From Flavobacterium sp. 9R (GTDB lineage: Bacteria > Bacteroidota > Bacteroidia > Flavobacteriales > Flavobacteriaceae), in assembly GCF_902506345.1 (NCBI RefSeq), contig NZ_LR733413.1, forward strand, positions 787,456 to 851,455: DNA of 64,000 nt, read 5' to 3'. The stretch's first letter is position 1. Each line of letters opens with the position of its first letter. The notes beneath the pieces were generated by a model that did no database searches, was not told the DNA's origin, and saw only the letters and a program-made list of their open reading frames with translations. Below are positions 1 through 64,000 of this stretch, in pieces. The position numbers and the translations under genes are program-made.

Positions 1-38
1 ATTATATCCTTAATTACTATTCTGAAGATTATTCAATA

Positions 39-109
39 AAACTGACAAAGTCCTAATCGGGGCATAAGTAGCTAACTTTGATCGAAGAGAAGGTTCACTT
101 TGTCAGTTT
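39..109. repeat. 13-bp inverted repeat pair
   Basis: The 13 bases at 39-51 (AAACTGACAAAGT) are the exact reverse complement of 97-109. They are separated by 45 bases that contain no gene. It may be a decayed intergenic repeat or the remnant of a small non-autonomous element. No target-site duplication is evident. Confidence 0.45.
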
Positions 110-152
110 GGTTGTTGATTAAAAGTACTTTAAATTTATTTAGCAAATCTAA

Positions 153-214
153 AGGATGGGAGAGGCATCCTTGCTGTGCGGGGTTCGCACAGCAAGATAT
201 AGCGGACAGCGGGA
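153..214 (-). repeat. dispersed hairpin repeat, copy A
   Basis: A perfect 11-bp stem (170-180 with 186-196) encloses the loop GGGTT, which reads AACCC on the minus strand. On the minus strand the flank before the stem reads CGCTGTCCGCTATAT and the flank after it reads GATGCCTCTCCCATC. Copy B at 6366-6429 has nearly the same flanks and the same loop but a different stem sequence that still pairs perfectly. Similar hairpins with variable stems are, as far as I recall, frequent between genes in flavobacteria. The function is unknown. Confidence 0.75.
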
Positions 215-365
215 CAAATCGTGTGGTGCGCAAAAAAAGTGCTGCTCCTTCAACATTAAAAATATATAGTGTCAAATAGAGTATTTTATTTGAGATGTAA
301 TTGCTTAGAGGATTCAATTGTTTCTTTCAAAAAAGACTTTGGCTTCTTGTGGTTTTGATTGGCAT

Positions 366-393
366 AAAAAAAAGCGCTAATTGCGCTTTTTTT
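366..393 (-). terminator. rho-independent terminator (bidirectional)
   Basis: The stem AGCGC/GCGCT (373-377 with 383-387) carries a run of A on one side and a run of T on the other, so it can work in both directions. On the minus strand it lies 25 bases after the stop of the 24-residue peptide gene. Confidence 0.8.
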
Positions 394-418
394 GTTTTTA
401 ATGGTAGTGTTTACTAAC

Positions 419-493
419 TTATACAACGCTAGCTACAAGAAACAGTACTACTAAAATGATTACTACTACTTTTAAGTATTTTGAATTTCTCAT
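419..493 (-). CDS. 24-residue single-pass membrane peptide
   Basis: A very short reading frame: ATG at 493-491, TAA at 421-419. The product has 24 residues. It starts with a short basic head (MRNSKYLK) followed by an unbroken hydrophobic stretch rich in Val, Ile and Leu (residues 9-24), as expected for one membrane helix. The frame is followed 25 bases later by a strong terminator and preceded by an AT-rich leader, so it looks like its own transcription unit. I do not recognise a family. Tiny membrane peptides of this form often modulate a larger membrane partner, but nothing here names one. The main doubt is that a frame this short can occur by chance. The composition and the terminator argue against that. 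Confidence 0.5.
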   Translation of the reverse strand: MRNSKYLKVVVIILVVLFLVASVV

Positions 494-559
494 GATTGTT
501 TTTTTTGTTGTTTTCAAAAATATCAAAACTTTTTGATTTTGAGCTATGCGATGCGTATT

Positions 560-1912
560 TTAACGAATCGGAATTGGAAATACGGGCAAACTAGCATGGC
601 CTAAAGCATCTACTGACTGTACGGCAAAGAAATAATTGTCCTTTGAATAGGGGATTTCTATTTTGTTTTCTTTTGTGAAAATTGCTTTTTGCCAATGTGA
701 AGCACTCGTTTCTCTTATTAAAATGGTGTATCCAAAAACAGGTTTTCCTTGTGGAGCTTGCCAAACTAATACAGACGAATTGGTTAGTTCTTTAACTTCA
801 ATTCCGACGTTTTCTGGTGCTTTTGGTGACCAAGCTAAATTGCTGAAAGTAGCCAAATTAGAGCAGGTTACTTTGCGCATATATTCAAAGTCCATAAACT
901 CGGGTAAATCACCATATTGAATGTTGTTTTCTTTGCGTACGTTTTGATGTTGATGGTCATAGTTCTCATTCATTTCACAAAAACGTATGGCAGTAAATCC
1001 ATTTTGGCTAAAGGGAGTGTGGTCACCACCTCTTAAAAAGCGGTCATTTCTATACACCAATTGAATGTCTAATTGAGACACATATTGTTGGGTCACTGTT
1101 TTGATATAACGTGCCAATTGTCGGGAAGGACTATCGTTGTCTCGGTTAGTAGCTTTTCTCATTTTCGCTTCGGCCTCCGTTTCGGTATAAGGAATCGTTT
1201 CACTAAATACGCGAACTTGAGTGTTGTCGCGAAGTTGGGTACCACTTGATAAGCTATTGCCAATCATATCATTATTGAGCATTGCGATTAGGTTCCATTT
1301 TTGTTCTTTGGCTATATCGGCCAAATGTTTTGCTCCATATAATCCTTGTTCTTCTCCAACAACAGCAACAAATATGAGGGTAAACGGAAATTCTCTTTGG
1401 CTCATGATTCTGGCTAATTCCATCACACAAGCTACTCCAGAACCATCATCATTGGCTCCTGGCGCATCTGATTTGGCATCCATTACATCAGAAGCACGAG
1501 AATCCAAGTGCCCACTAATTATTAATACACGATTATCGGTTGGGTCAGTTCCTTTTAGGGTTGCCATTACGTTGCCTAGTTCACTATCCACAGCGATTCG
1601 TTTGCCATCGGCTTTGATGGTGAAATAGTCGATTTTAGAAGTCAATCGTCCATTAGAAGCTAATGCATATTTGTCAAATTCTGATTTTACCCAGCGCTGA
1701 GCAGCACCTATTCCGCGTGTGTTACTTTTAGTGTCACTTAAAGTATGTCGCGTACCAAAAGAAACTAATTTCTTTACAATGGCTTCTAGGTTTTCGGTTT
1801 TGACTTCATTCACCATTTTCAAGATTTCTGGGTCGGAAGTTGTGATTTGAGAGTGTAAATTTGGAACTACAAAGAGTAGTAAAAAGAGTTGAAAAAGTAA
1901 AGTTGGTTTCAT
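560..1912 (-). CDS. secreted M28 family zinc aminopeptidase
   Basis: Predicted exported metallopeptidase of the M28 (aminopeptidase Y/S) family that removes N-terminal residues from peptides using two zinc ions. I start at the ATG at 1912 because MKPTLLFQLFLLLFVV then begins a normal signal peptide ending in HSQ; a longer frame adds 11 residues ahead of it. Zinc-binding and catalytic signatures are all visible: SGHLDSR (His135), GANDDGSG (Asp155), VVGEEQG (Glu187/188), NNDMIGN and GGDHTPF. The last 85 or so residues look like a fibronectin type III domain (from PENVGIEV onward). The mature enzyme would be about 430 residues. It is transcribed alone, away from cvfB. I see no T9SS tail, so it is probably periplasmic. 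Confidence 0.9.
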   Translation of the reverse strand: MKPTLLFQLFLLLFVVPNLHSQITTSDPEILKMVNEVKTENLEAIVKKLVSFGTRHTLSDTKSNTRGIGAAQRWVKSEFDKYALASNGRLTSKIDYFTIKADGKRIAVDSELGNVMATLKGTDPTDNRVLIISGHLDSRASDVMDAKSDAPGANDDGSGVACVMELARIMSQREFPFTLIFVAVVGEEQGLYGAKHLADIAKEQKWNLIAMLNNDMIGNSLSSGTQLRDNTQVRVFSETIPYTETEAEAKMRKATNRDNDSPSRQLARYIKTVTQQYVSQLDIQLVYRNDRFLRGGDHTPFSQNGFTAIRFCEMNENYDHQHQNVRKENNIQYGDLPEFMDFEYMRKVTCSNLATFSNLAWSPKAPENVGIEVKELTNSSVLVWQAPQGKPVFGYTILIRETSASHWQKAIFTKENKIEIPYSKDNYFFAVQSVDALGHASLPVFPIPIR

Positions 1913-2058
1913 TGGAGTTAGTTTGATTTTTTCAAATTTAAACAATTAAAATAGTTTTAGGTATTTTGATTTAGAGATTAACACTTGTACAATGATGCGC
2001 TTCACAAGATACATCGAAGAATCTCAACGCTTAGCTCTAGAATAAAGCAAAGTCTTTG

Positions 2059-2066
2059 TACCTTTG
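2059..2066 (+). promoter_or_regulatory. Bacteroidota -7 box for cvfB
   Basis: TACCTTTG fits the TAnnTTTG consensus of flavobacterial promoters and is followed by C. It lies 21 bases before the cvfB start, which would give a short leader. I do not see a well-spaced TTG -33 element. Confidence 0.45.
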
Positions 2067-2087
2067 CGCCATAGAAAATAGAAGAAA

Positions 2088-2942
2088 ATGATTCAAATAG
2101 GAAAATACAATACCCTAACCATTTTAAGAGATACCAAAGTAGGTTTGTTTTTAGGCAACCCTGAGCAAGACCCAGAAGGAATACACGATATTCTTTTGCC
2201 TAACAAATATGTTCCAAACGAATTTGAAATTGGAGAGGAATTGATAGTTTTTGTGTATTTAGACCACGAACAACGACCAGTTGCCACCACTTTAGAGCCT
2301 TATATTTTATTGAATGAATTTGCTTTATTGCGAGTAAATTACATCAACCAAGTAGGTGCTTTTATGGATTGGGGAATGGAGAAAGATATTTTGGTTCCTT
2401 TCAAAGAGCAAGCGCGTCCTATGGAAAAAGGAAAGCGTTATTTAGTGTATTTGTATATGGATGAAAAAACAAATCGTTTGGTCGCTTCTAGTAAAACCAA
2501 TCAGTTTTTGAGTAATGATGTGCTTACAGTTGAAAAAGGAGAAGAAGTAGATTTAATCGTTTCGCATATTACCGAAATTGGGATTAACGTAATCATCAAC
2601 GAAAAACATAAAGGATTACTCTACAAAGATGAAGTATACGATGATGCTATTCGAACTGGGGACAGAATGAGAGGCTACATCAAAAATATTCGTCCTGATA
2701 ATAAGATTGATGTTTCGTTGCAAATTCAAGGGTATCAAAATATTGAACCCAATGCTGAAAAGATTTTGAATGAATTAAGAGCAAGTCGCGGTTTCTTACG
2801 TTTAAATGATAATTCTCATCCAGAAGACATCAAAACGGTTTTGAAGATGAGTAAAAAAACATTCAAAAAAGCCATTGGTGCTTTGTACAGAGATAAAGTA
2901 ATTGAGATTAAAGAAGACGGAATTTATTTGATTCAAGAATAA
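2088..2942 (+). CDS. CvfB-like S1 RNA-binding protein
   Basis: A 284-residue protein of the CvfB/YitL family, which consists of tandem S1-like OB-fold RNA-binding domains and a C-terminal winged helix. The repeated pattern of beta strands with VG-FLG, QVGAFMDWG and EIGINVIIN marks the S1 domains. The tail from about residue 215, including TVLKMSKKTFKKAIGALYRD, fits the winged helix. Family members affect virulence factor or stress gene expression in Firmicutes, but the exact role in Bacteroidota is not known to me. It is a single-gene unit with a promoter box upstream and a terminator 20 bases downstream. Confidence 0.85.
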   Translation: MIQIGKYNTLTILRDTKVGLFLGNPEQDPEGIHDILLPNKYVPNEFEIGEELIVFVYLDHEQRPVATTLEPYILLNEFALLRVNYINQVGAFMDWGMEKDILVPFKEQARPMEKGKRYLVYLYMDEKTNRLVASSKTNQFLSNDVLTVEKGEEVDLIVSHITEIGINVIINEKHKGLLYKDEVYDDAIRTGDRMRGYIKNIRPDNKIDVSLQIQGYQNIEPNAEKILNELRASRGFLRLNDNSHPEDIKTVLKMSKKTFKKAIGALYRDKVIEIKEDGIYLIQE

Positions 2943-2958
2943 TTCTAACGGCATAAAA

Positions 2959-2996
2959 TAAAAAAAAGGCTAATCGATATACGGTTAGCCTTTTCT
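2959..2996 (+). terminator. terminator after cvfB
   Basis: GGCTAATCG pairs with CGGTTAGCC (one wobble) around a 5-base loop. A run of A precedes the stem and TTTTCTCTTTT follows it. Confidence 0.8.
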
Positions 2997-3669
2997 CTTT
3001 TGATGACAAGATTGTCTTCAAAAAGGATGCATTCATAAGGTCTTTGTATCACCTGAAAAACAACAGTTATTAATATAAAGGAACTGCTTGTAATAGATTA
3101 ACTTAAGTGTAAAATACCTGTTGAATGTTTTGTCTTTAAATGGAATTTTCGATTGGTTCAGAATACTAGAATTAACCTTGCAATAAAACCATTAGTCTAT
3201 TATATATATTGTAAGGATTCAATTTCAGTTAAACTCCCTTATTTCTTTTAGGCAACCAAATTGAAAACACTTATTGTTGACTGTAGGTGCTACTATTATG
3301 TTCTAAAATACTTTGCAAACGAATCATCCATTTGCCCAATTGTTTTTGAAGTAGATTTTATCATTCTTTCCGAAAAAAATTGAGCGACATTTTTTTTAAC
3401 TAATTTCAAAAGCTTTCATTTTTTAAGGTTAATAATTCAGTGAAAAAATCCGCGCTAATCTAAGCTCAAAAAAAAGAAGTACAACGCTGATTAGCAATAA
3501 TTAAAAGTACTTATTTTTTTGACTCCTCTTTGTTAAAAATCTGATTTTCTAACCAATTTTAACACTTCAAAAAGATTCGTCAGATTAGGATTATCAAAGC
3601 TTATTCAATAAGAATAGTTTAAAATAGAAAAATGCTTTATTTTTACACTAAAATTTAAAATTGTAACTA
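2997..3669. other. 670-bp AT-rich gap, no gene seen
   Basis: No frame of convincing length or composition. A minus-strand stretch around 3280-3380 can be read as short protein-like pieces interrupted by stops, so a decayed gene end is possible but unproven. Around 3448-3465 there is a phrase (ATCCGCGCTAATCTAAG) like the degenerate intergenic repeats common in flavobacteria. Confidence 0.4.
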
Positions 3670-4500
3670 ATGGAATGGATTACCGCTAGAGAATTTGAAG
3701 ATATTACCTATAAAAAATGCAATGGTGTAGCTAGAATTGCATTTAACAGACCTAATGTTCGCAACGCTTTCAGACCCAAAACAACTTCCGAATTATACCA
3801 AGCCTTTTATGATGCACAAGAAGATACTTCTATTGGAGTAGTCTTGTTGTCTGCCGAAGGGCCTTCTACCAAAGATGGAGTGTATTCATTCTGCAGTGGT
3901 GGTGACCAAAATGCAAGAGGACATCAAGGCTATGTGGGAGATGATGGTCAACATCGTTTGAACATTTTAGAAGTACAACGTCTAATCCGTTTTATGCCAA
4001 AAGTTGTTATTGCAGTAGTACCAGGATGGGCTGTTGGTGGCGGACACAGTTTGCACGTGGTTTGCGATATGACTTTAGCTAGTAAAGAACACGCTATTTT
4101 TAAACAAACAGATGCCGATGTAACGAGTTTTGATGGCGGTTATGGTTCAGCGTACTTGGCCAAAATGGTAGGTCAGAAGAAAGCCCGTGAAATATTCTTT
4201 TTAGGACGTAATTATTCTGCCCAAGAAGCTTTTGAAATGGGTATGGTCAATGCTGTGATTCCACACGATGAATTAGAAGAAACGGCTTATCAATGGGCAC
4301 AAGAGGTATTGGCAAAATCACCAATGGCTATCAAAATGCTAAAATTTGCTATGAATCTAACCGATGACGGTATGGTAGGACAGCAAGTCTTTGCCGGAGA
4401 AGCCACTCGTTTAGCCTATATGACAGAAGAAGCCAAAGAAGGTAGAAATGCATTCCTAGAAAAACGCAAACCTAACTTCGAAAAGAAATGGTTACCTTAA
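3670..4500 (+). CDS. menB: 1,4-dihydroxy-2-naphthoyl-CoA synthase
   Basis: MenB closes the second aromatic ring in menaquinone synthesis by converting O-succinylbenzoyl-CoA to dihydroxynaphthoyl-CoA. The 276-residue protein is full length and shows the crotonase-fold signatures FCSGGDQNARG, GWAVGGGHSLHV (oxyanion hole), SFDGGYGSAYLAKMVGQKKA and the C-terminal EGRNAFLEKRKPNF. At residue 148 it has Asp in QTDADV, where the E. coli enzyme has Gly (QTGPKV). From published work on the family, Asp here marks the bicarbonate-independent (type II) enzymes. menA follows after 163 bases and menC lies 3.3 kb downstream on the same strand. The other men genes are not in the window. Confidence 0.97.
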   Translation: MEWITAREFEDITYKKCNGVARIAFNRPNVRNAFRPKTTSELYQAFYDAQEDTSIGVVLLSAEGPSTKDGVYSFCSGGDQNARGHQGYVGDDGQHRLNILEVQRLIRFMPKVVIAVVPGWAVGGGHSLHVVCDMTLASKEHAIFKQTDADVTSFDGGYGSAYLAKMVGQKKAREIFFLGRNYSAQEAFEMGMVNAVIPHDELEETAYQWAQEVLAKSPMAIKMLKFAMNLTDDGMVGQQVFAGEATRLAYMTEEAKEGRNAFLEKRKPNFEKKWLP

Positions 4501-4501
4501 A

Positions 4502-4640
4502 AGTTTATAGTTGTTCAATGGTTTAAATTTGTTTGAAATAGTTTAAGGTTGTTTAAAATTGTTTAATAGAGAACATTTTACATTATTTTTTAAACCTTTA
4601 AACAACTTTAAACCTTGTAAACTACCTTAAACTTTTAAAC
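4502..4640. repeat. TTTAAAC-rich imperfect palindrome
   Basis: The left half is built from GTTTAA units and the right half from TTAAAC units. GTTTAAGGTTGTTTAAA at 4541-4557 pairs at 16 of 17 positions with 4597-4613. It fills most of the menB-menA gap. No run of T follows it, so it is not a standard terminator. Confidence 0.65.
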
Positions 4641-4663
4641 ATTTTAAAAACAAAAAATAAGAA

Positions 4664-5626
4664 ATGAAACACTGGATTCAAGCCGCACGATTAAGAACTT
4701 TACCATTATCCGTATCGGGAATAATTGTGGGGAGTATGTATGCCTTAGCGCATCCAACAGAAGCTATTTTAACACCAACCGAAGTGTTCAATTGGTCTAT
4801 TTTAGGCTTTGCTTTGCTTACCACTTTGGGGCTGCAAGTATTGTCAAACTTTGCCAACGATTATGGAGATGGCGTAAAAGGCACCGATAACGAAGATAGA
4901 GTAGGGCCTAAACGTGCCATTCAAAGTGGAGTGATTTCTGCGCCAGCGATGAAGCGTGCCATAATCATCACTTCTATACTTACACTTTTATCAGCCATTA
5001 CATTAATTTATATTGCTTTTGGAGATACCAATTTTGTGTATTCGTTGTTCTATTTAGTACTTGGTGTTTTGGCTATTGCCTCAGCAATCAAATATACAGT
5101 CGGGACATCTGCTTATGGATATCGCGGATATGGAGACGTTTTTGTATTTATATTCTTCGGTTTGGTAAGTACGCTAGGAGTTAACTTTTTGTATTCTAAA
5201 CAATTGGATTTCGATTTGTTTTTGCCTGCAATTGGTATCGGATTATTGAGTGTTGCAGTACTTAACTTAAACAATATGCGAGACGAAGCCTCGGATAGAA
5301 AATCTGGAAAGAATACAATCGTGGTACAAATGGGCGGCGAAAAGGCCAAAAAATACCATTATTTCCTAATTATCACTTCAATGGTAGTCTTTGTTGTCTT
5401 TGCTTTACTCAATAATTTTAATATCGATCAATACTTGTTTTTAGTAGCCTATTACCCTTTGGTAAAACATTTGGACACGGTTAAAAAGAACACCAATCCC
5501 AAAGAATTAGATCCTGAACTGAAAAAAGTAGCCTTAAGTACTTTCTTTTTGTCAGTTCTTTTTTCATTGTGCATGATTTATTTCTTTTCAGACGTTATTG
5601 TGAATACTTTTATGGGTGGCCGATAA
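4664..5626 (+). CDS. menA: 1,4-dihydroxy-2-naphthoate prenyltransferase
   Basis: MenA attaches the polyprenyl tail to dihydroxynaphthoate in the inner membrane, giving demethylmenaquinone. The 320-residue protein belongs to the UbiA superfamily. The first Mg-diphosphate binding motif is NDYGDGVKGTDNEDR (about residues 65-80), and the second Asp cluster is around NNMRDEASDRKSGKNT (about 203-218). Eight or nine hydrophobic helices alternate with short loops. It is followed after 31 bases by the UPF0173 gene on the same strand. Length and motifs match the family and no residue appears to be missing. Confidence 0.96.
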   Translation: MKHWIQAARLRTLPLSVSGIIVGSMYALAHPTEAILTPTEVFNWSILGFALLTTLGLQVLSNFANDYGDGVKGTDNEDRVGPKRAIQSGVISAPAMKRAIIITSILTLLSAITLIYIAFGDTNFVYSLFYLVLGVLAIASAIKYTVGTSAYGYRGYGDVFVFIFFGLVSTLGVNFLYSKQLDFDLFLPAIGIGLLSVAVLNLNNMRDEASDRKSGKNTIVVQMGGEKAKKYHYFLIITSMVVFVVFALLNNFNIDQYLFLVAYYPLVKHLDTVKKNTNPKELDPELKKVALSTFFLSVLFSLCMIYFFSDVIVNTFMGGR

Positions 5627-5657
5627 AAGGCTTCTTTCAATCTTTAATTATTAAATT

Positions 5658-6335
5658 ATGAAAATTACATTCTACGGACACGCTTGTATCGGAATTGAAG
5701 TGGCAGGTAAACATATCTTGGTCGATCCATTTATCACAGGAAACCCAAAAGCTAGCCATATAAATATAAATGAACTAAAAGCAGATTACATTTTGATTAC
5801 CCATGCTCATTTTGACCATGTGCAAGATGTCGAGGCTATTGCTAAACGCACGGATGCTGTGATTGTTTCTAATTGGGAAATTGCTAATTATTATGGTGCC
5901 AAAGAACTAAAATTCCATCCGATGAATCACGGCGGAAGCTGGACTTTCGATTTCGGAAAAGTAAAATATGTTGCTGCGGTTCACTCAAGCGCCTTCCCAG
6001 ACGGAACTTACGGAGGAAATCCTGGTGGATTTGTAATCGAAGGAGAACACAAAAATATCTACATCTCTGGCGATACAGCACTAACAATGGATATGAAATT
6101 AATCCCAATGCGTACCAAATTAGATTTGGCGATTTTCCCAATTGGCGATTGCTTCACGATGGATATAGAAGACGCTATTATTGCTTCGGATTTTGTAGAA
6201 TGTGATAAAGTACTGGGCTGTCATTTTGATACTTTTGGTTTTATAGAAATCAATCACGAACAAGCCATCAAGAAGTTTTTCGACAAAGGAAAAGACCTAA
6301 TGCTTTTATCCATTGGCGAATCGATAGAATTGTAG
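5658..6335 (+). CDS. UPF0173 metal-dependent hydrolase
   Basis: A 225-residue metallo-beta-lactamase-fold protein of the UPF0173 (YtkL-like) group. Metal ligands are visible in THAHFDHVQD (HxHxDH), in the His of AAVHSS, in ISGDTAL (Asp) and in LGCHFDTF (His). No signal peptide is present, so it is cytoplasmic. The substrate is unknown for the family. It sits 31 bases after menA, probably in the same transcript, but I know of no functional link with menaquinone. The dispersed hairpin repeat lies directly after it. Confidence 0.9.
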   Translation: MKITFYGHACIGIEVAGKHILVDPFITGNPKASHININELKADYILITHAHFDHVQDVEAIAKRTDAVIVSNWEIANYYGAKELKFHPMNHGGSWTFDFGKVKYVAAVHSSAFPDGTYGGNPGGFVIEGEHKNIYISGDTALTMDMKLIPMRTKLDLAIFPIGDCFTMDIEDAIIASDFVECDKVLGCHFDTFGFIEINHEQAIKKFFDKGKDLMLLSIGESIEL

Positions 6336-6365
6336 TTCATTTGATATAGTAAGAGTTAGGAGCTG

Positions 6366-6429
6366 TTTCCTGCTGTCCACTATATCTTTACTGCCGAACC
6401 CCGGCAGTAAAGGATGCCGTTCCCATCAG
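6366..6429 (+). repeat. dispersed hairpin repeat, copy B
   Basis: A perfect 11-bp stem (6386-6396 with 6402-6412) encloses the loop AACCC. The left flank is TTTCCTGCTGTCCACTATAT and the right flank is GATGCCGTTCCCATCA. Flanks and loop match copy A at 153-214 (inverse orientation), while most inner stem pairs differ and remain paired. An outer, weaker pairing between CCTGCTG and CATCAGG can extend the structure. It lies between the UPF0173 gene and the TPR protein gene. Confidence 0.8.
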
Positions 6430-6476
6430 GGCTAGGGTCTAGTGCATTCATCACGCTTTGTTTTTATATTTTAATT

Positions 6477-7676
6477 ATGATTAAAAAAACATTCCTTTTA
6501 CTTTTTACAGTATTTTGTTGTTCTCCATCACTTCTAGCTCAAAAAACGGGCTATTGGGACAAAGAAAGAGCAACTTCTAAAGAAATTATAGTTTCCGCAA
6601 GAGACCGAATCATCATCAAAACAGAAGACTTACCTGTCGGAACTACCGAAGTCGTGTATCGCATTACGTTACTAGACGAAAACCAACAAATGGCGGGAAG
6701 TTTGGTTTCAGTACTAAAATCCATTCCAGACCCTACTGGAATTAGTCAAGGTTCTGCGGGTGCGGTGTTTATCTTGTCTAAAATCTCTGGTGATGATAAA
6801 TGCCAATACGCTATTTTTTCTTCCAATGCTGCAGCTACAACCTATCAAAAAACGGGGAGTACTACAGAGGCTTGTTTTTTACAAGAAACCCCTTTGAGTA
6901 AAGACGCCAAACGATTATCGACAGACAAATCAACTTGCTTGCAATCCAATGCCATTTGGTTTGGCTTCGAAAGCAAGAATTGGATTATGAAGCAAAAAAT
7001 AGTGCTAGAGGTTGTGCCTTGGGTCGATTATAAATTGAGTCGCGGCTGGAGCGCAAGCAATCGAAAAAACATTATCGAGCAATGTAAAACCTCCACAATG
7101 GCACAAAAAATGACCAATTCGGACGACTTTTGTGTTTGTGTTTTAGACAAAATCCAAAACAAATACACCCACACCGAGTTTCAAAAGCTATTAAAAGAAG
7201 AGCGTAACAAAGCTTTTAAAGATTTTGGCAACAGCTGTTTTGGTGAATCTAGCGTGTCTAATACAACCTATGCAGACGCAAGGAAGCAGGCGAGCCAATT
7301 AGCCAAACAAGGGAAACACGGCGAAGCTATCACCAAGCTAAAAATGATTATCAATGATGGCAAGGGCAAAGTACAAGATTATAATGCTATTGGAACCAGT
7401 TATTTGTTGACCAAACAATACGGTAAAGCCATTAAATTTTTGCAAGACGGCGAACGCATAGACGATGCCGAGTTGTTGATTAAGTTGAATTTAGCCCACG
7501 CTTATTTGTTAAACGACAACTACAAGTCAGCAAAAGCGATTTACAAAAAATACCAAAATCAAAATGTCACCGATAGTTTGAGTTGGGTTGAAAAGACCAA
7601 AGTGGATTTCGAAACCTTTCAAAAACTAGGAATTAAATCTGATGATTTTGAGAGAGTATTGAGTTTGTATAATTAA
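6477..7676 (+). CDS. exported TPR protein, unknown function
   Basis: A 399-residue protein with a signal peptide (MIKKTFLLLFTVFCCSPSLLAQ). I use the ATG at 6477 because an alternative ATG at 6414 lies inside the dispersed hairpin repeat and would place 21 odd residues ahead of a perfect signal peptide. The N-terminal 200 residues resemble no family I know. The part from about residue 270 (DARKQASQLAKQGKHGEAITKL, then YNAIGTSYLLTKQYGKAIKF and LNLAHAYLLNDNYKSAKAIY) contains three TPR-like helical pairs, suggesting a protein-binding scaffold in the periplasm. There are several Cys residues in the middle region. It is probably monocistronic; menC starts 161 bases on. Confidence 0.8.
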   Translation: MIKKTFLLLFTVFCCSPSLLAQKTGYWDKERATSKEIIVSARDRIIIKTEDLPVGTTEVVYRITLLDENQQMAGSLVSVLKSIPDPTGISQGSAGAVFILSKISGDDKCQYAIFSSNAAATTYQKTGSTTEACFLQETPLSKDAKRLSTDKSTCLQSNAIWFGFESKNWIMKQKIVLEVVPWVDYKLSRGWSASNRKNIIEQCKTSTMAQKMTNSDDFCVCVLDKIQNKYTHTEFQKLLKEERNKAFKDFGNSCFGESSVSNTTYADARKQASQLAKQGKHGEAITKLKMIINDGKGKVQDYNAIGTSYLLTKQYGKAIKFLQDGERIDDAELLIKLNLAHAYLLNDNYKSAKAIYKKYQNQNVTDSLSWVEKTKVDFETFQKLGIKSDDFERVLSLYN

Positions 7677-7837
7677 AAAATATCCTATTGTTGGAACGCG
7701 AATGACACGGATTAAACGGATTTTTAAATTAAAACAAGTGAAAATTCGCCTAGTGCGTCTTGTTTGTTTTCCATCATCAAAATTGAAGCTAGCAAGATTG
7801 TAAAGAATAATTCCACAAACTATTAAAACATACCATT

Positions 7838-8884
7838 TTGAAAGCAACCTATCATAAATACTTACTTGATTTTAAACGTCCATCAGGAACGTCACGCGGC
7901 GTTATGACCACTAAGGAAACGTGGTTTTTGGTGTTGGAAGAAGATGGAAAATGGGGAATAGGAGAGTGCGGCATTCTTAGAGGTTTAAGTGCCGATGACC
8001 GTCCCGATTATGAAATGAAATTGCATTGGGTTTGCGACAATATTCACTTAGGTGAAACTGCTTTGTGGGAAGCTTTAATGGAATTTCCTTCCATTCAATT
8101 TGGGGTCGAAATGGCTTTTTTGTCGCTCAAAAGCGAAAATCCATTTTTACTTTTTCCTTCGAATTTTACTAATGGTTCTCAATCTATTGTGATAAACGGA
8201 CTCGTTTGGATGGGGGAACCTTCGTTTATGAAAGCCCAAATCGAAGAAAAAATTGCACAAGGTTTCAGTTGTATAAAACTTAAAATCGGAGCCATTGATT
8301 TTGATAAAGAGCTGGCTTTATTGGGGTATATTCGCACTCATTTTTCTGAAAATCAAATTGAAATTCGAGTGGATGCAAATGGCGCTTTTGATTCAAATGA
8401 AGCTTTATGTAAGTTAAATCAATTATCTGATTTTAAATTACATAGTATTGAACAACCGATAGCGAAGAATAACGCTGACACTATGGCAGAGTTATGTAAA
8501 ATCACTCCATTTCCTATTGCTTTAGACGAAGAACTCATAGGTGTGTTTTCCTTTGCTGATAAAGAGCAGTTGCTAAAAGATATTCAACCGCAATACATTA
8601 TTTTGAAACCTAGTTTTGTGGGTGGTTTTAGAGGAACTCAAGAATGGATTAATCTAGCTGATAAATATAAAATTGGTTGGTGGATAACATCAGCTTTAGA
8701 GAGTAATATTGGTTTGAATGCGATTGCGCAATGGACATATCTTCAAAATTCAAAAATGCCTCAGGGTTTAGGAACTGGAGCTTTGTATACCAATAATTTT
8801 GATTGTCCTTTGGAAGTCGAAAAGGGGCAGCTTTGGTACAGAAAAAATTCAGATTGGCATTTTGATAAAGCTATTTTTTCATAA
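7838..8884 (+). CDS. menC: o-succinylbenzoate synthase
   Basis: MenC dehydrates SHCHC to o-succinylbenzoate in menaquinone synthesis. It belongs to the enolase superfamily and has 348 residues. Visible catalytic and metal-binding residues are the Lys pair in CIKLKIG, Asp in RVDANGAF, Glu in SIEQPI, Asp-Glu in ALDEEL and Lys in YIILKPS. The start is TTG at 7838: there is no in-frame ATG upstream, and the next ATG would cut off the conserved KRPSGTSRG segment. The CYTH gene follows after 14 bases. menB and menA are about 3 kb upstream on the same strand. Confidence 0.92.
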   Translation: MKATYHKYLLDFKRPSGTSRGVMTTKETWFLVLEEDGKWGIGECGILRGLSADDRPDYEMKLHWVCDNIHLGETALWEALMEFPSIQFGVEMAFLSLKSENPFLLFPSNFTNGSQSIVINGLVWMGEPSFMKAQIEEKIAQGFSCIKLKIGAIDFDKELALLGYIRTHFSENQIEIRVDANGAFDSNEALCKLNQLSDFKLHSIEQPIAKNNADTMAELCKITPFPIALDEELIGVFSFADKEQLLKDIQPQYIILKPSFVGGFRGTQEWINLADKYKIGWWITSALESNIGLNAIAQWTYLQNSKMPQGLGTGALYTNNFDCPLEVEKGQLWYRKNSDWHFDKAIFS

Positions 8885-8898
8885 CTAAAATATTCCAA

Positions 8899-9366
8899 AT
8901 GATAGAAATCGAAAGAAAATTTCTAGTAACCTCCACTGATTTTATATCTCAAGCTTTTGCTCATAATCGAATAGCTCAGGGATATATTAGCAAAAATCCA
9001 GAGCGAACAGTTCGCGTCAGAATAAAAGGAGATAAAGGTTTTTTGACCATCAAAGGAAAAGGTAATGAAAGTGGTTTGTCGCGTTTTGAATGGGAGAAAG
9101 AAATTCCTGTTGAAGAAGCACAGCAATTGATGCATTTGTGCGAGAAAGGAACCATTGATAAAACGCGCTATGAAATACAATCCGGAAATCACGTCATTGA
9201 AGTGGACGTTTTTTATGGAGAAAATGAAGGCTTAATAATTGCGGAAATAGAACTATCATCTGAAACAGAAATGTTTCTTAAACCTGAATGGTTAGGAGAA
9301 GAAGTTACCAATGATGTCCGCTATTACAACGGCTATTTGAGTGAGCATCCGTTTAAAAGTTGGTGA
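8899..9366 (+). CDS. CYTH domain phosphatase
   Basis: A 155-residue single-domain CYTH protein (triphosphate tunnel metalloenzyme fold). The signature ExExK appears at the N terminus as EIERK. Basic strand residues follow in RTVRVRIKGDKGFLTIKGKG, and acidic metal-binding residues in FYGENEGLIIAEIEL. Stand-alone bacterial members are usually inorganic triphosphatases or related phosphohydrolases, and some are adenylate cyclases; I cannot choose between these from sequence. It lies 14 bases after menC, so it is probably cotranscribed, and is followed by a terminator. Confidence 0.9.
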   Translation: MIEIERKFLVTSTDFISQAFAHNRIAQGYISKNPERTVRVRIKGDKGFLTIKGKGNESGLSRFEWEKEIPVEEAQQLMHLCEKGTIDKTRYEIQSGNHVIEVDVFYGENEGLIIAEIELSSETEMFLKPEWLGEEVTNDVRYYNGYLSEHPFKSW

Positions 9367-9390
9367 TTTTATTTTAATTATGTCTATGTA

Positions 9391-9421
9391 AAAGCTACCT
9401 CTGTTTGGGGTAGTTTTTTTT
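9391..9421 (+). terminator. terminator after the menC-CYTH unit
   Basis: CTACC pairs with GGTAG around a short loop, followed by a run of nine or more T. It lies 25 bases after the CYTH stop codon. Confidence 0.7.
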
Positions 9422-9655
9422 TGCTTTGTAATGAGTACTTCTTCTTTTTTTGTGCTAAAATGTAAAAATGTTAGTCGCGAATTTATTGTTTTTTAAGCAC
9501 TTGAAAATTTATTAACAATTTAAGCAACTACAACGTTTAAGTTGAGTATTATATAAAAATATCACTTTATTAAAAGTATTAGTGTAAAAAAAATCAACAA
9601 TAATTAGTAATTTCATAAAAAATTCACACTCATTAACCAAAATTTAACCTACAAA

Positions 9656-12600
9656 ATGAAAACAAAAATTACGTTACTTTTAGTACTGTTTTCTTGTTTT
9701 ATTTCCAGTCTTTTTGCGCAGAACGTCGCAAATGGAAGAGAAGTAATGATACAAGGATTTCATTGGACAACCGATGCGTCGACCACCAAATGGTATGACG
9801 TAGTAAAAAACAATGCAGCCAATTTGCAAAACGCAGGTTTTGATGCTATTTGGCTTCCTCCACCAAGTAAATCAACAGGCGGGATGGGCTATATACCAAC
9901 CGTTTGGTACGATTTGAATAATGCTCAAGGTACACAAGCACAATTGGTATCCTTGATTACTGAACTACATAATAAGAATATAAAAGTTCTTGCAGATATT
10001 GTGGTTAATCACAGAGGAGGAACTTTAGGATGGTATGATTTTTCTACCCCTTCTTGGAATACTCCTGTACAGACTTGGTCTATTTGTAGCAATTCTAATA
10101 TTAGTGCCTCTGGTCAAAAAGGAACTGGAAATCCAGATTATGACCCTGCACAAGCTGGACTAAAGTCTCCAGGGACAACTGGGTTGTTTACTGCAGCAAG
10201 AGATTTGGACCACTCCAATGTGGAAGTGAGAAACGGAATCAAAACTTGGATGCTTTGGTTGAAAAATGAAATTGGATTTGATGGTTGGAGATATGACTTT
10301 GTTCACGGATTTGATGGTAAATACATTAAAGAATATAATGATGCAACTTCACCTTATTTTTCAGTTGGTGAATTGTTAGAAGGTGACAGAAATAGAATCG
10401 TAAAATGGTTAGATTACACTAAGGCTGGAACTAATACTGCTTCTTCTACCGCTTTTGATTTTGCTACTAAAAGTGCATTGCAAAACGCATTTAATGATAA
10501 TAATTTAAGTTATTTGAAAGATGGTTCAGGAAAAGCTTCTGGATTAATTGGTGTTTGGCCAGATAAAGCCGTAACAATGTTAGATAACCACGATACAGGA
10601 CCAGTACCTTATGGTCAGGATTTGTGGATTTTTCCGGGTTCTAAATTATTGAATGGTTATGCTTATATTTTGACGCATCCCGGAACTCCAATGGTTTGGT
10701 GGCCTCATTACTTCGATTGGGGAATCAGAACCGAAATCGACAAAATGATTAAATTGAGAAAAGATAACTTGTTAAGCAGTACTTCAACTTTGAATATTGT
10801 TGCTGCAACCAATAATCTTTATGCTGCTATTATTGACGATAAAGTAGCTATGAAATTAGGTTCTGATAATTGGTCTCCTTCGGGAACAGGTTGGACATTA
10901 AAGATTTCTGGTAATAATTTTGCTATTTGGGATAAATTAGGTGCTGTGGACGTACCAAGCCTAACGGTAAGTCAAGTAGGTGGTTTTTTTACAACTGGAA
11001 CTACAGTTAGCACCACTTTAACAGCTAATAATCCAACCTCTACTATATACTACACACTCGATGGTACAACACCAACTATTGCATCGCCATCAGCTGTTGG
11101 TTCGGTTACTCTTTCTATAAATACTACTAAAACGCTTAACGCTTTTGTAAGAAATGCAGCGGGAGTTAACTCTACAATCAGAACAGAAATTTATACTTTT
11201 GGTACGCTACCAACATTTACAGTATATTTTAAAAAACCAGCAAATTGGAATGCTGCTGTAAAAGTATACTATTGGAGTACAACTGGAACAGCACCAGTTG
11301 CAGCTTGGCCTGGAGTTTCGATGACCAAAGATTGTGGAGATTGGTACAGTTATACTTTCCCATCAACAGTTAGTGCATCTAATTTGTTGTTCAATGACGG
11401 AACACTCAAAACTGGCGATTTAACTGCTACAGCAGGGATAAGATATTATGATGGTGCTTGGTTAGCTGGAGAACCTGCGAACCGTTGTCCAAGTATTGCA
11501 CCTGAGGTTACTATTTCGCCAGTAGGAGGAACTTTTACAACAGGCAGTACAGTAAATGTAGAAGTGAAAGCGAACGAAACAACTTCTACAGTGTATTATA
11601 CTTTAGATGGAACTACACCAACTACTGCTTCTCCATCAGCTATTGGGACAAAATCTTTAACAATTACTACTAATACAACTTTAAAAACCATAGCGGTTAA
11701 TACTACTGGAGTTAGTTCAGCAATAAAAACGGAGACCTATACTTTCGTTACTCCAACTACATTTACGGTATACTTCAAAAAACCAGCAAATTGGAATGCC
11801 GCAGTAAAAGTATACTATTGGGGTACAACAGGAACAGCACCAACAGTTGCTTGGCCTGGAGTTTCTATGACCAAAGATTGTGGAGATTGGTACAGTTATA
11901 CTTTCCCATCAACAGTTAGTGCTTCAAATTTATTGTTTAATGATGGAACCCTAAAAACAGCTGATTTAACTGCAACTGCAGGAATCAGATATTATGATGG
12001 TGTTTGGTTAGCAACTGAGCCAGCAAATCGTTGTCCAAGTATTGCTCCTGATGTTACTTTTACGCCAGTAGGAGGAACTTTTGCTACTGGTACTTCAATA
12101 AATGTAGAAATAAAAGCCAATGAGACAACATCTACAGTGTATTATACTTTAGATGGAACTATACCAACTACAGCATCTGCATCAGCTGTTGGAGCAAAGA
12201 GTCTTGTTATTTCAAGTAATACTACTTTAAGAGCGTTCGCGGTTAATACAACTGGAGTTAGTTCTGCTATCAAAACAGAGACCTATACTTTTGTTACTCC
12301 AACAACGTTTACTGTATATTTCAAAAAGCCTGCAAATTGGAATGCTGCTGTAAGAGTATACTATTGGGGTACAACAGGAACAGCACCAACAGTTGCTTGG
12401 CCTGGAGTTGCTATGACCAAAGATTGTGGAGATTGGTACAGTTATACTTTCCCATCAACAGTTAGTGCTTCTAATTTATTGTTCAATGATGGAACGCTCA
12501 AAACTGGTGATTTAACTGCTACAGCAGGAATTAGATATTATGATGGTGCTTGGTTGGCTGGAGAGCCAGCGAATCGTTGTCCTGTTCAAACAACGATGAC

Positions 12601-13120
12601 AGTTTATTTTAAACCTCCAACAAATTGGACAACAACACCAAAAATTCATTATTGGAATGCTGTTCCTGCTGGAAGTGCAACAAATACTACTTGGCCTGGT
12701 GTAAATATGACTTTGGATACCAATGGTTTCTATAAATATACCATTGTAGGACCTACGTCAGTAAATATTATTTTTAATAATGGCTCAAGTGGAACAGCAA
12801 ATCAAACGCCTGATTTGTTGAACAAGACTAATGGATTTAGTTATATTTGGGGTTCAACATTAAAAGTTCAAGATGCAAAGAAGCCTTCTATAACCAATGA
12901 AATTATCGTTTACCCTAATCCAGTTCAAGAATCATTGCAAGTATCTTCTGCTTCAAGTGTCTTAAGATATAGCGTGATTTCTTCGCAAGGGGCTGTGGTT
13001 TTAGAGGGGAATTTGAAAGATAGCACGATAGATATGACTAGTTTAAGTGCTGGAATGTATTTTGTGAAATTGCAACTAGAAAATGGTGAAGAGGTATTTC
13101 ACAAGATTGTAAAAAAATAG
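9656..13120 (+). CDS. secreted multi-domain alpha-amylase (GH13, T9SS)
   Basis: Starch-degrading endo-amylase, 1154 residues. A signal peptide (to about residue 22, FAQ) is followed by a GH13 barrel. The catalytic nucleophile is Asp214 (GWRYDFV), the acid/base is Glu239 (VGELLEG) and the third acid is Asp313 (DNHDTG). From about residue 435 there are three copies of a 182-residue unit made of a chitobiase-type beta domain (YTLDGTTPT) and a CBM26-like starch-binding domain (TVYFKKPANWNAAV, beginning at 522, 704 and 886). A fourth, diverged CBM26-like domain (from 981) has no chitobiase-type partner. The last 80 residues (IIVYPNPVQESL to HKIVKK) form a T9SS sorting domain, so the enzyme should be secreted or displayed on the surface. 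It is monocistronic with a 289-bp upstream gap. Confidence 0.95.
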   Translation: MKTKITLLLVLFSCFISSLFAQNVANGREVMIQGFHWTTDASTTKWYDVVKNNAANLQNAGFDAIWLPPPSKSTGGMGYIPTVWYDLNNAQGTQAQLVSLITELHNKNIKVLADIVVNHRGGTLGWYDFSTPSWNTPVQTWSICSNSNISASGQKGTGNPDYDPAQAGLKSPGTTGLFTAARDLDHSNVEVRNGIKTWMLWLKNEIGFDGWRYDFVHGFDGKYIKEYNDATSPYFSVGELLEGDRNRIVKWLDYTKAGTNTASSTAFDFATKSALQNAFNDNNLSYLKDGSGKASGLIGVWPDKAVTMLDNHDTGPVPYGQDLWIFPGSKLLNGYAYILTHPGTPMVWWPHYFDWGIRTEIDKMIKLRKDNLLSSTSTLNIVAATNNLYAAIIDDKVAMKLGSDNWSPSGTGWTLKISGNNFAIWDKLGAVDVPSLTVSQVGGFFTTGTTVSTTLTANNPTSTIYYTLDGTTPTIASPSAVGSVTLSINTTKTLNAFVRNAAGVNSTIRTEIYTFGTLPTFTVYFKKPANWNAAVKVYYWSTTGTAPVAAWPGVSMTKDCGDWYSYTFPSTVSASNLLFNDGTLKTGDLTATAGIRYYDGAWLAGEPANRCPSIAPEVTISPVGGTFTTGSTVNVEVKANETTSTVYYTLDGTTPTTASPSAIGTKSLTITTNTTLKTIAVNTTGVSSAIKTETYTFVTPTTFTVYFKKPANWNAAVKVYYWGTTGTAPTVAWPGVSMTKDCGDWYSYTFPSTVSASNLLFNDGTLKTADLTATAGIRYYDGVWLATEPANRCPSIAPDVTFTPVGGTFATGTSINVEIKANETTSTVYYTLDGTIPTTASASAVGAKSLVISSNTTLRAFAVNTTGVSSAIKTETYTFVTPTTFTVYFKKPANWNAAVRVYYWGTTGTAPTVAWPGVAMTKDCGDWYSYTFPSTVSASNLLFNDGTLKTGDLTATAGIRYYDGAWLAGEPANRCPVQTTMTVYFKPPTNWTTTPKIHYWNAVPAGSATNTTWPGVNMTLDTNGFYKYTIVGPTSVNIIFNNGSSGTANQTPDLLNKTNGFSYIWGSTLKVQDAKKPSITNEIIVYPNPVQESLQVSSASSVLRYSVISSQGAVVLEGNLKDSTIDMTSLSAGMYFVKLQLENGEEVFHKIVKK
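10958..12590 (+). repeat. three 546-bp in-frame tandem repeats
   Basis: The starch-binding unit of the amylase is repeated with an exact period of 546 bases: the codon before TVYF lies at 11216, 11762 and 12308. Long stretches, such as the one encoding TKDCGDWYSYTFPSTVSAS, are almost identical at the DNA level in all three copies. This points to recent duplication or ongoing gene conversion. Confidence 0.9.
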
Positions 13121-13140
13121 TTTGCCTTATTTTTTTATGC

Positions 13141-13180
13141 AAAGAGCTCATCGTCTTTTGACTTTGAGCTCTTTTGTTTT
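13141..13180. terminator. shared terminator, amylase and OFA transporter
   Basis: AAGAGCTCA pairs with TGAGCTCTT around a 13-base loop, with T runs on the plus side. It lies between two converging genes and can serve both. Confidence 0.7.
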
Positions 13181-13189
13181 TTTAATTCT

Positions 13190-14347
13190 TTAAAGCATTT
13201 TTTTTAGCCAGAATCCAACCAATAAAGCTATTCCGATTAGAAGCGAGAATAAATAAAAAATCGTGATTTCATGAGTCAATCCCAAGAGTATTGGGCCAAC
13301 AAAAGCTGCAGCTGACCAAGCGGTTAAAATGTATCCAAAAACTTGTCCATAATTATCTGCACCATAGATTGATTTTACAAACGATGGCATAGTAGAAAAA
13401 CCTGCACCATAACCAGCAATAATGATATAAGTGACTACTTGAAAGGAGGTACTATTAGTAGCTACAATAGGAATCAAAGCAAAACAAATCATATTTACAG
13501 TCAAAAAAACCATAAAGGTTGACCAACAACCAATTTTGTCCGAGATACTGGACCAAAACAGACGTCCTAAACCATTGAATAGTCCTATGATGGCTACAAA
13601 TAAAGTAGCTTGAGTAGCAGTCATTCCTACTACTTCTTCACCTAATATTGCTGCTTTTGAAATAATTGCAATACCACCACAAACATTTAAAAATAGTAAT
13701 AACCATAGTGCAATAAAACGCTTGTCTTGAATGATTTCTCTTGCTGTTAATATTGTAGAATGTTCTTTTGAAGTATTTTCGGCTAGTGGATTTGCTAAAT
13801 AAAAAGCACTTAATAACATACAGATTCCATATACAATGCCTAAAATTAAAAAAGCATTCGATAAACCAACTGAAGTGTACAATGGATTAATTATAAAAGA
13901 GGCCAACAAAGACCCCAAAGCAAAAGACATAATAATTATACCAGAGGCTAGACCTGGTCGGTCTGGAAACCATTTTACAACTGTGTAGACTGGAACAACA
14001 TAACCAAATCCTAAGCCTATTCCTTGTAGAACACCAAAAGTTAGGTAGAATAGTTCAATAGAACTCCACTTTATAGCAAAACTGCTTCCAATTAAACCGA
14101 TTACGATAAAGATAGCTCCAATGCTACCAGCTTTGGTTGGTCCAATTTTCTGAGCAAACTTGCCCATAAATGCTGCCGTAAGTCCAAGGAAACAAATAGC
14201 TAAACTAAAAGCTGTTTTAGTGTCGTGCGCATCCCAATTCAACTCTTTGGATAAAGGTTCTATCCATTTACTGTAGGCATAGATAGAGCCTATTGACAGT
14301 TGCATAATCATTCCTGCAACTACCATTAAATATTTATTTTTTGACAT
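13190..14347 (-). CDS. OFA-family MFS transporter (formate/oxalate type)
   Basis: A 385-residue major facilitator with about 12 hydrophobic helices. The N terminus (GMIMQLSIGSIYAYSKWIEP) and the GLGFGYVVPVYTVVKWFPDR segment are typical of the oxalate/formate antiporter (OFA) family. It lies 30 bases after pflA on the same strand and so is likely in the pfl operon. The context suggests export or exchange of formate or a related monocarboxylate, but the substrate cannot be proven from sequence, and OFA members vary widely. No charged residues that would mark a known oxalate carrier are obvious to me. Confidence 0.85.
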   Translation of the reverse strand: MSKNKYLMVVAGMIMQLSIGSIYAYSKWIEPLSKELNWDAHDTKTAFSLAICFLGLTAAFMGKFAQKIGPTKAGSIGAIFIVIGLIGSSFAIKWSSIELFYLTFGVLQGIGLGFGYVVPVYTVVKWFPDRPGLASGIIIMSFALGSLLASFIINPLYTSVGLSNAFLILGIVYGICMLLSAFYLANPLAENTSKEHSTILTAREIIQDKRFIALWLLLFLNVCGGIAIISKAAILGEEVVGMTATQATLFVAIIGLFNGLGRLFWSSISDKIGCWSTFMVFLTVNMICFALIPIVATNSTSFQVVTYIIIAGYGAGFSTMPSFVKSIYGADNYGQVFGYILTAWSAAAFVGPILLGLTHEITIFYLFSLLIGIALLVGFWLKKML

Positions 14348-14376
14348 TTTATATAATTATTTTGAAAAATTTTAGT

Positions 14377-15159
14377 TTATTTCACCACAACATTTTCGAA
14401 GTATTGTTGAAAAATAGCGGTTGTTTTTTGGATAATTTCTTCTGTTGGTGATGTTACATCTGCAAAAGCATATTCGAAATTTAATAAATCCCATTTGTGT
14501 TTTCCCATTTGATGAAACGGGATGATTTCTACTCTTTCGACTGTTTTGAAATCAGTAAAGTAGTGTCCCCATTCATGCAAATATTCTTCTTGATCAGTCC
14601 AGCCAGGTACCAAAACATAGCGTAACCACATTGCTTTTCCAGTATGCTCACGGTATTTGGCAACTTTTAATGTAGTTTTATTTTTTAACCCAGTGAGTTT
14701 TTTATGCCAATCATTATTGATATGCTTAACATCTAGCAATAGAATATCGGTCTTATCTAGTAATTCTTTTGTTTGTTCGTCTAAAACACGTCCATTGGAA
14801 TCTAAACAAGTTGAGATCTCATTGAGATGGAGCTTTTCAAAAAAAGGAATCAATTTAGCTCTTTGAAGTAAAGGTTCTCCTCCAGAAACGGTTACACCTC
14901 CAGTTTCTGCAAAAAAGAGTTTTTGATTGATTGCTTTTTGAACCAAATCATCAATAGGAATAAAAGAACCTCCATAAACATCTAATGTATCTGGATTTTG
15001 ACAATACAAACATCTAAATTGGCAACCTTGAACAAAAATCACCATTCGAATTCCAGGACCATCATGTGTACCAAAAGTTTCTAAAGAATGTATACGTAGC
15101 AAATCAATATCTGCATTATTTAAGGCTTCATCATGTTGGGATTGTTCAGGAAAATACAT
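14377..15159 (-). CDS. pflA: pyruvate formate-lyase activating enzyme
   Basis: Radical SAM enzyme that puts the glycyl radical on pyruvate formate-lyase. 260 residues from the ATG at 15159; a TTG two codons earlier is less likely. The iron-sulfur motif CxxxCxxC is CQFRCLYC, preceded by GTHDGPGIRMVIFVQG, and followed by GGVTVSGGEPLLQ, which is typical of activases. The C-terminal half (IIPFHQMGKHKWDLL) also matches PflA. It is downstream of its substrate enzyme PflB, separated by 93 bases that contain a strong terminator-like hairpin, so it may be expressed at a lower level. The OFA transporter follows. Confidence 0.96.
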   Translation of the reverse strand: MYFPEQSQHDEALNNADIDLLRIHSLETFGTHDGPGIRMVIFVQGCQFRCLYCQNPDTLDVYGGSFIPIDDLVQKAINQKLFFAETGGVTVSGGEPLLQRAKLIPFFEKLHLNEISTCLDSNGRVLDEQTKELLDKTDILLLDVKHINNDWHKKLTGLKNKTTLKVAKYREHTGKAMWLRYVLVPGWTDQEEYLHEWGHYFTDFKTVERVEIIPFHQMGKHKWDLLNFEYAFADVTSPTEEIIQKTTAIFQQYFENVVVK

Positions 15160-15181
15160 AGGCAAAAAGAAATTTATTAAA

Positions 15182-15221
15182 AAAAACCTGTTTAGAGTAT
15201 AGGTTCTAAACAGGTTTTAAA
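15182..15221 (-). terminator. hairpin with T run between pflB and pflA
   Basis: A 14-bp perfect stem (AAAACCTGTTTAGA with its complement) around an 8-base loop, followed on the minus strand by TTTTTTT. It has the form of an intrinsic terminator but sits between two genes that must both be expressed. Partial read-through would lower pflA relative to pflB. Confidence 0.75.
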
Positions 15222-15252
15222 GTTAATCATTCACATTGAATTTAATGCTTAA

Positions 15253-17487
15253 TTACATTCTATCGTGGAAAGTTCTGCTAATTACTTCCAATTGATGTGC
15301 TTTAGACAAACGAACGAAGTTTACAGCATATCCAGAAACACGAATTGTTAATTGAGGATAATTTTCTGGGTGTTCATATGCATCCATCAAAGTTTCTCTA
15401 TTTAAAACATTGACATTCAAATGATGTGCATCTCTTCCAAAGTAAGCGTCAAGAGTAGTTTTTAAGTTCAAGATTTGATCTTCTTTTGTAGATCCTAATG
15501 ACTTAGGAATCATTGAAAAGGTATAAGAAATACCATCTTGAGCATCATTGTATTTCAGTTTACTTACAGAGTTTAAAGAAGCGATAGCTCCATTTACATC
15601 TCTTCCGTGCATTGGATTAGCTCCAGGAGCAAATGATTCACCACCTTTTCTTCCATCAGGAGTAGCTCCAGTATTTGTACCATACATCACGTTAGATGTG
15701 ATTGTTAGTAAAGAAAGTGTAGGAGTAGCATTTTTATATGTTTTGTGTTTTCTTAATTCCTCAATGAATAAGCTTGTGATTTCTATAGCGATATCATCTA
15801 CTCGGTTATCATCATTACCAAATTTAGGGAAGTCACCTTCAATGTTGAAATCTACAGTTAATCCTTGTTCATTTCTGATAGGTTGTACTTTTGCATATTT
15901 TATTGCAGATAATGAGTCGGCAATGATTGAAATACCAGCAGCACCGTAAGCAATATCAATAGCAGGATCACTATCAATTAAAGCCATTTGAGCTCTTTCA
16001 TAATAGTATTTGTCATGCATATAATGAATGATAAACATTGATTTAGCATATACACGAGCTACTTCGGCTAGAGTTGCTTTGAAAGCAGTTATTACTTTAT
16101 CATAATCCAGTACTTCATCATTCATTTCTGGAATTTTATTGATGACTAAAGCACCTTTGTCTTCTTCGCGTCCACCATTTAAAGCCATTAATAAAGCTTT
16201 AGGTAGGTTGGCACGTGCTCCAAAATGTTGAATTGATTTACCAATTTTTTGATAAGAAACACAACAAGCAATTCCGTAGTCATCAGAACCTCTGTTAGCT
16301 TTCATCAAATCATCGTTCTCATACTGTAAAGATGAAGTATCGATAGATACTTGAGCACAGAAATCTTTGAAACCTTTTGGAAGGTTTTGTGACCAAAGAA
16401 TAGTTAAGTTAGGTTCTGGTGAAGCACCTAAATTATAAAGGGTTTGTAAGAAACGGAATGAAGTTTTAGTAACTTTTGTTCTACCATCGTGGAATTGTCC
16501 TCCAATAGCTTCAGTTACCCATGTAGGATCGCCACCAAATATTTCATCATAAGCACCTGGACGTAAATGACGAACAACTCGAAGTTTCATAACGAATTGA
16601 TCAATAAATTCTTGAGCTTCTTCTTCAGTAATTAAGCCACTTTTTAAATCTTGTTCAATATAAATGTCCAAGAATGACGAAACGTTGCCTAGTGACATTG
16701 CTGCACCATCTTGTTCTTTAACGGCGCTTAAATAAGCTAAATAAGTGAATTGAACAGCTTCATAAGCAGTAGTAGCAGGTTTAGAAACATCGACACCATA
16801 AGATAATGCCATAGTTTTCATATCTTGTAATGCTTTGATTTGGCTCGTGATTTCTTCACGTAAACGCACTTTGTGTTCGCTCATTTCTCCAGCAACATTT
16901 GCAAAATCAGCTTTTTTTACATCAATTAATGCATCAGCTCCATATAGAGGTAAACGTCTAAAATCACCAATAATTCTTCCTCTAGCATAATTATCAGGTA
17001 ATCCTGTTAAAACGTGTTTAGAGCGATACATTTTGATTTCTGCATCATAAGCGTCAAAAACAGCTTGATTATGGTCTTTTGCATAATTAAAGATATCTGA
17101 AACTCTTTCTGACACTTGTAGTCCTTTTTCTTTAACTGCTGACTCTACTAATTTAATTCCGCCAAAAGGTTTCATCGCTCTTTTGAGTAAAACATCAGTT
17201 TGAAGACCAACAATCACTTCATTTTCTTTATCAATATATCCAGGACCAAAAGCTGTAATATTAGAGATGGTCTCGGTATCGATGGCTAAACAACCGTTAT
17301 TTTGTCTTTCTTTTAATAATTGTTGTTTACATGCCTCCCATAATTTTGTGGTTTTGTTTGAAGGTCCAACTAAAAAATCTGCTGTTCCTTCATACGGAGT
17401 TATGTTTTTTACTACAAAATCATAAACATCAATCGTTGTAGTCCAATTTCCTTTTTTAAACGTTGCTGTATTTGTTACAATTTCCAT
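15253..17487 (-). CDS. pflB: pyruvate formate-lyase (formate C-acetyltransferase)
   Basis: Converts pyruvate and CoA to acetyl-CoA and formate without oxygen, using a glycyl radical. The start at 17487 gives 744 residues beginning [17 protein letters not shown]; a longer frame adds 14 unlikely residues. The catalytic Cys pair is in GIACCVSYQ, and the radical glycine is Gly719 in RVSGYAVNF near the C terminus. The enzyme is full length. It leads a minus-strand group pflB-pflA-OFA transporter, with a candidate promoter and a terminator hairpin directly upstream. Its presence implies fermentative or microaerobic growth, which is not universal in flavobacteria. Confidence 0.97.
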
Positions 17488-17552
17488 TTCATTAATTTTT
17501 TTCAATGTTCTTAAAATACTTGTAATCACCTACTTAGTTAAATGAATACATT

Positions 17553-17584
17553 CAAATTTACGAAAAAAAAGCCTTGAAAAACAA
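17553..17584 (-). promoter_or_regulatory. candidate promoter of pflB
   Basis: On the minus strand TTG (17584-17582) is followed after 21 bases by TAAATTTG (17560-17553), a full match to the flavobacterial TTG-N17-23-TAnnTTTG promoter. The -33 TTG lies inside the 5' arm of the terminator hairpin at 17562-17587. The leader would be about 60 bases. Confidence 0.55.
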
Positions 17585-17587
17585 GGC
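17562..17587 (-). terminator. terminator upstream of pflB
   Basis: On the minus strand GCCTTG, loop TTTTT and CAAGGC are followed by eight T. It can end transcripts coming from the ligase gene upstream, and it overlaps the pflB promoter candidate. Confidence 0.75.
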
Positions 17588-17837
17588 GAAATTAAAAGTG
17601 TCAAATGTTTTTGTTTTCATTAAAAAGACCTCAGAATTGGTAGAAATTCAAGTCTTTTTTTTTGCTTTATTTATTTTTACAAAACATCTATCTCATAATA
17701 TTCGATGGTTATTTTGTAATTCTTTAAAAAAAACATTGTTTTTTGATTAAATTTTAGCTAGGGTGCCCTAAAACAATGAGTCTACTTGAAATTTTTTATA
17801 AGAAATTTATAGTAGACCCTTTATTTTTTAGTTTCTT

Positions 17838-19217
17838 TTACAAAACTACTTTGCTTTTAAAGTTTTTCTCGATGGCTTTAATCATTTCGCCAGCAATATC
17901 TTTGTTGGTTGCTCCTTCAATTCCTTCCAATCCTGGAGACGAATTTACTTCGAGCAATAAAGGCCCTTTAGAAGAGCGAATGATGTCTACACCAGCTACT
18001 TTTAAATCCATAGCTTTAGCCGCTTTAATAGCGATTCTTTTTTCTTCGCTAGTGACCTTGATTATTGAAGCTGTTCCACCAAGATGAATATTAGCTCTGA
18101 ATTCACCAGGCATTGCTTCACGTTGAATGGCAGCAACGACTTTCCCATCAATTACAAAACAACGAATATCTTTTCCATTTGCCTCTTTAATGAATTCCTG
18201 AACTAAAATATTAGCATTTAAACTTTTGAATGCATTAATAACACTCTCTGCAGCTTTTTTAGTTTCTGCCAAAACGACTCCCTTGCCTTGTGTTCCCTCT
18301 AATAATTTTACAATTAAAGGAGGGCCACCTACCATTTTTATTAAATCGTTGGTATCTAATGGAGAATTTGCAAATCCAGTGGTTGGAATGTCAACGCCAT
18401 TGTTTAGTAATAATTGTAAAGAAAAGAGCTTATCTCTAGATTGTGTTATTGCCGTTGATGAATTAAGACAGAATACTTTTAAGGCCTCAAATTGACGGGT
18501 CAAAGCACAACCATAAAATGTAATACTTGGACGTATTCTTGGAATAATAGCATCAAATTGATTGAGTATTTTTCCACCTCTATAATGAATTTCAGGTGTT
18601 TTAGCATCCAATTTCATATAGCATTCTTTAATGTTCAAAAAATGCATTTCATGTCCTCGCATTTCACCAGCTTCCATAATTCGTTTGTTGCTGTACAATT
18701 CAGGGTTGCTGGCCAAAACGCCAATACGTAAACCAGAACTTGCTTTTTCTGCATTCTTGTATAGTTCTTTTAGATTGTCTACCGTAGGCTGTCCTAATAA
18801 GTATTTTTGCTCAGGGTCTACCAAAACACGTCCACTCATCGCTTCACGACCTAAAAGCATTCGAAATCCCATTGAATCTCTGTTGGTCAATGTCATTTCT
18901 ATGTTCCAAGTATCATCTCCAATTTTTAGTAAAGTCTGAATAACATAACGTTGTTCTCTATACCCACTAGAACTTTTTACAATTCGTTTGTCTACTAATG
19001 GCGCCTCACAATGAATAACAGTTTTGTTGTTATTTTGGATGGGATTAATATCGAATTTTACCCAATTGCTATCATTTTTGATAAAAGGGGCAATATTTAT
19101 AGCGTGCAAAGCCGAAGTTTTAGCTCCAGAATCGACTCTAGCTTTGATAGTAGGAATATTTAGGTCTGGGAAAGAGCACCATTCTTCGCTTCCTAAGATG
19201 ACTTTGTTTTGTAGCAT
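17838..19217 (-). CDS. rimK: RimB-like protease / RimK-like ligase fusion
   Basis: A 459-residue two-domain protein. Residues 1-145 match the RimB / ATP-dependent zinc protease family (retropepsin-like fold), with the signature [13 protein letters not shown] and later [15 protein letters not shown]. Residues 160-455 form a RimK-type ATP-grasp ligase: [31 protein letters not shown] and [14 protein letters not shown] are the nucleotide- and metal-binding segments. RimK adds glutamates to the C terminus of ribosomal protein S6 in E. coli, and RimB is reported to modulate this. The target of the fused protein here is not known; the symbol applies to the ligase half. The gene stands alone between clpC and pflB. 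Confidence 0.88.
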
Positions 19218-19288
19218 ACAGCAATTTGTTTAATAAAACATCAAAAGTAACTTTTTGTTTTTTAAAAAAGTTAAATTAATATAAAGAA

Positions 19289-19324
19289 TTAGCCCGTTAT
19301 GTAGTAAAAAAACATAACGGGCTA
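19289..19324 (-). terminator. terminator after clpC
   Basis: A perfect 12-bp stem, AGCCCGTTATGT with ACATAACGGGCT, around a 9-base loop. It lies 22 bases after the clpC stop. The following T run on the minus strand is weak (TAATTCTTT). Confidence 0.7.
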
Positions 19325-19345
19325 AAATAAATAATTTGTTTTAAT

Positions 19346-21895
19346 CTATTGATTTGTAGGTTCTTCTGCTTTGTTGACATTCACTGTTAACTCAGTAGCA
19401 CCTTCTTCAATGTCCATAAAGATTTCGTCGCCAGCATTAATTTTTGAAGTGATAATTTCTTCGGCTAGAGCATCTTCTACATACTTTTGGATAGCTCTTT
19501 TTAATGGTCTGGCACCAAATTGTTTGTCAAAACCTTTGTCTGCAATAAATGCTTTTGCTTTATCAGAAAGATTCAGGGTGTATCCTAAATCTTTGATTCG
19601 AGCGTATAGTTTTTTTAATTCAATTTCGATAATCAAGTTGATGTCTTCTTTTTCTAATGAATTGAAAACAATAACATCGTCGATTCGGTTTAAAAACTCA
19701 GGTGCAAAGGTTTTTTTCAATGCATTTTCAATAATACTTTTTGAATTATCCTCGGCTTGCGCAATTTTTGCTGCGGTACCAAATCCAACACCTTGACCAA
19801 AATCTTTTAGCTGTCTAGCGCCAACATTTGAGGTCATAATGATAATTGTGTTTTTAAAATCGATTTTGCGACCTAAACTGTCTGTCAAGAACCCATCGTC
19901 TAATACTTGCAACATCATATTGAATACGTCTGGATGTGCTTTTTCAATTTCATCTAAAAGCACTACACAATAGGGTTTTCTTCTTACTTTTTCTGTCAAT
20001 TGGCCACCTTCTTCGTAGCCAACATACCCCGGAGGCGCTCCAACTAATCTTGAAATAGCGAATTTTTCCATATATTCACTCATGTCGATTCTTATCAAGG
20101 CTTCTTCAGAATCAAACAATTCTTTTGCAAGTACTTTAGCTAATTGTGTTTTTCCTACACCAGTTTGACCTAAGAAAATAAAGGAACCAATCGGTTTGTT
20201 TGGGTCTTTTAAACCGGCTCTATTTCTTTGGATTGAACGAGCAATTTTCAAAACTGCTTCATTTTGTCCAATTACTTTATTTTGAATAAGCTCTGGTAAT
20301 TTAGCTAATTTATTGCTTTCAGTCTGTGCAATTCGGTTAACAGGAATGCCAGTCATCATAGAAACAACATCAGCAACATTGTCTTCTGTAACATTGATTC
20401 GGTTGTTTTTAGAATCTTCTTCCCATTGCTCTTGTGCAATAGCTAAATCTTTTTCTATTCGTTTTTCATCATCACGTAATTTAGCTGCTTCTTCATATTT
20501 TTGCTTTTTGACAACCAAATTCTTCAACTCACGTACGTCTTCTAATTGACGCTCCAAATCTAAAATTTGCTTTGGAACATCAATATTGGTGATATGAACT
20601 CTTGAACCAGCTTCGTCTAAAGCATCAATAGCTTTGTCTGGTAAAAAGCGTTCCGACATATATCTGTCAGTTAGTTTTACACAAGCTTCAATGGCTTCAG
20701 GAGAATACGTTACATTGTGATGGGATTCGTATTTGTCTTTGATATTATTTAAAATAGTAATGGTTTCCTCAACCGAAGTTGGCTCTACAATTACTTTTTG
20801 GAAACGTCTTTCTAAAGCGCCATCTTTTTCTATGTATTGGCGATATTCATCTAATGTAGTTGCACCTATACATTGAATTTCACCTCTTGCCAAGGCAGGT
20901 TTGAACATATTTGATGCGTCCAATGAACCTGTTGCTCCACCTGCACCAACAATCGTATGAATTTCGTCTATAAACAAGATAATATCATCGTTTTTTTCCA
21001 ACTCATTCATAACGGCTTTCATACGTTCTTCGAACTGTCCTCTATATTTTGTTCCTGCTACAAGGCTGGCTAAATCAAGAGTAACTACTCGCTTATTGAA
21101 TAAGATTCTAGAAACTTTCTTTTGAATTATTCTTAAAGCTAGTCCTTCAGCAATGGCAGATTTTCCAACTCCAGGTTCACCAATTAAAAGCGGGTTGTTT
21201 TTTTTGCGTCGGCTTAGAATTTGAGACACACGCTCAATCTCTTTTTCGCGACCTACGACTGGGTCTAATTTTCCTTCTTCGGCCATTTCTGTTAAATCTC
21301 TACCAAAATTATCTAAAACTGGTGTTTTAGATTTTTTGTTGGATTTATTTACAGGATTGTTGAAGGTTCCTTCTTTAAGACTGTCATCTTGTCCTGAATC
21401 ATCATTATATGATTCGTTTTTTGGTAAGTTGTCCATATATTCTTGGTCATTTGGAGTCATATTCAAATATTGTTCTTTGGCTATGTCATAATCTATTTTT
21501 AGTTTATTCAATAGCTTGGTTGTAGGGTCGTTTTCGTTTCTCAAAATGCATAATAGCAAATGTGCTGTACTTATTGAAGTACTTTGAAATACTTTAGCTT
21601 CAAGAAATGTTGTTTTTAAAGCTCTTTCGGCTTGTCGAGTTAGATGTAGGTTCTTTTTTTCTAGGTTAACTTCAAGGCTGGTCGGGCTAGCTGGGCTAAG
21701 AATCTCAACCTTTCTTCGTAAATGTTCTAAGTCTACATCCAAATTGTTTAAAATATGGATAGCCTTTCCATTTCCATCTCTCAAAATGCCTAACATAAGA
21801 TGTTCTGTTCCAATAAAGTCATGGCCTAGACGTAAGGCTTCTTCTTTACTGAAAGTAATAACATCTTTTACTCTAGGGGAAAAATTGTCATCCAT
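19346..21895 (-). CDS. clpC: Clp protease ATPase subunit ClpC
   Basis: AAA+ unfoldase that feeds proteins to ClpP, 849 residues. The N-terminal Clp_N double repeat (about residues 1-145) is followed by an acidic linker, then AAA domain 1 with Walker [10 protein letters not shown] and Walker [14 protein letters not shown]-like middle segment ([17 protein letters not shown]) distinguishes ClpC from ClpB and ClpA. AAA domain 2 has GQTGVGKTQ and [13 protein letters not shown], and a C-terminal D2 domain ends the protein. No ClpP or McsB gene lies nearby. It is divergent from gyrA across a 258-base gap and ends at a strong hairpin. Confidence 0.96.
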
Positions 21896-22153
21896 GTAGT
21901 ATCTTTTTATATATGTAAATTTAATGATTTAGTATTTATAAACAAAAATCATTCCTACTAATATCAGCTGTCAGCTAAGTGACAAAAAAAATAGAAGAAT
22001 CAAAGTTAAAATTATCGGAATTTATTAACTATTACAGGTTTTTTTATTGTTAATAAATTAGAAAAATTAGACTGTTAAAATACCAAAAAAAAGTTCAGAA
22101 AGCCGTATATTGGCACGTTTTGAAATTAATATAATTATTTAATATAACAACTT

Positions 22154-24781
22154 ATGTCTGAAGGAGAAAAGTTAATTCCTATTAACATAGAAGATGAAAT
22201 GAAATCAGCTTACATCGATTATTCGATGTCAGTAATTGTATCCAGAGCGCTTCCTGATGTTAGAGATGGTTTAAAACCCGTACATCGTAGAGTGCTATAC
22301 GGAATGTATGATTTAGGAGTTTTTTCAAATAAAGCCCATAAAAAATCGGCGAGAATTGTCGGTGAAGTATTAGGAAAGTATCACCCACACGGAGATACTT
22401 CTGTTTATGATGCAATGGTTCGTATGGCTCAAGAATGGAGTATGCGTTATTTGTTGGTAGATGGACAAGGTAACTTTGGTTCTGTAGATGGTGATAGTCC
22501 TGCAGCAATGCGTTATACTGAAGCAAGAATGCGTAAGATATCTGAAGAGATTATGGCAGATATCGAAAAAGAAACAGTAGATTTTCAATTGAACTTTGAC
22601 GATACTTTATACGAGCCTAAAGTTATGCCGACTCGTGTGCCTACATTATTAATTAATGGTGCAACAGGAATTGCGGTAGGTATGGCTACAAATATGCCTC
22701 CTCATAATCTTACTGAGGTTGTCAATGGAACTTTAGCCTATATAGACAATAATGATATTGAAATTGACGAATTAATTACACATATAAAAGCGCCTGATTT
22801 TCCAACAGGTGGTATAATCTATGGTTACGAAGGAGTTCGTGAAGCATTCAAAACTGGTCGTGGACGTATTGTAATGCGTGCCAAAGTTGGTTTTGAAGAG
22901 GTTGATGGTAGAGAATCTATTATTGTTACCGAAATTCCTTATCAAGTTAATAAAGCTGATATGATTAAACGTACAGCTGACTTGGTAAATGAAAAGAAAA
23001 TTGACGGTATTGCTAATATCCGTGACGAGTCGGACAGAAATGGTATGCGTATCGTCTATATCTTGAAACGTGATGCGACGCCAAATGTGGTTCTAAACAC
23101 GTTGTATAAGTATACACAATTGCAGTCCTCTTTTAGTGTAAACAATATTGCCTTAGTGAATGGTCGTCCACAAATGTTGAATCTTAAAGATTTGATTCAT
23201 TATTTTGTTGAGCATCGTCATGATGTTGTAATTAGAAGAACACAATTCGAGTTAAGAAAAGCTGAAGAGAGAGCGCATATTTTAGAAGGATTAATCATTG
23301 CTTCTGATAATATAGACGAAGTAATTGCACTGATTAAAGCTTCTAAAAATACAGAAGAAGCAAGAGAAAAATTGATTGAAAGATTTAAACTTTCAGATAT
23401 TCAGGCTCGTGCAATTGTTGAAATGCGATTAAGACAGTTAACAGGTCTTGAACAAGATAAATTGAGAGCGGAGTACGAAGAAATCATGAAATTGATTGAC
23501 CATTTACGTGCTTTATTGGCTGATGTTAATTTGCGTATCGCTTTGATAAAAGAAGAATTGATTGAAATTAGAGATAAATACGGTGATAATCGTCGTTCTC
23601 TAATTGAGTATTCAGGTGGTGATGTGAGTATTGAAGATTTAATTGCAGATGAGAGCGTGGTAGTAACCATTTCTCATGCAGGATACATCAAACGTACTAA
23701 TCTTAGTGAGTATAAAACACAAAATAGAGGAGGAGTTGGACAAAAAAGTGCTGGTACAAGAGATCAAGATTTCTTGGAACATATGTTTGTTGCAACAAAT
23801 CATCAATATATGATGTTCTTTACTCAAAAAGGTAAATGTTTCTGGATGAGAGTGTATGAAATTCCTGAAGGAACCAAGACTGCTAAAGGAAGAGCAATAC
23901 AAAATTTAGTCAATATTGAAAGTGATGACAAAGTTAAAGCGTATATTTGTACTCAAGATTTAAAAGACAAAGACTACATAAATAGCCATAATTTAATAAT
24001 GGTTACTAAACAAGGTCAAGTAAAGAAAACTTCTTTAGAAAAATATTCAAAACCTCGTGTTAATGGAGTAGCAGCCATTACAATTAAAGAAGGAGATGAG
24101 TTATTAGAAGCAAAATTGACTAATGGTGAAAGCCAGATTATTTTAGCTGTTAAGTCTGGTAAGCTTGTTCGTTTTGAGGAAACTAAAACAAGACCAATGG
24201 GTAGAACAGCTTCTGGTGTTCGAGGAATTACACTAAAAGATGATACTGATGAAGTTATCGGTATGGTTACTGTAGACAAAGAAAATATTAATGATTCTCA
24301 AATTTTAGTTGTAACAGAAAACGGTTATGGTAAACGTACAAAATTAGTTGATGAGGACGGAGAAGACGTGTACAGAATTACTAACCGTGGAGGTAAGGGA
24401 GTAAAAACGCTTAATATTACCGAGAAAACAGGAAATTTGATTTCTATAAATGCGGTTACAGATGCTGATGATTTGATGATTATCAATAAGTCAGGTTTAA
24501 CCATTAGAATGGCTATTGAGGATTTACGTGTTATGGGACGTGCCACTCAAGGGGTTAAACTGATTAATTTAAAAGGGAATGACTCGATTGCAGCGGTAAC
24601 AAAAGTAATGAAAGATGAGGCAGATGAAAATGGTAATTCTGAAGATTCAGCTGTTGAACGTGTAAAACCTGTACTTGAAGTTCTTGAAGATGATTCAGTT
24701 GAAGAAGATGATGAGGATGAAGATGATGAAGTAATTGAGGATGACAACGAAGAGGAGGATGAAGTAAATGATGAAGATTAA
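22154..24781 (+). CDS. gyrA: DNA gyrase subunit A
   Basis: Breakage-reunion subunit of gyrase, 875 residues. The catalytic tyrosine is Tyr121 in MRYTEARM. The quinolone region reads [10 protein letters not shown] with Thr82 and Asp86, at the positions of E. coli Ser83 and Asp87; Thr at this place is usual in flavobacteria rather than a resistance change. The C-terminal beta-pinwheel carries the GyrA box as [10 protein letters not shown]. The last 35 or so residues are almost all Asp and Glu, an acidic tail like those reported to modulate supercoiling. The TPR protein gene follows after 27 bases and is probably cotranscribed. Confidence 0.98.
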
Positions 24782-24808
24782 TAAATAATTAAATAAAAAT
24801 AGAATACC

Positions 24809-26080
24809 ATGAAAAGTAAATATGTATTACTTGCATCAACAATGTTGATATCAGTAGCCACTTTTGCACAAAAAGATCAAATTAAAGCTGCTGAAAAAGC
24901 ATTAAAAGCAGGTAAATCCGATGAAGCAAAAACAATTTTGTTAGATGCTGAATCTGTAATTACAAATGCTACTGAGGCTGAAAAGGCTCAATATTATTTT
25001 GTTAAAGGTAACGTAATGTTAGATTTAGCTAACAAAAGTGTAGATAAAGATGCTAATTTATCATTAGCAGCAGCTGCATATCAAGAGTTGATTGAAGTTG
25101 AGAAAGCTTCTGGTAAATCAAAATATACAGCACAAGCTACAAAATCTGTAATAGATATTAAATACAAATTGATTAATGAGGCAATTGCTGATTCAAAAGC
25201 TGATAAGTATGAAGTAGCTGCTAAAAAATTGTATGATGCGTATCAATTAGATAAAAAAGACACGATTAACTTGTATTATGCAGCTTCAACTTATGTAAAT
25301 GCAAAAAATTACGATGCTGCTCTTAAGAATTATGATGAGTTAAAGAAATTAAACTATTCTGGAAAAGGAACTAATTATTTTGCAGTAAATAAATTAACTT
25401 CTCAAGAAGATATGTATTTAACTGCTGCCGAAAGAGATCGTATGATTAAATTAGGAACTCACGAAAAACCTAGAACAGAGGTTATTCCATCTAAACGAGG
25501 GGAGATTTATAAAAATGTTGCTTTGATTTTAGTACAACAAGGTAAATCAAAAGAAGCACAACAAGCTGTTGCTGATGCGAGAACAGCTAATCCAGAAGAT
25601 ACTTCATTAGCTTTGACCGAAGCAAATTTATATTTGGAAGCAAAAGATTATGATACTTATAAAAAATTAGTAGCTGATATTTTGGTTAAAAACCCTAATG
25701 ACGCGGATTTAGTTTTTAATTTAGGTGTAATTAGTGCAAATGCAAAAAATAGTGTAGATGCTGAAAAGTATTATAGTAGAGTGATTGAAATAAATCCCGC
25801 TTATACAAATGCTTATATAAATATTGCTGCTTTGAAATTAGAAAATGAAAAACCTATTATTGATGAGATGAATAAATTGGGTACTTCGACTAATGACATG
25901 AAGCGTTATGATGTGTTAAAGAAAAAACGTGAAGAATTATTCAAAAGTACTATTCCTTTCCTAAAAAAGGCAGTAGAATTAGATCCTAAAAATGTTGATG
26001 TAGCCAAAACACTTATGAATGTATACAGTGCATTAGAAATGACTGCTGAATACAAAGAGCTAAAAGCAAAAATCCAATAA
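24809..26080 (+). CDS. exported TPR protein A (paralogue pair)
   Basis: A 423-residue protein with a signal peptide (MKSKYVLLASTMLISVATFAQ) and helical TPR-like repeats along its whole length, for example KNYDAALKNYDELKKLNYSGKG, YKNVALILVQQGKSKEAQQAV and DAEKYYSRVIEINPAYTNAYIN. It should be a periplasmic or outer-membrane-facing adaptor. No enzyme motif is visible. It starts 27 bases after gyrA, so it can be read from the gyrase promoter, and it is followed by a clear terminator. The next gene is a shorter paralogue with the same segment order. Flavobacterial genomes often have such a gene beside gyrA, but the function is unknown to me. Confidence 0.85.
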   Translation: MKSKYVLLASTMLISVATFAQKDQIKAAEKALKAGKSDEAKTILLDAESVITNATEAEKAQYYFVKGNVMLDLANKSVDKDANLSLAAAAYQELIEVEKASGKSKYTAQATKSVIDIKYKLINEAIADSKADKYEVAAKKLYDAYQLDKKDTINLYYAASTYVNAKNYDAALKNYDELKKLNYSGKGTNYFAVNKLTSQEDMYLTAAERDRMIKLGTHEKPRTEVIPSKRGEIYKNVALILVQQGKSKEAQQAVADARTANPEDTSLALTEANLYLEAKDYDTYKKLVADILVKNPNDADLVFNLGVISANAKNSVDAEKYYSRVIEINPAYTNAYINIAALKLENEKPIIDEMNKLGTSTNDMKRYDVLKKKREELFKSTIPFLKKAVELDPKNVDVAKTLMNVYSALEMTAEYKELKAKIQ

Positions 26081-26097
26081 ATTTTTATAAAAATGTT

Positions 26098-26136
26098 AAA
26101 AAAAAGCCATTTATTAATTTAAATGGTTTTTTTTTA
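26098..26136 (+). terminator. terminator after TPR protein A
   Basis: AAAGCCATTT pairs with AAATGGTTT around an 8-base loop, followed by a run of nine T. Confidence 0.8.
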
Positions 26137-26345
26137 TCCTAAAAACAGCTATAATTGATATGACTGTTAAAAAATTGATGAATTCATTAATTTTTATTTA
26201 TTTGGGTATTATATAGTTTTTTTTTGTGCTAAGTATTTGTAAAATCAAAATATTATTCTATTTTGGCTATCTTAATATATTATTAATTTAGTTAAAAAAA
26301 CCAAAAAAAATTATCAAACCTAATCTTACCAAAAAAATACCTGCT

Positions 26346-27410
26346 ATGAAGAAATTGTACTTTTTTGCGCTAATTATGCTTAGCGTTACCTTTTCAAGTA
26401 TGGCTCAAAAAGAGCAAATTAAGACTGCTCAAGCAGAACTAGCCAAGGGGAATGCTCAGGCTTCTTTGACTATTTTGAATGAAATTGAGTATTTAATTAC
26501 TAATGCGAAAGACGATGATAAATCGGATTATTATTTTACAAAAGCAAAAACGTATACGGCTTTAGCAGATAAAAAAGTTGAAGGTCCAAAAAATATGTCA
26601 CTTGCAGTTGCTTGCTACAATGAATTAATTTTAAATGAAGTTGATTCTGGTAATTTAAAGTATGCGGTTCAAGCAAGAGAATCTGTTAAAGAATTAAAAA
26701 GTGTTTTAGATAGAAGTGCAATTGAAGATAACAATGCACAACGCTTTGGAGATGCTGCAAATAAAATGTTTTATTTGTATGAAATGGATAAAAAAGATAC
26801 AATGAACTTATATAATGCCGCTTCCAATTATTTTAATGCAAAACAGTATGATTTAGCCTTGAAAAATTTTGAACTATTAAAAAACATAAAATTTTCAGGT
26901 AATGGAATGGAGTATTATGCTACAAACAAGTCAACAAATCAGGAGGAGCTTTTTGTTTCTGCGATGAATAGAGATTTGGGTGTAAAGCAAGGCTCACACA
27001 TAAAACCAAGAAATGTTAAAGCTAAATCGAAAAGATCTGATATTTTAAAGAAAATAGCATTTATTTTTACTGAAAAAGGGGATGTAGCTAGTGCGGAAAG
27101 TAACTATAAAGCAATTATAGCAATTAACCCCAATGATGTAGAGAGTTATGTAGATTTGGCTTACGTTAAACTAGATAGAAAAAAGGAGATATCAGACAAA
27201 ATGGCTTTACTTGGAACGTCTCCTGAGGATATGAAAAAGTATGATGAGTTGAAAATTAAGAAAGATGAGGAAGTTAAAGTTGCTGTTGGTTATCTTGAAA
27301 AAGCATTGACTTTGGATCCTAGTAATAAAGATATATCAAAATTATTACTCAATTTATACCGTTCCTTAGATATGACAGATAAATATGAGGCTTTAAAAGC
27401 TAAAGGATAA
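26346..27410 (+). CDS. exported TPR protein B (paralogue pair)
   Basis: A 354-residue paralogue of the preceding gene: signal peptide MKKLYFFALIMLSVTFSSMAQ, then KEQIKTAQAELAKGNAQASL aligned with KDQIKAAEKALKAGKSDEAK, and C-terminal SLDMTDKYEALKAK aligned with ALEMTAEYKELKAK. It lacks about 70 residues (roughly two TPR units, from NPEDTSLALTEANLYLEAKD to NPNDADLVFNLGVI in the longer protein). It is separated by a terminator and 265 bases, so it has its own promoter. The pair arose by tandem duplication. The function is unknown. Confidence 0.85.
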   Translation: MKKLYFFALIMLSVTFSSMAQKEQIKTAQAELAKGNAQASLTILNEIEYLITNAKDDDKSDYYFTKAKTYTALADKKVEGPKNMSLAVACYNELILNEVDSGNLKYAVQARESVKELKSVLDRSAIEDNNAQRFGDAANKMFYLYEMDKKDTMNLYNAASNYFNAKQYDLALKNFELLKNIKFSGNGMEYYATNKSTNQEELFVSAMNRDLGVKQGSHIKPRNVKAKSKRSDILKKIAFIFTEKGDVASAESNYKAIIAINPNDVESYVDLAYVKLDRKKEISDKMALLGTSPEDMKKYDELKIKKDEEVKVAVGYLEKALTLDPSNKDISKLLLNLYRSLDMTDKYEALKAKG

Positions 27411-27421
27411 TATAAATCTTA

Positions 27422-27460
27422 ACAAAAAAAATGTTCCCAATTGAGGAACATTTTTTTTTG
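27422..27460. terminator. shared terminator, TPR B and NlpC/P60
   Basis: AAAAAATGTTCC pairs with GGAACATTTTTT around CAATTGA, with A and T runs on both sides. It lies between converging genes and works in both directions. Confidence 0.85.
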
Positions 27461-27461
27461 C

Positions 27462-28223
27462 TTAAATGATTTTTTTTATGACTCTTAATTTGTGGCTGTG
27501 TTTTTGAGTTTCGGTGTTGTAAATTCCTAAATGATCGAGTCTGTCAATTCTTACTTTTCCACTTGCATGAATTATGTAATTGTCAGACATAATAATTCCG
27601 ACATGTATTATTTTTCCATCTTCATTATCAAAAAACGCTAAGTCTCCTGGTTCACTTTCTTCAATAAAACTAAGTGGTTCTCCTTGAAAAGCTTGTTGTG
27701 AAGCATCTCTTTTTAAATGGTATCCATTTAATTTATAAACCATTTGCGTAAAACCTGAACAGTCAATACCAAAAGGCGTTTTTCCACCCCATAAATAAGG
27801 AGCGTTTAAATACATATAAGCAGTTTTTATGATGTTGTTTTTCTCTTTGATGCCGCTGATCTTTGTGCCTTCGAAGCTGAATTTTTTAGTATTGATCTCA
27901 TTGTAGTTTAAAAAAGAAAGGCTTGAGCCGAGTGGAATTGGCATTAATAAGCTATTTGAATCAGTAATATATTCAATTAAATCGGCACTTAATATAATGC
28001 TGTCATTTGATAAATGCTTAAAGTTTTCTTCGCTAATCAATTGATATTGTTTGCTGTCAACCCATCCCTCGTAATCATCATACTGCAATCTTATTTTTGA
28101 CCATTGATTATAGGTTTCTATGATTTGAAAATGCTCTCCGAAAAGAACTTGCGAAACAATCTCACTTTTATCACTTGATTCAGATCGAAGGGGTATAATA
28201 GCTAAATTACAGATTCCAAACAT
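27462..28223 (-). CDS. NlpC/P60 peptidase with SH3b domain
   Basis: A 253-residue C40 cysteine peptidase that cuts peptidoglycan stem peptides, typically gamma-D-glutamyl bonds. The N-terminal region to about residue 65 (VSQVLFGEHFQIIETYNQWSKIRL and YEGWVDSKQYQ) is a bacterial SH3 domain. The catalytic domain has Cys in GIDCSGFTQM, His in GKIIHVGIIM and a second His in YIIHASGK. No signal peptide is visible, which resembles the cytoplasmic recycling or dipeptidyl-peptidase VI group. It lies 57 bases after the thiolase gene, with a perfect 14-bp palindrome between them. Confidence 0.9.
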   Translation of the reverse strand: MFGICNLAIIPLRSESSDKSEIVSQVLFGEHFQIIETYNQWSKIRLQYDDYEGWVDSKQYQLISEENFKHLSNDSIILSADLIEYITDSNSLLMPIPLGSSLSFLNYNEINTKKFSFEGTKISGIKEKNNIIKTAYMYLNAPYLWGGKTPFGIDCSGFTQMVYKLNGYHLKRDASQQAFQGEPLSFIEESEPGDLAFFDNEDGKIIHVGIIMSDNYIIHASGKVRIDRLDHLGIYNTETQKHSHKLRVIKKII

Positions 28224-28238
28224 TATCTTGAATTTATA

Positions 28239-28269
28239 AATTGAGGTTTAAAAAGTTTAAACCTCAATT
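28239..28269. repeat. perfect 14-bp palindrome between thiolase and NlpC/P60
   Basis: AATTGAGGTTTAAA at 28239-28252 is fully complementary to 28256-28269 with a 3-base loop. It occupies most of the 57-base gap between two minus-strand genes. No T run follows on the minus strand. It could be an RNA processing or stability hairpin, or a protein-binding site. Confidence 0.7.
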
Positions 28270-28280
28270 GTGCTTATTGT

Positions 28281-29459
28281 TTATATTCTCTCAATTACTA
28301 TTGCTGATGCGCCTCCACCGCCATTGCAGATTGCTGCAGCTCCAATTTTTCCATTGTTTTGTTCTAGAACATTAATTAATGTAACAATTATTCTAGCACC
28401 AGAGCAACCTAGAGGATGTCCTAATGATACAGCTCCTCCATTAACATTGACTTTGTCATTGTTTAATCCAAGTATTTTTGAATTTGCTAATCCTACAACT
28501 GAAAACGCTTCATTAAATTCAAAGAAGTCAACATCATTTGTGGTTAATCCAGCTTTTTTTAGTGCAATAGGTAATGCTTTTGCTGGGCTAGTTGTAAACC
28601 ATTTAGGTTCCTGTGCGGCATCTGCATAACTTCTAATATAGGCCAAAGGTTTCAGGTTCAAAGATAATGCTTTTTCTTCACTCATAAGTACCAGTGCAGC
28701 TGCGCCATCATTGATTGTTGAGGCATTTGCTGCAGTTACAGTGCCATCTTTAGTAAATGCTGGATTTAAGCTAGGTATTCTGTCTAAATTAACATTAGAA
28801 AATTCTTCATCTTTACTAATAATTATTGGATCCCCTTTTCTTTGTGGTACAGAAACTGATACTACTTCATTATCAAATTTACCTTCTTTCCATGCTTCTG
28901 TAGATCTTTTGTAAGATTGAATTGCAAATGCATCTTGCTCTTCTCTTGAAATATTATATTCTTTTGCACATAAATCAGCACTAACACCCATCGCGTTATT
29001 GTCATAAGCATCGGTAAGTCCATCTTTTTGCATTCCATCGACCATTGTGCTAGGACCAAATTTTGTTCCAGATCGAAGATTCATATAATGAGGAATTAAA
29101 CTCATATTTTCCATTCCTCCAGCAATAATAATGTCGGCATCACCACACTGAATAGCTTGTGATGCAAGCATTACTGCTTTCATACCTGAAGCACAAACTT
29201 TATTGATTGTAGTACAAGCTACTTCATTTGATAATCCAGCAAAAATTGCTGCTTGTCTAGCGGGTGCTTGTCCAACACCTGCTTGAACAACATTTCCCAT
29301 ATAAACTTCATCGACTAAATTGGAGTCTAATTGAATTTTTTCCAAAGCCCCTTTAATTACAGCCGCTCCAAGTTTTGGGGCTGAAATACTTGATAAACCT
29401 CCCATAAAACTGCCAATTGGAGTTCTTACGGCAGAGACTATGACTACTTTCTTATTCAT
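28281..29459 (-). CDS. acetyl-CoA C-acyltransferase (thiolase)
   Basis: Type II thiolase of 392 residues that joins or splits acetyl-CoA units. The start at 29459 gives MNKKVVIVSAVRTPIGSFMG, the usual family N terminus. Active residues are the nucleophile Cys89 in NKVCASGMKAV, His in SLGHPLGCSG and the second Cys in AAICNGGGGASA. The length and GG-rich C terminus fit acetyl-CoA acetyltransferases; whether it serves fatty acid degradation, ketone body metabolism or leucine breakdown cannot be told from sequence. No other beta-oxidation gene is adjacent. The upstream gap of about 240 bases leads to the tRNA cluster. Confidence 0.93.
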   Translation of the reverse strand: MNKKVVIVSAVRTPIGSFMGGLSSISAPKLGAAVIKGALEKIQLDSNLVDEVYMGNVVQAGVGQAPARQAAIFAGLSNEVACTTINKVCASGMKAVMLASQAIQCGDADIIIAGGMENMSLIPHYMNLRSGTKFGPSTMVDGMQKDGLTDAYDNNAMGVSADLCAKEYNISREEQDAFAIQSYKRSTEAWKEGKFDNEVVSVSVPQRKGDPIIISKDEEFSNVNLDRIPSLNPAFTKDGTVTAANASTINDGAAALVLMSEEKALSLNLKPLAYIRSYADAAQEPKWFTTSPAKALPIALKKAGLTTNDVDFFEFNEAFSVVGLANSKILGLNNDKVNVNGGAVSLGHPLGCSGARIIVTLINVLEQNNGKIGAAAICNGGGGASAIVIERI

Positions 29460-29637
29460 AATGTAAAAATATGTTGATTTGTTTAGCAAATTTAATCTTT
29501 TTTGGCGCTATTTCATATTTTTATCAAATAATATGGAATAATTTGAGATTTGTGAAAGACTATTTTATTCTATTTGTTTGATTGTGAAGTGTTTTTGATT
29601 TTTATTGAATTTTATTTAAAAAAAAGCTACAAAATAG

Positions 29638-29668
29638 TTGTGAGAAACGTAAAGTTAACTTAAATTTG
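29638..29668 (+). promoter_or_regulatory. promoter of the tRNA cluster
   Basis: TTG at 29638-29640, a 20-base spacer, then TAAATTTG at 29661-29668, followed by C. This is a full match to the flavobacterial housekeeping promoter, 32 bases before tRNA-Ser. Confidence 0.75.
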
Positions 29669-29700
29669 CAACCGCAAAACGAGATAGTTTTCTTGTTTTA

Positions 29701-29784
29701 GGAGAGGTGCCAGAGCGGTAATGGAGCAGATTGCTAATCTGTCGACGGGTAACCGTCGCCAGGGTTCGAGTCCCTGTCTCTCCG
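29701..29784 (+). tRNA. tRNA-Ser (GCT)
   Basis: A class II tRNA with a long variable arm. Acceptor GGAGAGG pairs with TCTCTCC, the anticodon loop contains GCT, and the T arm is CAGGGTTCGAGTCCCTG. It reads codons AGC and AGU. CCA is not encoded. Confidence 0.95.
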
Positions 29785-29792
29785 CTTACACT

Positions 29793-29867
29793 CGGGGTGT
29801 AGCGTAGCCCGGTTATCGCGCCTGCTTTGGGAGCAGGAGGTCGCAGGTTCGAATCCTGCCACCCCGA
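29793..29867 (+). tRNA. tRNA-Pro (TGG)
   Basis: Acceptor CGGGGTG pairs with CACCCCG. The anticodon stem CCTGC/GCAGG encloses TTTGGGA, giving anticodon TGG. The T arm is GCAGGTTCGAATCCTGC. It starts 9 bases after tRNA-Ser. CCA is not encoded. Confidence 0.96.
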
Positions 29868-29874
29868 CAACAAT

Positions 29875-29948
<74 letters not shown>

Positions 29949-29951
29949 CTT

Positions 29952-29982
29952 AAAACGATACTAGAAATAGTATCGTTTTTTT
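29952..29982 (+). terminator. terminator of the tRNA cluster
   Basis: AAAACGATACTA pairs with TAGTATCGTTTT around GAAA, followed by more T. It lies 4 bases after tRNA-Arg. Confidence 0.92.
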
Positions 29983-30038
29983 GTTTTACAATGTTTTTTT
30001 TTGATTCAAATAGTATATATTTATAAAAACTTTTGATC

Positions 30039-30695
30039 ATGCGTTTTCTACTTCTTTCTGTTTTTTCTCTCTTTTTTTCTCCTATAATTTATAGCCAGTC
30101 CTCTGAAAAGCAATTAGCTACTAAAAATGGTTTAAAAGCATCAATTTCAGATACTACATTTGTGAATTTGAAAGATTATAGCACTGAATTTGTATATGAT
30201 ATGAAGTATGCAACAACCAATAACTTTTTAAAATCAAAAGTGTATGATTGTGCAGAATGTTTTTTGAGATTAAAAACGGTAAAAGCTTTAATTAAAGCCA
30301 ATGATAAGTTTATCAAAAAGGGGTATAGAATAAAACTTTTTGATTGTTACCGACCCTTAGATATTCAGAAAAAGATGTGGGAATTAGTTTCAAATCCAGA
30401 ATATGTTGCAGATCCTGCTAAAGGTTCTATACATAATCGAGGAGGGGCAGTTGACTTGACTCTTGTCACTCTAGAAGGAATAGAACTTAATATGGGAACG
30501 CCTTTTGATTTCTTTGGAAAAGAAGCAAGTCACAGTTATCCATTTTCTGATAAAAAAATAATGGATAACCGCAAAATGCTCAAGAAAATAATGCTTCAAA
30601 ATGGATTTAAAGCTTTTGAATCAGAATGGTGGCATTACAATTTAGCTTCTGCAATGACTGATAAAGTAGCCAATACAAAATGGGAATGTAATTAA
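30039..30695 (+). CDS. VanX-type D-Ala-D-Ala dipeptidase (M15D)
   Basis: A zinc dipeptidase that hydrolyses D-alanyl-D-alanine, 218 residues from the ATG at 30039. A signal peptide (MRFLLLSVFSLFFSPIIYSQ) points to the periplasm. The VanX signatures are complete: the transition-state Arg in DCYRPLDIQ, zinc ligands in SIHNRGGAVD (SxHxxGxAxD), and the catalytic Glu with the third ligand in ESEWWHYN. There are no vancomycin resistance genes near it, so a role in peptidoglycan turnover (like DdpX or PcgL) is more likely than resistance. It converges on the next gene with a 4-base overlap of stop codons. Confidence 0.93.
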   Translation: MRFLLLSVFSLFFSPIIYSQSSEKQLATKNGLKASISDTTFVNLKDYSTEFVYDMKYATTNNFLKSKVYDCAECFLRLKTVKALIKANDKFIKKGYRIKLFDCYRPLDIQKKMWELVSNPEYVADPAKGSIHNRGGAVDLTLVTLEGIELNMGTPFDFFGKEASHSYPFSDKKIMDNRKMLKKIMLQNGFKAFESEWWHYNLASAMTDKVANTKWECN

Positions 30696-31261
30696 TTTTC
30701 AATACAAGCAATATTCTTGATGAAATAGTTCTCAGGTTGGTAAACTTTATTGTCCAATTCGGACGTGAATTCTTTCTTTATAATGTAATCTTCTACATCT
30801 GTCAAATATTTTATTCGCATTAGTGATAATGGTGAGCTTTTTAACTTCTCAAAACTATCTTTTAAAAAGTAAAATTCTCCAGTAGTTACTCTATTGTCAA
30901 AACCTTTATCGTCTCTTAAAAGTGTTCCGCAGTTTTCTTGGTCTTTGTGGATTAAAGAAATAATGCTTCCATCATTTAATTGAAGAAATAATTTTGAGTT
31001 TTTATCAAAGCAATTGGCTTTTATGAAGCCTTTACTTTTTTGTATTAATTGTATGTTTAAAGTAGGAACACCATCGGTTAGAGCTAGTGAAAAGAAAATA
31101 TAGCTTGAGGTACCAGCAAAGTTTTTTTCGCTAATCATGTATTCTTTTGTGACTTTATAACTTCCAATAGAGTCTACTACATTGGTGCTGTATTCACATT
31201 GTTTTTGTGCAAATAATGAAAAGCTTGTGAGGGTAAAAATGATAAGTAATAGTTGTTTCAT
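30692..31261 (-). CDS. exported protein of unknown function
   Basis: A 189-residue protein with a clear signal peptide (MKQLLLIIFTLTSFSLFAQ). The mature part is beta-rich and holds four Cys residues, in KQCEYS, ANCFDKN, ENCGTLL and IACIEN, which could form two disulfides. I do not recognise a domain. It overlaps the stop codon of the VanX gene by 4 bases and lies 7 bases after the methyltransferase gene, so it may be the last gene of a minus-strand transcript. Confidence 0.75.
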   Translation of the reverse strand: MKQLLLIIFTLTSFSLFAQKQCEYSTNVVDSIGSYKVTKEYMISEKNFAGTSSYIFFSLALTDGVPTLNIQLIQKSKGFIKANCFDKNSKLFLQLNDGSIISLIHKDQENCGTLLRDDKGFDNRVTTGEFYFLKDSFEKLKSSPLSLMRIKYLTDVEDYIIKKEFTSELDNKVYQPENYFIKNIACIEN

Positions 31262-31267
31262 GTTGTT

Positions 31268-32440
31268 TTAAATTTTGCTGCAAATTAAAACTATTTTGTT
31301 ATTATTTATATCTGTTGTAAAAAAACAATAACTATTTCCTCCATCTTTTATTTTCCACTTTTTTCTAATGTTTTCCACACTTTCTGAGAAATTTCGAGTA
31401 GTAATATTTGCTTTTTGATTCACTAAATTCGTTTTTAATTCTAATTTATTGTAATTCAGTTTTTTGTTGATTTTGAATCTTCTTCCAGGAAAGTCAATCA
31501 ATTCTGAATTAGTATACAAATGTGAATTTAGATGTAATTTATTCAACTTAAAAACGGAACTAACGGCATCAAAACCTCCAGATTTCATTATTGCACTATT
31601 AGGTTCGTAAAGGTATTCTTCTGGCAAACCATAAGTTGGCTCGCAGTCAAATGTAGGAAGCTCAAATTTTTCCTCTTTATTTTTAAGGAGATTTACAGTT
31701 TTTATGAAAACGTGCCCCGTATAGTCTTTATGAAGTTCCCATAATAGTTCTTTTACTTCATTGTTTAAGGCGACGATATGTATAGATTTTACATTTTTTA
31801 ATTCTGATAAACCTGCTGTTATGTCTAATAGTGGTGCAGTTTTTATTAGAATTGATTTTGATTTTGAAAAATACAAATCAATGTTCTCTGGTACGTTAGG
31901 AAGACAATCTTTTAACATAAAAACTTTTCCTTTGCTTTCGCTTCTTCGAGAGGGGTCAATATAAATCCAATCCCAAGTTTGCTCAATAGAACAAATAGTG
32001 TTTTGGCTATCACCAGTTTTACATTCAATGTTTGCAGCCTTTAATTGTTTAAAGTTGTGAGCTGTAATTGCTGAAAGCTCAGGATTAATTTCGCAATGAA
32101 CCACTTTATTGAACTTTTTAGCAAAATAAAAATCATCAACACCTAATCCGCCAGTTAGATCTATTAAGTTGGTTCCTGTAATTAAATTAGATTTATATAA
32201 AGCAGTAATTTCAGAAGAAGTTTGCTCTATTGAAATTTTGGGTGGGTATACGATGTTTGTCGTTGAAAACCAAGTAGGAAGTTTTTCTTTAGCTTTGGCT
32301 TTGCTTTCTATTTGGCCTATAATTGTTTTCCATTCAATATTTGGAAATGGATTTTTTTGTAAAGCGAGTTTAGTTATGTTTTGGTCTAATTGATCGTTTA
32401 TGAAATTTTGAACGTCAATGTTTAAAAAGTCGAAATTCAA
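31268..32440 (-). CDS. SAM methyltransferase with THUMP-like tail
   Basis: A class I methyltransferase of 390 residues. The SAM-binding motif is NLIDLTGGLGVDDFYFAK, with the acidic strand end in VVHCEINPEL and the catalytic-loop segment YIDPSRR. The C-terminal third (from about residue 295) resembles the THUMP-like domain found in this Bacteroidota group. The substrate is probably RNA but is not known. The start is TTG at 32440, two bases after the stop of the AI-2E gene, because no in-frame ATG exists there. It is translated from the same transcript as the transporter. Confidence 0.85.
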   Translation of the reverse strand: MNFDFLNIDVQNFINDQLDQNITKLALQKNPFPNIEWKTIIGQIESKAKAKEKLPTWFSTTNIVYPPKISIEQTSSEITALYKSNLITGTNLIDLTGGLGVDDFYFAKKFNKVVHCEINPELSAITAHNFKQLKAANIECKTGDSQNTICSIEQTWDWIYIDPSRRSESKGKVFMLKDCLPNVPENIDLYFSKSKSILIKTAPLLDITAGLSELKNVKSIHIVALNNEVKELLWELHKDYTGHVFIKTVNLLKNKEEKFELPTFDCEPTYGLPEEYLYEPNSAIMKSGGFDAVSSVFKLNKLHLNSHLYTNSELIDFPGRRFKINKKLNYNKLELKTNLVNQKANITTRNFSESVENIRKKWKIKDGGNSYCFFTTDINNNKIVLICSKI

Positions 32441-32442
32441 GT

Positions 32443-33534
32443 TTAAATGTCTTTGGTTAACAATTGAATAATTTTATTATCTGGAAAAAATTCTTTTCCT
32501 ATTACTTTCAAAATAGTGTACAAAGGTACAGCTATTACCATTCCTAATATTCCAAATAAAAAGCCTGCAATAAGGATGACTAAAAAGATTTCTAAGGGAT
32601 GTGAACTTACACTTTTGGAAAAAATAATTGGCTGTGATAGGTTGTTGTCTATAAGTTGTACAATCCAAAATCCAATCAAAACGTAAATAGTAGTAGGTAG
32701 AATTTCGGTTTGAAAATCGCTGCCAAGATGGCTAATCATAGAAAGAATTGCTGCTAAAACAGACGCAATCAGTGGTCCAATGTATGGAATGATATTTAAT
32801 ACAGCACATAGAAAAGCAATGATGATGGCATTTGGAATACCGAAAATTAATAAAACGATTAAATACAGAAGAAACACAATAAAGAGTTGGAGTAATAAGC
32901 CAATAAAATAGCGAGAGAGCAAATGGTTGATTTTTTCTAATGAATTCAATATTTGTTCTTCATGACTATCTGGGATTAATTTTTTGGCTCCCACGATAAA
33001 AAGTACACGATCTTTTAAGAAAAAAAAAGTGATGAATAAAACCGAAGCCAATCCCATTCCAAAACTACTGACAACACCTAAAATAGAATTTAAAAAATTA
33101 GGAATGATTCCAAAATTTATTTTTGAAGTGATGTTGTTGAAATTGAGTAGCTTTTTTGCATTGATGTGATGGCTTTCTAAAAATGCATTGATTTGGTTAA
33201 TGAGTTCGATGGCATTTTTTTCTATTTCTTTCGTATTTAAAAGTGAAAGATTCTGACTTTGTGAAGTGATTAAAGGAACAAATAAAATTAGTATTCCAAA
33301 GATTATAGCTATAAATATTGCTATTGTTGTAATAGTTGCTAGGTTGTGTGAAAACTTTAATCTTTTTTTGAAAAAATCTAAAAAAGGATTGCCAATCAAG
33401 GTCAAAATTAAAGCAACCACAAGGTAAATTAAAACAGATTGTATTTGATATAAAAAGTAAATACCTAATGCTGAGGCTACAATAATTACTATTGCTCTAA
33501 TTATTCCGTTTGCAATTAATTTTGAAGTTATCAT
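32443..33534 (-). CDS. AI-2E family transporter
   Basis: A 363-residue integral membrane protein of the AI-2E (PerM/TqsA/YhhT) family. Two N-terminal helices (IRAIVIIVASALGIYFLYQ and LIYLVVALILTLIGNPFLDF) are followed by a third, then an extracytoplasmic helical stretch with coiled-coil character (residues about 75-145), then four or five more helices including LCAVLNIIPYIGPLIASVLA, a family hallmark. The family transports varied small molecules and exports autoinducer in a few cases; the substrate here is unknown. It sits between the metalloprotease terminator and the methyltransferase. Confidence 0.9.
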   Translation of the reverse strand: MITSKLIANGIIRAIVIIVASALGIYFLYQIQSVLIYLVVALILTLIGNPFLDFFKKRLKFSHNLATITTIAIFIAIIFGILILFVPLITSQSQNLSLLNTKEIEKNAIELINQINAFLESHHINAKKLLNFNNITSKINFGIIPNFLNSILGVVSSFGMGLASVLFITFFFLKDRVLFIVGAKKLIPDSHEEQILNSLEKINHLLSRYFIGLLLQLFIVFLLYLIVLLIFGIPNAIIIAFLCAVLNIIPYIGPLIASVLAAILSMISHLGSDFQTEILPTTIYVLIGFWIVQLIDNNLSQPIIFSKSVSSHPLEIFLVILIAGFLFGILGMVIAVPLYTILKVIGKEFFPDNKIIQLLTKDI

Positions 33535-33560
33535 ATGGTCGATTTAGTTCATAAATATAT

Positions 33561-33590
33561 AAAAAAAACTCGCTATGTCTAGCGAGTTTT
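33561..33590 (-). terminator. terminator after the M43 protease
   Basis: On the minus strand AACTCGCT pairs with AGCGAGTT around a 6-base loop, followed by a T run. It separates the protease from the AI-2E unit. Confidence 0.85.
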
Positions 33591-33613
33591 AATTGCAATC
33601 ATTTTTTTAAAGA

Positions 33614-34570
33614 TTAGATTCCGAATCCAGATCTAGCTCCACCACTTACAAATAGAGCAGCCATTCTAGCTTTTTGTCCATTAGTAAACATATACATTCC
33701 TCTATCGTCAGTGTAATCCATGTAGTTCATAGTCATTTCTACGGGTGTTCCAGTACAAGTACTTAAGTGTGGATAAGCAGGAACTCCGTAGTTTGCAGCA
33801 TTGTGAGTAGGTGTGTCAGCAACTAAATCACTTCCACATGTAGCATCACCCCAAATGTGTCTAAGGTTCATCCAGTGTCCTACTTCGTGGCTCGCTGTTC
33901 TTCCTAAGTTGTAAGGATAGCTTGCTCCTGTGTTGCTTGTTACTCCAAAATATTTAGAATCTATTACCACACCATCTGTTGCAGCTGCTCCACCAGGAAA
34001 TTGTGCATATCCTAAAATTCCGCCACCTATAGTGCAAGCCCATAAGTTTAGAGTGTTTGATGGAGAAGTTGGTGCAATACCACCTTGTTTGGTTTTTTTC
34101 ATAGCATCTCTTGTTCCCCAAGATGTTTTGGTTGTAGACTTACGGTTGATTTTAACTAATTCAAAAGTAATCCCAACATTTGCGGCAACACCAGCAAATA
34201 GAGCAGGAGTGCTTGAGAAATCAGCATTTGTTGCAGTAAAGTCTTTGTTTAAAACAGCAATTTGAGATTGAATCAAGGCGTCAGAAATATTTTCTGCTGC
34301 AGTACGATATAGTACATTTACAACAACAGGAATAACTACTTTTCCGTTTACTAATCTACCTGTTAATCTAGCTTTTTGTGTAAACTCTTCGATTTGGTTC
34401 ATACGAATTGCTAAAGTTGGGTCGGCTGCTAATTGTGCTTGAAATACTTCATTTGTTGCGCAACCTCTTCTTGCAACGGCTTGTTCAGTTGAATTTGAAT
34501 TTAATGTTTCTTCATTTTGACAAGAAAAAAGCATTAGAATAAGCCCTGCACTCAATAAAATTTTTTTCAT
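33614..34570 (-). CDS. M43 family zinc metalloprotease lipoprotein
   Basis: A 318-residue pappalysin/cytophagalysin-type protease. The N terminus is a lipoprotein signal with Cys17 after LMLFS. The zinc motif is HEVGHWMNLRHIWGD (HExxHxxxxxH) at about residue 228, and the Met-turn is MNYMDYTDDRGMYMFT. Cysteines in the ATCGSD and STCTGTP segments match the disulfide pattern of the family. I see no T9SS tail, so it should stay membrane-anchored. It is monocistronic, with a terminator downstream and a 137-base AT-rich gap upstream. Confidence 0.92.
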   Translation of the reverse strand: MKKILLSAGLILMLFSCQNEETLNSNSTEQAVARRGCATNEVFQAQLAADPTLAIRMNQIEEFTQKARLTGRLVNGKVVIPVVVNVLYRTAAENISDALIQSQIAVLNKDFTATNADFSSTPALFAGVAANVGITFELVKINRKSTTKTSWGTRDAMKKTKQGGIAPTSPSNTLNLWACTIGGGILGYAQFPGGAAATDGVVIDSKYFGVTSNTGASYPYNLGRTASHEVGHWMNLRHIWGDATCGSDLVADTPTHNAANYGVPAYPHLSTCTGTPVEMTMNYMDYTDDRGMYMFTNGQKARMAALFVSGGARSGFGI

Positions 34571-34707
34571 AATTTGGGTTTTGTTAAATTGTTATAAAAA
34601 AGTTAATTTGGTTAATTCATTAACAATTTTATAACATTTTTTTTAAACTACCAATTTTTTTTATGAAATATTTTAAAATAATTGTTTGTCATTCAGTTGT
34701 TTAAATG

Positions 34708-35211
34708 TTATCTCATTTTTCTGGTAAGCTCGTACAGCGCAATTCCAGTGGCCTGAACGACATTCATACTGCTGTTTTTTCCAAACATTTCAATATGAGT
34801 GATTTGATGGGATTTTTTTAAAAAACAATCTGAAACGCCTTCAATTTCATTTCCAATTAGGAGAGCAATTTTTTTGTTTTTTTCAATTTCAATGTTTTCT
34901 ATAGGAATACTATTTGAAGTAATTTCCAATGCGATGATTTCATATTCATTTTCAATTAAAAAAGCCATTACTTCTTCTTTGGTTTCATATAATTGGTATG
35001 GGACGTGAAGATGAGTATTACGGGACGTTTTATTAATCTTCCTATGATTCATTTGATTGCCTATGCCTAGAAAAATTATTTTTTCTACACCAAATGCCTC
35101 ACAAATTCTAAAAAGTGAGCCTATGTTAGGTTGAAAAACAATCGAATCACAAACTAAAGTTATTGGAAATTGCCTAGTAACGAAAGGTACCGATTCATGA
35201 TTTAACTGCAT
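34708..35211 (-). CDS. SpoU/TrmH family RNA methyltransferase
   Basis: A 167-residue SPOUT methyltransferase that makes 2'-O-methyl groups in tRNA or rRNA. The three family motifs are FQPNIGSLFRICEAFGVEKI (motif 1), ALLIGNEIEGVSD (motif 2) and MFGKNSSMNVVQATGIALYE (motif 3), which form the knotted SAM site. The size is that of a minimal catalytic domain like TrmL, without an N-terminal RNA-binding domain. The target is unknown. The DUF4159 gene lies 10 bases upstream, so the two are cotranscribed. Confidence 0.9.
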   Translation of the reverse strand: MQLNHESVPFVTRQFPITLVCDSIVFQPNIGSLFRICEAFGVEKIIFLGIGNQMNHRKINKTSRNTHLHVPYQLYETKEEVMAFLIENEYEIIALEITSNSIPIENIEIEKNKKIALLIGNEIEGVSDCFLKKSHQITHIEMFGKNSSMNVVQATGIALYELTRKMR

Positions 35212-35221
35212 GAAGGAGGAT

Positions 35222-35863
35222 TTAATTATTAAAAATATAATGAATAATGTTAGCGCCCATTTTTAATGCTTTTTGGCGTACTTCAATTGGGTCATTGTTT
35301 ACTTCTGCATCTTCCCAACCATCTCCTAAATCGCATTCATAAGTATATAATAGGACTAAACGATTTTCTATAAAAACGCCAAAGGCTTGTGGTCTTTTGC
35401 CATCGTGCTCATGAATTTTAGGAAGACCCGATGTAAAAATATAGGGCTTTTGGAAAATAGAATGGTTTGATGGTATCTCTATTAATTCATTGTTCGGGAA
35501 AAGTTTTTTTATTTCTTTTCTTATGTATTGATCCATTCCATAATTATCATCGATATGAAGAAATCCTCCTGCTTCTAAATATTTTTTTAAATTGTCTCTG
35601 TCATTATCACTAAAGACTACATTGCCATGCCCTGTCATGTGTATGAAAGGATATGAAAATAAATCAGGACTACTTGGTTCTACTGTTGCAGGTTTTGCTT
35701 TAATTCTCGTATTTATATTTGAATTGCAGAATTTAATTAAATTAGGAAGGGAAGTAGGGTTAGCATACCAATCGCCACCTCCATTATATTTTAATAAAGC
35801 AATTTCTTGAGCATAACTTACAGAAGAAATAAAAAAAACAAAAAATAAAAGACTTCTTATCAT
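35222..35863 (-). CDS. DUF4159 exported protein
   Basis: A 213-residue protein with a signal peptide (MIRSLLFFVFFISSVSYAQ) followed by a DUF4159 domain. Typical segments are LLKYNGGGDWYANPTSL, FIHMTGHGNVVFSD, YLEAGGFLHIDDNYGMD and YTYECDLGDGWED, which resemble a glutamine-amidotransferase-like flavodoxin fold. The biochemical role is unknown. In other Bacteroidota it often sits near MoxR/BatA-type or RNA-modification genes. Here it lies between rsmE and the SpoU methylase in a minus-strand run. Confidence 0.85.
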   Translation of the reverse strand: MIRSLLFFVFFISSVSYAQEIALLKYNGGGDWYANPTSLPNLIKFCNSNINTRIKAKPATVEPSSPDLFSYPFIHMTGHGNVVFSDNDRDNLKKYLEAGGFLHIDDNYGMDQYIRKEIKKLFPNNELIEIPSNHSIFQKPYIFTSGLPKIHEHDGKRPQAFGVFIENRLVLLYTYECDLGDGWEDAEVNNDPIEVRQKALKMGANIIHYIFNN

Positions 35864-35894
35864 TATGAAGTTGATTTATAATAAATTAATGGTT

Positions 35895-36599
35895 TTACTC
35901 ATTAAAAAACACTACACTGTGACAAGCCACAACTGCTGCGGTCTCTGTTCTTAATCTAGTATTTCCAAGGGTGACGGGTATAAAATTGTGATCTAAAGCT
36001 AATTCGATTTCTTTTTCTGAAAAATCACCTTCTGGACCAATCAGAATTGTAGTTTTTGTATTTGTATTCAAAACAGATTTTAATGATTTTTTATCCGTCT
36101 CTTCGCAATGAGCAATCAGTAATTGTCCTTGGTGTTGTTGTTTAATGAAATTTTTAAAAGTTATGGCATCGTTTAGTTTTGGTAAATAAAATTGATTACA
36201 CTGTTTCATTGCTGTCAAAATTATTTTTTCAAAACGCTCTTTATTGATGACTTTTCTTTCTGAGCGATCACAGATTATGGGTGTGATTTCTTGAATTCCA
36301 ATTTCGGTCGCTTTTTCTAAAAACCATTCATAACGATCATTCATTTTGGTTGGTGCCACTACTAAATGTAAAGGATGCTTTGTTGGTTCTTTTTTTTCAA
36401 AAGATAATATTGAAACGGTACATTTACTATCAGAAGCAAGAGAAATTTCTGTTTTGAATAAATCCCCTAATCCATTAGTAACAAATAGTATGTCACCATC
36501 TTTTTTACGTAAAACTTTAATTATATGTTTGCTTTCTTCTTTGTCAAAAACAAATGAAGTACTGGTTTCGTTTATGAGAGAACTATAAAATAATTGCAT
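35895..36599 (-). CDS. rsmE: 16S rRNA m3U1498 methyltransferase
   Basis: RsmE methylates N3 of U1498 in 16S rRNA. 234 residues. The N-terminal PUA-like part (ESKHIIKVLRKKDGDILFVT) is followed by a SPOUT domain with VAPTKMNDRYEWFLEKATE, TTILIGPEGDFSEKEIEL and VTLGNTRLRTETAAVVA, all diagnostic for the family. It starts 2 bases after the tsaD stop, so the two genes are translationally coupled. Confidence 0.96.
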   Translation of the reverse strand: MQLFYSSLINETSTSFVFDKEESKHIIKVLRKKDGDILFVTNGLGDLFKTEISLASDSKCTVSILSFEKKEPTKHPLHLVVAPTKMNDRYEWFLEKATEIGIQEITPIICDRSERKVINKERFEKIILTAMKQCNQFYLPKLNDAITFKNFIKQQHQGQLLIAHCEETDKKSLKSVLNTNTKTTILIGPEGDFSEKEIELALDHNFIPVTLGNTRLRTETAAVVACHSVVFFNE

Positions 36600-36601
36600 A
36601 T

Positions 36602-37624
36602 TTAAAATTGGATTCTTGCTTTTGAAACTACTGAGGAAGTTTCAAAATGTTGAGATAAATATTTTTGATAACCAACGATTCCTATCATAGCTGCATTATC
36701 TGTTGTGTATTCAAATTTGGGTATAAAAGTTTTCCAGCCATACTTTTTTTCTGCTTCTTTTAAAGTGTTTCTAATTCCTGAATTTGCAGAAACGCCACCT
36801 CCAATTGCAATTTGATTTATTCCAGTTTCTTTAACAGCTTGTTTTACTTTATCCATTAAAATTTCAATGATGGTATGTTGGATAGAAGCACAAATGTCAT
36901 TTTTATTCTCTTCAATAAAAGAAGGATTCTCTTTTTGATTTTTTTGTATAAAATAAAGAATTGCAGTTTTCAATCCAGAAAAACTAAAATCTAGTCCAGC
37001 TACTTTTGGTTTAGTAAATGCGAATGCTTTTGGATTACCACTTTGGGCTAATTTGTCAACTAACGGTCCTCCTGGGTAAGGTAATCCAAGGATTTTGGCA
37101 CTCTTGTCAAATGCTTCACCTACTGCATCATCTGTAGTTTCACCTATGATAGTCATATCAAAAAAACCATCTACGCGAACAATCTGTGTATGACCGCCGC
37201 TGATGGTTAAAGCCAAAAAAGGAAATTCAGGTTTTTCATATCCTTCTTCATCTATAAAATGAGCTAGGATGTGAGCATGCATATGATTTACAGCTATTAA
37301 TGGAATATTCAGTGCAGTAGCTAAAGACTTTGCAAAGGAACTACCAACGAGTAAAGAACCCATTAATCCAGGTCCTTGTGTAAAGGCAATGGCAGAAAGT
37401 TGTTCTTTAGTTATGTCTGCTTTTTTCAATGCAGCATCAATAACTGGAACAATATTTTGCTGATGGGCTCTTGAGGCCAATTCTGGAACAACTCCGCCGT
37501 ATTGATTATGAATCAGTTGATTGGCTACAACATTTGACAATACTTTATCGTTATAAAGAACCGCGGCTGCTGTATCATCACAAGAGCTTTCAATGGCAAG
37601 AATAAAAACACCTTGATTTCGCAT
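36602..37624 (-). CDS. tsaD: tRNA t6A threonylcarbamoyltransferase
   Basis: TsaD transfers threonylcarbamoyl to A37 of ANN-decoding tRNAs, with TsaB and TsaE as partners. The start at 37624 gives 340 residues beginning MRNQGVFILAIESSCDDTAA; a TTG four codons earlier is less likely. The metal ligands are in NHMHAHILAHF, and the ATP-binding segments are LTISGGHTQIV and AIGGGVSANSGIR. The gene is full length, essential in most bacteria, and heads a two-gene unit with rsmE. It is divergent from tamB. Confidence 0.97.
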   Translation of the reverse strand: MRNQGVFILAIESSCDDTAAAVLYNDKVLSNVVANQLIHNQYGGVVPELASRAHQQNIVPVIDAALKKADITKEQLSAIAFTQGPGLMGSLLVGSSFAKSLATALNIPLIAVNHMHAHILAHFIDEEGYEKPEFPFLALTISGGHTQIVRVDGFFDMTIIGETTDDAVGEAFDKSAKILGLPYPGGPLVDKLAQSGNPKAFAFTKPKVAGLDFSFSGLKTAILYFIQKNQKENPSFIEENKNDICASIQHTIIEILMDKVKQAVKETGINQIAIGGGVSANSGIRNTLKEAEKKYGWKTFIPKFEYTTDNAAMIGIVGYQKYLSQHFETSSVVSKARIQF

Positions 37625-37755
37625 AAAAAGGGACAAAATTGAAATTTATTTGATTAATGGTCGTAAAATTCTTTAATTTTACAGCTTGGTCAAAATTAGC
37701 TATTTTTTATCAAATAGCACCTGATAGGATTAGTTTTATAGATTGATTGATTAAC

Positions 37756-37786
37756 TTGCTTGATGACACTATGCTACTACATTTTG
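37756..37786 (+). promoter_or_regulatory. candidate promoter of tamB
   Basis: TTG at 37756-37758, a 19-base spacer, then TACATTTTG at 37778-37786. The box has one extra base relative to TAnnTTTG. A transcript would begin near 37793, leaving no in-frame ATG or GTG before the coding region. Confidence 0.35.
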
Positions 37787-37816
37787 ATTTACAACTAATA
37801 CTTAACTCTTTCTATT

Positions 37817-40800
37817 ATTAAAAAAATAAAAAAAATACTATTACGTTCATTGTTACTTTTTCTTCTACTTTTATTAGTAGCAGGAATAGCACTTTCTTTA
37901 CCTGCAGTTCAAACTCGAATCGCCCAAGAGTTGATGACAAAAATCAATACTTCTTATGGAACTTCAATTGAAATTGATGAAGTTGCAATTTCCATTTTTG
38001 GAGGTGTTAAACTAAAAAAAGTTCTGATTAAAGATCATCATAGGGATACTTTAATTTATGCTAATCGAATTAAAACTAACCTGATTGGTATAAAAAAAGT
38101 AATTGATGGAGATTTAATTTTTAATAGTATTCATTTAGATGGTTTATTGTTCAATCTCAAAACTTATAAAAAGGAAAAGTTAACCAATTTAGATGTTTTT
38201 ATAGAAGCTTTTGAAACGGGTAAACCTTCAACAAAACCTTTTTTAATGACGGTTAGAGAGGCTTTTATTTCTAACGGACATTTTTTGTTGATAGACGAAA
38301 ATAGACAAAATCCAAAAGATGTTGATTTTACAAAAATTAACGCCCAAATTAGCAACTTCCAAATTCTAGGACCCGAGGTTGAAACCAACATTAATCAACT
38401 TTCTTTTAAAGATCATAGAGGTATTTTTTTGAAAAAATTGAGTGCTAAGTTTAGCTATAATAAAAAACGTATCCGATTAAAAAATTTAGAATTAGCAACT
38501 TCTGAATCCATATTAAAAGGAGATGTGCAGTTAAAATATACAATCGAAGATTTTTCTGATTTTAACAACAAGGTGAAATTTGATATAAAATTAAAGTCTT
38601 CTGTAATTGCTTCAAATGATATTCGATGTTTTTATGATGAATTGGGTAAAAATTTGTTTTTTAATGCACGTTCAAGGATTGAAGGAACGCTAAATAATTT
38701 AAAATTAACGGATCTAGTACTTTTTGATAGAAAAGGATCTAAGATTATTGGTAGTATTAATTTTAAAAATTTATTTCCTTCAAAATCACAGGAATTCTAT
38801 ATGAACGGAAAATTCCGCTCGTTAACTACAACATATGATCATTTAGTAGCTATTTTGCCAAATGTTTTAGGCGAAAGTTTACCAGAAATTCTGAAGAAAG
38901 CTGGAAAAGTTGATTTGGTAGGGACAACGGAATTGACTACAAAAAATATTCAAGCTGACTTTACAATGAAAACGGATATCGGAAATATAACATCCGATTT
39001 GGTTATTCTTGATATGAATCAAGTAAATAAAGCTAAATATAAAGGCACTATTGATTTGTTAAATTTTAATTTAGGTGTTTTATTTGATACAAAAGATCTA
39101 GGACAAACCAATTTAAAATTTGCAGTAGACGGTGTTGGTTTTGATCAAAAGAGTTTAAATACTTCAGTCAAAGGAGAGGTTTTCAAAATTAATTATAATA
39201 ACTATACCTATAATAATATTGAGCTCGATGGGTATTTTAAGATGCCTATTTATAAAGGAAAAGCAAAAATTAAAGACCCAAATTTAGCTTTAGATTTTGA
39301 TGGTTTTATTGATTTAAGTGGAAAACAAAATAAATATGATTTTCATGTATCAATAGATAAAGCACATTTGCATGAATTGCATTTTGATAAGGAACCCATT
39401 TCAAATCTAAAAGGAGATATTGTTGTTAATGCTTCAGGGAATTCAATTGATAATGTTGTTGGAGATGTTTTTGTAAAAAATGCAGTATACAATAATTCCA
39501 AAAAAACATATTCTTTCGATGATGTAAATGTGACTTCTACATTTGATGAAAAAAATGTTCGTACAATTACATTAAATTCTACTGATGTAGGTCAGGGCAA
39601 AGTAGTTGGTAAATTTAAATTTAACCAATTAGAAGCTTTGGTTCAAAATTCCTTGGGAAGCCTTTATGGAAATTATAAGCCGTTAGTTGTTACCAAAGGT
39701 CAATACCTGAAATTTGATTTTACAATACACAATAAAATTGTCGAAGCTCTTTTTCATGACGTAATCCTTTCTTCTGATGCCAAAATAAAAGGTGAGATTG
39801 ATTCAGATGATCGAGAATTTAAAATGAAATTTAATTCTGAAAGAATTACTGCCACCGGAACCACGATGGATAATATTCGATTGTCTATAGATAATAAGAA
39901 TCCATTATATAATACATATGTAGAACTAGATAGTATTAAAACAAGTTTTTATAAGATTAGAGACTTTAGTCTTATAAATGTAACAATGAAGGATTCTTTA
40001 AAAGTAAGAACCGAATTTAAAGGAGGAGATAAAGGTGAGGATTTGTATAATCTTAATTTGTATCATACTATAGATAAGAATAAAAATAATGTTGTTGGTT
40101 TTAGTAAATCTGAAATAAAGTTCAAAGATTACATTTGGAATTTGAATGAAGTAGATACCAAGAGTAATCAAATAATTTTTGATAGAGCATTCAAGAATAT
40201 TGCAATCAACGATGTGGTACTGACTCATGAAAACCAACAAATTGATTTAAGTGGTTTAATCAAAGGGAACAGTTATAAAGATTTGCACCTTAATTTTAAA
40301 GGTGTTGATTTGAAAAAAATAACGCCTTCAAACGACCAATTTAATTTTAATGGAAATATTAGTGGGGAAGTTAATTTTGAACAAGAAGGACAAGTTTACA
40401 AACCTACAGCATCTATTTATGTTGATCGATTAAAAATAAATGATACTTTTTTTGGAAATTTAAATCTTGGAATTGAGGGAGATCAAAGTTTTAAAAAATT
40501 CACAATACATTCTAATTTAGAGAATGATAGTTTTGAATCTTTTAGTGCAAATGGGAACTTTGAAGTTGTAAATAATGAAACTTTATTGGATTTAGATGTC
40601 AAGTTAGATAAATTTAATCTTGCTTTTTTAACTCCTGTTGGTGGTGATGTACTTACAAATATTAGAGGGCTTGTTTCTGGTAATACAAAAATACAAGGAA
40701 CAATTGCAAAACCTGATATAAATGGACGTTTATATCTAGAAGGTGCGGGAATGGTTATACCTTATCTTAATGTGGATTATGAATTGAGTGACAGAACAAT

Positions 40801-42307
40801 CGTTGATTTATCAAATGAAAAGTTTTTGTTTAGAAATAACTCAATTTTTGACACAAAATACAATACAAAAGGGATTTTAAATGGTGTAGTCGAACACAAT
40901 CAGTTTTCGGATTGGAAGTTAGACTTAAATATAAGCTCTAAACGTTTTCTTGCTTTAGATACAAAAGATTCTGAAGATGCTGCCTATTTTGGTACTGCTT
41001 TTATAGATGGTTCAGCCTCTATAAAAGGTCCTGTTGCAGGGCTTTTTATAAAAGTTGACGCAAAATCAGAAAAAGGAACTTCTGTTAAAATCCCTATAAA
41101 CAATGCAGAAAGTGTAAGCGAAAATGGTTTTATACATTTTATTACTGCAAAGGAAAAAAATAATAGTAAGAATGGTTTAATTGAGAGAGCAAGAGATTAT
41201 AATGGCCTTGAGCTAGAATTTGATTTTGATATCAATCCTAATGCAGAAGTGGAAGTGATTTTGGATAGAAATACTGGTCATGGAATGAAAGGAAAAGGAT
41301 ATGGTTCGTTGTTGTTTAAAATCAATACATTGGGTAAATTCAATATGTGGGGAGATTTTCAGGCATATGAAGGGACTTATAACTTTAAATATGGAGGTCT
41401 TATTGACAAAAAGTTTGTTGTAAAAAAAGGAGGCTCAATTATTTGGGAAGGTAATCCAATGAAAGCCCAACTAAACCTTGAAGCTGTCTATAAAACATCT
41501 GCCAATCCATCTGTATTACTAGAAAATTCTTCTCTAAATACTAAGGTTCCAGTAGAAGTTGTTGTTGGGATTCGAGGTGATTTGGCTCGTCCAGAACCTG
41601 ATTTTAATATTGTTTTTCCAACGGTAAGTTCAGTTTTAGAATCAGAAATTCAATATAAATTGAATGACAAAGACACAAGACAAACCCAAGCACTATATTT
41701 ATTGTCGTCAGGAAGTTTCTTAAGTGCCGAAGGAATTAGTCAATCTGATTTTTCTACAAGTTTATTTGAAACAGCTACTGGTCTTTTAGGTGATATTATT
41801 CAATCTGATAATGATAAGTTTAAATTTGGAATGAATGTTATTACCGCCGACAGAAGAGCGGGTAGAGAGACAGATGGTCGTTTTGTGGCTACAGTTTCCT
41901 CACAACTTAATGAGAGAATTACATTTAATGGTAAAGTAGGTGTTCCTTTTGGAGGAGTTAATGAATCAGCCGTTATAGGTGATGTTGAAATTTTGTACCG
42001 TGTAAATGAAGCAGGTAATTTTAATTTGAGACTTTTCAATAAAGAAAATGATATCAATTATATCGGTCAAGGGATTGGTTATACGCAAGGTATCGGTATA
42101 TCGTATGATGTAGATTTTGATACATTTAAAGAGTTCGTTCAACAAATTTTTAAAAAACGAAAATTAGTTATGCCAACTTCTACTATTGATGTAGATAATG
42201 ATTCTTCTATGACTCCTGATTATATTAATTTTAATAAATCAAAAAAACCAGTTCCTGAAAAACCTAAAAAAAATCAGGAAGGACTTATTCCTGAAGAAGA
42301 ATATTAA
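37817..42307 (+). CDS. tamB: translocation and assembly module TamB
   Basis: A very large envelope protein, about 1496 residues, anchored in the inner membrane and spanning the periplasm as a beta-taco that carries lipids or helps insert outer-membrane proteins. The N terminus IKKIKKILLRSLLLFLLLLL is a basic head plus membrane helix. The body is repeated beta strands, and the last 350 residues (from about GLFIKVDAKSEKGTSVKIP to the end) are the conserved TamB C-terminal domain. No ATG or GTG lies between the upstream stop at 37796-37798 and the hydrophobic segment. I choose ATT at 37817 because it keeps the basic head; TTG at 37850 is the conventional alternative. No TamA gene is adjacent. 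Confidence 0.9.
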   Translation: MKKIKKILLRSLLLFLLLLLVAGIALSLPAVQTRIAQELMTKINTSYGTSIEIDEVAISIFGGVKLKKVLIKDHHRDTLIYANRIKTNLIGIKKVIDGDLIFNSIHLDGLLFNLKTYKKEKLTNLDVFIEAFETGKPSTKPFLMTVREAFISNGHFLLIDENRQNPKDVDFTKINAQISNFQILGPEVETNINQLSFKDHRGIFLKKLSAKFSYNKKRIRLKNLELATSESILKGDVQLKYTIEDFSDFNNKVKFDIKLKSSVIASNDIRCFYDELGKNLFFNARSRIEGTLNNLKLTDLVLFDRKGSKIIGSINFKNLFPSKSQEFYMNGKFRSLTTTYDHLVAILPNVLGESLPEILKKAGKVDLVGTTELTTKNIQADFTMKTDIGNITSDLVILDMNQVNKAKYKGTIDLLNFNLGVLFDTKDLGQTNLKFAVDGVGFDQKSLNTSVKGEVFKINYNNYTYNNIELDGYFKMPIYKGKAKIKDPNLALDFDGFIDLSGKQNKYDFHVSIDKAHLHELHFDKEPISNLKGDIVVNASGNSIDNVVGDVFVKNAVYNNSKKTYSFDDVNVTSTFDEKNVRTITLNSTDVGQGKVVGKFKFNQLEALVQNSLGSLYGNYKPLVVTKGQYLKFDFTIHNKIVEALFHDVILSSDAKIKGEIDSDDREFKMKFNSERITATGTTMDNIRLSIDNKNPLYNTYVELDSIKTSFYKIRDFSLINVTMKDSLKVRTEFKGGDKGEDLYNLNLYHTIDKNKNNVVGFSKSEIKFKDYIWNLNEVDTKSNQIIFDRAFKNIAINDVVLTHENQQIDLSGLIKGNSYKDLHLNFKGVDLKKITPSNDQFNFNGNISGEVNFEQEGQVYKPTASIYVDRLKINDTFFGNLNLGIEGDQSFKKFTIHSNLENDSFESFSANGNFEVVNNETLLDLDVKLDKFNLAFLTPVGGDVLTNIRGLVSGNTKIQGTIAKPDINGRLYLEGAGMVIPYLNVDYELSDRTIVDLSNEKFLFRNNSIFDTKYNTKGILNGVVEHNQFSDWKLDLNISSKRFLALDTKDSEDAAYFGTAFIDGSASIKGPVAGLFIKVDAKSEKGTSVKIPINNAESVSENGFIHFITAKEKNNSKNGLIERARDYNGLELEFDFDINPNAEVEVILDRNTGHGMKGKGYGSLLFKINTLGKFNMWGDFQAYEGTYNFKYGGLIDKKFVVKKGGSIIWEGNPMKAQLNLEAVYKTSANPSVLLENSSLNTKVPVEVVVGIRGDLARPEPDFNIVFPTVSSVLESEIQYKLNDKDTRQTQALYLLSSGSFLSAEGISQSDFSTSLFETATGLLGDIIQSDNDKFKFGMNVITADRRAGRETDGRFVATVSSQLNERITFNGKVGVPFGGVNESAVIGDVEILYRVNEAGNFNLRLFNKENDINYIGQGIGYTQGIGISYDVDFDTFKEFVQQIFKKRKLVMPTSTIDVDNDSSMTPDYINFNKSKKPVPEKPKKNQEGLIPEEEY

Positions 42308-42312
42308 ATCGA

Positions 42313-42358
42313 CAAAAAGCCAGTTGTACATTTTATTTCAACTGGCTTTTTTATTTTT
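42313..42358 (+). terminator. terminator after tamB
   Basis: AAAAGCCAGTTG pairs with CAACTGGCTTTT around a 12-base loop, followed by a T run. It lies just after the tamB stop. Confidence 0.88.
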
Positions 42359-42628
42359 AAGACTCAAAATAATTCATTAATAAATAGTTTTTTGCACTCT
42401 TTTATAAATAATTGTAAGTGAATCAATTAGTGTTGTTTTTCTAAATTTTGACAATAATGCAAAAAAAAACTATTTTATTGGTTTTTGTTGAAAATTAATG
42501 AATTTTTTTTGCTAAAACCAAAACTTATCAACGAAAACGTTTGAATTTCGGCTCTTTTATTAAAAATATAATAAGATATTATTAAAAGTAGTCTATGTTT
42601 ATTAAATTTACATATTAATACTTAAAAA
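42359..42628. other. AT-rich upstream region of pfkA
   Basis: About 270 bases with no gene, very rich in A and T. It should hold the pfkA promoter, but I see no clean TTG-N19-TAnnTTTG pair. Confidence 0.45.
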
Positions 42629-43615
42629 ATGTCAAAAACAATAAAAAAAATAGGTGTACTTACTTCTGGAGGTGACTCGCCAGGAATGAATGCTGCAATA
42701 CGTTCTGTTGTTCGAACTTGTGCATTTCATAATATTGAGTGTGTAGGTATTTATAGAGGATATCAAGGAATGATTGAAGGAGACTTCAAAGAATTAGGTC
42801 CTAGAAGCGTTAATAACATTATCAATAAAGGAGGTACTTTTTTAAAGTCAGCTCGTTCGCTTGAATTTAAAACTCCTGAAGGGCGCAAAAAAGCGTATGA
42901 TAATTTAGTTAAAGAAGGTGTTGAAGCCTTGGTAGTTATTGGAGGTGATGGTTCTTTTACTGGTGGACTTTTGTTCAATACCGAATATGGCTTTCCTGTT
43001 ATCGGGATTCCTGGAACAATCGATAATGATATATATGGGACTAGCCATACTTTAGGTTATGATACTGCCTTAAATACAGTAGTAGAAGTAATTGATAAAA
43101 TTCGTGATACTGCAAGTTCACACAATCGATTATTCTTAATCGAAGTAATGGGGAGAGATGCTGGACATATTGCTTTGAATGCTGGAATTGGAGCTGGAGC
43201 AGAAGAGATCTTAATTCCTGAAGAAGATTTAGGCTTAGAAAGATTGTTAGATTCTTTAAAGAAAAGCAAATCTACAGGTAAAACGTCAAGTATTGTTGTA
43301 ATTGCTGAAGGTGATAAAACAGGTAAAAACGTTTTTGAACTAAAAGATTATGTAGAATCTAATTTTCCTGAATACGACGTGCGTGTTTCGGTTTTAGGTC
43401 ATATGCAACGTGGTGGAGCTCCTTCTTGTTTTGATAGAGTTTTAGCTAGTAGACTTGGTGTGAAAGCTGTAGAAACTATTCTTGAAGGAAAAACAAATTT
43501 TATGGTGGGATTATTAAATGATAAAATTGAATTAACTCCACTAGAACAAGCAATTAAAGGACATACAGAAATTGATAGAGAGTTACTACGTGTATCTGAT
43601 ATTATGTCAATTTAG
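42629..43615 (+). CDS. pfkA: ATP-dependent 6-phosphofructokinase
   Basis: Phosphorylates fructose 6-phosphate in glycolysis, 328 residues. ATP- and substrate-binding motifs are TSGGDSPGMNAAIR, VVIGGDGSFTGG and GIPGTIDNDIYGTSHT (catalytic Asp), then EVMGRDAGHIAL and VLGHMQRGGAPS. Gly at the position after the GGDG motif fits an ATP-dependent rather than a PPi-dependent enzyme. gapA follows after 49 bases and probably shares the transcript. Confidence 0.97.
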   Translation: MSKTIKKIGVLTSGGDSPGMNAAIRSVVRTCAFHNIECVGIYRGYQGMIEGDFKELGPRSVNNIINKGGTFLKSARSLEFKTPEGRKKAYDNLVKEGVEALVVIGGDGSFTGGLLFNTEYGFPVIGIPGTIDNDIYGTSHTLGYDTALNTVVEVIDKIRDTASSHNRLFLIEVMGRDAGHIALNAGIGAGAEEILIPEEDLGLERLLDSLKKSKSTGKTSSIVVIAEGDKTGKNVFELKDYVESNFPEYDVRVSVLGHMQRGGAPSCFDRVLASRLGVKAVETILEGKTNFMVGLLNDKIELTPLEQAIKGHTEIDRELLRVSDIMSI

Positions 43616-43658
43616 TATTCAATAGAAACAAATAAAAATAAAAAATAATTTAAATTAA

Positions 43659-44669
<1,011 letters not shown>

Positions 44670-44679
44670 GAAAATAAGC

Positions 44680-44716
44680 AAGATTCCAGAAGCAATAGCT
44701 TTTGGAATCTTTTTGT
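44680..44716 (+). terminator. terminator after gapA
   Basis: AGATTCCA pairs with TGGAATCT around a 14-base loop, followed by TTTTTG. Confidence 0.75.
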
Positions 44717-44794
44717 TTATACAAAAAAACACAAGAAGGTTTAATCCATTTCTTGTGTATTTTTGTATATAAAACCAAATTCAAAAAAAAGTAT

Positions 44795-45646
44795 ATGAAA
44801 TTAATAGTAGACAGTGGTTCAACAAAAGCAGATTGGATTGCAATTGATGACAAAGGAAAAGTCCTATTTACAACCCAAACGCTTGGATTAAACCCTGAAA
44901 TTTTAGAAGGTCACGAAATTATTGATCGTTTGAACGATCGTTTCGATATTTTACAAAACAAAAAAACTGCAACTCATTTATTTTTCTATGGTGCAGGTTG
45001 CGGAACAGCTCGAATGAAAGAGTCCTTAACTCTTATTTTTCAAGACTATTTCCCAAATGCAATTGTATCAGTTGAAGAAGATACTTATGCAGCGGTGTAT
45101 GCTACTACTCCTAAAGGAGAAGAAGCTATTGTAAGCATCTTGGGGACAGGTTCAAATTGTAGTTATTTTGATGGTAAAAAATTGCATCAAAAAGTGCAAT
45201 CATTAGGATATATTATTATGGATGATTGTAGTGGAAATGTTTTTGGTAAGGAACTAATTAGAAAGTACTATTTTAATAAAATGCCAAAACACATTGCAGA
45301 AGAGTTTGAAAAGGAATACAATGTGGATCCTGATTTTATTAAAAGCAAATTATACAAAGAGCCTAATCCGAATGCGTATTTGGCAACATTTGCAAAGTTT
45401 TTAATCAAACATAAAGAAGAAGAATTCTGCAAAAAAATTATTTACAAAGGAATGAAGTCTTTCGTAAAAAATTATATCAAGCAATTTGATAATTATCAAG
45501 AAGTTCCTGTTCATTTTGTAGGTTCTATTGCTTTCTATTTGAAAGAAGAATTACAAGTGACTTTTGATAAATATGAAATGAAATTAGGTAATGTGTTGCG
45601 TAGACCAATTGATGGTTTAATTGCATATCACGTTGCTAATAGTTAA
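44795..45646 (+). CDS. BadF/BadG-type N-acetylglucosamine kinase-like protein
   Basis: A 283-residue member of the ASKHA sugar kinase fold in the BadF/BadG/BcrA group, most like N-acetylglucosamine kinases. The phosphate-1 loop is VDSGSTKADWIAID, the catalytic or metal region is FYGAGCGTARM, the phosphate-2 loop is SILGTGSNCSYFDG, and the adenosine region is VPVHFVGSIAFY. I start at the ATG at 44795 because the 31 upstream codons read through a hairpin and have no family resemblance. It probably salvages amino sugars from peptidoglycan. mgsA starts 4 bases after its stop. Confidence 0.85.
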   Translation: MKLIVDSGSTKADWIAIDDKGKVLFTTQTLGLNPEILEGHEIIDRLNDRFDILQNKKTATHLFFYGAGCGTARMKESLTLIFQDYFPNAIVSVEEDTYAAVYATTPKGEEAIVSILGTGSNCSYFDGKKLHQKVQSLGYIIMDDCSGNVFGKELIRKYYFNKMPKHIAEEFEKEYNVDPDFIKSKLYKEPNPNAYLATFAKFLIKHKEEEFCKKIIYKGMKSFVKNYIKQFDNYQEVPVHFVGSIAFYLKEELQVTFDKYEMKLGNVLRRPIDGLIAYHVANS

Positions 45647-45650
45647 TATA

Positions 45651-46025
45651 ATGGAAATAGCTATTATTGCACACGATGGGAAGAAATCAGAATTGGTTCA
45701 GTTTTTAATCAAAAATAGAGCGATTCTTGATTCTTCAAATATCAAGTTAATTGCAACTGGAACTACTGGAGGGAAAGCTGAAGAGGCTGGTTTCAAAGTT
45801 AAAAAAATGCTTTCGGGACCGCTTGGAGGTGATGCTCAAATTGCCGGAAGAGTAGGTGAAGGGAAAACGAATATGGTACTTTTTTTTAAAGACCCGTTGT
45901 CCAGTCACCCACACGAGGCAGATATTAATATGTTGATCAGGGTTTGTGATGTACACAATGTACCTTTGGCAACGAATGGAGCTACTGCTCAGTTGTTACT
46001 AAATGCTATAGCACAGCAATCATAG
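45651..46025 (+). CDS. mgsA: methylglyoxal synthase
   Basis: Converts dihydroxyacetone phosphate to methylglyoxal and phosphate, a bypass that frees phosphate when glycolysis stalls. 124 residues from the ATG at 45651. Conserved segments are AIIAHDGKK, LIATGTTGG, GPLGGDAQIAGRV (catalytic Asp) and FFKDPLSSHPHEADI. It lies 4 bases after the sugar kinase gene and shares the direction of pfkA and gapA, so the group controls flow through upper glycolysis. Its last 20 bases overlap the end of ridA on the other strand. Confidence 0.96.
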   Translation: MEIAIIAHDGKKSELVQFLIKNRAILDSSNIKLIATGTTGGKAEEAGFKVKKMLSGPLGGDAQIAGRVGEGKTNMVLFFKDPLSSHPHEADINMLIRVCDVHNVPLATNGATAQLLLNAIAQQS

Positions 46026-46386
46026 ATATTTCTACATTTACATTTTTTGGCAAACATGCCACTTGAACCGTTTCACGTGCTGGAGCGGTTTTTTCGTTAA
46101 AATAAGAACCGTATACTTCATTGATCGCACCAAAATCATTCATATCCATAATGAAGATACTGGTTTTTACTACGTTCTCAAACGTCATATTTGCTGCTTC
46201 TAAAACCGCTTTCATATTTTGCATAACTTGTTCTGTTTCTGCTTGGATAGAATCGGTAACTAAATTACCAGTTGCCGGATTAATGGCAATTTGTCCAGAT
46301 GTGTATAATGTATCACCTTTTAAAACGGCTTGATTATAAGGTCCAATTGGTGAAGGTGCTTTGTCTGTAAAAATTATTTTTTTCAT
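46006..46386 (-). CDS. ridA: RidA family deaminase
   Basis: A 126-residue RidA/YjgF protein that hydrolyses reactive enamine and imine intermediates such as 2-aminoacrylate. Typical segments are KAPSPIGPYNQAV in the N-terminal half, DTLYTSGQIAINPATG, and the catalytic Arg in TAPARETVQVACLP. It is complete and cytoplasmic. It ends 20 bases inside the end of mgsA (convergent overlap) and starts 12 bases after the lptD stop, so it is likely cotranscribed with lptD. Confidence 0.94.
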   Translation of the reverse strand: MKKIIFTDKAPSPIGPYNQAVLKGDTLYTSGQIAINPATGNLVTDSIQAETEQVMQNMKAVLEAANMTFENVVKTSIFIMDMNDFGAINEVYGSYFNEKTAPARETVQVACLPKNVNVEISMIAVL

Positions 46387-46397
46387 AAAAAAAGTTG

Positions 46398-49088
46398 TTA
46401 TCGTATGGTTCTGTCGTTTACTCTTTGTTTATTCCACTTAATATCACTTAATACGCCTGATTTAATACCGATGAAGAAATTCCAATTCGAATAGTCACCA
46501 AAAGGTGTCCAATTGAAGTCCATTCTCCAGCTTAGTAAATCTCTTTCAAAACGTATTTGTGTAAAAGTTACTCCTTTTTGTACAAAATCATAACCCGTGG
46601 AGATTCCACCTTTCCATTTTGGTGTTAAATCAGCATTGGCAGAAATCATAATGGAGTTATTGATGATTTTCTTTTCACGATTGTTGTTTCCGTAGGTTAG
46701 GGAGTAAGCAAAAGTCATATCCCAAGGCAATTTAGATTTGAATAAAGTTGTAATAGCATCTTCGTCTTTAGAATCATCTTTGTCGTCAAATTGACTTTTT
46801 TGATTTAGTATATCCCTGCTTTTTCCAAACAAATCATCTTCTCTTCCGCCATTTCTTTTAACCTGATCGTCATCTTTTTTCTTATCATCAAATTCACTAC
46901 TCGAAATAGAATAATTTAAAGTCATATTGGCGCTCGTCATTCTGAATAAACTTCCACCATTGTTTATATTATACATATTGATTCGGGTACCAGAATTGTC
47001 AATTGCATAAGGGTCTAAGGTGGCTCCAAAATTCACATTCATTTTGTTTTTGAACAATTGAGTTCCTCCACTCACACGTACAGGTGACCAAGCCAAAGTT
47101 GTCTTGCCATCGGCATTAAGATCATAGCTTGTTGATAGGTTGAAATTGTTTAATAACATGATTTTTTTAGGTTCTACTTTCGTGGTATCGCTATCAGTTA
47201 CTTTAGCTTCAAAAGTATTGCTTAAGTCAAACCCTATATTATTAGAATTGGCAATACCTGGCGCTCCATAGATTCCGCCTTCAAAACGGGTGTAAGGTTT
47301 TATCATGGTACCACTTGCATCAGCGGCATAGGTGTCGTAGTATTTTTCAAAACTAGGAGTGTAGCCATACGAAATAGAAGGACGCATGACGTGTCGAATG
47401 GATTTTATTTTTTTGTCTTTACCAAAGTTAAAAGTACCATAGATTGTGGTTCCAATACTACTAGACAAAGTATAAGTTCTAAAAGCATCAAAACCGTTTA
47501 CGGTCTCGTCAACGACTTTACTTTGATTGGTATCATAAAATCTTCTAATTGTTTTTAAATACCAAACCTCGTTATAATTTGCCGAAGCCGAAGCACTAAA
47601 ATATTTGAATAACTTAAAGTTGGTGCTAATAGGAATACTGTGTTGCATACCAACTTGAGCATTTTTAAACATTTCAGGTTTAAAGAATAAAGAGTCGGTA
47701 GTTACAAAGCTATTTCTTCCGTTTAAGTTATATTGTAAATTGATGTTTTTGATAAAACCTTTCTTGATGCCGTCTCCTTTTGCAAAAGGAAAAACTCTAT
47801 CTACACTTAACTGAAGCGTCGGCAAAGTCATATTGATTTCGCTGGTTTGAGTGTTTTGCGAATGTGTGGCGGATAGCGACATTCTTACTTGCGGAATAGA
47901 GTTGAATGTTTTAGAATACGAAACCGAAGAACTCAATGTATTGTTGAGATTGGATCCTAAATTCACCACATTTATAGATTGTTGGAAATATTTACTACTA
48001 CCTAAGTTTACTGAAGCTGAGAAAGTAGAATTAGGGTTTGATTTTGAGTCTTTGGAATGTGACCATTGAATATTGTAAATTGTCTGTTTAGAATAATCAG
48101 GATAACCTCTTTCACTGTTGATTAGGTTTTCGAATCTAAAATTGAAATTTCCTCTATAATTGTATCGTTTTGCATAGCTTGATTCTACCCGCATTCCATA
48201 ACTACCGTTGGTGTAATAATCGCCAAGTACAGTTAAATCGTAATGATCACTCAAAGCAAAGTAATATCCAAAATTTTGTAATGAAAAACCACGGGCATTG
48301 GAGTCGTTGTAGTTTGGTAAAATGATACCTGAAATACTGGTTTCTTTGCTCATCGGGAAATAAGCAAAAGGAAGACCGATTGGTGTTGGCACATCGGCAA
48401 TGACCATATTGGTTAATCCAGTAATAACTTTTTTCCCCGGAATAAATTTTACTTTATTCGTTTGAAAATAGTATTCCGGATTGTCAACATCTTTTGAAGT
48501 GGTAAATCGTGCTCCTTTTAGAAAATAAACCGAATCATTTTCTTTTTTGGTAATAGCAGCTTTGATTTTAAATTCACCTTGGTCAGTTCTTGAATTCCAA
48601 ATCAATGCTTTTTTGGTTTTAAAATTAAAACGTATAGAATCTGGTTCTACTACATTAGTCCCTTGCTTGAAGTTGGGATATTGGGTGTATTTACCAGTAG
48701 AATCTTTGATTCGTCCAGCATATACTTCATTTTTCTCATAATCCATAACTATAATTCCAGACTTTAACTCAATGTCTTGGTAATATAATTCAGCTTTATC
48801 ATAAAGTGTAATCAGCTTCTTTTTTTGGTCTATTTTGGTGTAATTTTGTGCTTTGTAAGTTACTTTTCCTTCCAAAAAAGCCTTTTTTACTTTGACCGTA
48901 TCCACTTTGATTGAATCTTTAGTTGGAGTAGGGGCAATGTTTTTACTTTTGTCTTCTTTTGCTTTTGTAGTTTCCTTTTTTGGAGGAATAGTTGTATTTT
49001 TTTTCTTTATATCTTGCGAATAAGCACTAGTAGTTCCTAGTGTAAGAAAAAATGATATTAAAACGATATGAAATAAGTTTGTATGCAA
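46398..49088 (-). CDS. lptD: LPS assembly outer-membrane protein LptD
   Basis: A large beta-barrel that inserts lipopolysaccharide into the outer leaflet. 896 residues: signal peptide (HTNLFHIVLISFFLTLGTTSAYSQ), a Lys/Thr-rich linker, an OstA-like jellyroll (about residues 75-215, including KKLITLYDKAELYYQDIEL), then a long barrel of alternating aromatic strands ending in WNFFIGIKSGVLSDIKW. The protein is diverged from the proteobacterial form, as usual in Bacteroidota. No in-frame ATG or GTG exists; I use TTG at 49088. ATT at 49115 would add 9 residues. It is divergent from the amidase gene. Confidence 0.9.
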   Translation of the reverse strand: MHTNLFHIVLISFFLTLGTTSAYSQDIKKKNTTIPPKKETTKAKEDKSKNIAPTPTKDSIKVDTVKVKKAFLEGKVTYKAQNYTKIDQKKKLITLYDKAELYYQDIELKSGIIVMDYEKNEVYAGRIKDSTGKYTQYPNFKQGTNVVEPDSIRFNFKTKKALIWNSRTDQGEFKIKAAITKKENDSVYFLKGARFTTSKDVDNPEYYFQTNKVKFIPGKKVITGLTNMVIADVPTPIGLPFAYFPMSKETSISGIILPNYNDSNARGFSLQNFGYYFALSDHYDLTVLGDYYTNGSYGMRVESSYAKRYNYRGNFNFRFENLINSERGYPDYSKQTIYNIQWSHSKDSKSNPNSTFSASVNLGSSKYFQQSINVVNLGSNLNNTLSSSVSYSKTFNSIPQVRMSLSATHSQNTQTSEINMTLPTLQLSVDRVFPFAKGDGIKKGFIKNINLQYNLNGRNSFVTTDSLFFKPEMFKNAQVGMQHSIPISTNFKLFKYFSASASANYNEVWYLKTIRRFYDTNQSKVVDETVNGFDAFRTYTLSSSIGTTIYGTFNFGKDKKIKSIRHVMRPSISYGYTPSFEKYYDTYAADASGTMIKPYTRFEGGIYGAPGIANSNNIGFDLSNTFEAKVTDSDTTKVEPKKIMLLNNFNLSTSYDLNADGKTTLAWSPVRVSGGTQLFKNKMNVNFGATLDPYAIDNSGTRINMYNINNGGSLFRMTSANMTLNYSISSSEFDDKKKDDDQVKRNGGREDDLFGKSRDILNQKSQFDDKDDSKDEDAITTLFKSKLPWDMTFAYSLTYGNNNREKKIINNSIMISANADLTPKWKGGISTGYDFVQKGVTFTQIRFERDLLSWRMDFNWTPFGDYSNWNFFIGIKSGVLSDIKWNKQRVNDRTIR

Positions 49089-49222
49089 AGGTTTTAATGC
49101 TATTTTTGTAAAAATGATGGCTTGCTTTTTGAAGCACCAAACTTACATATATTTTTTTGCAAAAATAATCAATTAACAAAATTATAGCGGACGCCTCCTA
49201 ATAAAAATTAACTTTTAAATTT

Positions 49223-50365
49223 ATGAATACAAAGATTTGTCTAAAAGTAATGTTTATTATTACCTTCTTCTTTTTTTCTTTTTTTTCTTACAGTCAATCC
49301 GAAGTATTTCGTGTGGCTTTAGATGCGGGACACGGAGGTCATGATGCAGGTGCAAAATACAGCGGCCGAGTTGAAAAAGATGTTGCATTAGCTGTAGTTT
49401 TGAAAGTTGGAAAAATTCTTGAAGAGTCAAAAAAAATTGAAGTTATTTATACACGTAAAACGGATGTTTTTATTGATTTAATAGAACGAGCAAATATTGC
49501 TAACAGAGCTAGAGCCTCAATATTTGTTTCTATACACTGCAATGCCAATAAAAATACAGCAGCAGACGGTACTGAAACTTATGTTATGGGGATGACTAAA
49601 ATTGCCTCAAACTTGGAAGCTGCTAAAAAAGAGAACTCTGTAATTACTTTAGAAAAAGATTACAAGCAAAAGTATGAGGGTTTTGATCCTAACTCTCCGG
49701 AGACTATGATTGGTATGACTTTGATGCAAGAGGAATATTTAGATAATAGTATTTCTTTAGCTTCAAACATTGAAGATGAATTTCAAAATTTAGGAAAAAA
49801 GATACGTGGAGGAGGAGTAAAACAAGCGCCTTATATGGTTTTGCATAAAGCTTATATGCCAAGAGTTTTGGTAGAGATGGGATTTATTTCTAATCCTGCA
49901 GAGGGTGCTATTTTAGTTTCTGAAGAAGGTCAAAATGATATAGCACAAGCAATTGCCAAAGCGATAATAAGATATAAAAACAATTTTTTCGAAAATGAGT
50001 TTTTTGATAATTCCACACCAAAAATTGATTCTACTGAAAAAAAAGAAGTCATAAAACCTAAAGACACCTCTGATTTTCATGAAGCCCCTAAGGTAGCTAC
50101 AGTACCAACTACAGGAACTATTTTTAAAGTACAATTGTCCGCAAGTTATATTCAGCTAGAGTTGCAACCTAAAAATTTTAAAGGATTAAATTTTATTTCA
50201 ATGGAGCGCGAAAATAATTTGTATAAATATTTTTATGGCGAAACAACAGATTATAATGTTGCCAAAGAAAACTTAAAAATGGCTAAAGCTAAAGGCTTTG
50301 ATTCTGCTTTTCTGATAGCTTATAAAAATGGAAAGAAAATTAGTATTCAAGAAGCGACTAAATAA
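49223..50365 (+). CDS. N-acetylmuramoyl-L-alanine amidase with SPOR-like tail
   Basis: Exported Amidase_3 enzyme, 380 residues, that cuts the glycan-peptide bond of peptidoglycan, probably during daughter-cell separation. A signal peptide ends near FFSYSQ. Zinc ligands are in LDAGHGGHDAGAKY (His, then Glu in GRVEKD) and SIHCNAN, and the catalytic Glu is in VLVEMGFISNP. The last 75 residues (FKVQLSASYIQLELQPKNF to KNGKKISIQ) have the pattern of a SPOR domain that binds denuded glycan at the septum. The stop codon lies 5 bases ahead of the -33 element of the mlaD promoter. Confidence 0.92.
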   Translation: MNTKICLKVMFIITFFFFSFFSYSQSEVFRVALDAGHGGHDAGAKYSGRVEKDVALAVVLKVGKILEESKKIEVIYTRKTDVFIDLIERANIANRARASIFVSIHCNANKNTAADGTETYVMGMTKIASNLEAAKKENSVITLEKDYKQKYEGFDPNSPETMIGMTLMQEEYLDNSISLASNIEDEFQNLGKKIRGGGVKQAPYMVLHKAYMPRVLVEMGFISNPAEGAILVSEEGQNDIAQAIAKAIIRYKNNFFENEFFDNSTPKIDSTEKKEVIKPKDTSDFHEAPKVATVPTTGTIFKVQLSASYIQLELQPKNFKGLNFISMERENNLYKYFYGETTDYNVAKENLKMAKAKGFDSAFLIAYKNGKKISIQEATK

Positions 50366-50369
50366 TTCA

Positions 50370-50397
50370 TTGAAGTTAAATTTTTATATTATTTTTG
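50370..50397 (+). promoter_or_regulatory. candidate promoter of mlaD
   Basis: TTG at 50370-50372, a 17-base spacer and TATTTTTG at 50390-50397, followed by C. This is a full consensus match. Transcription would begin near 50404, about 10 bases before the TTG start codon at 50414. Confidence 0.55.
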
Positions 50398-50413
50398 CGC
50401 AAAATCTTATATT

Positions 50414-51379
50414 TTGAAACTAACAAGAGAAATCAAAACAGCTATTATAGTAATTACTGCTATTTTATTATTTATTTGGGGTTATAGCTTTTTAAAAGGC
50501 CGAGATCTTTTTACTAACTATAAGACATATTTTGTAGAGTATAGTAATGTAGAAGGGATAGCTCCTTCTTCTGCAGTAACGTTAAATGGATTAGTAATTG
50601 GTAAAGTTGCCAGTATTACCATTAACAACACTACAGGAAAACTTCAAGTTGAATTACAAATAAATACAGATTTTCCAATTTCTAAAACCAGTACTGCCGT
50701 TATCTATGAGCCGGGATTGATAGGAGGTAAGCAAATTGCTATTCATCCAAATCTTAATGATACATCCTTAATTGAAGATGGTGCAACTATAAAAGGTGAC
50801 ATTGAATTAGGTATGGCTGCAAGTGTAGGCGAAAAACTAGTTCCAGTTCAGCAAAAAATTGAAAAATTATTGGTAAGTGCTGATCAAATGATTAACGGAA
50901 TCAATACTGTTTTAGATCAAAAAGGACAAGCTGATTTGAAAAACAGCTTGGCTGAATTGAGTAAGATTATGGAGCAATTTCATAAAGCTTCGGTTAGTGT
51001 TAATGGAATTTTAGATACGAATAAGTCTAAAATTAATGGCATAGTAACTAATTTTAATAAAGTTTCTGGTGATTTTTCTAAAATTTCAGATTCTTTGCAA
51101 AAAGCTGATTTAGGAAAAACAGTAAAAGAATTGAATAGAACTTTGGCTAATGTAGACAAGTTAATGAGTAATTTGCAATCAGGAAAAGGAACTATGGGTA
51201 AATTACTTAATGATGAAGTACTTTATGCTAATTTATCAAAAACATCAAAAGAGTTGGAATTGTTACTTCAAGATGTTCGCTTGAACCCTACGAGATACGT
51301 TAATGTTTCTGTCTTTGGAAAGAAAAACAAACCTTATGTAGCTCCTGCTGCTGATTCAATAGTAAAAGCTAATAACTAA
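50414..51379 (+). CDS. MCE/MlaD family lipid-transport protein
   Basis: A 321-residue protein with one N-terminal membrane helix (TAIIVITAILLFIWGYSFL) and an MCE domain (about residues 38-115: YFVEYSNVEGIAPSSAVTLN, GLVIGKVASI, YEPGLIGGKQIAI). A long helical tail from about 140 to 270 would form a periplasmic coil. MCE proteins bind phospholipids and work with an MlaE/MlaF ABC transporter. Neither gene is in the window. The start is TTG at 50414, confirmed by the family N terminus KLTREIKTA. The HdrC-like gene follows after 4 bases, so it is cotranscribed. Confidence 0.92.
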   Translation: MKLTREIKTAIIVITAILLFIWGYSFLKGRDLFTNYKTYFVEYSNVEGIAPSSAVTLNGLVIGKVASITINNTTGKLQVELQINTDFPISKTSTAVIYEPGLIGGKQIAIHPNLNDTSLIEDGATIKGDIELGMAASVGEKLVPVQQKIEKLLVSADQMINGINTVLDQKGQADLKNSLAELSKIMEQFHKASVSVNGILDTNKSKINGIVTNFNKVSGDFSKISDSLQKADLGKTVKELNRTLANVDKLMSNLQSGKGTMGKLLNDEVLYANLSKTSKELELLLQDVRLNPTRYVNVSVFGKKNKPYVAPAADSIVKANN

Positions 51380-51383
51380 TTAT

Positions 51384-52715
51384 ATGAATTTTTTAGACAA
51401 TGTATTGTTCGCCATCGTTTTGGCAATTGGTTTTGGATATTTCTTTATGAATGTCAAAAAAATCATTCGAAACATTAAGTTAGGTACTGCAGTTGACCGA
51501 AGTGATAATCCTAAAGAGCGATGGAAAAATATGGCAATGATTGCCTTAGGACAATCAAAAATGGTAAAAAGACCAGTTGCTGGAATTTTACATATTGTTG
51601 TTTACCTTGGATTCATAATCATTAATATAGAATTATTAGAAATCATAATTGATGGGCTTTTTGGTACGCATCGTGTTTTTGCTTTTTTGGGCGGAACTTA
51701 CGATTTCCTTATTGGTTCTTTTGAGATTTTAGCGGTTTTAGTATTACTAGCTGTTTTTACTTTTTGGACCAGAAGAAATATTATTCGTTTAAAGCGTTTT
51801 ATAAGTTCAGACTTGAATGGATATCCTAAGAATGACGCGAATTATATTTTATATTTTGAAGTAGTTTTGATGTCTTTGTTTTTGTTGATGAATGCATCCG
51901 ATTTGCATTTGCAACAAGTACCGGGAGGCTTTTCTCATTTCATCAAAGCGGGTTCCTTTCCAATCAGTCAATTTATAGAGCCTATTTTCAATGGAATGTC
52001 TAACGAATTGGTGATGCTTTTATCAGAAGCTTTTTGGTGGTTGCATATTGTTGGTATTTTGATTTTTATGAATTATTTATATTTTTCAAAACACTTACAT
52101 ATTCTTTTGGCTTTCCCCAATACTTATTTTGCCAACTTAAAACCTCAAGGTCAATTTGATAATTTAGCTTCAGTTACAAATGAAGTGAAGTTAATGATGG
52201 ATCCAAATGCAGATCCTTTTGCAGCTCCTGCTGATGCTAATGCAGCTCCAAGTAAATTTGGCGCCAGCGATGTAATGGATTTGAATTGGGTACAGTTAAT
52301 GAACGCTTACACTTGTACAGAATGTGGGCGCTGTACTTCTTCATGTCCAGCAAATCAAACGGGTAAGAAGTTGTCTCCACGTAAGATTATGATGGATACG
52401 AGAGACCGTTTGGAAGAAGTGGGAAGAAATATTGACAAAAATAAAGGTGTTTTTGTTCCAGATTCTATTTCTCTTTTGAATAATTATGTTACAGCCGAAG
52501 AACTTTGGGCTTGTACTTCTTGTAATGCTTGTGTTGAAGAATGTCCTGTGAATATTAGTCCATTATCAATCATTTTGGATATGCGTCGTTATTTGGTTAT
52601 GGAGCAAAGTGCTGCACCAATGCCTTTGAATGCAATGATGACCAATATTGAAAACAACGGTGCTCCTTGGCAATACAATCAACAAGACCGTTTGAATTGG
52701 AAAAACGAAATATAA
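51384..52715 (+). CDS. HdrC-like membrane iron-sulfur protein
   Basis: A 443-residue protein with about six membrane helices in residues 1-240 (cytochrome-b-like nitrate reductase gamma form), then two 4Fe-4S motifs: CTECGRCTSSCPANQTG at about 311 and CTSCNACVEECPVNI at about 376. It resembles the DsrK/HdrC class of quinone-linked electron carriers. With the HdrB-like gene 61 bases downstream it could form a membrane complex that moves electrons between menaquinone and a thiol-disulfide or acyl-CoA partner. No partner enzyme is adjacent. It lies 4 bases after mlaD. Confidence 0.88.
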   Translation: MNFLDNVLFAIVLAIGFGYFFMNVKKIIRNIKLGTAVDRSDNPKERWKNMAMIALGQSKMVKRPVAGILHIVVYLGFIIINIELLEIIIDGLFGTHRVFAFLGGTYDFLIGSFEILAVLVLLAVFTFWTRRNIIRLKRFISSDLNGYPKNDANYILYFEVVLMSLFLLMNASDLHLQQVPGGFSHFIKAGSFPISQFIEPIFNGMSNELVMLLSEAFWWLHIVGILIFMNYLYFSKHLHILLAFPNTYFANLKPQGQFDNLASVTNEVKLMMDPNADPFAAPADANAAPSKFGASDVMDLNWVQLMNAYTCTECGRCTSSCPANQTGKKLSPRKIMMDTRDRLEEVGRNIDKNKGVFVPDSISLLNNYVTAEELWACTSCNACVEECPVNISPLSIILDMRRYLVMEQSAAPMPLNAMMTNIENNGAPWQYNQQDRLNWKNEI

Positions 52716-52776
52716 TAAAAAGTTTAAATTTTTAATCGGTTAAGTTCTTAGCCCATTAACTAATAACCAAAATACA

Positions 52777-53568
52777 ATGTCAGAAAATTTAGTAGTGCCT
52801 ACAATGGCCGAAATGTTAGCTCAAGGCAAACAACCCGAAGTATTGTTTTGGGTAGGTTGTGCTGGAAGTTTTGACGATAGAGCCAAGAAAATAACTAAAG
52901 CATTTGTTAGAATTTTAAATCGATCTAACGTTTCTTTTGCCGTATTGGGTACAGAGGAAAGTTGTACAGGAGATCCAGCTAAAAGAGCAGGTAACGAATT
53001 CCTGTTTCAGATGCAAGCGATGATGAATATTGAGGTTTTGAATGCATACGAAGCTAAAAAAATCGTAACTGCTTGTCCTCATTGTTTTAATACATTAAAA
53101 AATGAATATCCTGAATTGGGTGGTCACTATGAGGTAGTGCATCATACTGAATTTTTAAAATCCTTGCTTGACGATGGTCGTTTGACTATTGAAGGAGGTC
53201 AATTTAAAGGTAAAAAAATCACGTTCCACGATCCTTGTTATTTAGGAAGAGCGAATCAAATTTATGAAGCGCCAAGAGATTTAATCCAAAAGTTAGATGC
53301 TGAGTTAGTTGAAATGAAGCGTTCAAAAGCCAATGGATTATGTTGTGGTGCTGGTGGTGCACAAATGTTTAAAGATGCTGAGCCTGGTAATAAAGAAGTT
53401 AATATCGAAAGAACAGAAGACGCTTTAGAAGTACAACCAAGTATTATTGCTGCTGGATGTCCTTTCTGTAATACGATGCTTACTGATGGTATAAAGAATA
53501 AAGAAAAAGAAGCTGATGTAAAAGTGTTAGACATTGCTGAACTTATTGCTAACGCTCAAGATTTATAA
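52777..53568 (+). CDS. HdrB-like CCG-domain protein
   Basis: A 263-residue protein with two cysteine-rich CCG domains, as in the HdrB, LutA and GlpC families. The first half has WVGCAGSFDD, EESCTGDPAKRAG and TACPHCFNTLKNEYPELG. The second half has FHDPCYLGRAN, NGLCCGAGGAQMF and AAGCPFCNTMLTDG. Such domains bind a non-cubane 4Fe-4S pair that reduces disulfides or takes electrons. It works with the membrane iron-sulfur protein upstream (61-base gap). The substrate is unknown. Confidence 0.88.
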   Translation: MSENLVVPTMAEMLAQGKQPEVLFWVGCAGSFDDRAKKITKAFVRILNRSNVSFAVLGTEESCTGDPAKRAGNEFLFQMQAMMNIEVLNAYEAKKIVTACPHCFNTLKNEYPELGGHYEVVHHTEFLKSLLDDGRLTIEGGQFKGKKITFHDPCYLGRANQIYEAPRDLIQKLDAELVEMKRSKANGLCCGAGGAQMFKDAEPGNKEVNIERTEDALEVQPSIIAAGCPFCNTMLTDGIKNKEKEADVKVLDIAELIANAQDL

Positions 53569-53587
53569 TAGAATTTAATTCAAAACT

Positions 53588-54070
53588 ATGTACGTACCCT
53601 TTGAAAGTTTACCTGAGGAATCTAGAATATGGATTTATCAATCTAACAGAAAGTTTTCTGATGCTGAAATGACCGAAATAGAAGAATCATTACAAGCTTT
53701 TTTGAAAGATTGGGCCGCTCATGGTACAAGTTTGGAGTCATCTTATCTTTTAAAATACAATCGTTTTATAATTATTGCAGTAAACCAAGAAGTTCAAGCT
53801 GCAACGGGTTGTTCAATTGATAGCTCTGTTGAATTCATCCAAAGTTTAGAAAAGAAATACGATGTAGATTTATTGGATAAGATGAATGTTACATTCAAAT
53901 TAGGTGAACATGTTGCGCATAAACCATTACTTGATTTCAAGAAAATGGTAAAAGATAAAGCGGTAACTGAGAACACTATTGTTTTTAATAATTTAGTCAA
54001 TAATATTCAAGAGTTTAATGAATCATGGGAAGTTCCCGCAGCCGATAGTTGGCACAGTCGATTCTTTTAA
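53588..54070 (+). CDS. conserved 160-residue protein, unknown function
   Basis: I recognise this as a conserved Bacteroidota protein (start MYVPFESLPEESRIWIYQSN) that I recall is often labelled an ABC transporter ATPase in databases. I see no Walker A, Walker B or ABC signature, so that name is not supported. It is soluble, with no signal peptide or membrane helix. Notable conserved-looking features are ATGCSIDSSVEF and a C-terminal ADSWHSRFF. It follows the HdrB-like gene by 19 bases and ends at a terminator, so it belongs to the mlaD-hdrCB-like operon and may be an accessory factor for it. Confidence 0.75.
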   Translation: MYVPFESLPEESRIWIYQSNRKFSDAEMTEIEESLQAFLKDWAAHGTSLESSYLLKYNRFIIIAVNQEVQAATGCSIDSSVEFIQSLEKKYDVDLLDKMNVTFKLGEHVAHKPLLDFKKMVKDKAVTENTIVFNNLVNNIQEFNESWEVPAADSWHSRFF

Positions 54071-54078
54071 AATTATTT

Positions 54079-54120
54079 AAAAAACTAGATTATAGAGTAT
54101 GCTTAATCTAGTTTTTTTTT
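54079..54120 (+). terminator. terminator of the mlaD-Hdr-like operon
   Basis: AAAACTAGATTA pairs with TAATCTAGTTTT around an 11-base loop, followed by a T run. Confidence 0.85.
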
Positions 54121-54138
54121 ATCTATTCCTTATTTTAC

Positions 54139-54741
54139 ATGACGAAGTATTTCTTTTCCTTCTTTTTGCTACTCTTGACATCAAGTTTGTTTTCCCAAAA
54201 CTGGGATATCAATACTTTGCGTTCAGTCAATTTGAATCGCAATGAGAATTTAGACCCTACATTTAAGCATATTACCAATAGTTATGCTATTGTTAGTATT
54301 GGTACACCTCTTACAATGTATGCAGTTGGACTAATTAATAAAGATGAACAATTAAAAAAAGATGCCATTTTTATTGGAGAATCGGTTGCCGCTTCAGTAT
54401 TTGTGACCATTGTCTTAAAAGAAGCTATTAAAAGAGATCGACCTTTTGTCACCTATCCAGAAATTGAAAAATTAAGTTCTGCTGGCGGATATTCTATGCC
54501 TTCAGGACACACTTCCATTGCTTTTGCGACAGCTACTTCTTTGAGTATTGCTTATCCCAAATGGTATGTTATTGCGCCATCTTTTGTATGGGCATCTGCT
54601 GTTGGCTATTCAAGAATGCATTTGGGTGTTCATTATCCTACAGATGTTATAGCTGGAGCTCTTGTTGGTAGTGGTTCAGCTTATCTAACTTATAAAATCA
54701 ATAAATGGTTGAATAAGAAAAGAAGTAAAGAACAATTATAG
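54139..54741 (+). CDS. PAP2 family phosphatase
   Basis: A 200-residue exported or membrane phosphatase. An N-terminal signal (KYFFSFFLLLLTSSLFSQ) precedes the three PAP2 motifs: KEAIKRDRP (KxxxxxxRP), YSMPSGHTS (PSGH) and SRMHLGVHYPTDV (SRxxxxxHxxxD). It probably acts on undecaprenyl diphosphate, phosphatidate or lipid A phosphates in the periplasm. There are only a few possible membrane helices (around residues 50 and 85, and at the C-terminal AGALVGSGSAYLT), so it may be a periplasm-facing form. It is separated from its neighbours by a terminator upstream and 69 bases downstream. Confidence 0.9.
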   Translation: MTKYFFSFFLLLLTSSLFSQNWDINTLRSVNLNRNENLDPTFKHITNSYAIVSIGTPLTMYAVGLINKDEQLKKDAIFIGESVAASVFVTIVLKEAIKRDRPFVTYPEIEKLSSAGGYSMPSGHTSIAFATATSLSIAYPKWYVIAPSFVWASAVGYSRMHLGVHYPTDVIAGALVGSGSAYLTYKINKWLNKKRSKEQL

Positions 54742-54810
54742 TTGATTTTTAACTTTTCTTAACTTTTAATAACTCATTTTTGAGTAAATTCGTTACCCTA
54801 AAATAAATTC

Positions 54811-55944
54811 ATGAAAATAGCAATTGTCTGTTATCCCACATTTGGTGGAAGTGGTGTTGTAGCAACAGAATTAGGTCTTGAACTAGCAAGAAGAGGGCAT
54901 GAAATTCACTTCATAACATATAGTCAACCAGTTCGTTTAGCACTTTTAAATCCAAATGTGCATTACCACCAAGTAAATGTTCCAGAATATCCATTATTTC
55001 ATTATCAACCGTATGAACTTGCGCTTTCCAGTAAGCTAGTTGATATGGTAAAGCTATACAAAATAGATGTGCTTCATGTGCATTATGCCATTCCTCATGC
55101 TTATGCAGGTTATATGGCTAAACAAATGCTTAAAGACGAGGGTATAAATATACCTATGGTTACAACATTACATGGTACTGATATTACTTTGGTTGGAAAT
55201 CATCCTTTTTATAAACCAGCTGTTACTTTTAGTATCAATAAATCTGATTTTGTAACTTCGGTTTCTGAGAGTCTAAAAGCGGATACCCTTAAATTGTTTT
55301 CTATTAAAAATGAAATTCAGGTGATTCCTAATTTTATTGATTTAGATAAAGAAAAAAAAGACCCAAATACCCCTTGTCATAGATCCGTAATGGCGGCAGC
55401 TGATGAAAGAATAATTACTCATATTAGTAATTTTAGAGGAGTAAAGAGAATTCCTGATGTTGTTAAGATATTTTATAAAATTCAAAAAGAGATACCTGCC
55501 AAATTAATGATGGTTGGGGATGGGCCTGAAAAAGAAAAAGCCGAAGAACTTTGTTTTGAGTTAGGAATTCAAGACAAAGTAATCTTTTTTGGGAACAGTA
55601 ATGAAATTGATAAAATTTTGTGCCTTACAGATTTGTTTTTGTTGCCTTCACAAACCGAAAGTTTTGGATTAGTAGCTCTTGAAGCTATGGCTTGTTCTGT
55701 GCCTGTTATTTCTAGTAATTCTGGTGGTTTGCCTGAAGTTAATTTTGATGGCTTCTCAGGTTTTTTAAGTGATGTTGGAAATGTTGATGAAATGGCTAAA
55801 AATGCCTTAACAATCTTAAAAGATGATGATGTTTTAAATAAATTTAAGAGGAATGCTTTAAGTATTGCTGAAAAATTTGATATAAAGAAAATCTTGCCCT
55901 TATATGAAGATCTCTATCAGCGAGCAATTCAAAAATACCAATAA
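54811..55944 (+). CDS. bshA: bacillithiol synthesis glycosyltransferase
   Basis: BshA joins UDP-GlcNAc and L-malate, the first step of bacillithiol synthesis. 377 residues with a GT-B fold. The family start IAIVCYPTFGGSGVVATELG binds UDP-GlcNAc and contacts malate. VTTLHGTDITLVG and FRGVKRIPDVV follow, and LPSQTESFGLVALEAM is the EX7E nucleotide-sugar motif of GT4 enzymes. The gene is full length. bshB and bshC are not in the window. It ends at a strong terminator. Confidence 0.95.
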   Translation: MKIAIVCYPTFGGSGVVATELGLELARRGHEIHFITYSQPVRLALLNPNVHYHQVNVPEYPLFHYQPYELALSSKLVDMVKLYKIDVLHVHYAIPHAYAGYMAKQMLKDEGINIPMVTTLHGTDITLVGNHPFYKPAVTFSINKSDFVTSVSESLKADTLKLFSIKNEIQVIPNFIDLDKEKKDPNTPCHRSVMAAADERIITHISNFRGVKRIPDVVKIFYKIQKEIPAKLMMVGDGPEKEKAEELCFELGIQDKVIFFGNSNEIDKILCLTDLFLLPSQTESFGLVALEAMACSVPVISSNSGGLPEVNFDGFSGFLSDVGNVDEMAKNALTILKDDDVLNKFKRNALSIAEKFDIKKILPLYEDLYQRAIQKYQ

Positions 55945-55975
55945 AAAAGGGAAGCAGTTTTGCTTCCCTTTTTTA
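55942..55975. terminator. shared terminator, bshA and beta-barrel protein
   Basis: AAAAAAGGGAAGC pairs with GCTTCCCTTTTTT around AGTTTT. A and T runs on both sides let it serve the two converging genes. Confidence 0.88.
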
Positions 55976-55990
55976 TTGGTTTGATAAAGA

Positions 55991-56422
55991 TTAAAATACA
56001 TATCTTAAGTTAAGACCAAATCCTCCCGCGTGAAAGTCGGTTTCTTCGACAATCCAAAGTGTAGGTCTCCAATCTAAACCTAAGGCTATTGGAGCTCCTT
56101 TGAATTTGTATTCAAGACCAATTTCACCACTTGCGCCTAATAAGAAATCATCTCCAATAAAAGCAGAAGGTCCAACACCTAAATACCAATTAAAAGATTC
56201 ACCTCCTAGTGGTCTGTAGATAAAGTCATACAGAGCTTCCACACCAACGCCTCCATTTCCAAAAGAAACATCAGCGTGTATGCGGCTGAATTTACCAGCA
56301 GAAAATACCGCATCAACGGCAACATCATTGCCTGTTACATCACCAAATCTAACCCCAATTTCTTGTGCGCTAGCAAAATGCGTTAAGCCCAAAAAGAACA
56401 TTCCTAAAAGTAATTTTTTCAT
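55991..56422 (-). CDS. small outer-membrane beta-barrel-like protein
   Basis: A 143-residue exported protein (signal MKKLLLGMFFLGLTHFASAQ). The mature part alternates hydrophobic and polar residues and ends in LNLRYVF, with a C-terminal Phe as in outer-membrane barrels. Segments such as SFNWYLGVGPSAFIGDDFLL and GEIGLEYKFKGAPIALGLDW fit an eight-stranded barrel. I do not know its role. It is monocistronic and followed by the shared terminator. A 361-base AT-rich gap lies upstream. Confidence 0.82.
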   Translation of the reverse strand: MKKLLLGMFFLGLTHFASAQEIGVRFGDVTGNDVAVDAVFSAGKFSRIHADVSFGNGGVGVEALYDFIYRPLGGESFNWYLGVGPSAFIGDDFLLGASGEIGLEYKFKGAPIALGLDWRPTLWIVEETDFHAGGFGLNLRYVF

Positions 56423-56783
56423 AATTTGTAATTTAAATAATTAGTATTTATGCTGTTAACGTAGGTAAAGTTAAAAAAAATATAAGTAGTCATAATTTAT
56501 TTTAATTTTTTAACAATATAAAGATGCTTAAACGATAAAAGAATTCATCTTCTTGTTTTTATTTTTTAAGTTGTTTATGGCTGTTTTTACATCAAGTTGT
56601 CTTTTTGTTTTATTTGTATTGACTTTTTAAAAAGGTTTATAGTTGAAATTTATTTTTATTATTGTTTAAAAAGAAAAAATTTAACTAAAAAACATTGTTT
56701 TGTATTAAAAATATCAAAATATAACATCAACGAAATTTTTTTGTTTAATTCTTAAAACTTACATTTGCTTAAAATATTTTAAG
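56423..56783. other. 361-bp AT-rich gap before aroC
   Basis: No gene seen. It contains a promoter candidate for aroC at its right end and must also hold the promoter for the divergent beta-barrel gene. Runs of A and T dominate. Confidence 0.45.
56741..56767 (+). promoter_or_regulatory. candidate promoter of aroC
   Basis: TTG at 56741-56743 and TACATTTG at 56760-56767, followed by C. The -7 box is a full match, but the 16-base spacer is slightly short. The start codon is at 56784, giving a leader of about 10 bases. Confidence 0.4.
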
Positions 56784-57845
56784 ATGGCAGGAAATAGTTA
56801 CGGAACATTATATAAGATAACTACTTTTGGAGAATCACATGGAGAAGCACTTGGCGGAATCATTGATGGTTGTCCTCCAGGAATCACAGTTGATTTTGAA
56901 GCGATAGAATTAGAAATGGCAAGGAGAAAGCCAGGTCAGTCAGCTATTGTAACTCAAAGAAAAGAACCAGACGCAGTACAGTTTTTATCTGGAATTTTTG
57001 AAGGAAAAACTACAGGTACTCCTATTGGTTTTATTATTCCCAACACGAATCAGAAGTCTGATGATTATTCTCATATAAAAGATAATTATCGCCCTAGCCA
57101 TGCGGATTACGTTTATGACCAAAAGTATGGTGCACGTGATTATAGAGGCGGAGGAAGAAGTTCTGCTAGAGAAACAGCTAGTAGAGTTGTGGCTGGTGCT
57201 ATTGCAAAACAAATGCTTTCCAATATTAAAATCAATGCTTTCGTATCTTCAGTAGGGCCTCTTTTTCTAGAAAAACCTTATCAAGACATTGATTTTTCTA
57301 AAATTGAGAGTAATCTTGTTCGTTGTCCTGATGAAGAGATGGCAGCGAAAATGGAAGAGTATATAAGAGATATTCGCAAACAAGGGGATACCGTTGGTGG
57401 AACTGTGACTTGTGTAATTCAAAACGTCCCTGTTGGATTAGGAGAGCCAGTTTTTGATAAATTGCATGCTGAGTTAGGAAAAGCCATGCTTTCTATTAAT
57501 GCCGTTAAAGGTTTTGAATATGGAAGTGGTTTTTGCGGAGCTAAAATGAAAGGTAGCGAACACAATGACTTGTATAATGCAGATGGTACCACAAAAACAA
57601 ATCTATCTGGTGGAATTCAAGGTGGTATTAGTAACGGAATGGATATTTATTTCCGAGTAGCTTTTAAGCCTGTTGCGACAATTATGCAAATGCAAGAAAC
57701 AATAGATAATCAAGGAAATATAGTAGAAATGACTGGAAAAGGAAGACACGACCCTTGTGTTGTTCCAAGAGCAGTTCCAATTGTTGAAGCAATGGCAGCA
57801 ATTGTTTTGGCAGATTTCTATTTGTTAAACAAGACTTATTTATAG
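56784..57845 (+). CDS. aroC: chorismate synthase
   Basis: Makes chorismate from EPSP using reduced FMN, the last shared step to aromatic amino acids and menaquinone. 353 residues. Signatures are [20 protein letters not shown] at the N terminus, [19 protein letters not shown] in the middle, and [20 protein letters not shown] at the C terminus. It is complete and is followed after 63 bases by the dicarboxylate symporter, which may or may not share its transcript. Confidence 0.98.
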
Positions 57846-57908
57846 ATTCAAATTATATTTTAGTATTTTAACGAGCTAAATACTTTCAAATTAATATTTA
57901 AACAACCG

Positions 57909-59165
57909 ATGGAATCAAACCAAACTTCTAAGAAACCTTTTTTCAAAAGTCTAACAGGACAAATCTTAATTGCTATGCTTTTGGGTGCTGTATTAGGTGT
58001 AGTAATACATAATTCTGCATCGACAGAAGCAGCCCAAGAATTTAGTAACAAAATAAAGATTTTGGCTACCGTATTTATTCGTTTGGTTCAAATGATTATT
58101 TCTCCATTAGTTTTTACAACTCTTGTTGTAGGAATAGCAAAATTGGGTGATATAAAGGCAGTTGGAAGAATTGGTGGAAAGGCTTTAGGATGGTTTTTTA
58201 CTGCTTCTTTTATTTCTCTTTTAATAGGTATGTTCTATGTGAATATTTTAGAACCTGGTGTTGGATTGAATCTTTCAAATGTAGATGCTGCTTCAGTATC
58301 TGATGTTACTTCAAAAACACAAAGTTTATCCTTTAATAATTTCATCGAGCATATTGTTCCTAAAAGTATTTTTGAAGCGATGGCTACAAATGAAATACTT
58401 CAAATTGTTGTCTTTTCAATATTTTTTGGATTAGCTGCTGCCTCATTAGGAGAAACTGCAAAACCTATTGTTAATGCAATGGATAAGATTTCACATATTG
58501 TTTTAAAAATGGTGAATTTTGTGATGAATTTTGCTCCTATTGGTGTTTTTGGTGCAATTGCGGGTGTTTTTGCTGTAAGAGATTTTAATGAACTAGCGAT
58601 TACTTATTTTAAGTTTTTCGGTTCGTTTTTGATTGGAATAAGTACTTTGTGGGTTATACTTATTTTAGTTGGTTATTTCTTCTTGGGAAAACAAATGAAA
58701 GTTTTGTTGCAACGAATAGTTAGTCCATTGATTATTGCATTTGGTACTACAAGTTCTGAAGCTGTTTTTCCAAAATTAACCGAAGAATTAGAGAATTTTG
58801 GGGTAAAAGATAAAATCGTTTCTTTTATGCTACCACTTGGTTACTCATTTAATCTTGATGGAAGTATGATGTACATGACATTTGCTGGTATTTTTATTGC
58901 TCAGGCATATGGGATTCATTTGGATTTGCCAACTCAATTTACAATGTTGTTTGTGTTGATGTTGACTAGTAAAGGGATTGCTGGAGTACCAAGAGCTAGT
59001 TTGGTAGTAGTAGCTGCTACTTGTGGAATGTTTGATATTCCTGTAGAAGGAATTGCTTTAATTCTTCCAATAGACCATTTTTGCGATATGTTTAGAAGTG
59101 CTACAAATGTATTAGGAAATGCATTGGCTACTTCCGTAGTTGGAAAATGGGAAGAAGATAAATAA
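57909..59165 (+). CDS. dicarboxylate/amino acid:cation symporter
   Basis: A 418-residue DAACS-family transporter (GltP/DctA type) that takes up glutamate, aspartate or C4-dicarboxylates with protons or sodium. Eight membrane helices and two re-entrant loops are expected. The first hairpin has the serine motif GTTSSEAVFPKL, and helix 7 has the substrate and cation motif GYSFNLDGSMMYM. The second hairpin has SKGIAGVPRASLVVVAA. Arg is absent at the place that would mark a C4-dicarboxylate preference in some members, so the substrate is left open. Confidence 0.92.
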   Translation: MESNQTSKKPFFKSLTGQILIAMLLGAVLGVVIHNSASTEAAQEFSNKIKILATVFIRLVQMIISPLVFTTLVVGIAKLGDIKAVGRIGGKALGWFFTASFISLLIGMFYVNILEPGVGLNLSNVDAASVSDVTSKTQSLSFNNFIEHIVPKSIFEAMATNEILQIVVFSIFFGLAAASLGETAKPIVNAMDKISHIVLKMVNFVMNFAPIGVFGAIAGVFAVRDFNELAITYFKFFGSFLIGISTLWVILILVGYFFLGKQMKVLLQRIVSPLIIAFGTTSSEAVFPKLTEELENFGVKDKIVSFMLPLGYSFNLDGSMMYMTFAGIFIAQAYGIHLDLPTQFTMLFVLMLTSKGIAGVPRASLVVVAATCGMFDIPVEGIALILPIDHFCDMFRSATNVLGNALATSVVGKWEEDK

Positions 59166-59189
59166 AATAGAATCATATTTTTTTAATAG

Positions 59190-59221
59190 AACCTGCTTAG
59201 TAAATTAAGTAGGTTTTTTTA
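59190..59221 (+). terminator. terminator after the symporter
   Basis: ACCTGCTTA pairs with TAAGTAGGT (one mismatch) around a 6-base loop, followed by seven T. Confidence 0.78.
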
Positions 59222-59346
59222 GTCTTAATAAAATAGCATTATACGTGTTAAATTGTGATAATTTTTAAATTACTTCAATAAATTTCTAAAATTAAATGAT
59301 TATTTATTTATATATAAATGTATATTTGAATAAATAATGAGCGGTT

Positions 59347-61551
59347 ATGTTCCCAAATCGAGTTGTATTATTCTTTGTTTTATTTTTCAGCTTAAATTCT
59401 TTTTTAACTGCTCAAAATGCTGATTTTGTAAGAAATAGTCTTTTACAAAAATCAAGACAGGCGACTAAATACTTCAGGGAACAAGATTTTGAAAAGTCTC
59501 TATTGCTATCAAGAGAGGTTTTGAAAAAAGCATTATTAATGAATGATAGTATATTGATAGCTGCTTCTTACAATACTATTGGTTCTAATTACAATGAATT
59601 TTCGGAGTTTGATAAATCGATTGAATATTATAAGAAAGCATTGTTTTATGCTAACAAAACTACAAATGATAGCCTAAAATTTAAGGCTAATAATAATTTA
59701 GGAAATTTATATTGTTTTGAAAAGGGACAATATGAGCTAGGAGTTAAGCATTATAAAAAAGCTATTTTTCATAGCCAAAACATTTCCAATCATACCTACA
59801 CTTTACTTACTAGCTTAAATCTTACATGGGCTTATTTCGATAATTCAAATTTTGAAGAAGGTTTGTTGTTTTTAAATTATTGTAATGCCAATTTTAAGCA
59901 ATATGGAAATGATGCTTTGAGCGTTGTTTACCAAATGATTAATGGCATGTATAGTTCTCATATTGGTAATTACAAAAAGGCAAGAGTGTTTTTTGAAAAA
60001 GCAATTTCGTTAGGATACGAATTCAATGAGTTGAATGATGTTTCTTATGCACATAATGAGTTTTCAAAAATGCTTTTTAGAATGGGTAATTACAAAGAAG
60101 CTTATATTCATTTGAATAAATTCAATGAAATTAAAGATAAAATTTACAATGAAGATAAACTCTTTAAAGCTTCTATAGCTGGCTTAAATCTTGAACTTGA
60201 TGAATACAAAAGGGAGTTAACAAAAATTGAGCTTATAAAAGAAGCTCAAAATCAAAACCTTAGAAAATCTAAAATTATTGTTATTTTATTTGTAATAGTT
60301 CTTTTTGTTTTACTAATGTTGATTTTTACTTTGATAAGAAACAATAGTTTTAAAAGAAAAGTTAATAGAGAATTGACCATTGCAAATAATGATTTGTTAT
60401 TGGCTAAAGAAAAAGCTGAAGAAGCTTCGCAAATGAAATCTCAATTTGTCTCTACTATTAGTCATGAATTAAGAACGCCTTTGTATGGAGTAATTGGAAT
60501 CACAAACATGCTTATTGATGAATATAAAGATTTATCCAAAAGTCAGCATTTAAGTTCCTTAAAGTTTTCTGCAAGATATTTACTTTCTCTAGTGAACGAT
60601 ATTTTACAAATTAATAAAATAGAAGAAAATAGGGTAGTGCTTGAGAGTATGACTTTTAATATTTATGATGAAATAGAAATGATTATTCGTTCTCTGTCCT
60701 TTTTGTCTCAAAACAATAAAAATAAAGTGGAGTTGCTGGTTGACCCCAAAATCCCAGAATACGTGATTGGAGATAAGTTACGTTTCTCTCAAATTATTAT
60801 GAATTTAGTAAGCAATGCGTTGAAGTTTACAAAAAACGGAGTAATTTCAATACACGTTGTTTTAGAAAAGAAGGAAGGAAAAATAAATCATATTGGTTTT
60901 AAAATAAAAGATACTGGAGTGGGAATTGCTGCTGTAGACCAAGATAAAATCTTTGATAAATTTGTTCAAGTAGGTCGAAATGATACAGATTATCAAGGTA
61001 CTGGACTAGGATTGTCTATTGTTAAGCGATTATTACATCTATTTGGAAGCGAAATCACTTTAAATAGTGCCCTTGGAGAAGGAACAACATTTAGTTTTAG
61101 CATACCTTTTGAAAGTGATCTTGATAAAACGAATGATTTGATTAATAATATTAGAGTTGATTTGTCAACCAGTCAAATCTTCAAAGTATTGGTCGTTGAG
61201 GATAATAGAATAAATCAATTGGTAACTAAAAAGATAATGGAGAAAAATCTCTATAAATGTTTTGTCGTTGATGATGGATATGAAGCTTTGAAAATTCTTG
61301 AAACCGAAATTTTTGATATTATTTTAATGGATATTAATATGCCATTATTGAATGGGTTTGAAACTACCCGTTTGATAAGAAATAAAAATATTACCACTCC
61401 AATTATTGCTTTAACGGCTTTTGATAAAGAGGAAATTTCTGAAGAGGCTATTTCTGCAGGAATGAATGATATAATTATCAAACCATTTGATCAATCGAAG
61501 CTTTTCAAAGCAATGAGTACATTAATATATGATGCAAAAAACGTTGGTTAG
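59347..61551 (+). CDS. TPR hybrid sensor histidine kinase
   Basis: A 734-residue one-protein phosphorelay. A signal peptide (MFPNRVVLFFVLFFSLNSFL) is followed by about six TPR units in the periplasm (residues 30-270), one membrane helix (about 310-331), a short coil and a HisKA domain with His373 (STISHELRTPLYG). The HATPase domain has the N box (MNLVSNALKFTKNG), G1 (DTGVGIA) and G2 (GTGLGLSIVKRL). A C-terminal receiver has Asp662 in ILMDINMP. There is no DNA-binding output domain and no separate regulator next to it. The ligand sensed through the TPRs is unknown. It converges with the helicase gene, overlapping by 4 bases. Confidence 0.94.
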   Translation: MFPNRVVLFFVLFFSLNSFLTAQNADFVRNSLLQKSRQATKYFREQDFEKSLLLSREVLKKALLMNDSILIAASYNTIGSNYNEFSEFDKSIEYYKKALFYANKTTNDSLKFKANNNLGNLYCFEKGQYELGVKHYKKAIFHSQNISNHTYTLLTSLNLTWAYFDNSNFEEGLLFLNYCNANFKQYGNDALSVVYQMINGMYSSHIGNYKKARVFFEKAISLGYEFNELNDVSYAHNEFSKMLFRMGNYKEAYIHLNKFNEIKDKIYNEDKLFKASIAGLNLELDEYKRELTKIELIKEAQNQNLRKSKIIVILFVIVLFVLLMLIFTLIRNNSFKRKVNRELTIANNDLLLAKEKAEEASQMKSQFVSTISHELRTPLYGVIGITNMLIDEYKDLSKSQHLSSLKFSARYLLSLVNDILQINKIEENRVVLESMTFNIYDEIEMIIRSLSFLSQNNKNKVELLVDPKIPEYVIGDKLRFSQIIMNLVSNALKFTKNGVISIHVVLEKKEGKINHIGFKIKDTGVGIAAVDQDKIFDKFVQVGRNDTDYQGTGLGLSIVKRLLHLFGSEITLNSALGEGTTFSFSIPFESDLDKTNDLINNIRVDLSTSQIFKVLVVEDNRINQLVTKKIMEKNLYKCFVVDDGYEALKILETEIFDIILMDINMPLLNGFETTRLIRNKNITTPIIALTAFDKEEISEEAISAGMNDIIIKPFDQSKLFKAMSTLIYDAKNVG

Positions 61552-62798
61552 TACCAACGTTTTTTATTTTGTTTTGCATTTGCAGATTTTCTTGATTTGT
61601 GTGCCCCACCACTTCTGTTTGAATTTTTTGGTTTTTCATTTGGTGTTTCAGGATTTCCCGATTGCCATGGATAGGGATGATCACTGATAGTTTTAACATC
61701 AACCTTAATTAGCTTTTGAATGTCTTTCCAATAAGGGTGCTCATCTTTTCCACAAAAAGAAATGGCAATCCCACCATTTCCTGCACGACCTGTTCGTCCA
61801 ATTCTATGAACGTAGGTTTCGGGAATATTGGGTAAATCAAAGTTGATTACAAAAGGCAATTGATCAATGTCGATTCCTCTTGCAGCAATATCAGTAGCTA
61901 CAAGAACACCAACTTCTTTTTTTTTGAAAGCATCTAAAACTCTTTGTCTAGCATTTTGTGATTTATCGCCATGAATTGCTTCGGCTGGAATACCTTTTTT
62001 ACGTAATGCTTTTACAACGTTGTCTGCACCATGTTTTGTTCTTGAAAACACTAAAACATCAGTTAGATTTTCATTTTTAATTAAATGGTATAAAAGGTTT
62101 CTTTTTTCTGATTTCTCAACAAAATACAAGCGTTGTTCCACTTTTTCTGCTGTAGAGGATACGGGAGAAACCGTAACCGTAGCAGGATCAGTTAAAAACA
62201 TTTCTGCCAATTCTCTTATTGCAATTGGCATTGTTGCGGAGAAAAGAAGTGTTTGTCTATTTTTTGGAGTTAGCTTAACGATTTTCTTTACATCATTTAC
62301 GAATCCCATATCCAGCATCTGATCTGCTTCGTCTAGAACTAAAGTGTGTAAATGATCTAAGTTGATAAAACCTTGTTTGTGAAGGTCTAATAGTCTTCCT
62401 GGAGTAGCAATTAAAACATCAACTCCTTGTCTTAAGGTGTCAACTTGAGGATTTTGTGAGACACCTCCGAAAATAGTTAATTGCGTTAGATTAGTATATT
62501 TTGCATAGGTGTCAAAATTTTGTCCAATTTGAACAGCTAATTCTCTAGTAGGAGTTACTACAAGGGCTCTAACGACCTTGGCTTTTTTTGATGACCCTAC
62601 GATTCGGTGTAACTGATGGATAATAGGTATTGCGAATGCAGCTGTTTTTCCAGTTCCTGTTTGTGCGCAACCTACTAAGTCTCTACCAGACAAAACTAAC
62701 GGAATCGATTGTTCTTGTATTGGAGTTGGCTCTGTATAGCCTTCTTCAAACACTGCTTTTTGTATACTTTTTGAAAGGGATAAATCTTCGAATAACAT
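61548..62798 (-). CDS. rhlE: DEAD-box RNA helicase (RhlE type)
   Basis: A 416-residue helicase that unwinds RNA duplexes in ribosome assembly or mRNA decay. Motifs: Q motif (GYTEPTPIQEQSIP), Walker A (AQTGTGKT), VLDEADQML (DEAD), LFSATMP (SAT), and HRIGRTGRAG (motif VI). A basic tail (NRSGGAHKSRKSANAKQNKK) would bind RNA. The upstream leader has a -7 box and a hairpin. RhlE is the closest common group, but other flavobacterial paralogues exist, so the symbol is provisional. Confidence 0.92.
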   Translation of the reverse strand: MLFEDLSLSKSIQKAVFEEGYTEPTPIQEQSIPLVLSGRDLVGCAQTGTGKTAAFAIPIIHQLHRIVGSSKKAKVVRALVVTPTRELAVQIGQNFDTYAKYTNLTQLTIFGGVSQNPQVDTLRQGVDVLIATPGRLLDLHKQGFINLDHLHTLVLDEADQMLDMGFVNDVKKIVKLTPKNRQTLLFSATMPIAIRELAEMFLTDPATVTVSPVSSTAEKVEQRLYFVEKSEKRNLLYHLIKNENLTDVLVFSRTKHGADNVVKALRKKGIPAEAIHGDKSQNARQRVLDAFKKKEVGVLVATDIAARGIDIDQLPFVINFDLPNIPETYVHRIGRTGRAGNGGIAISFCGKDEHPYWKDIQKLIKVDVKTISDHPYPWQSGNPETPNEKPKNSNRSGGAHKSRKSANAKQNKKRWY

Positions 62799-62814
62799 AT
62801 TTTTTGAAATTTAA

Positions 62815-62837
62815 ATTCTTTGTATAGTACAAAGAAT
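62815..62837 (-). promoter_or_regulatory. palindrome in the rhlE mRNA leader
   Basis: ATTCTTTGTA (62815-62824) is perfectly complementary to TACAAAGAAT (62828-62837) with a 3-base loop. It lies 17 bases upstream of the helicase ATG and close to the predicted transcript start. Confidence 0.6.
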
Positions 62838-62844
62838 AAGGCAA

Positions 62845-62852
62845 CAAAGATA
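62845..62852 (-). promoter_or_regulatory. -7 box for rhlE
   Basis: On the minus strand TATCTTTG fits TAnnTTTG. The transcript would begin near 62838, so that the palindrome at 62815-62837 is at its 5' end. No well-spaced -33 TTG is visible. Confidence 0.4.
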
Positions 62853-62931
62853 GTGTTATTATTTTTGTTGCCTATTTTATTTAATAATCGAAGGTTTTTC
62901 TTTTAAATTATCGATAGGTTTTGTTGATGCT

Positions 62932-63972
62932 CTACAATAAGTTTAAGTTGTATCCTTTTATGAAATCGGTTACTAAATAACCAATTAATTTTCCAATTAA
63001 GTGATTGTTTTTTTCTTGATCTAAATCTGGAGCACCTTCACAAATATGAATATAAGAAGTGTTTTTTTGTTTAGCAAAAAAGGAAATAAAACTTCTTAAT
63101 TCTTCTATAGAAAAACCACTCAAAGTCATTGCACTACTGGCAATATTTGGAATTGCATCCAAGTCAATTTCTATTCCAAAGGGGTCATTTTTAATAAAAT
63201 CTAGTGCTACAGCCATTTCTTGTCTGAAGTCTTTTTCTTTCCTAATATTAATGCTATCATATGTATTATAGCGAACGCGATCTTCAAGTTTCTTAATAAT
63301 GTCTAGTACACTTTTTGAGGTATAATTTTCGTGCAAGCCAAAAATGAAGTATTTTTTAAGAAAACCTTCTTCAAATGCATAGGAAAAACCATTGCCACTG
63401 TGCCTTCCTTCAAGAATTCTGAAGTCGGAATGAGCATCGAAATTAACAGCATTAATTGCTTTTCCTTTTGCTAATGCGGTTCCTTTTATGTTTCCGTAGG
63501 AATTGTTGTGTCCACCGCCAATGATAATAGGTATTTTGCCCGCTTGAATAATTTTACAAACAATATAAGATACTTCTTTATCTATTTTCTTTACTAATTG
63601 ACTGAGTTTTGATCGGTCATCTACATCATTGAAGTCTAGATTTTCTACTTCATTCATTTGTTCTTGGACATCTATTTGTCCCAAAACAAGAATTTGGCTG
63701 CCCTTGCAAAAACGATTATGCTGGATATTTGCAATACTTTTAATAGCGCTTTCCCATGCTGATGCTGCTCCGGGTCTGCCATAATTGGCTCTAATCCCTA
63801 TGTCTTCAGGAATTCCTAATAAAACATATTTTGCCTCAGTAGTTTTAATAAAGGAATTAAGATCTGTGCCCTTTGGTATGGTAACCATTTTTTCACCGAA
63901 CTTAATTTCCCCACTTCTATGATTGGTAATTTTAGCCAGATCACTTGCGGTGAATTGGATTAATTTTTCCAT
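62932..63972 (-). CDS. formimidoylglutamase-like ureohydrolase
   Basis: A 346-residue arginase/agmatinase-family protein with a two-manganese site. Metal ligands are His in IGGGHNNSYG, Asp and His in NFDAHSDFRI and Asp in IEIDLDAIPN. The last motif is diverged from the usual DxDxxDP, as in the flavobacterial branch often named formimidoylglutamase (HutG-like). That enzyme removes formamide in histidine breakdown, but no other hut gene is present here, so the substrate is an inference. The gene is complete, and its start lies 28 bases from the window edge. Confidence 0.85.
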   Translation of the reverse strand: MEKLIQFTASDLAKITNHRSGEIKFGEKMVTIPKGTDLNSFIKTTEAKYVLLGIPEDIGIRANYGRPGAASAWESAIKSIANIQHNRFCKGSQILVLGQIDVQEQMNEVENLDFNDVDDRSKLSQLVKKIDKEVSYIVCKIIQAGKIPIIIGGGHNNSYGNIKGTALAKGKAINAVNFDAHSDFRILEGRHSGNGFSYAFEEGFLKKYFIFGLHENYTSKSVLDIIKKLEDRVRYNTYDSINIRKEKDFRQEMAVALDFIKNDPFGIEIDLDAIPNIASSAMTLSGFSIEELRSFISFFAKQKNTSYIHICEGAPDLDQEKNNHLIGKLIGYLVTDFIKGYNLNLL

Positions 63973-64000
63973 TTTTTTTATTTCAAAAATACTATAAATA

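Follow-up and report, generated by a model that had tools for sequence, protein, structure and literature searches.

The two hairpins examined here, which lie near the left end of the window (the whole 64,000-nucleotide stretch of Flavobacterium sp. 9R that was analysed), belong to the Rfam family "Flavo-1", and on balance this family is probably a high-copy, REP-like dispersed palindrome of flavobacteria with a conserved base and an exchangeable apex, not a small RNA gene. The basal stem, which contains a bulged C and two conserved internal loops of purines, is maintained, partly by compensatory change. The apical hairpin is almost free in sequence and nearly always self-pairing, and between two close species the whole of it has been exchanged at roughly one in five orthologous sites. 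The copies are mostly intergenic, lie close to the 3' ends of genes, favour neither orientation and serve as targets into which other mobile elements insert. In this reading, Flavo-1 is a known family that has been misfiled.

Both hairpins were assigned to RF01705 by covariance-model search, the full model being covered and the gathering score of 42 exceeded in each case. The features of the window are as follows:

138..220, + strand: Flavo-1 copy 1, Rfam match (48.8 bits, E 1.7e-7)
155-220, + strand: the Flavo-1 part proper of copy 1, its left end displaced by an inserted element that ends at 154
171..195, + strand: variable apical hairpin of copy 1 (by inspection)
217..248, + strand: right-hand module of the long form in copy 1, ending in the conserved GCTCC (by comparison of own copies)
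1..154, + strand: right-hand part of the inserted element that interrupts copy 1; beyond the left edge of the window, it extends across an assembly gap
6362..6437, - strand: Flavo-1 copy 2, short form, Rfam match (73.6 bits, E 2.6e-14)
6387..6411, - strand: variable apical hairpin of copy 2 (alignment columns 27-51)
6356..6363, - strand: conserved right end GCTCCTAA of copy 2 (by inspection and the profile of copies)

The two copies stand in opposite orientation, and each carries an apical stem of 11 bp closed by the loop AACCC (GGGTT on the Rfam strand); six of the 11 apical pairs differ between them while both stems are perfect by inspection. The first-pass annotation had reported just this, two hairpins with one loop and perfect 11-bp stems built of differing pairs, and inspection and the Rfam search agree with it. 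Both copies stand where it placed them, except that in the first the left end belongs to the inserted element and Flavo-1 proper begins at 155. The shared flank CTGCTGTCCRCTATATCTT, with up to three mismatches, occurs twice in the window against 0.03 occurrences expected by chance. Copy 2 has an ortholog with an identical apex (C66:27716) in G120, the closest relative found. An N stands directly before the first base of the window, inside the inserted repeat, so that the window starts at an assembly gap; another copy (L108) is alike in this.

That the hairpins form a repeat family, as first proposed, is borne out by the genome, which holds not two copies only but 146 matches at E <= 0.001 (143 exceed the gathering cut-off), scattered and without arrays. 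With their flanks, 136 of the 146 were fetched, and 135 of these were parsed into arms, the arms of one being inseparable; the ten left unparsed are the 11 weakest except C1:621606, and two of these ten (C1:241200 and C1:254637), which lie in a locus fetched later (L287), were kept out of all counts. G120, which is 91-92% identical to our genome across the test locus, has 135 copies, all of which were fetched, with arms that could not be separated in five. When at most 89 candidates were scored per genome, Flavo-1 matches appeared in 26 of 40 surveyed genomes, our own included, and counts within the genus ran from zero (G018, G020) and one (G024) to more than 80. A strict Flavo-1 pattern was found at 70 loci of named genomes, of which 67 are titled Flavobacterium; these loci display 44 kinds of apex, and six standard pairs at the apex base are present in 67 of them. 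Viral contigs gave no match to a similar pattern. In a genome of another family (G036; loci L359, L362, L365, L368, L371, L374 and L377), seven copies have nearly identical cores and only two apex types, and to judge from their sequences they look as if they were amplified recently.

On the Rfam strand, Flavo-1 takes the form of a long imperfect hairpin whose outer pairs are followed by a 1x1 mismatch, two pairs and a 3x3 purine-rich loop and, further inward, by two more pairs, a second 3x3 loop, ATC/GAT, the bulged C and the apex. The RNA minimum-energy fold of 6362-6437 (-) equals the covariation structure exactly, and it is better than the folds of its shuffles only modestly (z -1.9). Folded as DNA, the same segment is predicted to form only the apex and some outer pairs, and the strand opposite the Rfam strand is predicted to fold differently outside the apex. 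Since the basal stem is predicted to be complete in RNA and not in DNA, room is left for an RNA role. The short form extends approximately from CCTAGCC to GCTCCTAA, while the long form is extended by about 25 nucleotides ahead of GCTCC and carries a related block at its left; by eye, these left and right blocks resemble direct repeats. GCTYC lies at most 75 nt from the post-apex GAT in 111 of 136 own copies. It is out of reach in 24 of 135, which include a class GCGTGAGGGAT..CAGCCCGACCC with the outer pairs flipped, by eye, from C-G to G-C. A short reading frame in the long form, also seen by eye, was dropped because the copies differ by 1-nt indels.

Pairing is kept across the copies, as the idea of covarying stems had implied. 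In the 34 own copies that measure 76 nt and have arms of standard length, 97.6% of the pair cells hold standard pairs against 76.2% in shuffles, and the covariation score is 0.574 against 0.166 in shuffles and a maximum of 0.140 for slid partners; none of 500 shuffles reached the observed value on either measure, in a control that leaves the relatedness among copies in place. Changes on both sides were found in 14 of 21 pairs (11.7 in shuffles; 12 of the 500 were as high). At apical positions 1-8, standard pairs are present in 135, 134, 135, 128, 125, 128, 127 and 122 of the 135 parsed copies, and there are 115 distinct apices among them. The loop adjacent to the apex occurs in four types, and left and right arms carry the same type in 130 of 135 copies; the remaining five are partial or ambiguous. 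In 134 of 135 copies, the base of the apex has T at 5' and A at 3', which is the wrong polarity for an intrinsic terminator (a stem and then a T-run), and terminator prediction made no call at either window copy.

Comparison with G120 demonstrates how the apex changes. Flanking sequence identified a G120 ortholog for 100 of the 136 own copies, for 70 of them on both sides; five own copies with conflicting flanks were left out, and one G120 copy paired to two own copies was retained. The 68 both-flank pairs with parsed arms fall into two groups, 54 with an apex similarity of at least 0.81 and 14 of at most 0.71, with none between. At the replaced sites, the flanks are continuous, and another self-complementary hairpin stands in place of the apex, with or without the inner arms (copies 14, 27, 74, 82, 98 and 134); in copies 37, 46, 68 and 82 only the tip was exchanged, and the lower stem was kept. 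The argument for donor copies is weak: one of the two orthologous apices has a close match (>=0.92) elsewhere in the genome that carries it at 11 of 14 replaced sites, but also at 35 of 54 conserved ones, so that such matches do not discriminate between them.

At the sites where the apex was not replaced, paired positions change slowly. In the 66 orthologs whose apices are equally long and differ by no more than 25%, the 822 apical pairs contain 12 double changes, 11 of them compensated, and 34 single-side changes, of which 14 keep pairing; the other 20 leave one allele unpaired, which speaks against the REP-like reading. The 539 basal pairs, taken only from copies with 26-nt left arms and no inserted element, contain 16 single and eight double changes, and all eight doubles are compensated. 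Mean flank identity is 90.4 and 91.7% in 41 cleanly aligned ortholog pairs, and by simple arithmetic a divergence of 9% per site gives an expectation of roughly 135 apical and 90 basal single changes. The observed numbers are lower, so the paired positions are conserved; gene conversion that homogenises the copies could have a share in this. The original suggestion that the element is kept by selection or rebuilt during spread holds in both halves, each in a different part: the basal stem displays compensatory changes, and the apex was replaced as a unit at 14 of 68 sites. The covariation is genuine, and it arises in two ways: the basal fold is under constraint, and the apex is exchanged in blocks.

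These observations can be joined as follows. The basal fold on one strand would be what the host or a trans-acting factor recognises, while the apex may be an extension that tolerates change and is traded, through non-allelic exchange, with other copies and free palindromes, presumably by gene conversion or by template switching, with the conserved arms as anchors. The copies would have spread mainly before the split of the two species and would now mostly be inherited in place. In the proposed comparison of orthologous gaps for presence or absence, neither a clean empty site nor a target duplication, the marks of a MITE, was found when four own sites were compared base by base with the G120 gaps (from 17 G120 gaps and three own gaps fetched and mapped), and this weighs against the REP-like reading. 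At one of the four, G120 retains the remnant of a deletion; at another, it has a Flavo-1 with an insert of 26 bp; at the other two, the gaps differ throughout; none of the four gap loci has an Rfam match.

The position of the copies relative to genes bears on their possible role as RNA. With a simple ORF caller, 125 of 136 copies lie outside any ORF of at least 80 aa, and short ORFs and possible miscalls are among the remaining 11. With the Rfam strand as reference, the neighbouring genes are arranged ++ at 37 copies, -- at 42, convergently at 31 and divergently at 14, with one copy undetermined, while the background gaps of at least 100 nt in the same loci give -- 25, ++ 18, convergent 4 and divergent 17. 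The near equality of ++ and --, together with the convergent excess over background, means that there is no strand preference and that the copies are in excess at gene 3' ends; the median distance is 46.5 nt to adjacent 3' ends and 93 nt to 5' ends. The Rfam strand is on the lagging strand in 77 of 130 copies (p 0.043), a weak bias that depends on an origin and terminus guessed from partial GC skew. No recurrent partner gene was seen, the largest cluster beside the copies being four ORFs, ABC-transporter-like by eye, at four of the 136 copies.

Rfam types Flavo-1 as an sRNA gene and lists its function as unknown. A family of small regulatory RNA genes would explain why the short helices around the conserved purine loops covary and why the minimum-energy RNA fold of copy 2 on the Rfam strand matches the covariation structure. 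In the available text of PMC9723704, several transcribed 5' regions coincide with Flavo-1 hits, yet these hits are in sense or antisense, many of them outside transcribed regions, and are given without clear function. Moreover, the 32 short-form copies have no conserved block upstream (at most ~0.6 bit per position up to 2 nt ahead of TAGCC), so that a common promoter is not seen; the copies have no preferred orientation to genes, and apices are replaced in their entirety. We regard the sRNA-gene typing as improbable. Of the three possibilities raised in the first-pass annotation, a mobile palindrome, an RNA structure or a recombination site, the second is right insofar as Flavo-1 is a known RNA-motif family, while the placement and orientation of the copies are more in keeping with a dispersed palindromic repeat than with an sRNA gene.

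Protection of transcripts from exonucleases has been proposed for some REPs, and Flavo-1 might likewise be a structure in mRNA 3' ends that shields transcripts. The proximity to 3' ends and the convergent excess (31 against 14 divergent, compared with 4 against 17 in the background) agree with such a role. Orientation is again neutral (++ and -- nearly equal), although the basal stem is predicted on the Rfam strand only, and selection against insertion into promoters would create the same positional bias; this role is as improbable, in our estimate, as that of an sRNA gene.

The reading of Flavo-1 as a REP-like palindrome has consequences for earlier work. The family is listed in a table of Weinberg et al. 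2010 (PMC2864571), and an accessible part of PMC9029176 counts it among abundant sRNAs; in the openly accessible texts that name Flavo-1 (subscription papers and supplements lay outside the search), we found neither a function nor a description of a dispersed repeat with an exchangeable apex. The window copies agree with the Rfam family in score and in the conserved paired structure; they differ from the sRNA gene under which it is filed in forming a strand-indifferent dispersed repeat with block-replaced apices that serves as an insertion target. If Flavo-1 is a dispersed palindrome with a swappable tip, counts of it as an abundant sRNA family are misleading, and its RNA-like covariation is due in part to hairpins exchanged as blocks, which calls for caution in RNA discovery by covariation in repeats. 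The family also offers well over 100 sites per genome for watching hairpin replacement and testing palindrome spread. As described in the accessible parts of PMC2817692, PMC3116915 and PMC6006769, the REP, BIME and REPIN elements associated with RAYT are high-copy, palindromic and intergenic, as is Flavo-1, which differs in its greater length, its conserved basal stem with internal loops, its replaceable apex and the lack of any RAYT link found; for REP elements, a GTAG or CGTC tag at one end is characteristic, and these tags are named in the title of PMC3733652.

A further likeness to REPs is the use of Flavo-1 as an insertion site. The element that interrupts copy 1 is ~270 bp long where complete, and no gene was seen inside it. 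In five of 136 own copies, including window copy 1, it is joined to Flavo-1 at the GAT of the left arm, at the same base; at C1:1827320, it is flanked by GATT on both sides and is absent from G120, and a second complete copy with the same junction is present at C1:373918. A different element occupies this base in eight of 135 G120 copies, several of which stand at contig ends:

C64:205964: G120 Flavo-1 copy with insertion element
C47:61061: G120 Flavo-1 copy with insertion element
C21:121: G120 Flavo-1 copy with insertion element
C25:20272: G120 Flavo-1 copy with insertion element
C3:124: G120 Flavo-1 copy with insertion element
C17:129: G120 Flavo-1 copy with insertion element
C57:124508: G120 Flavo-1 copy with insertion element
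C71:31619: G120 Flavo-1 copy with insertion element

The insert at C47:61061, the sole one inspected in full, has CTACCGTCTGGACAC as its inverted ends and is flanked on either side by GATG(T/G)TAGT. Insertion at one fixed base is likewise described for REPs as IS targets in the available text of Tobes and Pareja 2006 (PMC1525189); here the repeat family is another one, and two unlike elements use a single base in two species.

Free palindromes related to the apices also exist. The palindrome ACCTGWCAGGTT..AACCTGWCAGGT was found at ten places in our genome and G120, six times as a Flavo-1 apex and four times free, and the four free loci (3 kb each) contain no Flavo-1 match at E <= 1. In G120, apices of the CCTGACAGG type are carried by C45:45154, C56:17889, C20:17738 and C62:9387, though C62:9387 misses the full pattern and C45:45154 and C56:17889 were paired to their own orthologs by one flank only. 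The own orthologs carry unrelated apices, so the CCTGACAGG-type apices were gained or lost several times. Palindromes of the TTCGAC type, seen by eye as apical inserts in other families (G025 and G028), were left unproven by a pattern search, which found zero to two places per genome. One can also suggest, as a bolder and slightly less probable alternative than either RNA reading, that the basal stem is the docking scaffold of a dedicated hairpin-exchange system, in which a putative enzyme acting on the folded strand (single-stranded DNA or an RNA copy) would swap the apical palindrome as a cassette; if this were true, Flavo-1 sites would collect and trade palindromes from other repeat families. 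For organellar DNA, Allomyces mitochondria have double-hairpin elements with variable hairpins in which pairing is kept, and these are taken as mobile; they share variable paired hairpins with Flavo-1 and differ from it in being organellar.

Returning to Flavo-1 as a REP-like repeat, its mobiliser was sought among RAYT, Y1 transposases, reverse transcriptases and neighbouring genes, and none was found there, which counts against this reading. A REP of a RAYT (TnpA_REP) transposase is suggested by the presence of a RAYT-like gene in our genome (C1:3133471-3134621) and by the high-copy, palindromic and intergenic character of Flavo-1. This gene is, however, flanked by its own inverted pair of a different palindrome, CTGCGCGAATGTCTCTGACTTCGCGC, with which it forms a REP system of its own beside Flavo-1. 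No Flavo-1 match was found in 20 RAYT loci from relatives, taken with up to 1.5 kb of flank at either end, and nine of 25 Flavo-1-bearing relatives have no match to this RAYT (with at most 89 Flavo-1 candidates scored per genome, and with some genomes incomplete). Neighbourhood and co-occurrence thus disfavour RAYT, and its role as mobiliser is very improbable. Likewise rejected were Y1 transposase domains in general (no PF01797 match in five of the 25 relatives) and reverse transcriptase (no RVT_1 match in eight of the 25), some of these genomes being incomplete. The core of the RAYT-linked palindrome, GTCTCTGAC, occurs six times, on both strands, in the fetched own loci.

Integron attC sites, whose boxes are GTTRRRY and RYYYAAC, resemble Flavo-1 in having conserved arms with a bulge beneath a variable terminal structure. 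In our genome, the copies at C1:3298975 and 3302248 bracket a 3-kb segment with genes that, by eye, resemble sppA and a folK/deoxynucleoside-kinase fusion, and in G120 this segment is at another site, also between Flavo-1 copies and with the junctions inside the elements. An attC-like site, at which a folded-strand recombinase would move the flanked DNA as cassettes, is nevertheless hardly credible, because the move is a single event, the consensus has no such boxes by inspection and the copies are scattered and not arrayed. At another own copy (C1:266433), the flanks match G120 in opposite orientations, as from an inversion, and homologous recombination between repeats suffices for both the moved segment and the inversion. 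The regions involved in these rearrangements are C1:3298975-3302324 and C1:266433 in our genome and C71:4472-20168 and C65:10053 in G120. A small repeat, TTCGCCAGTTCGC, was observed within a Flavo-1 arm in G120 (locus L275, C43:20500-27000, near 5650 of the locus) and beside Flavo-1 at C1:915247 in our genome.
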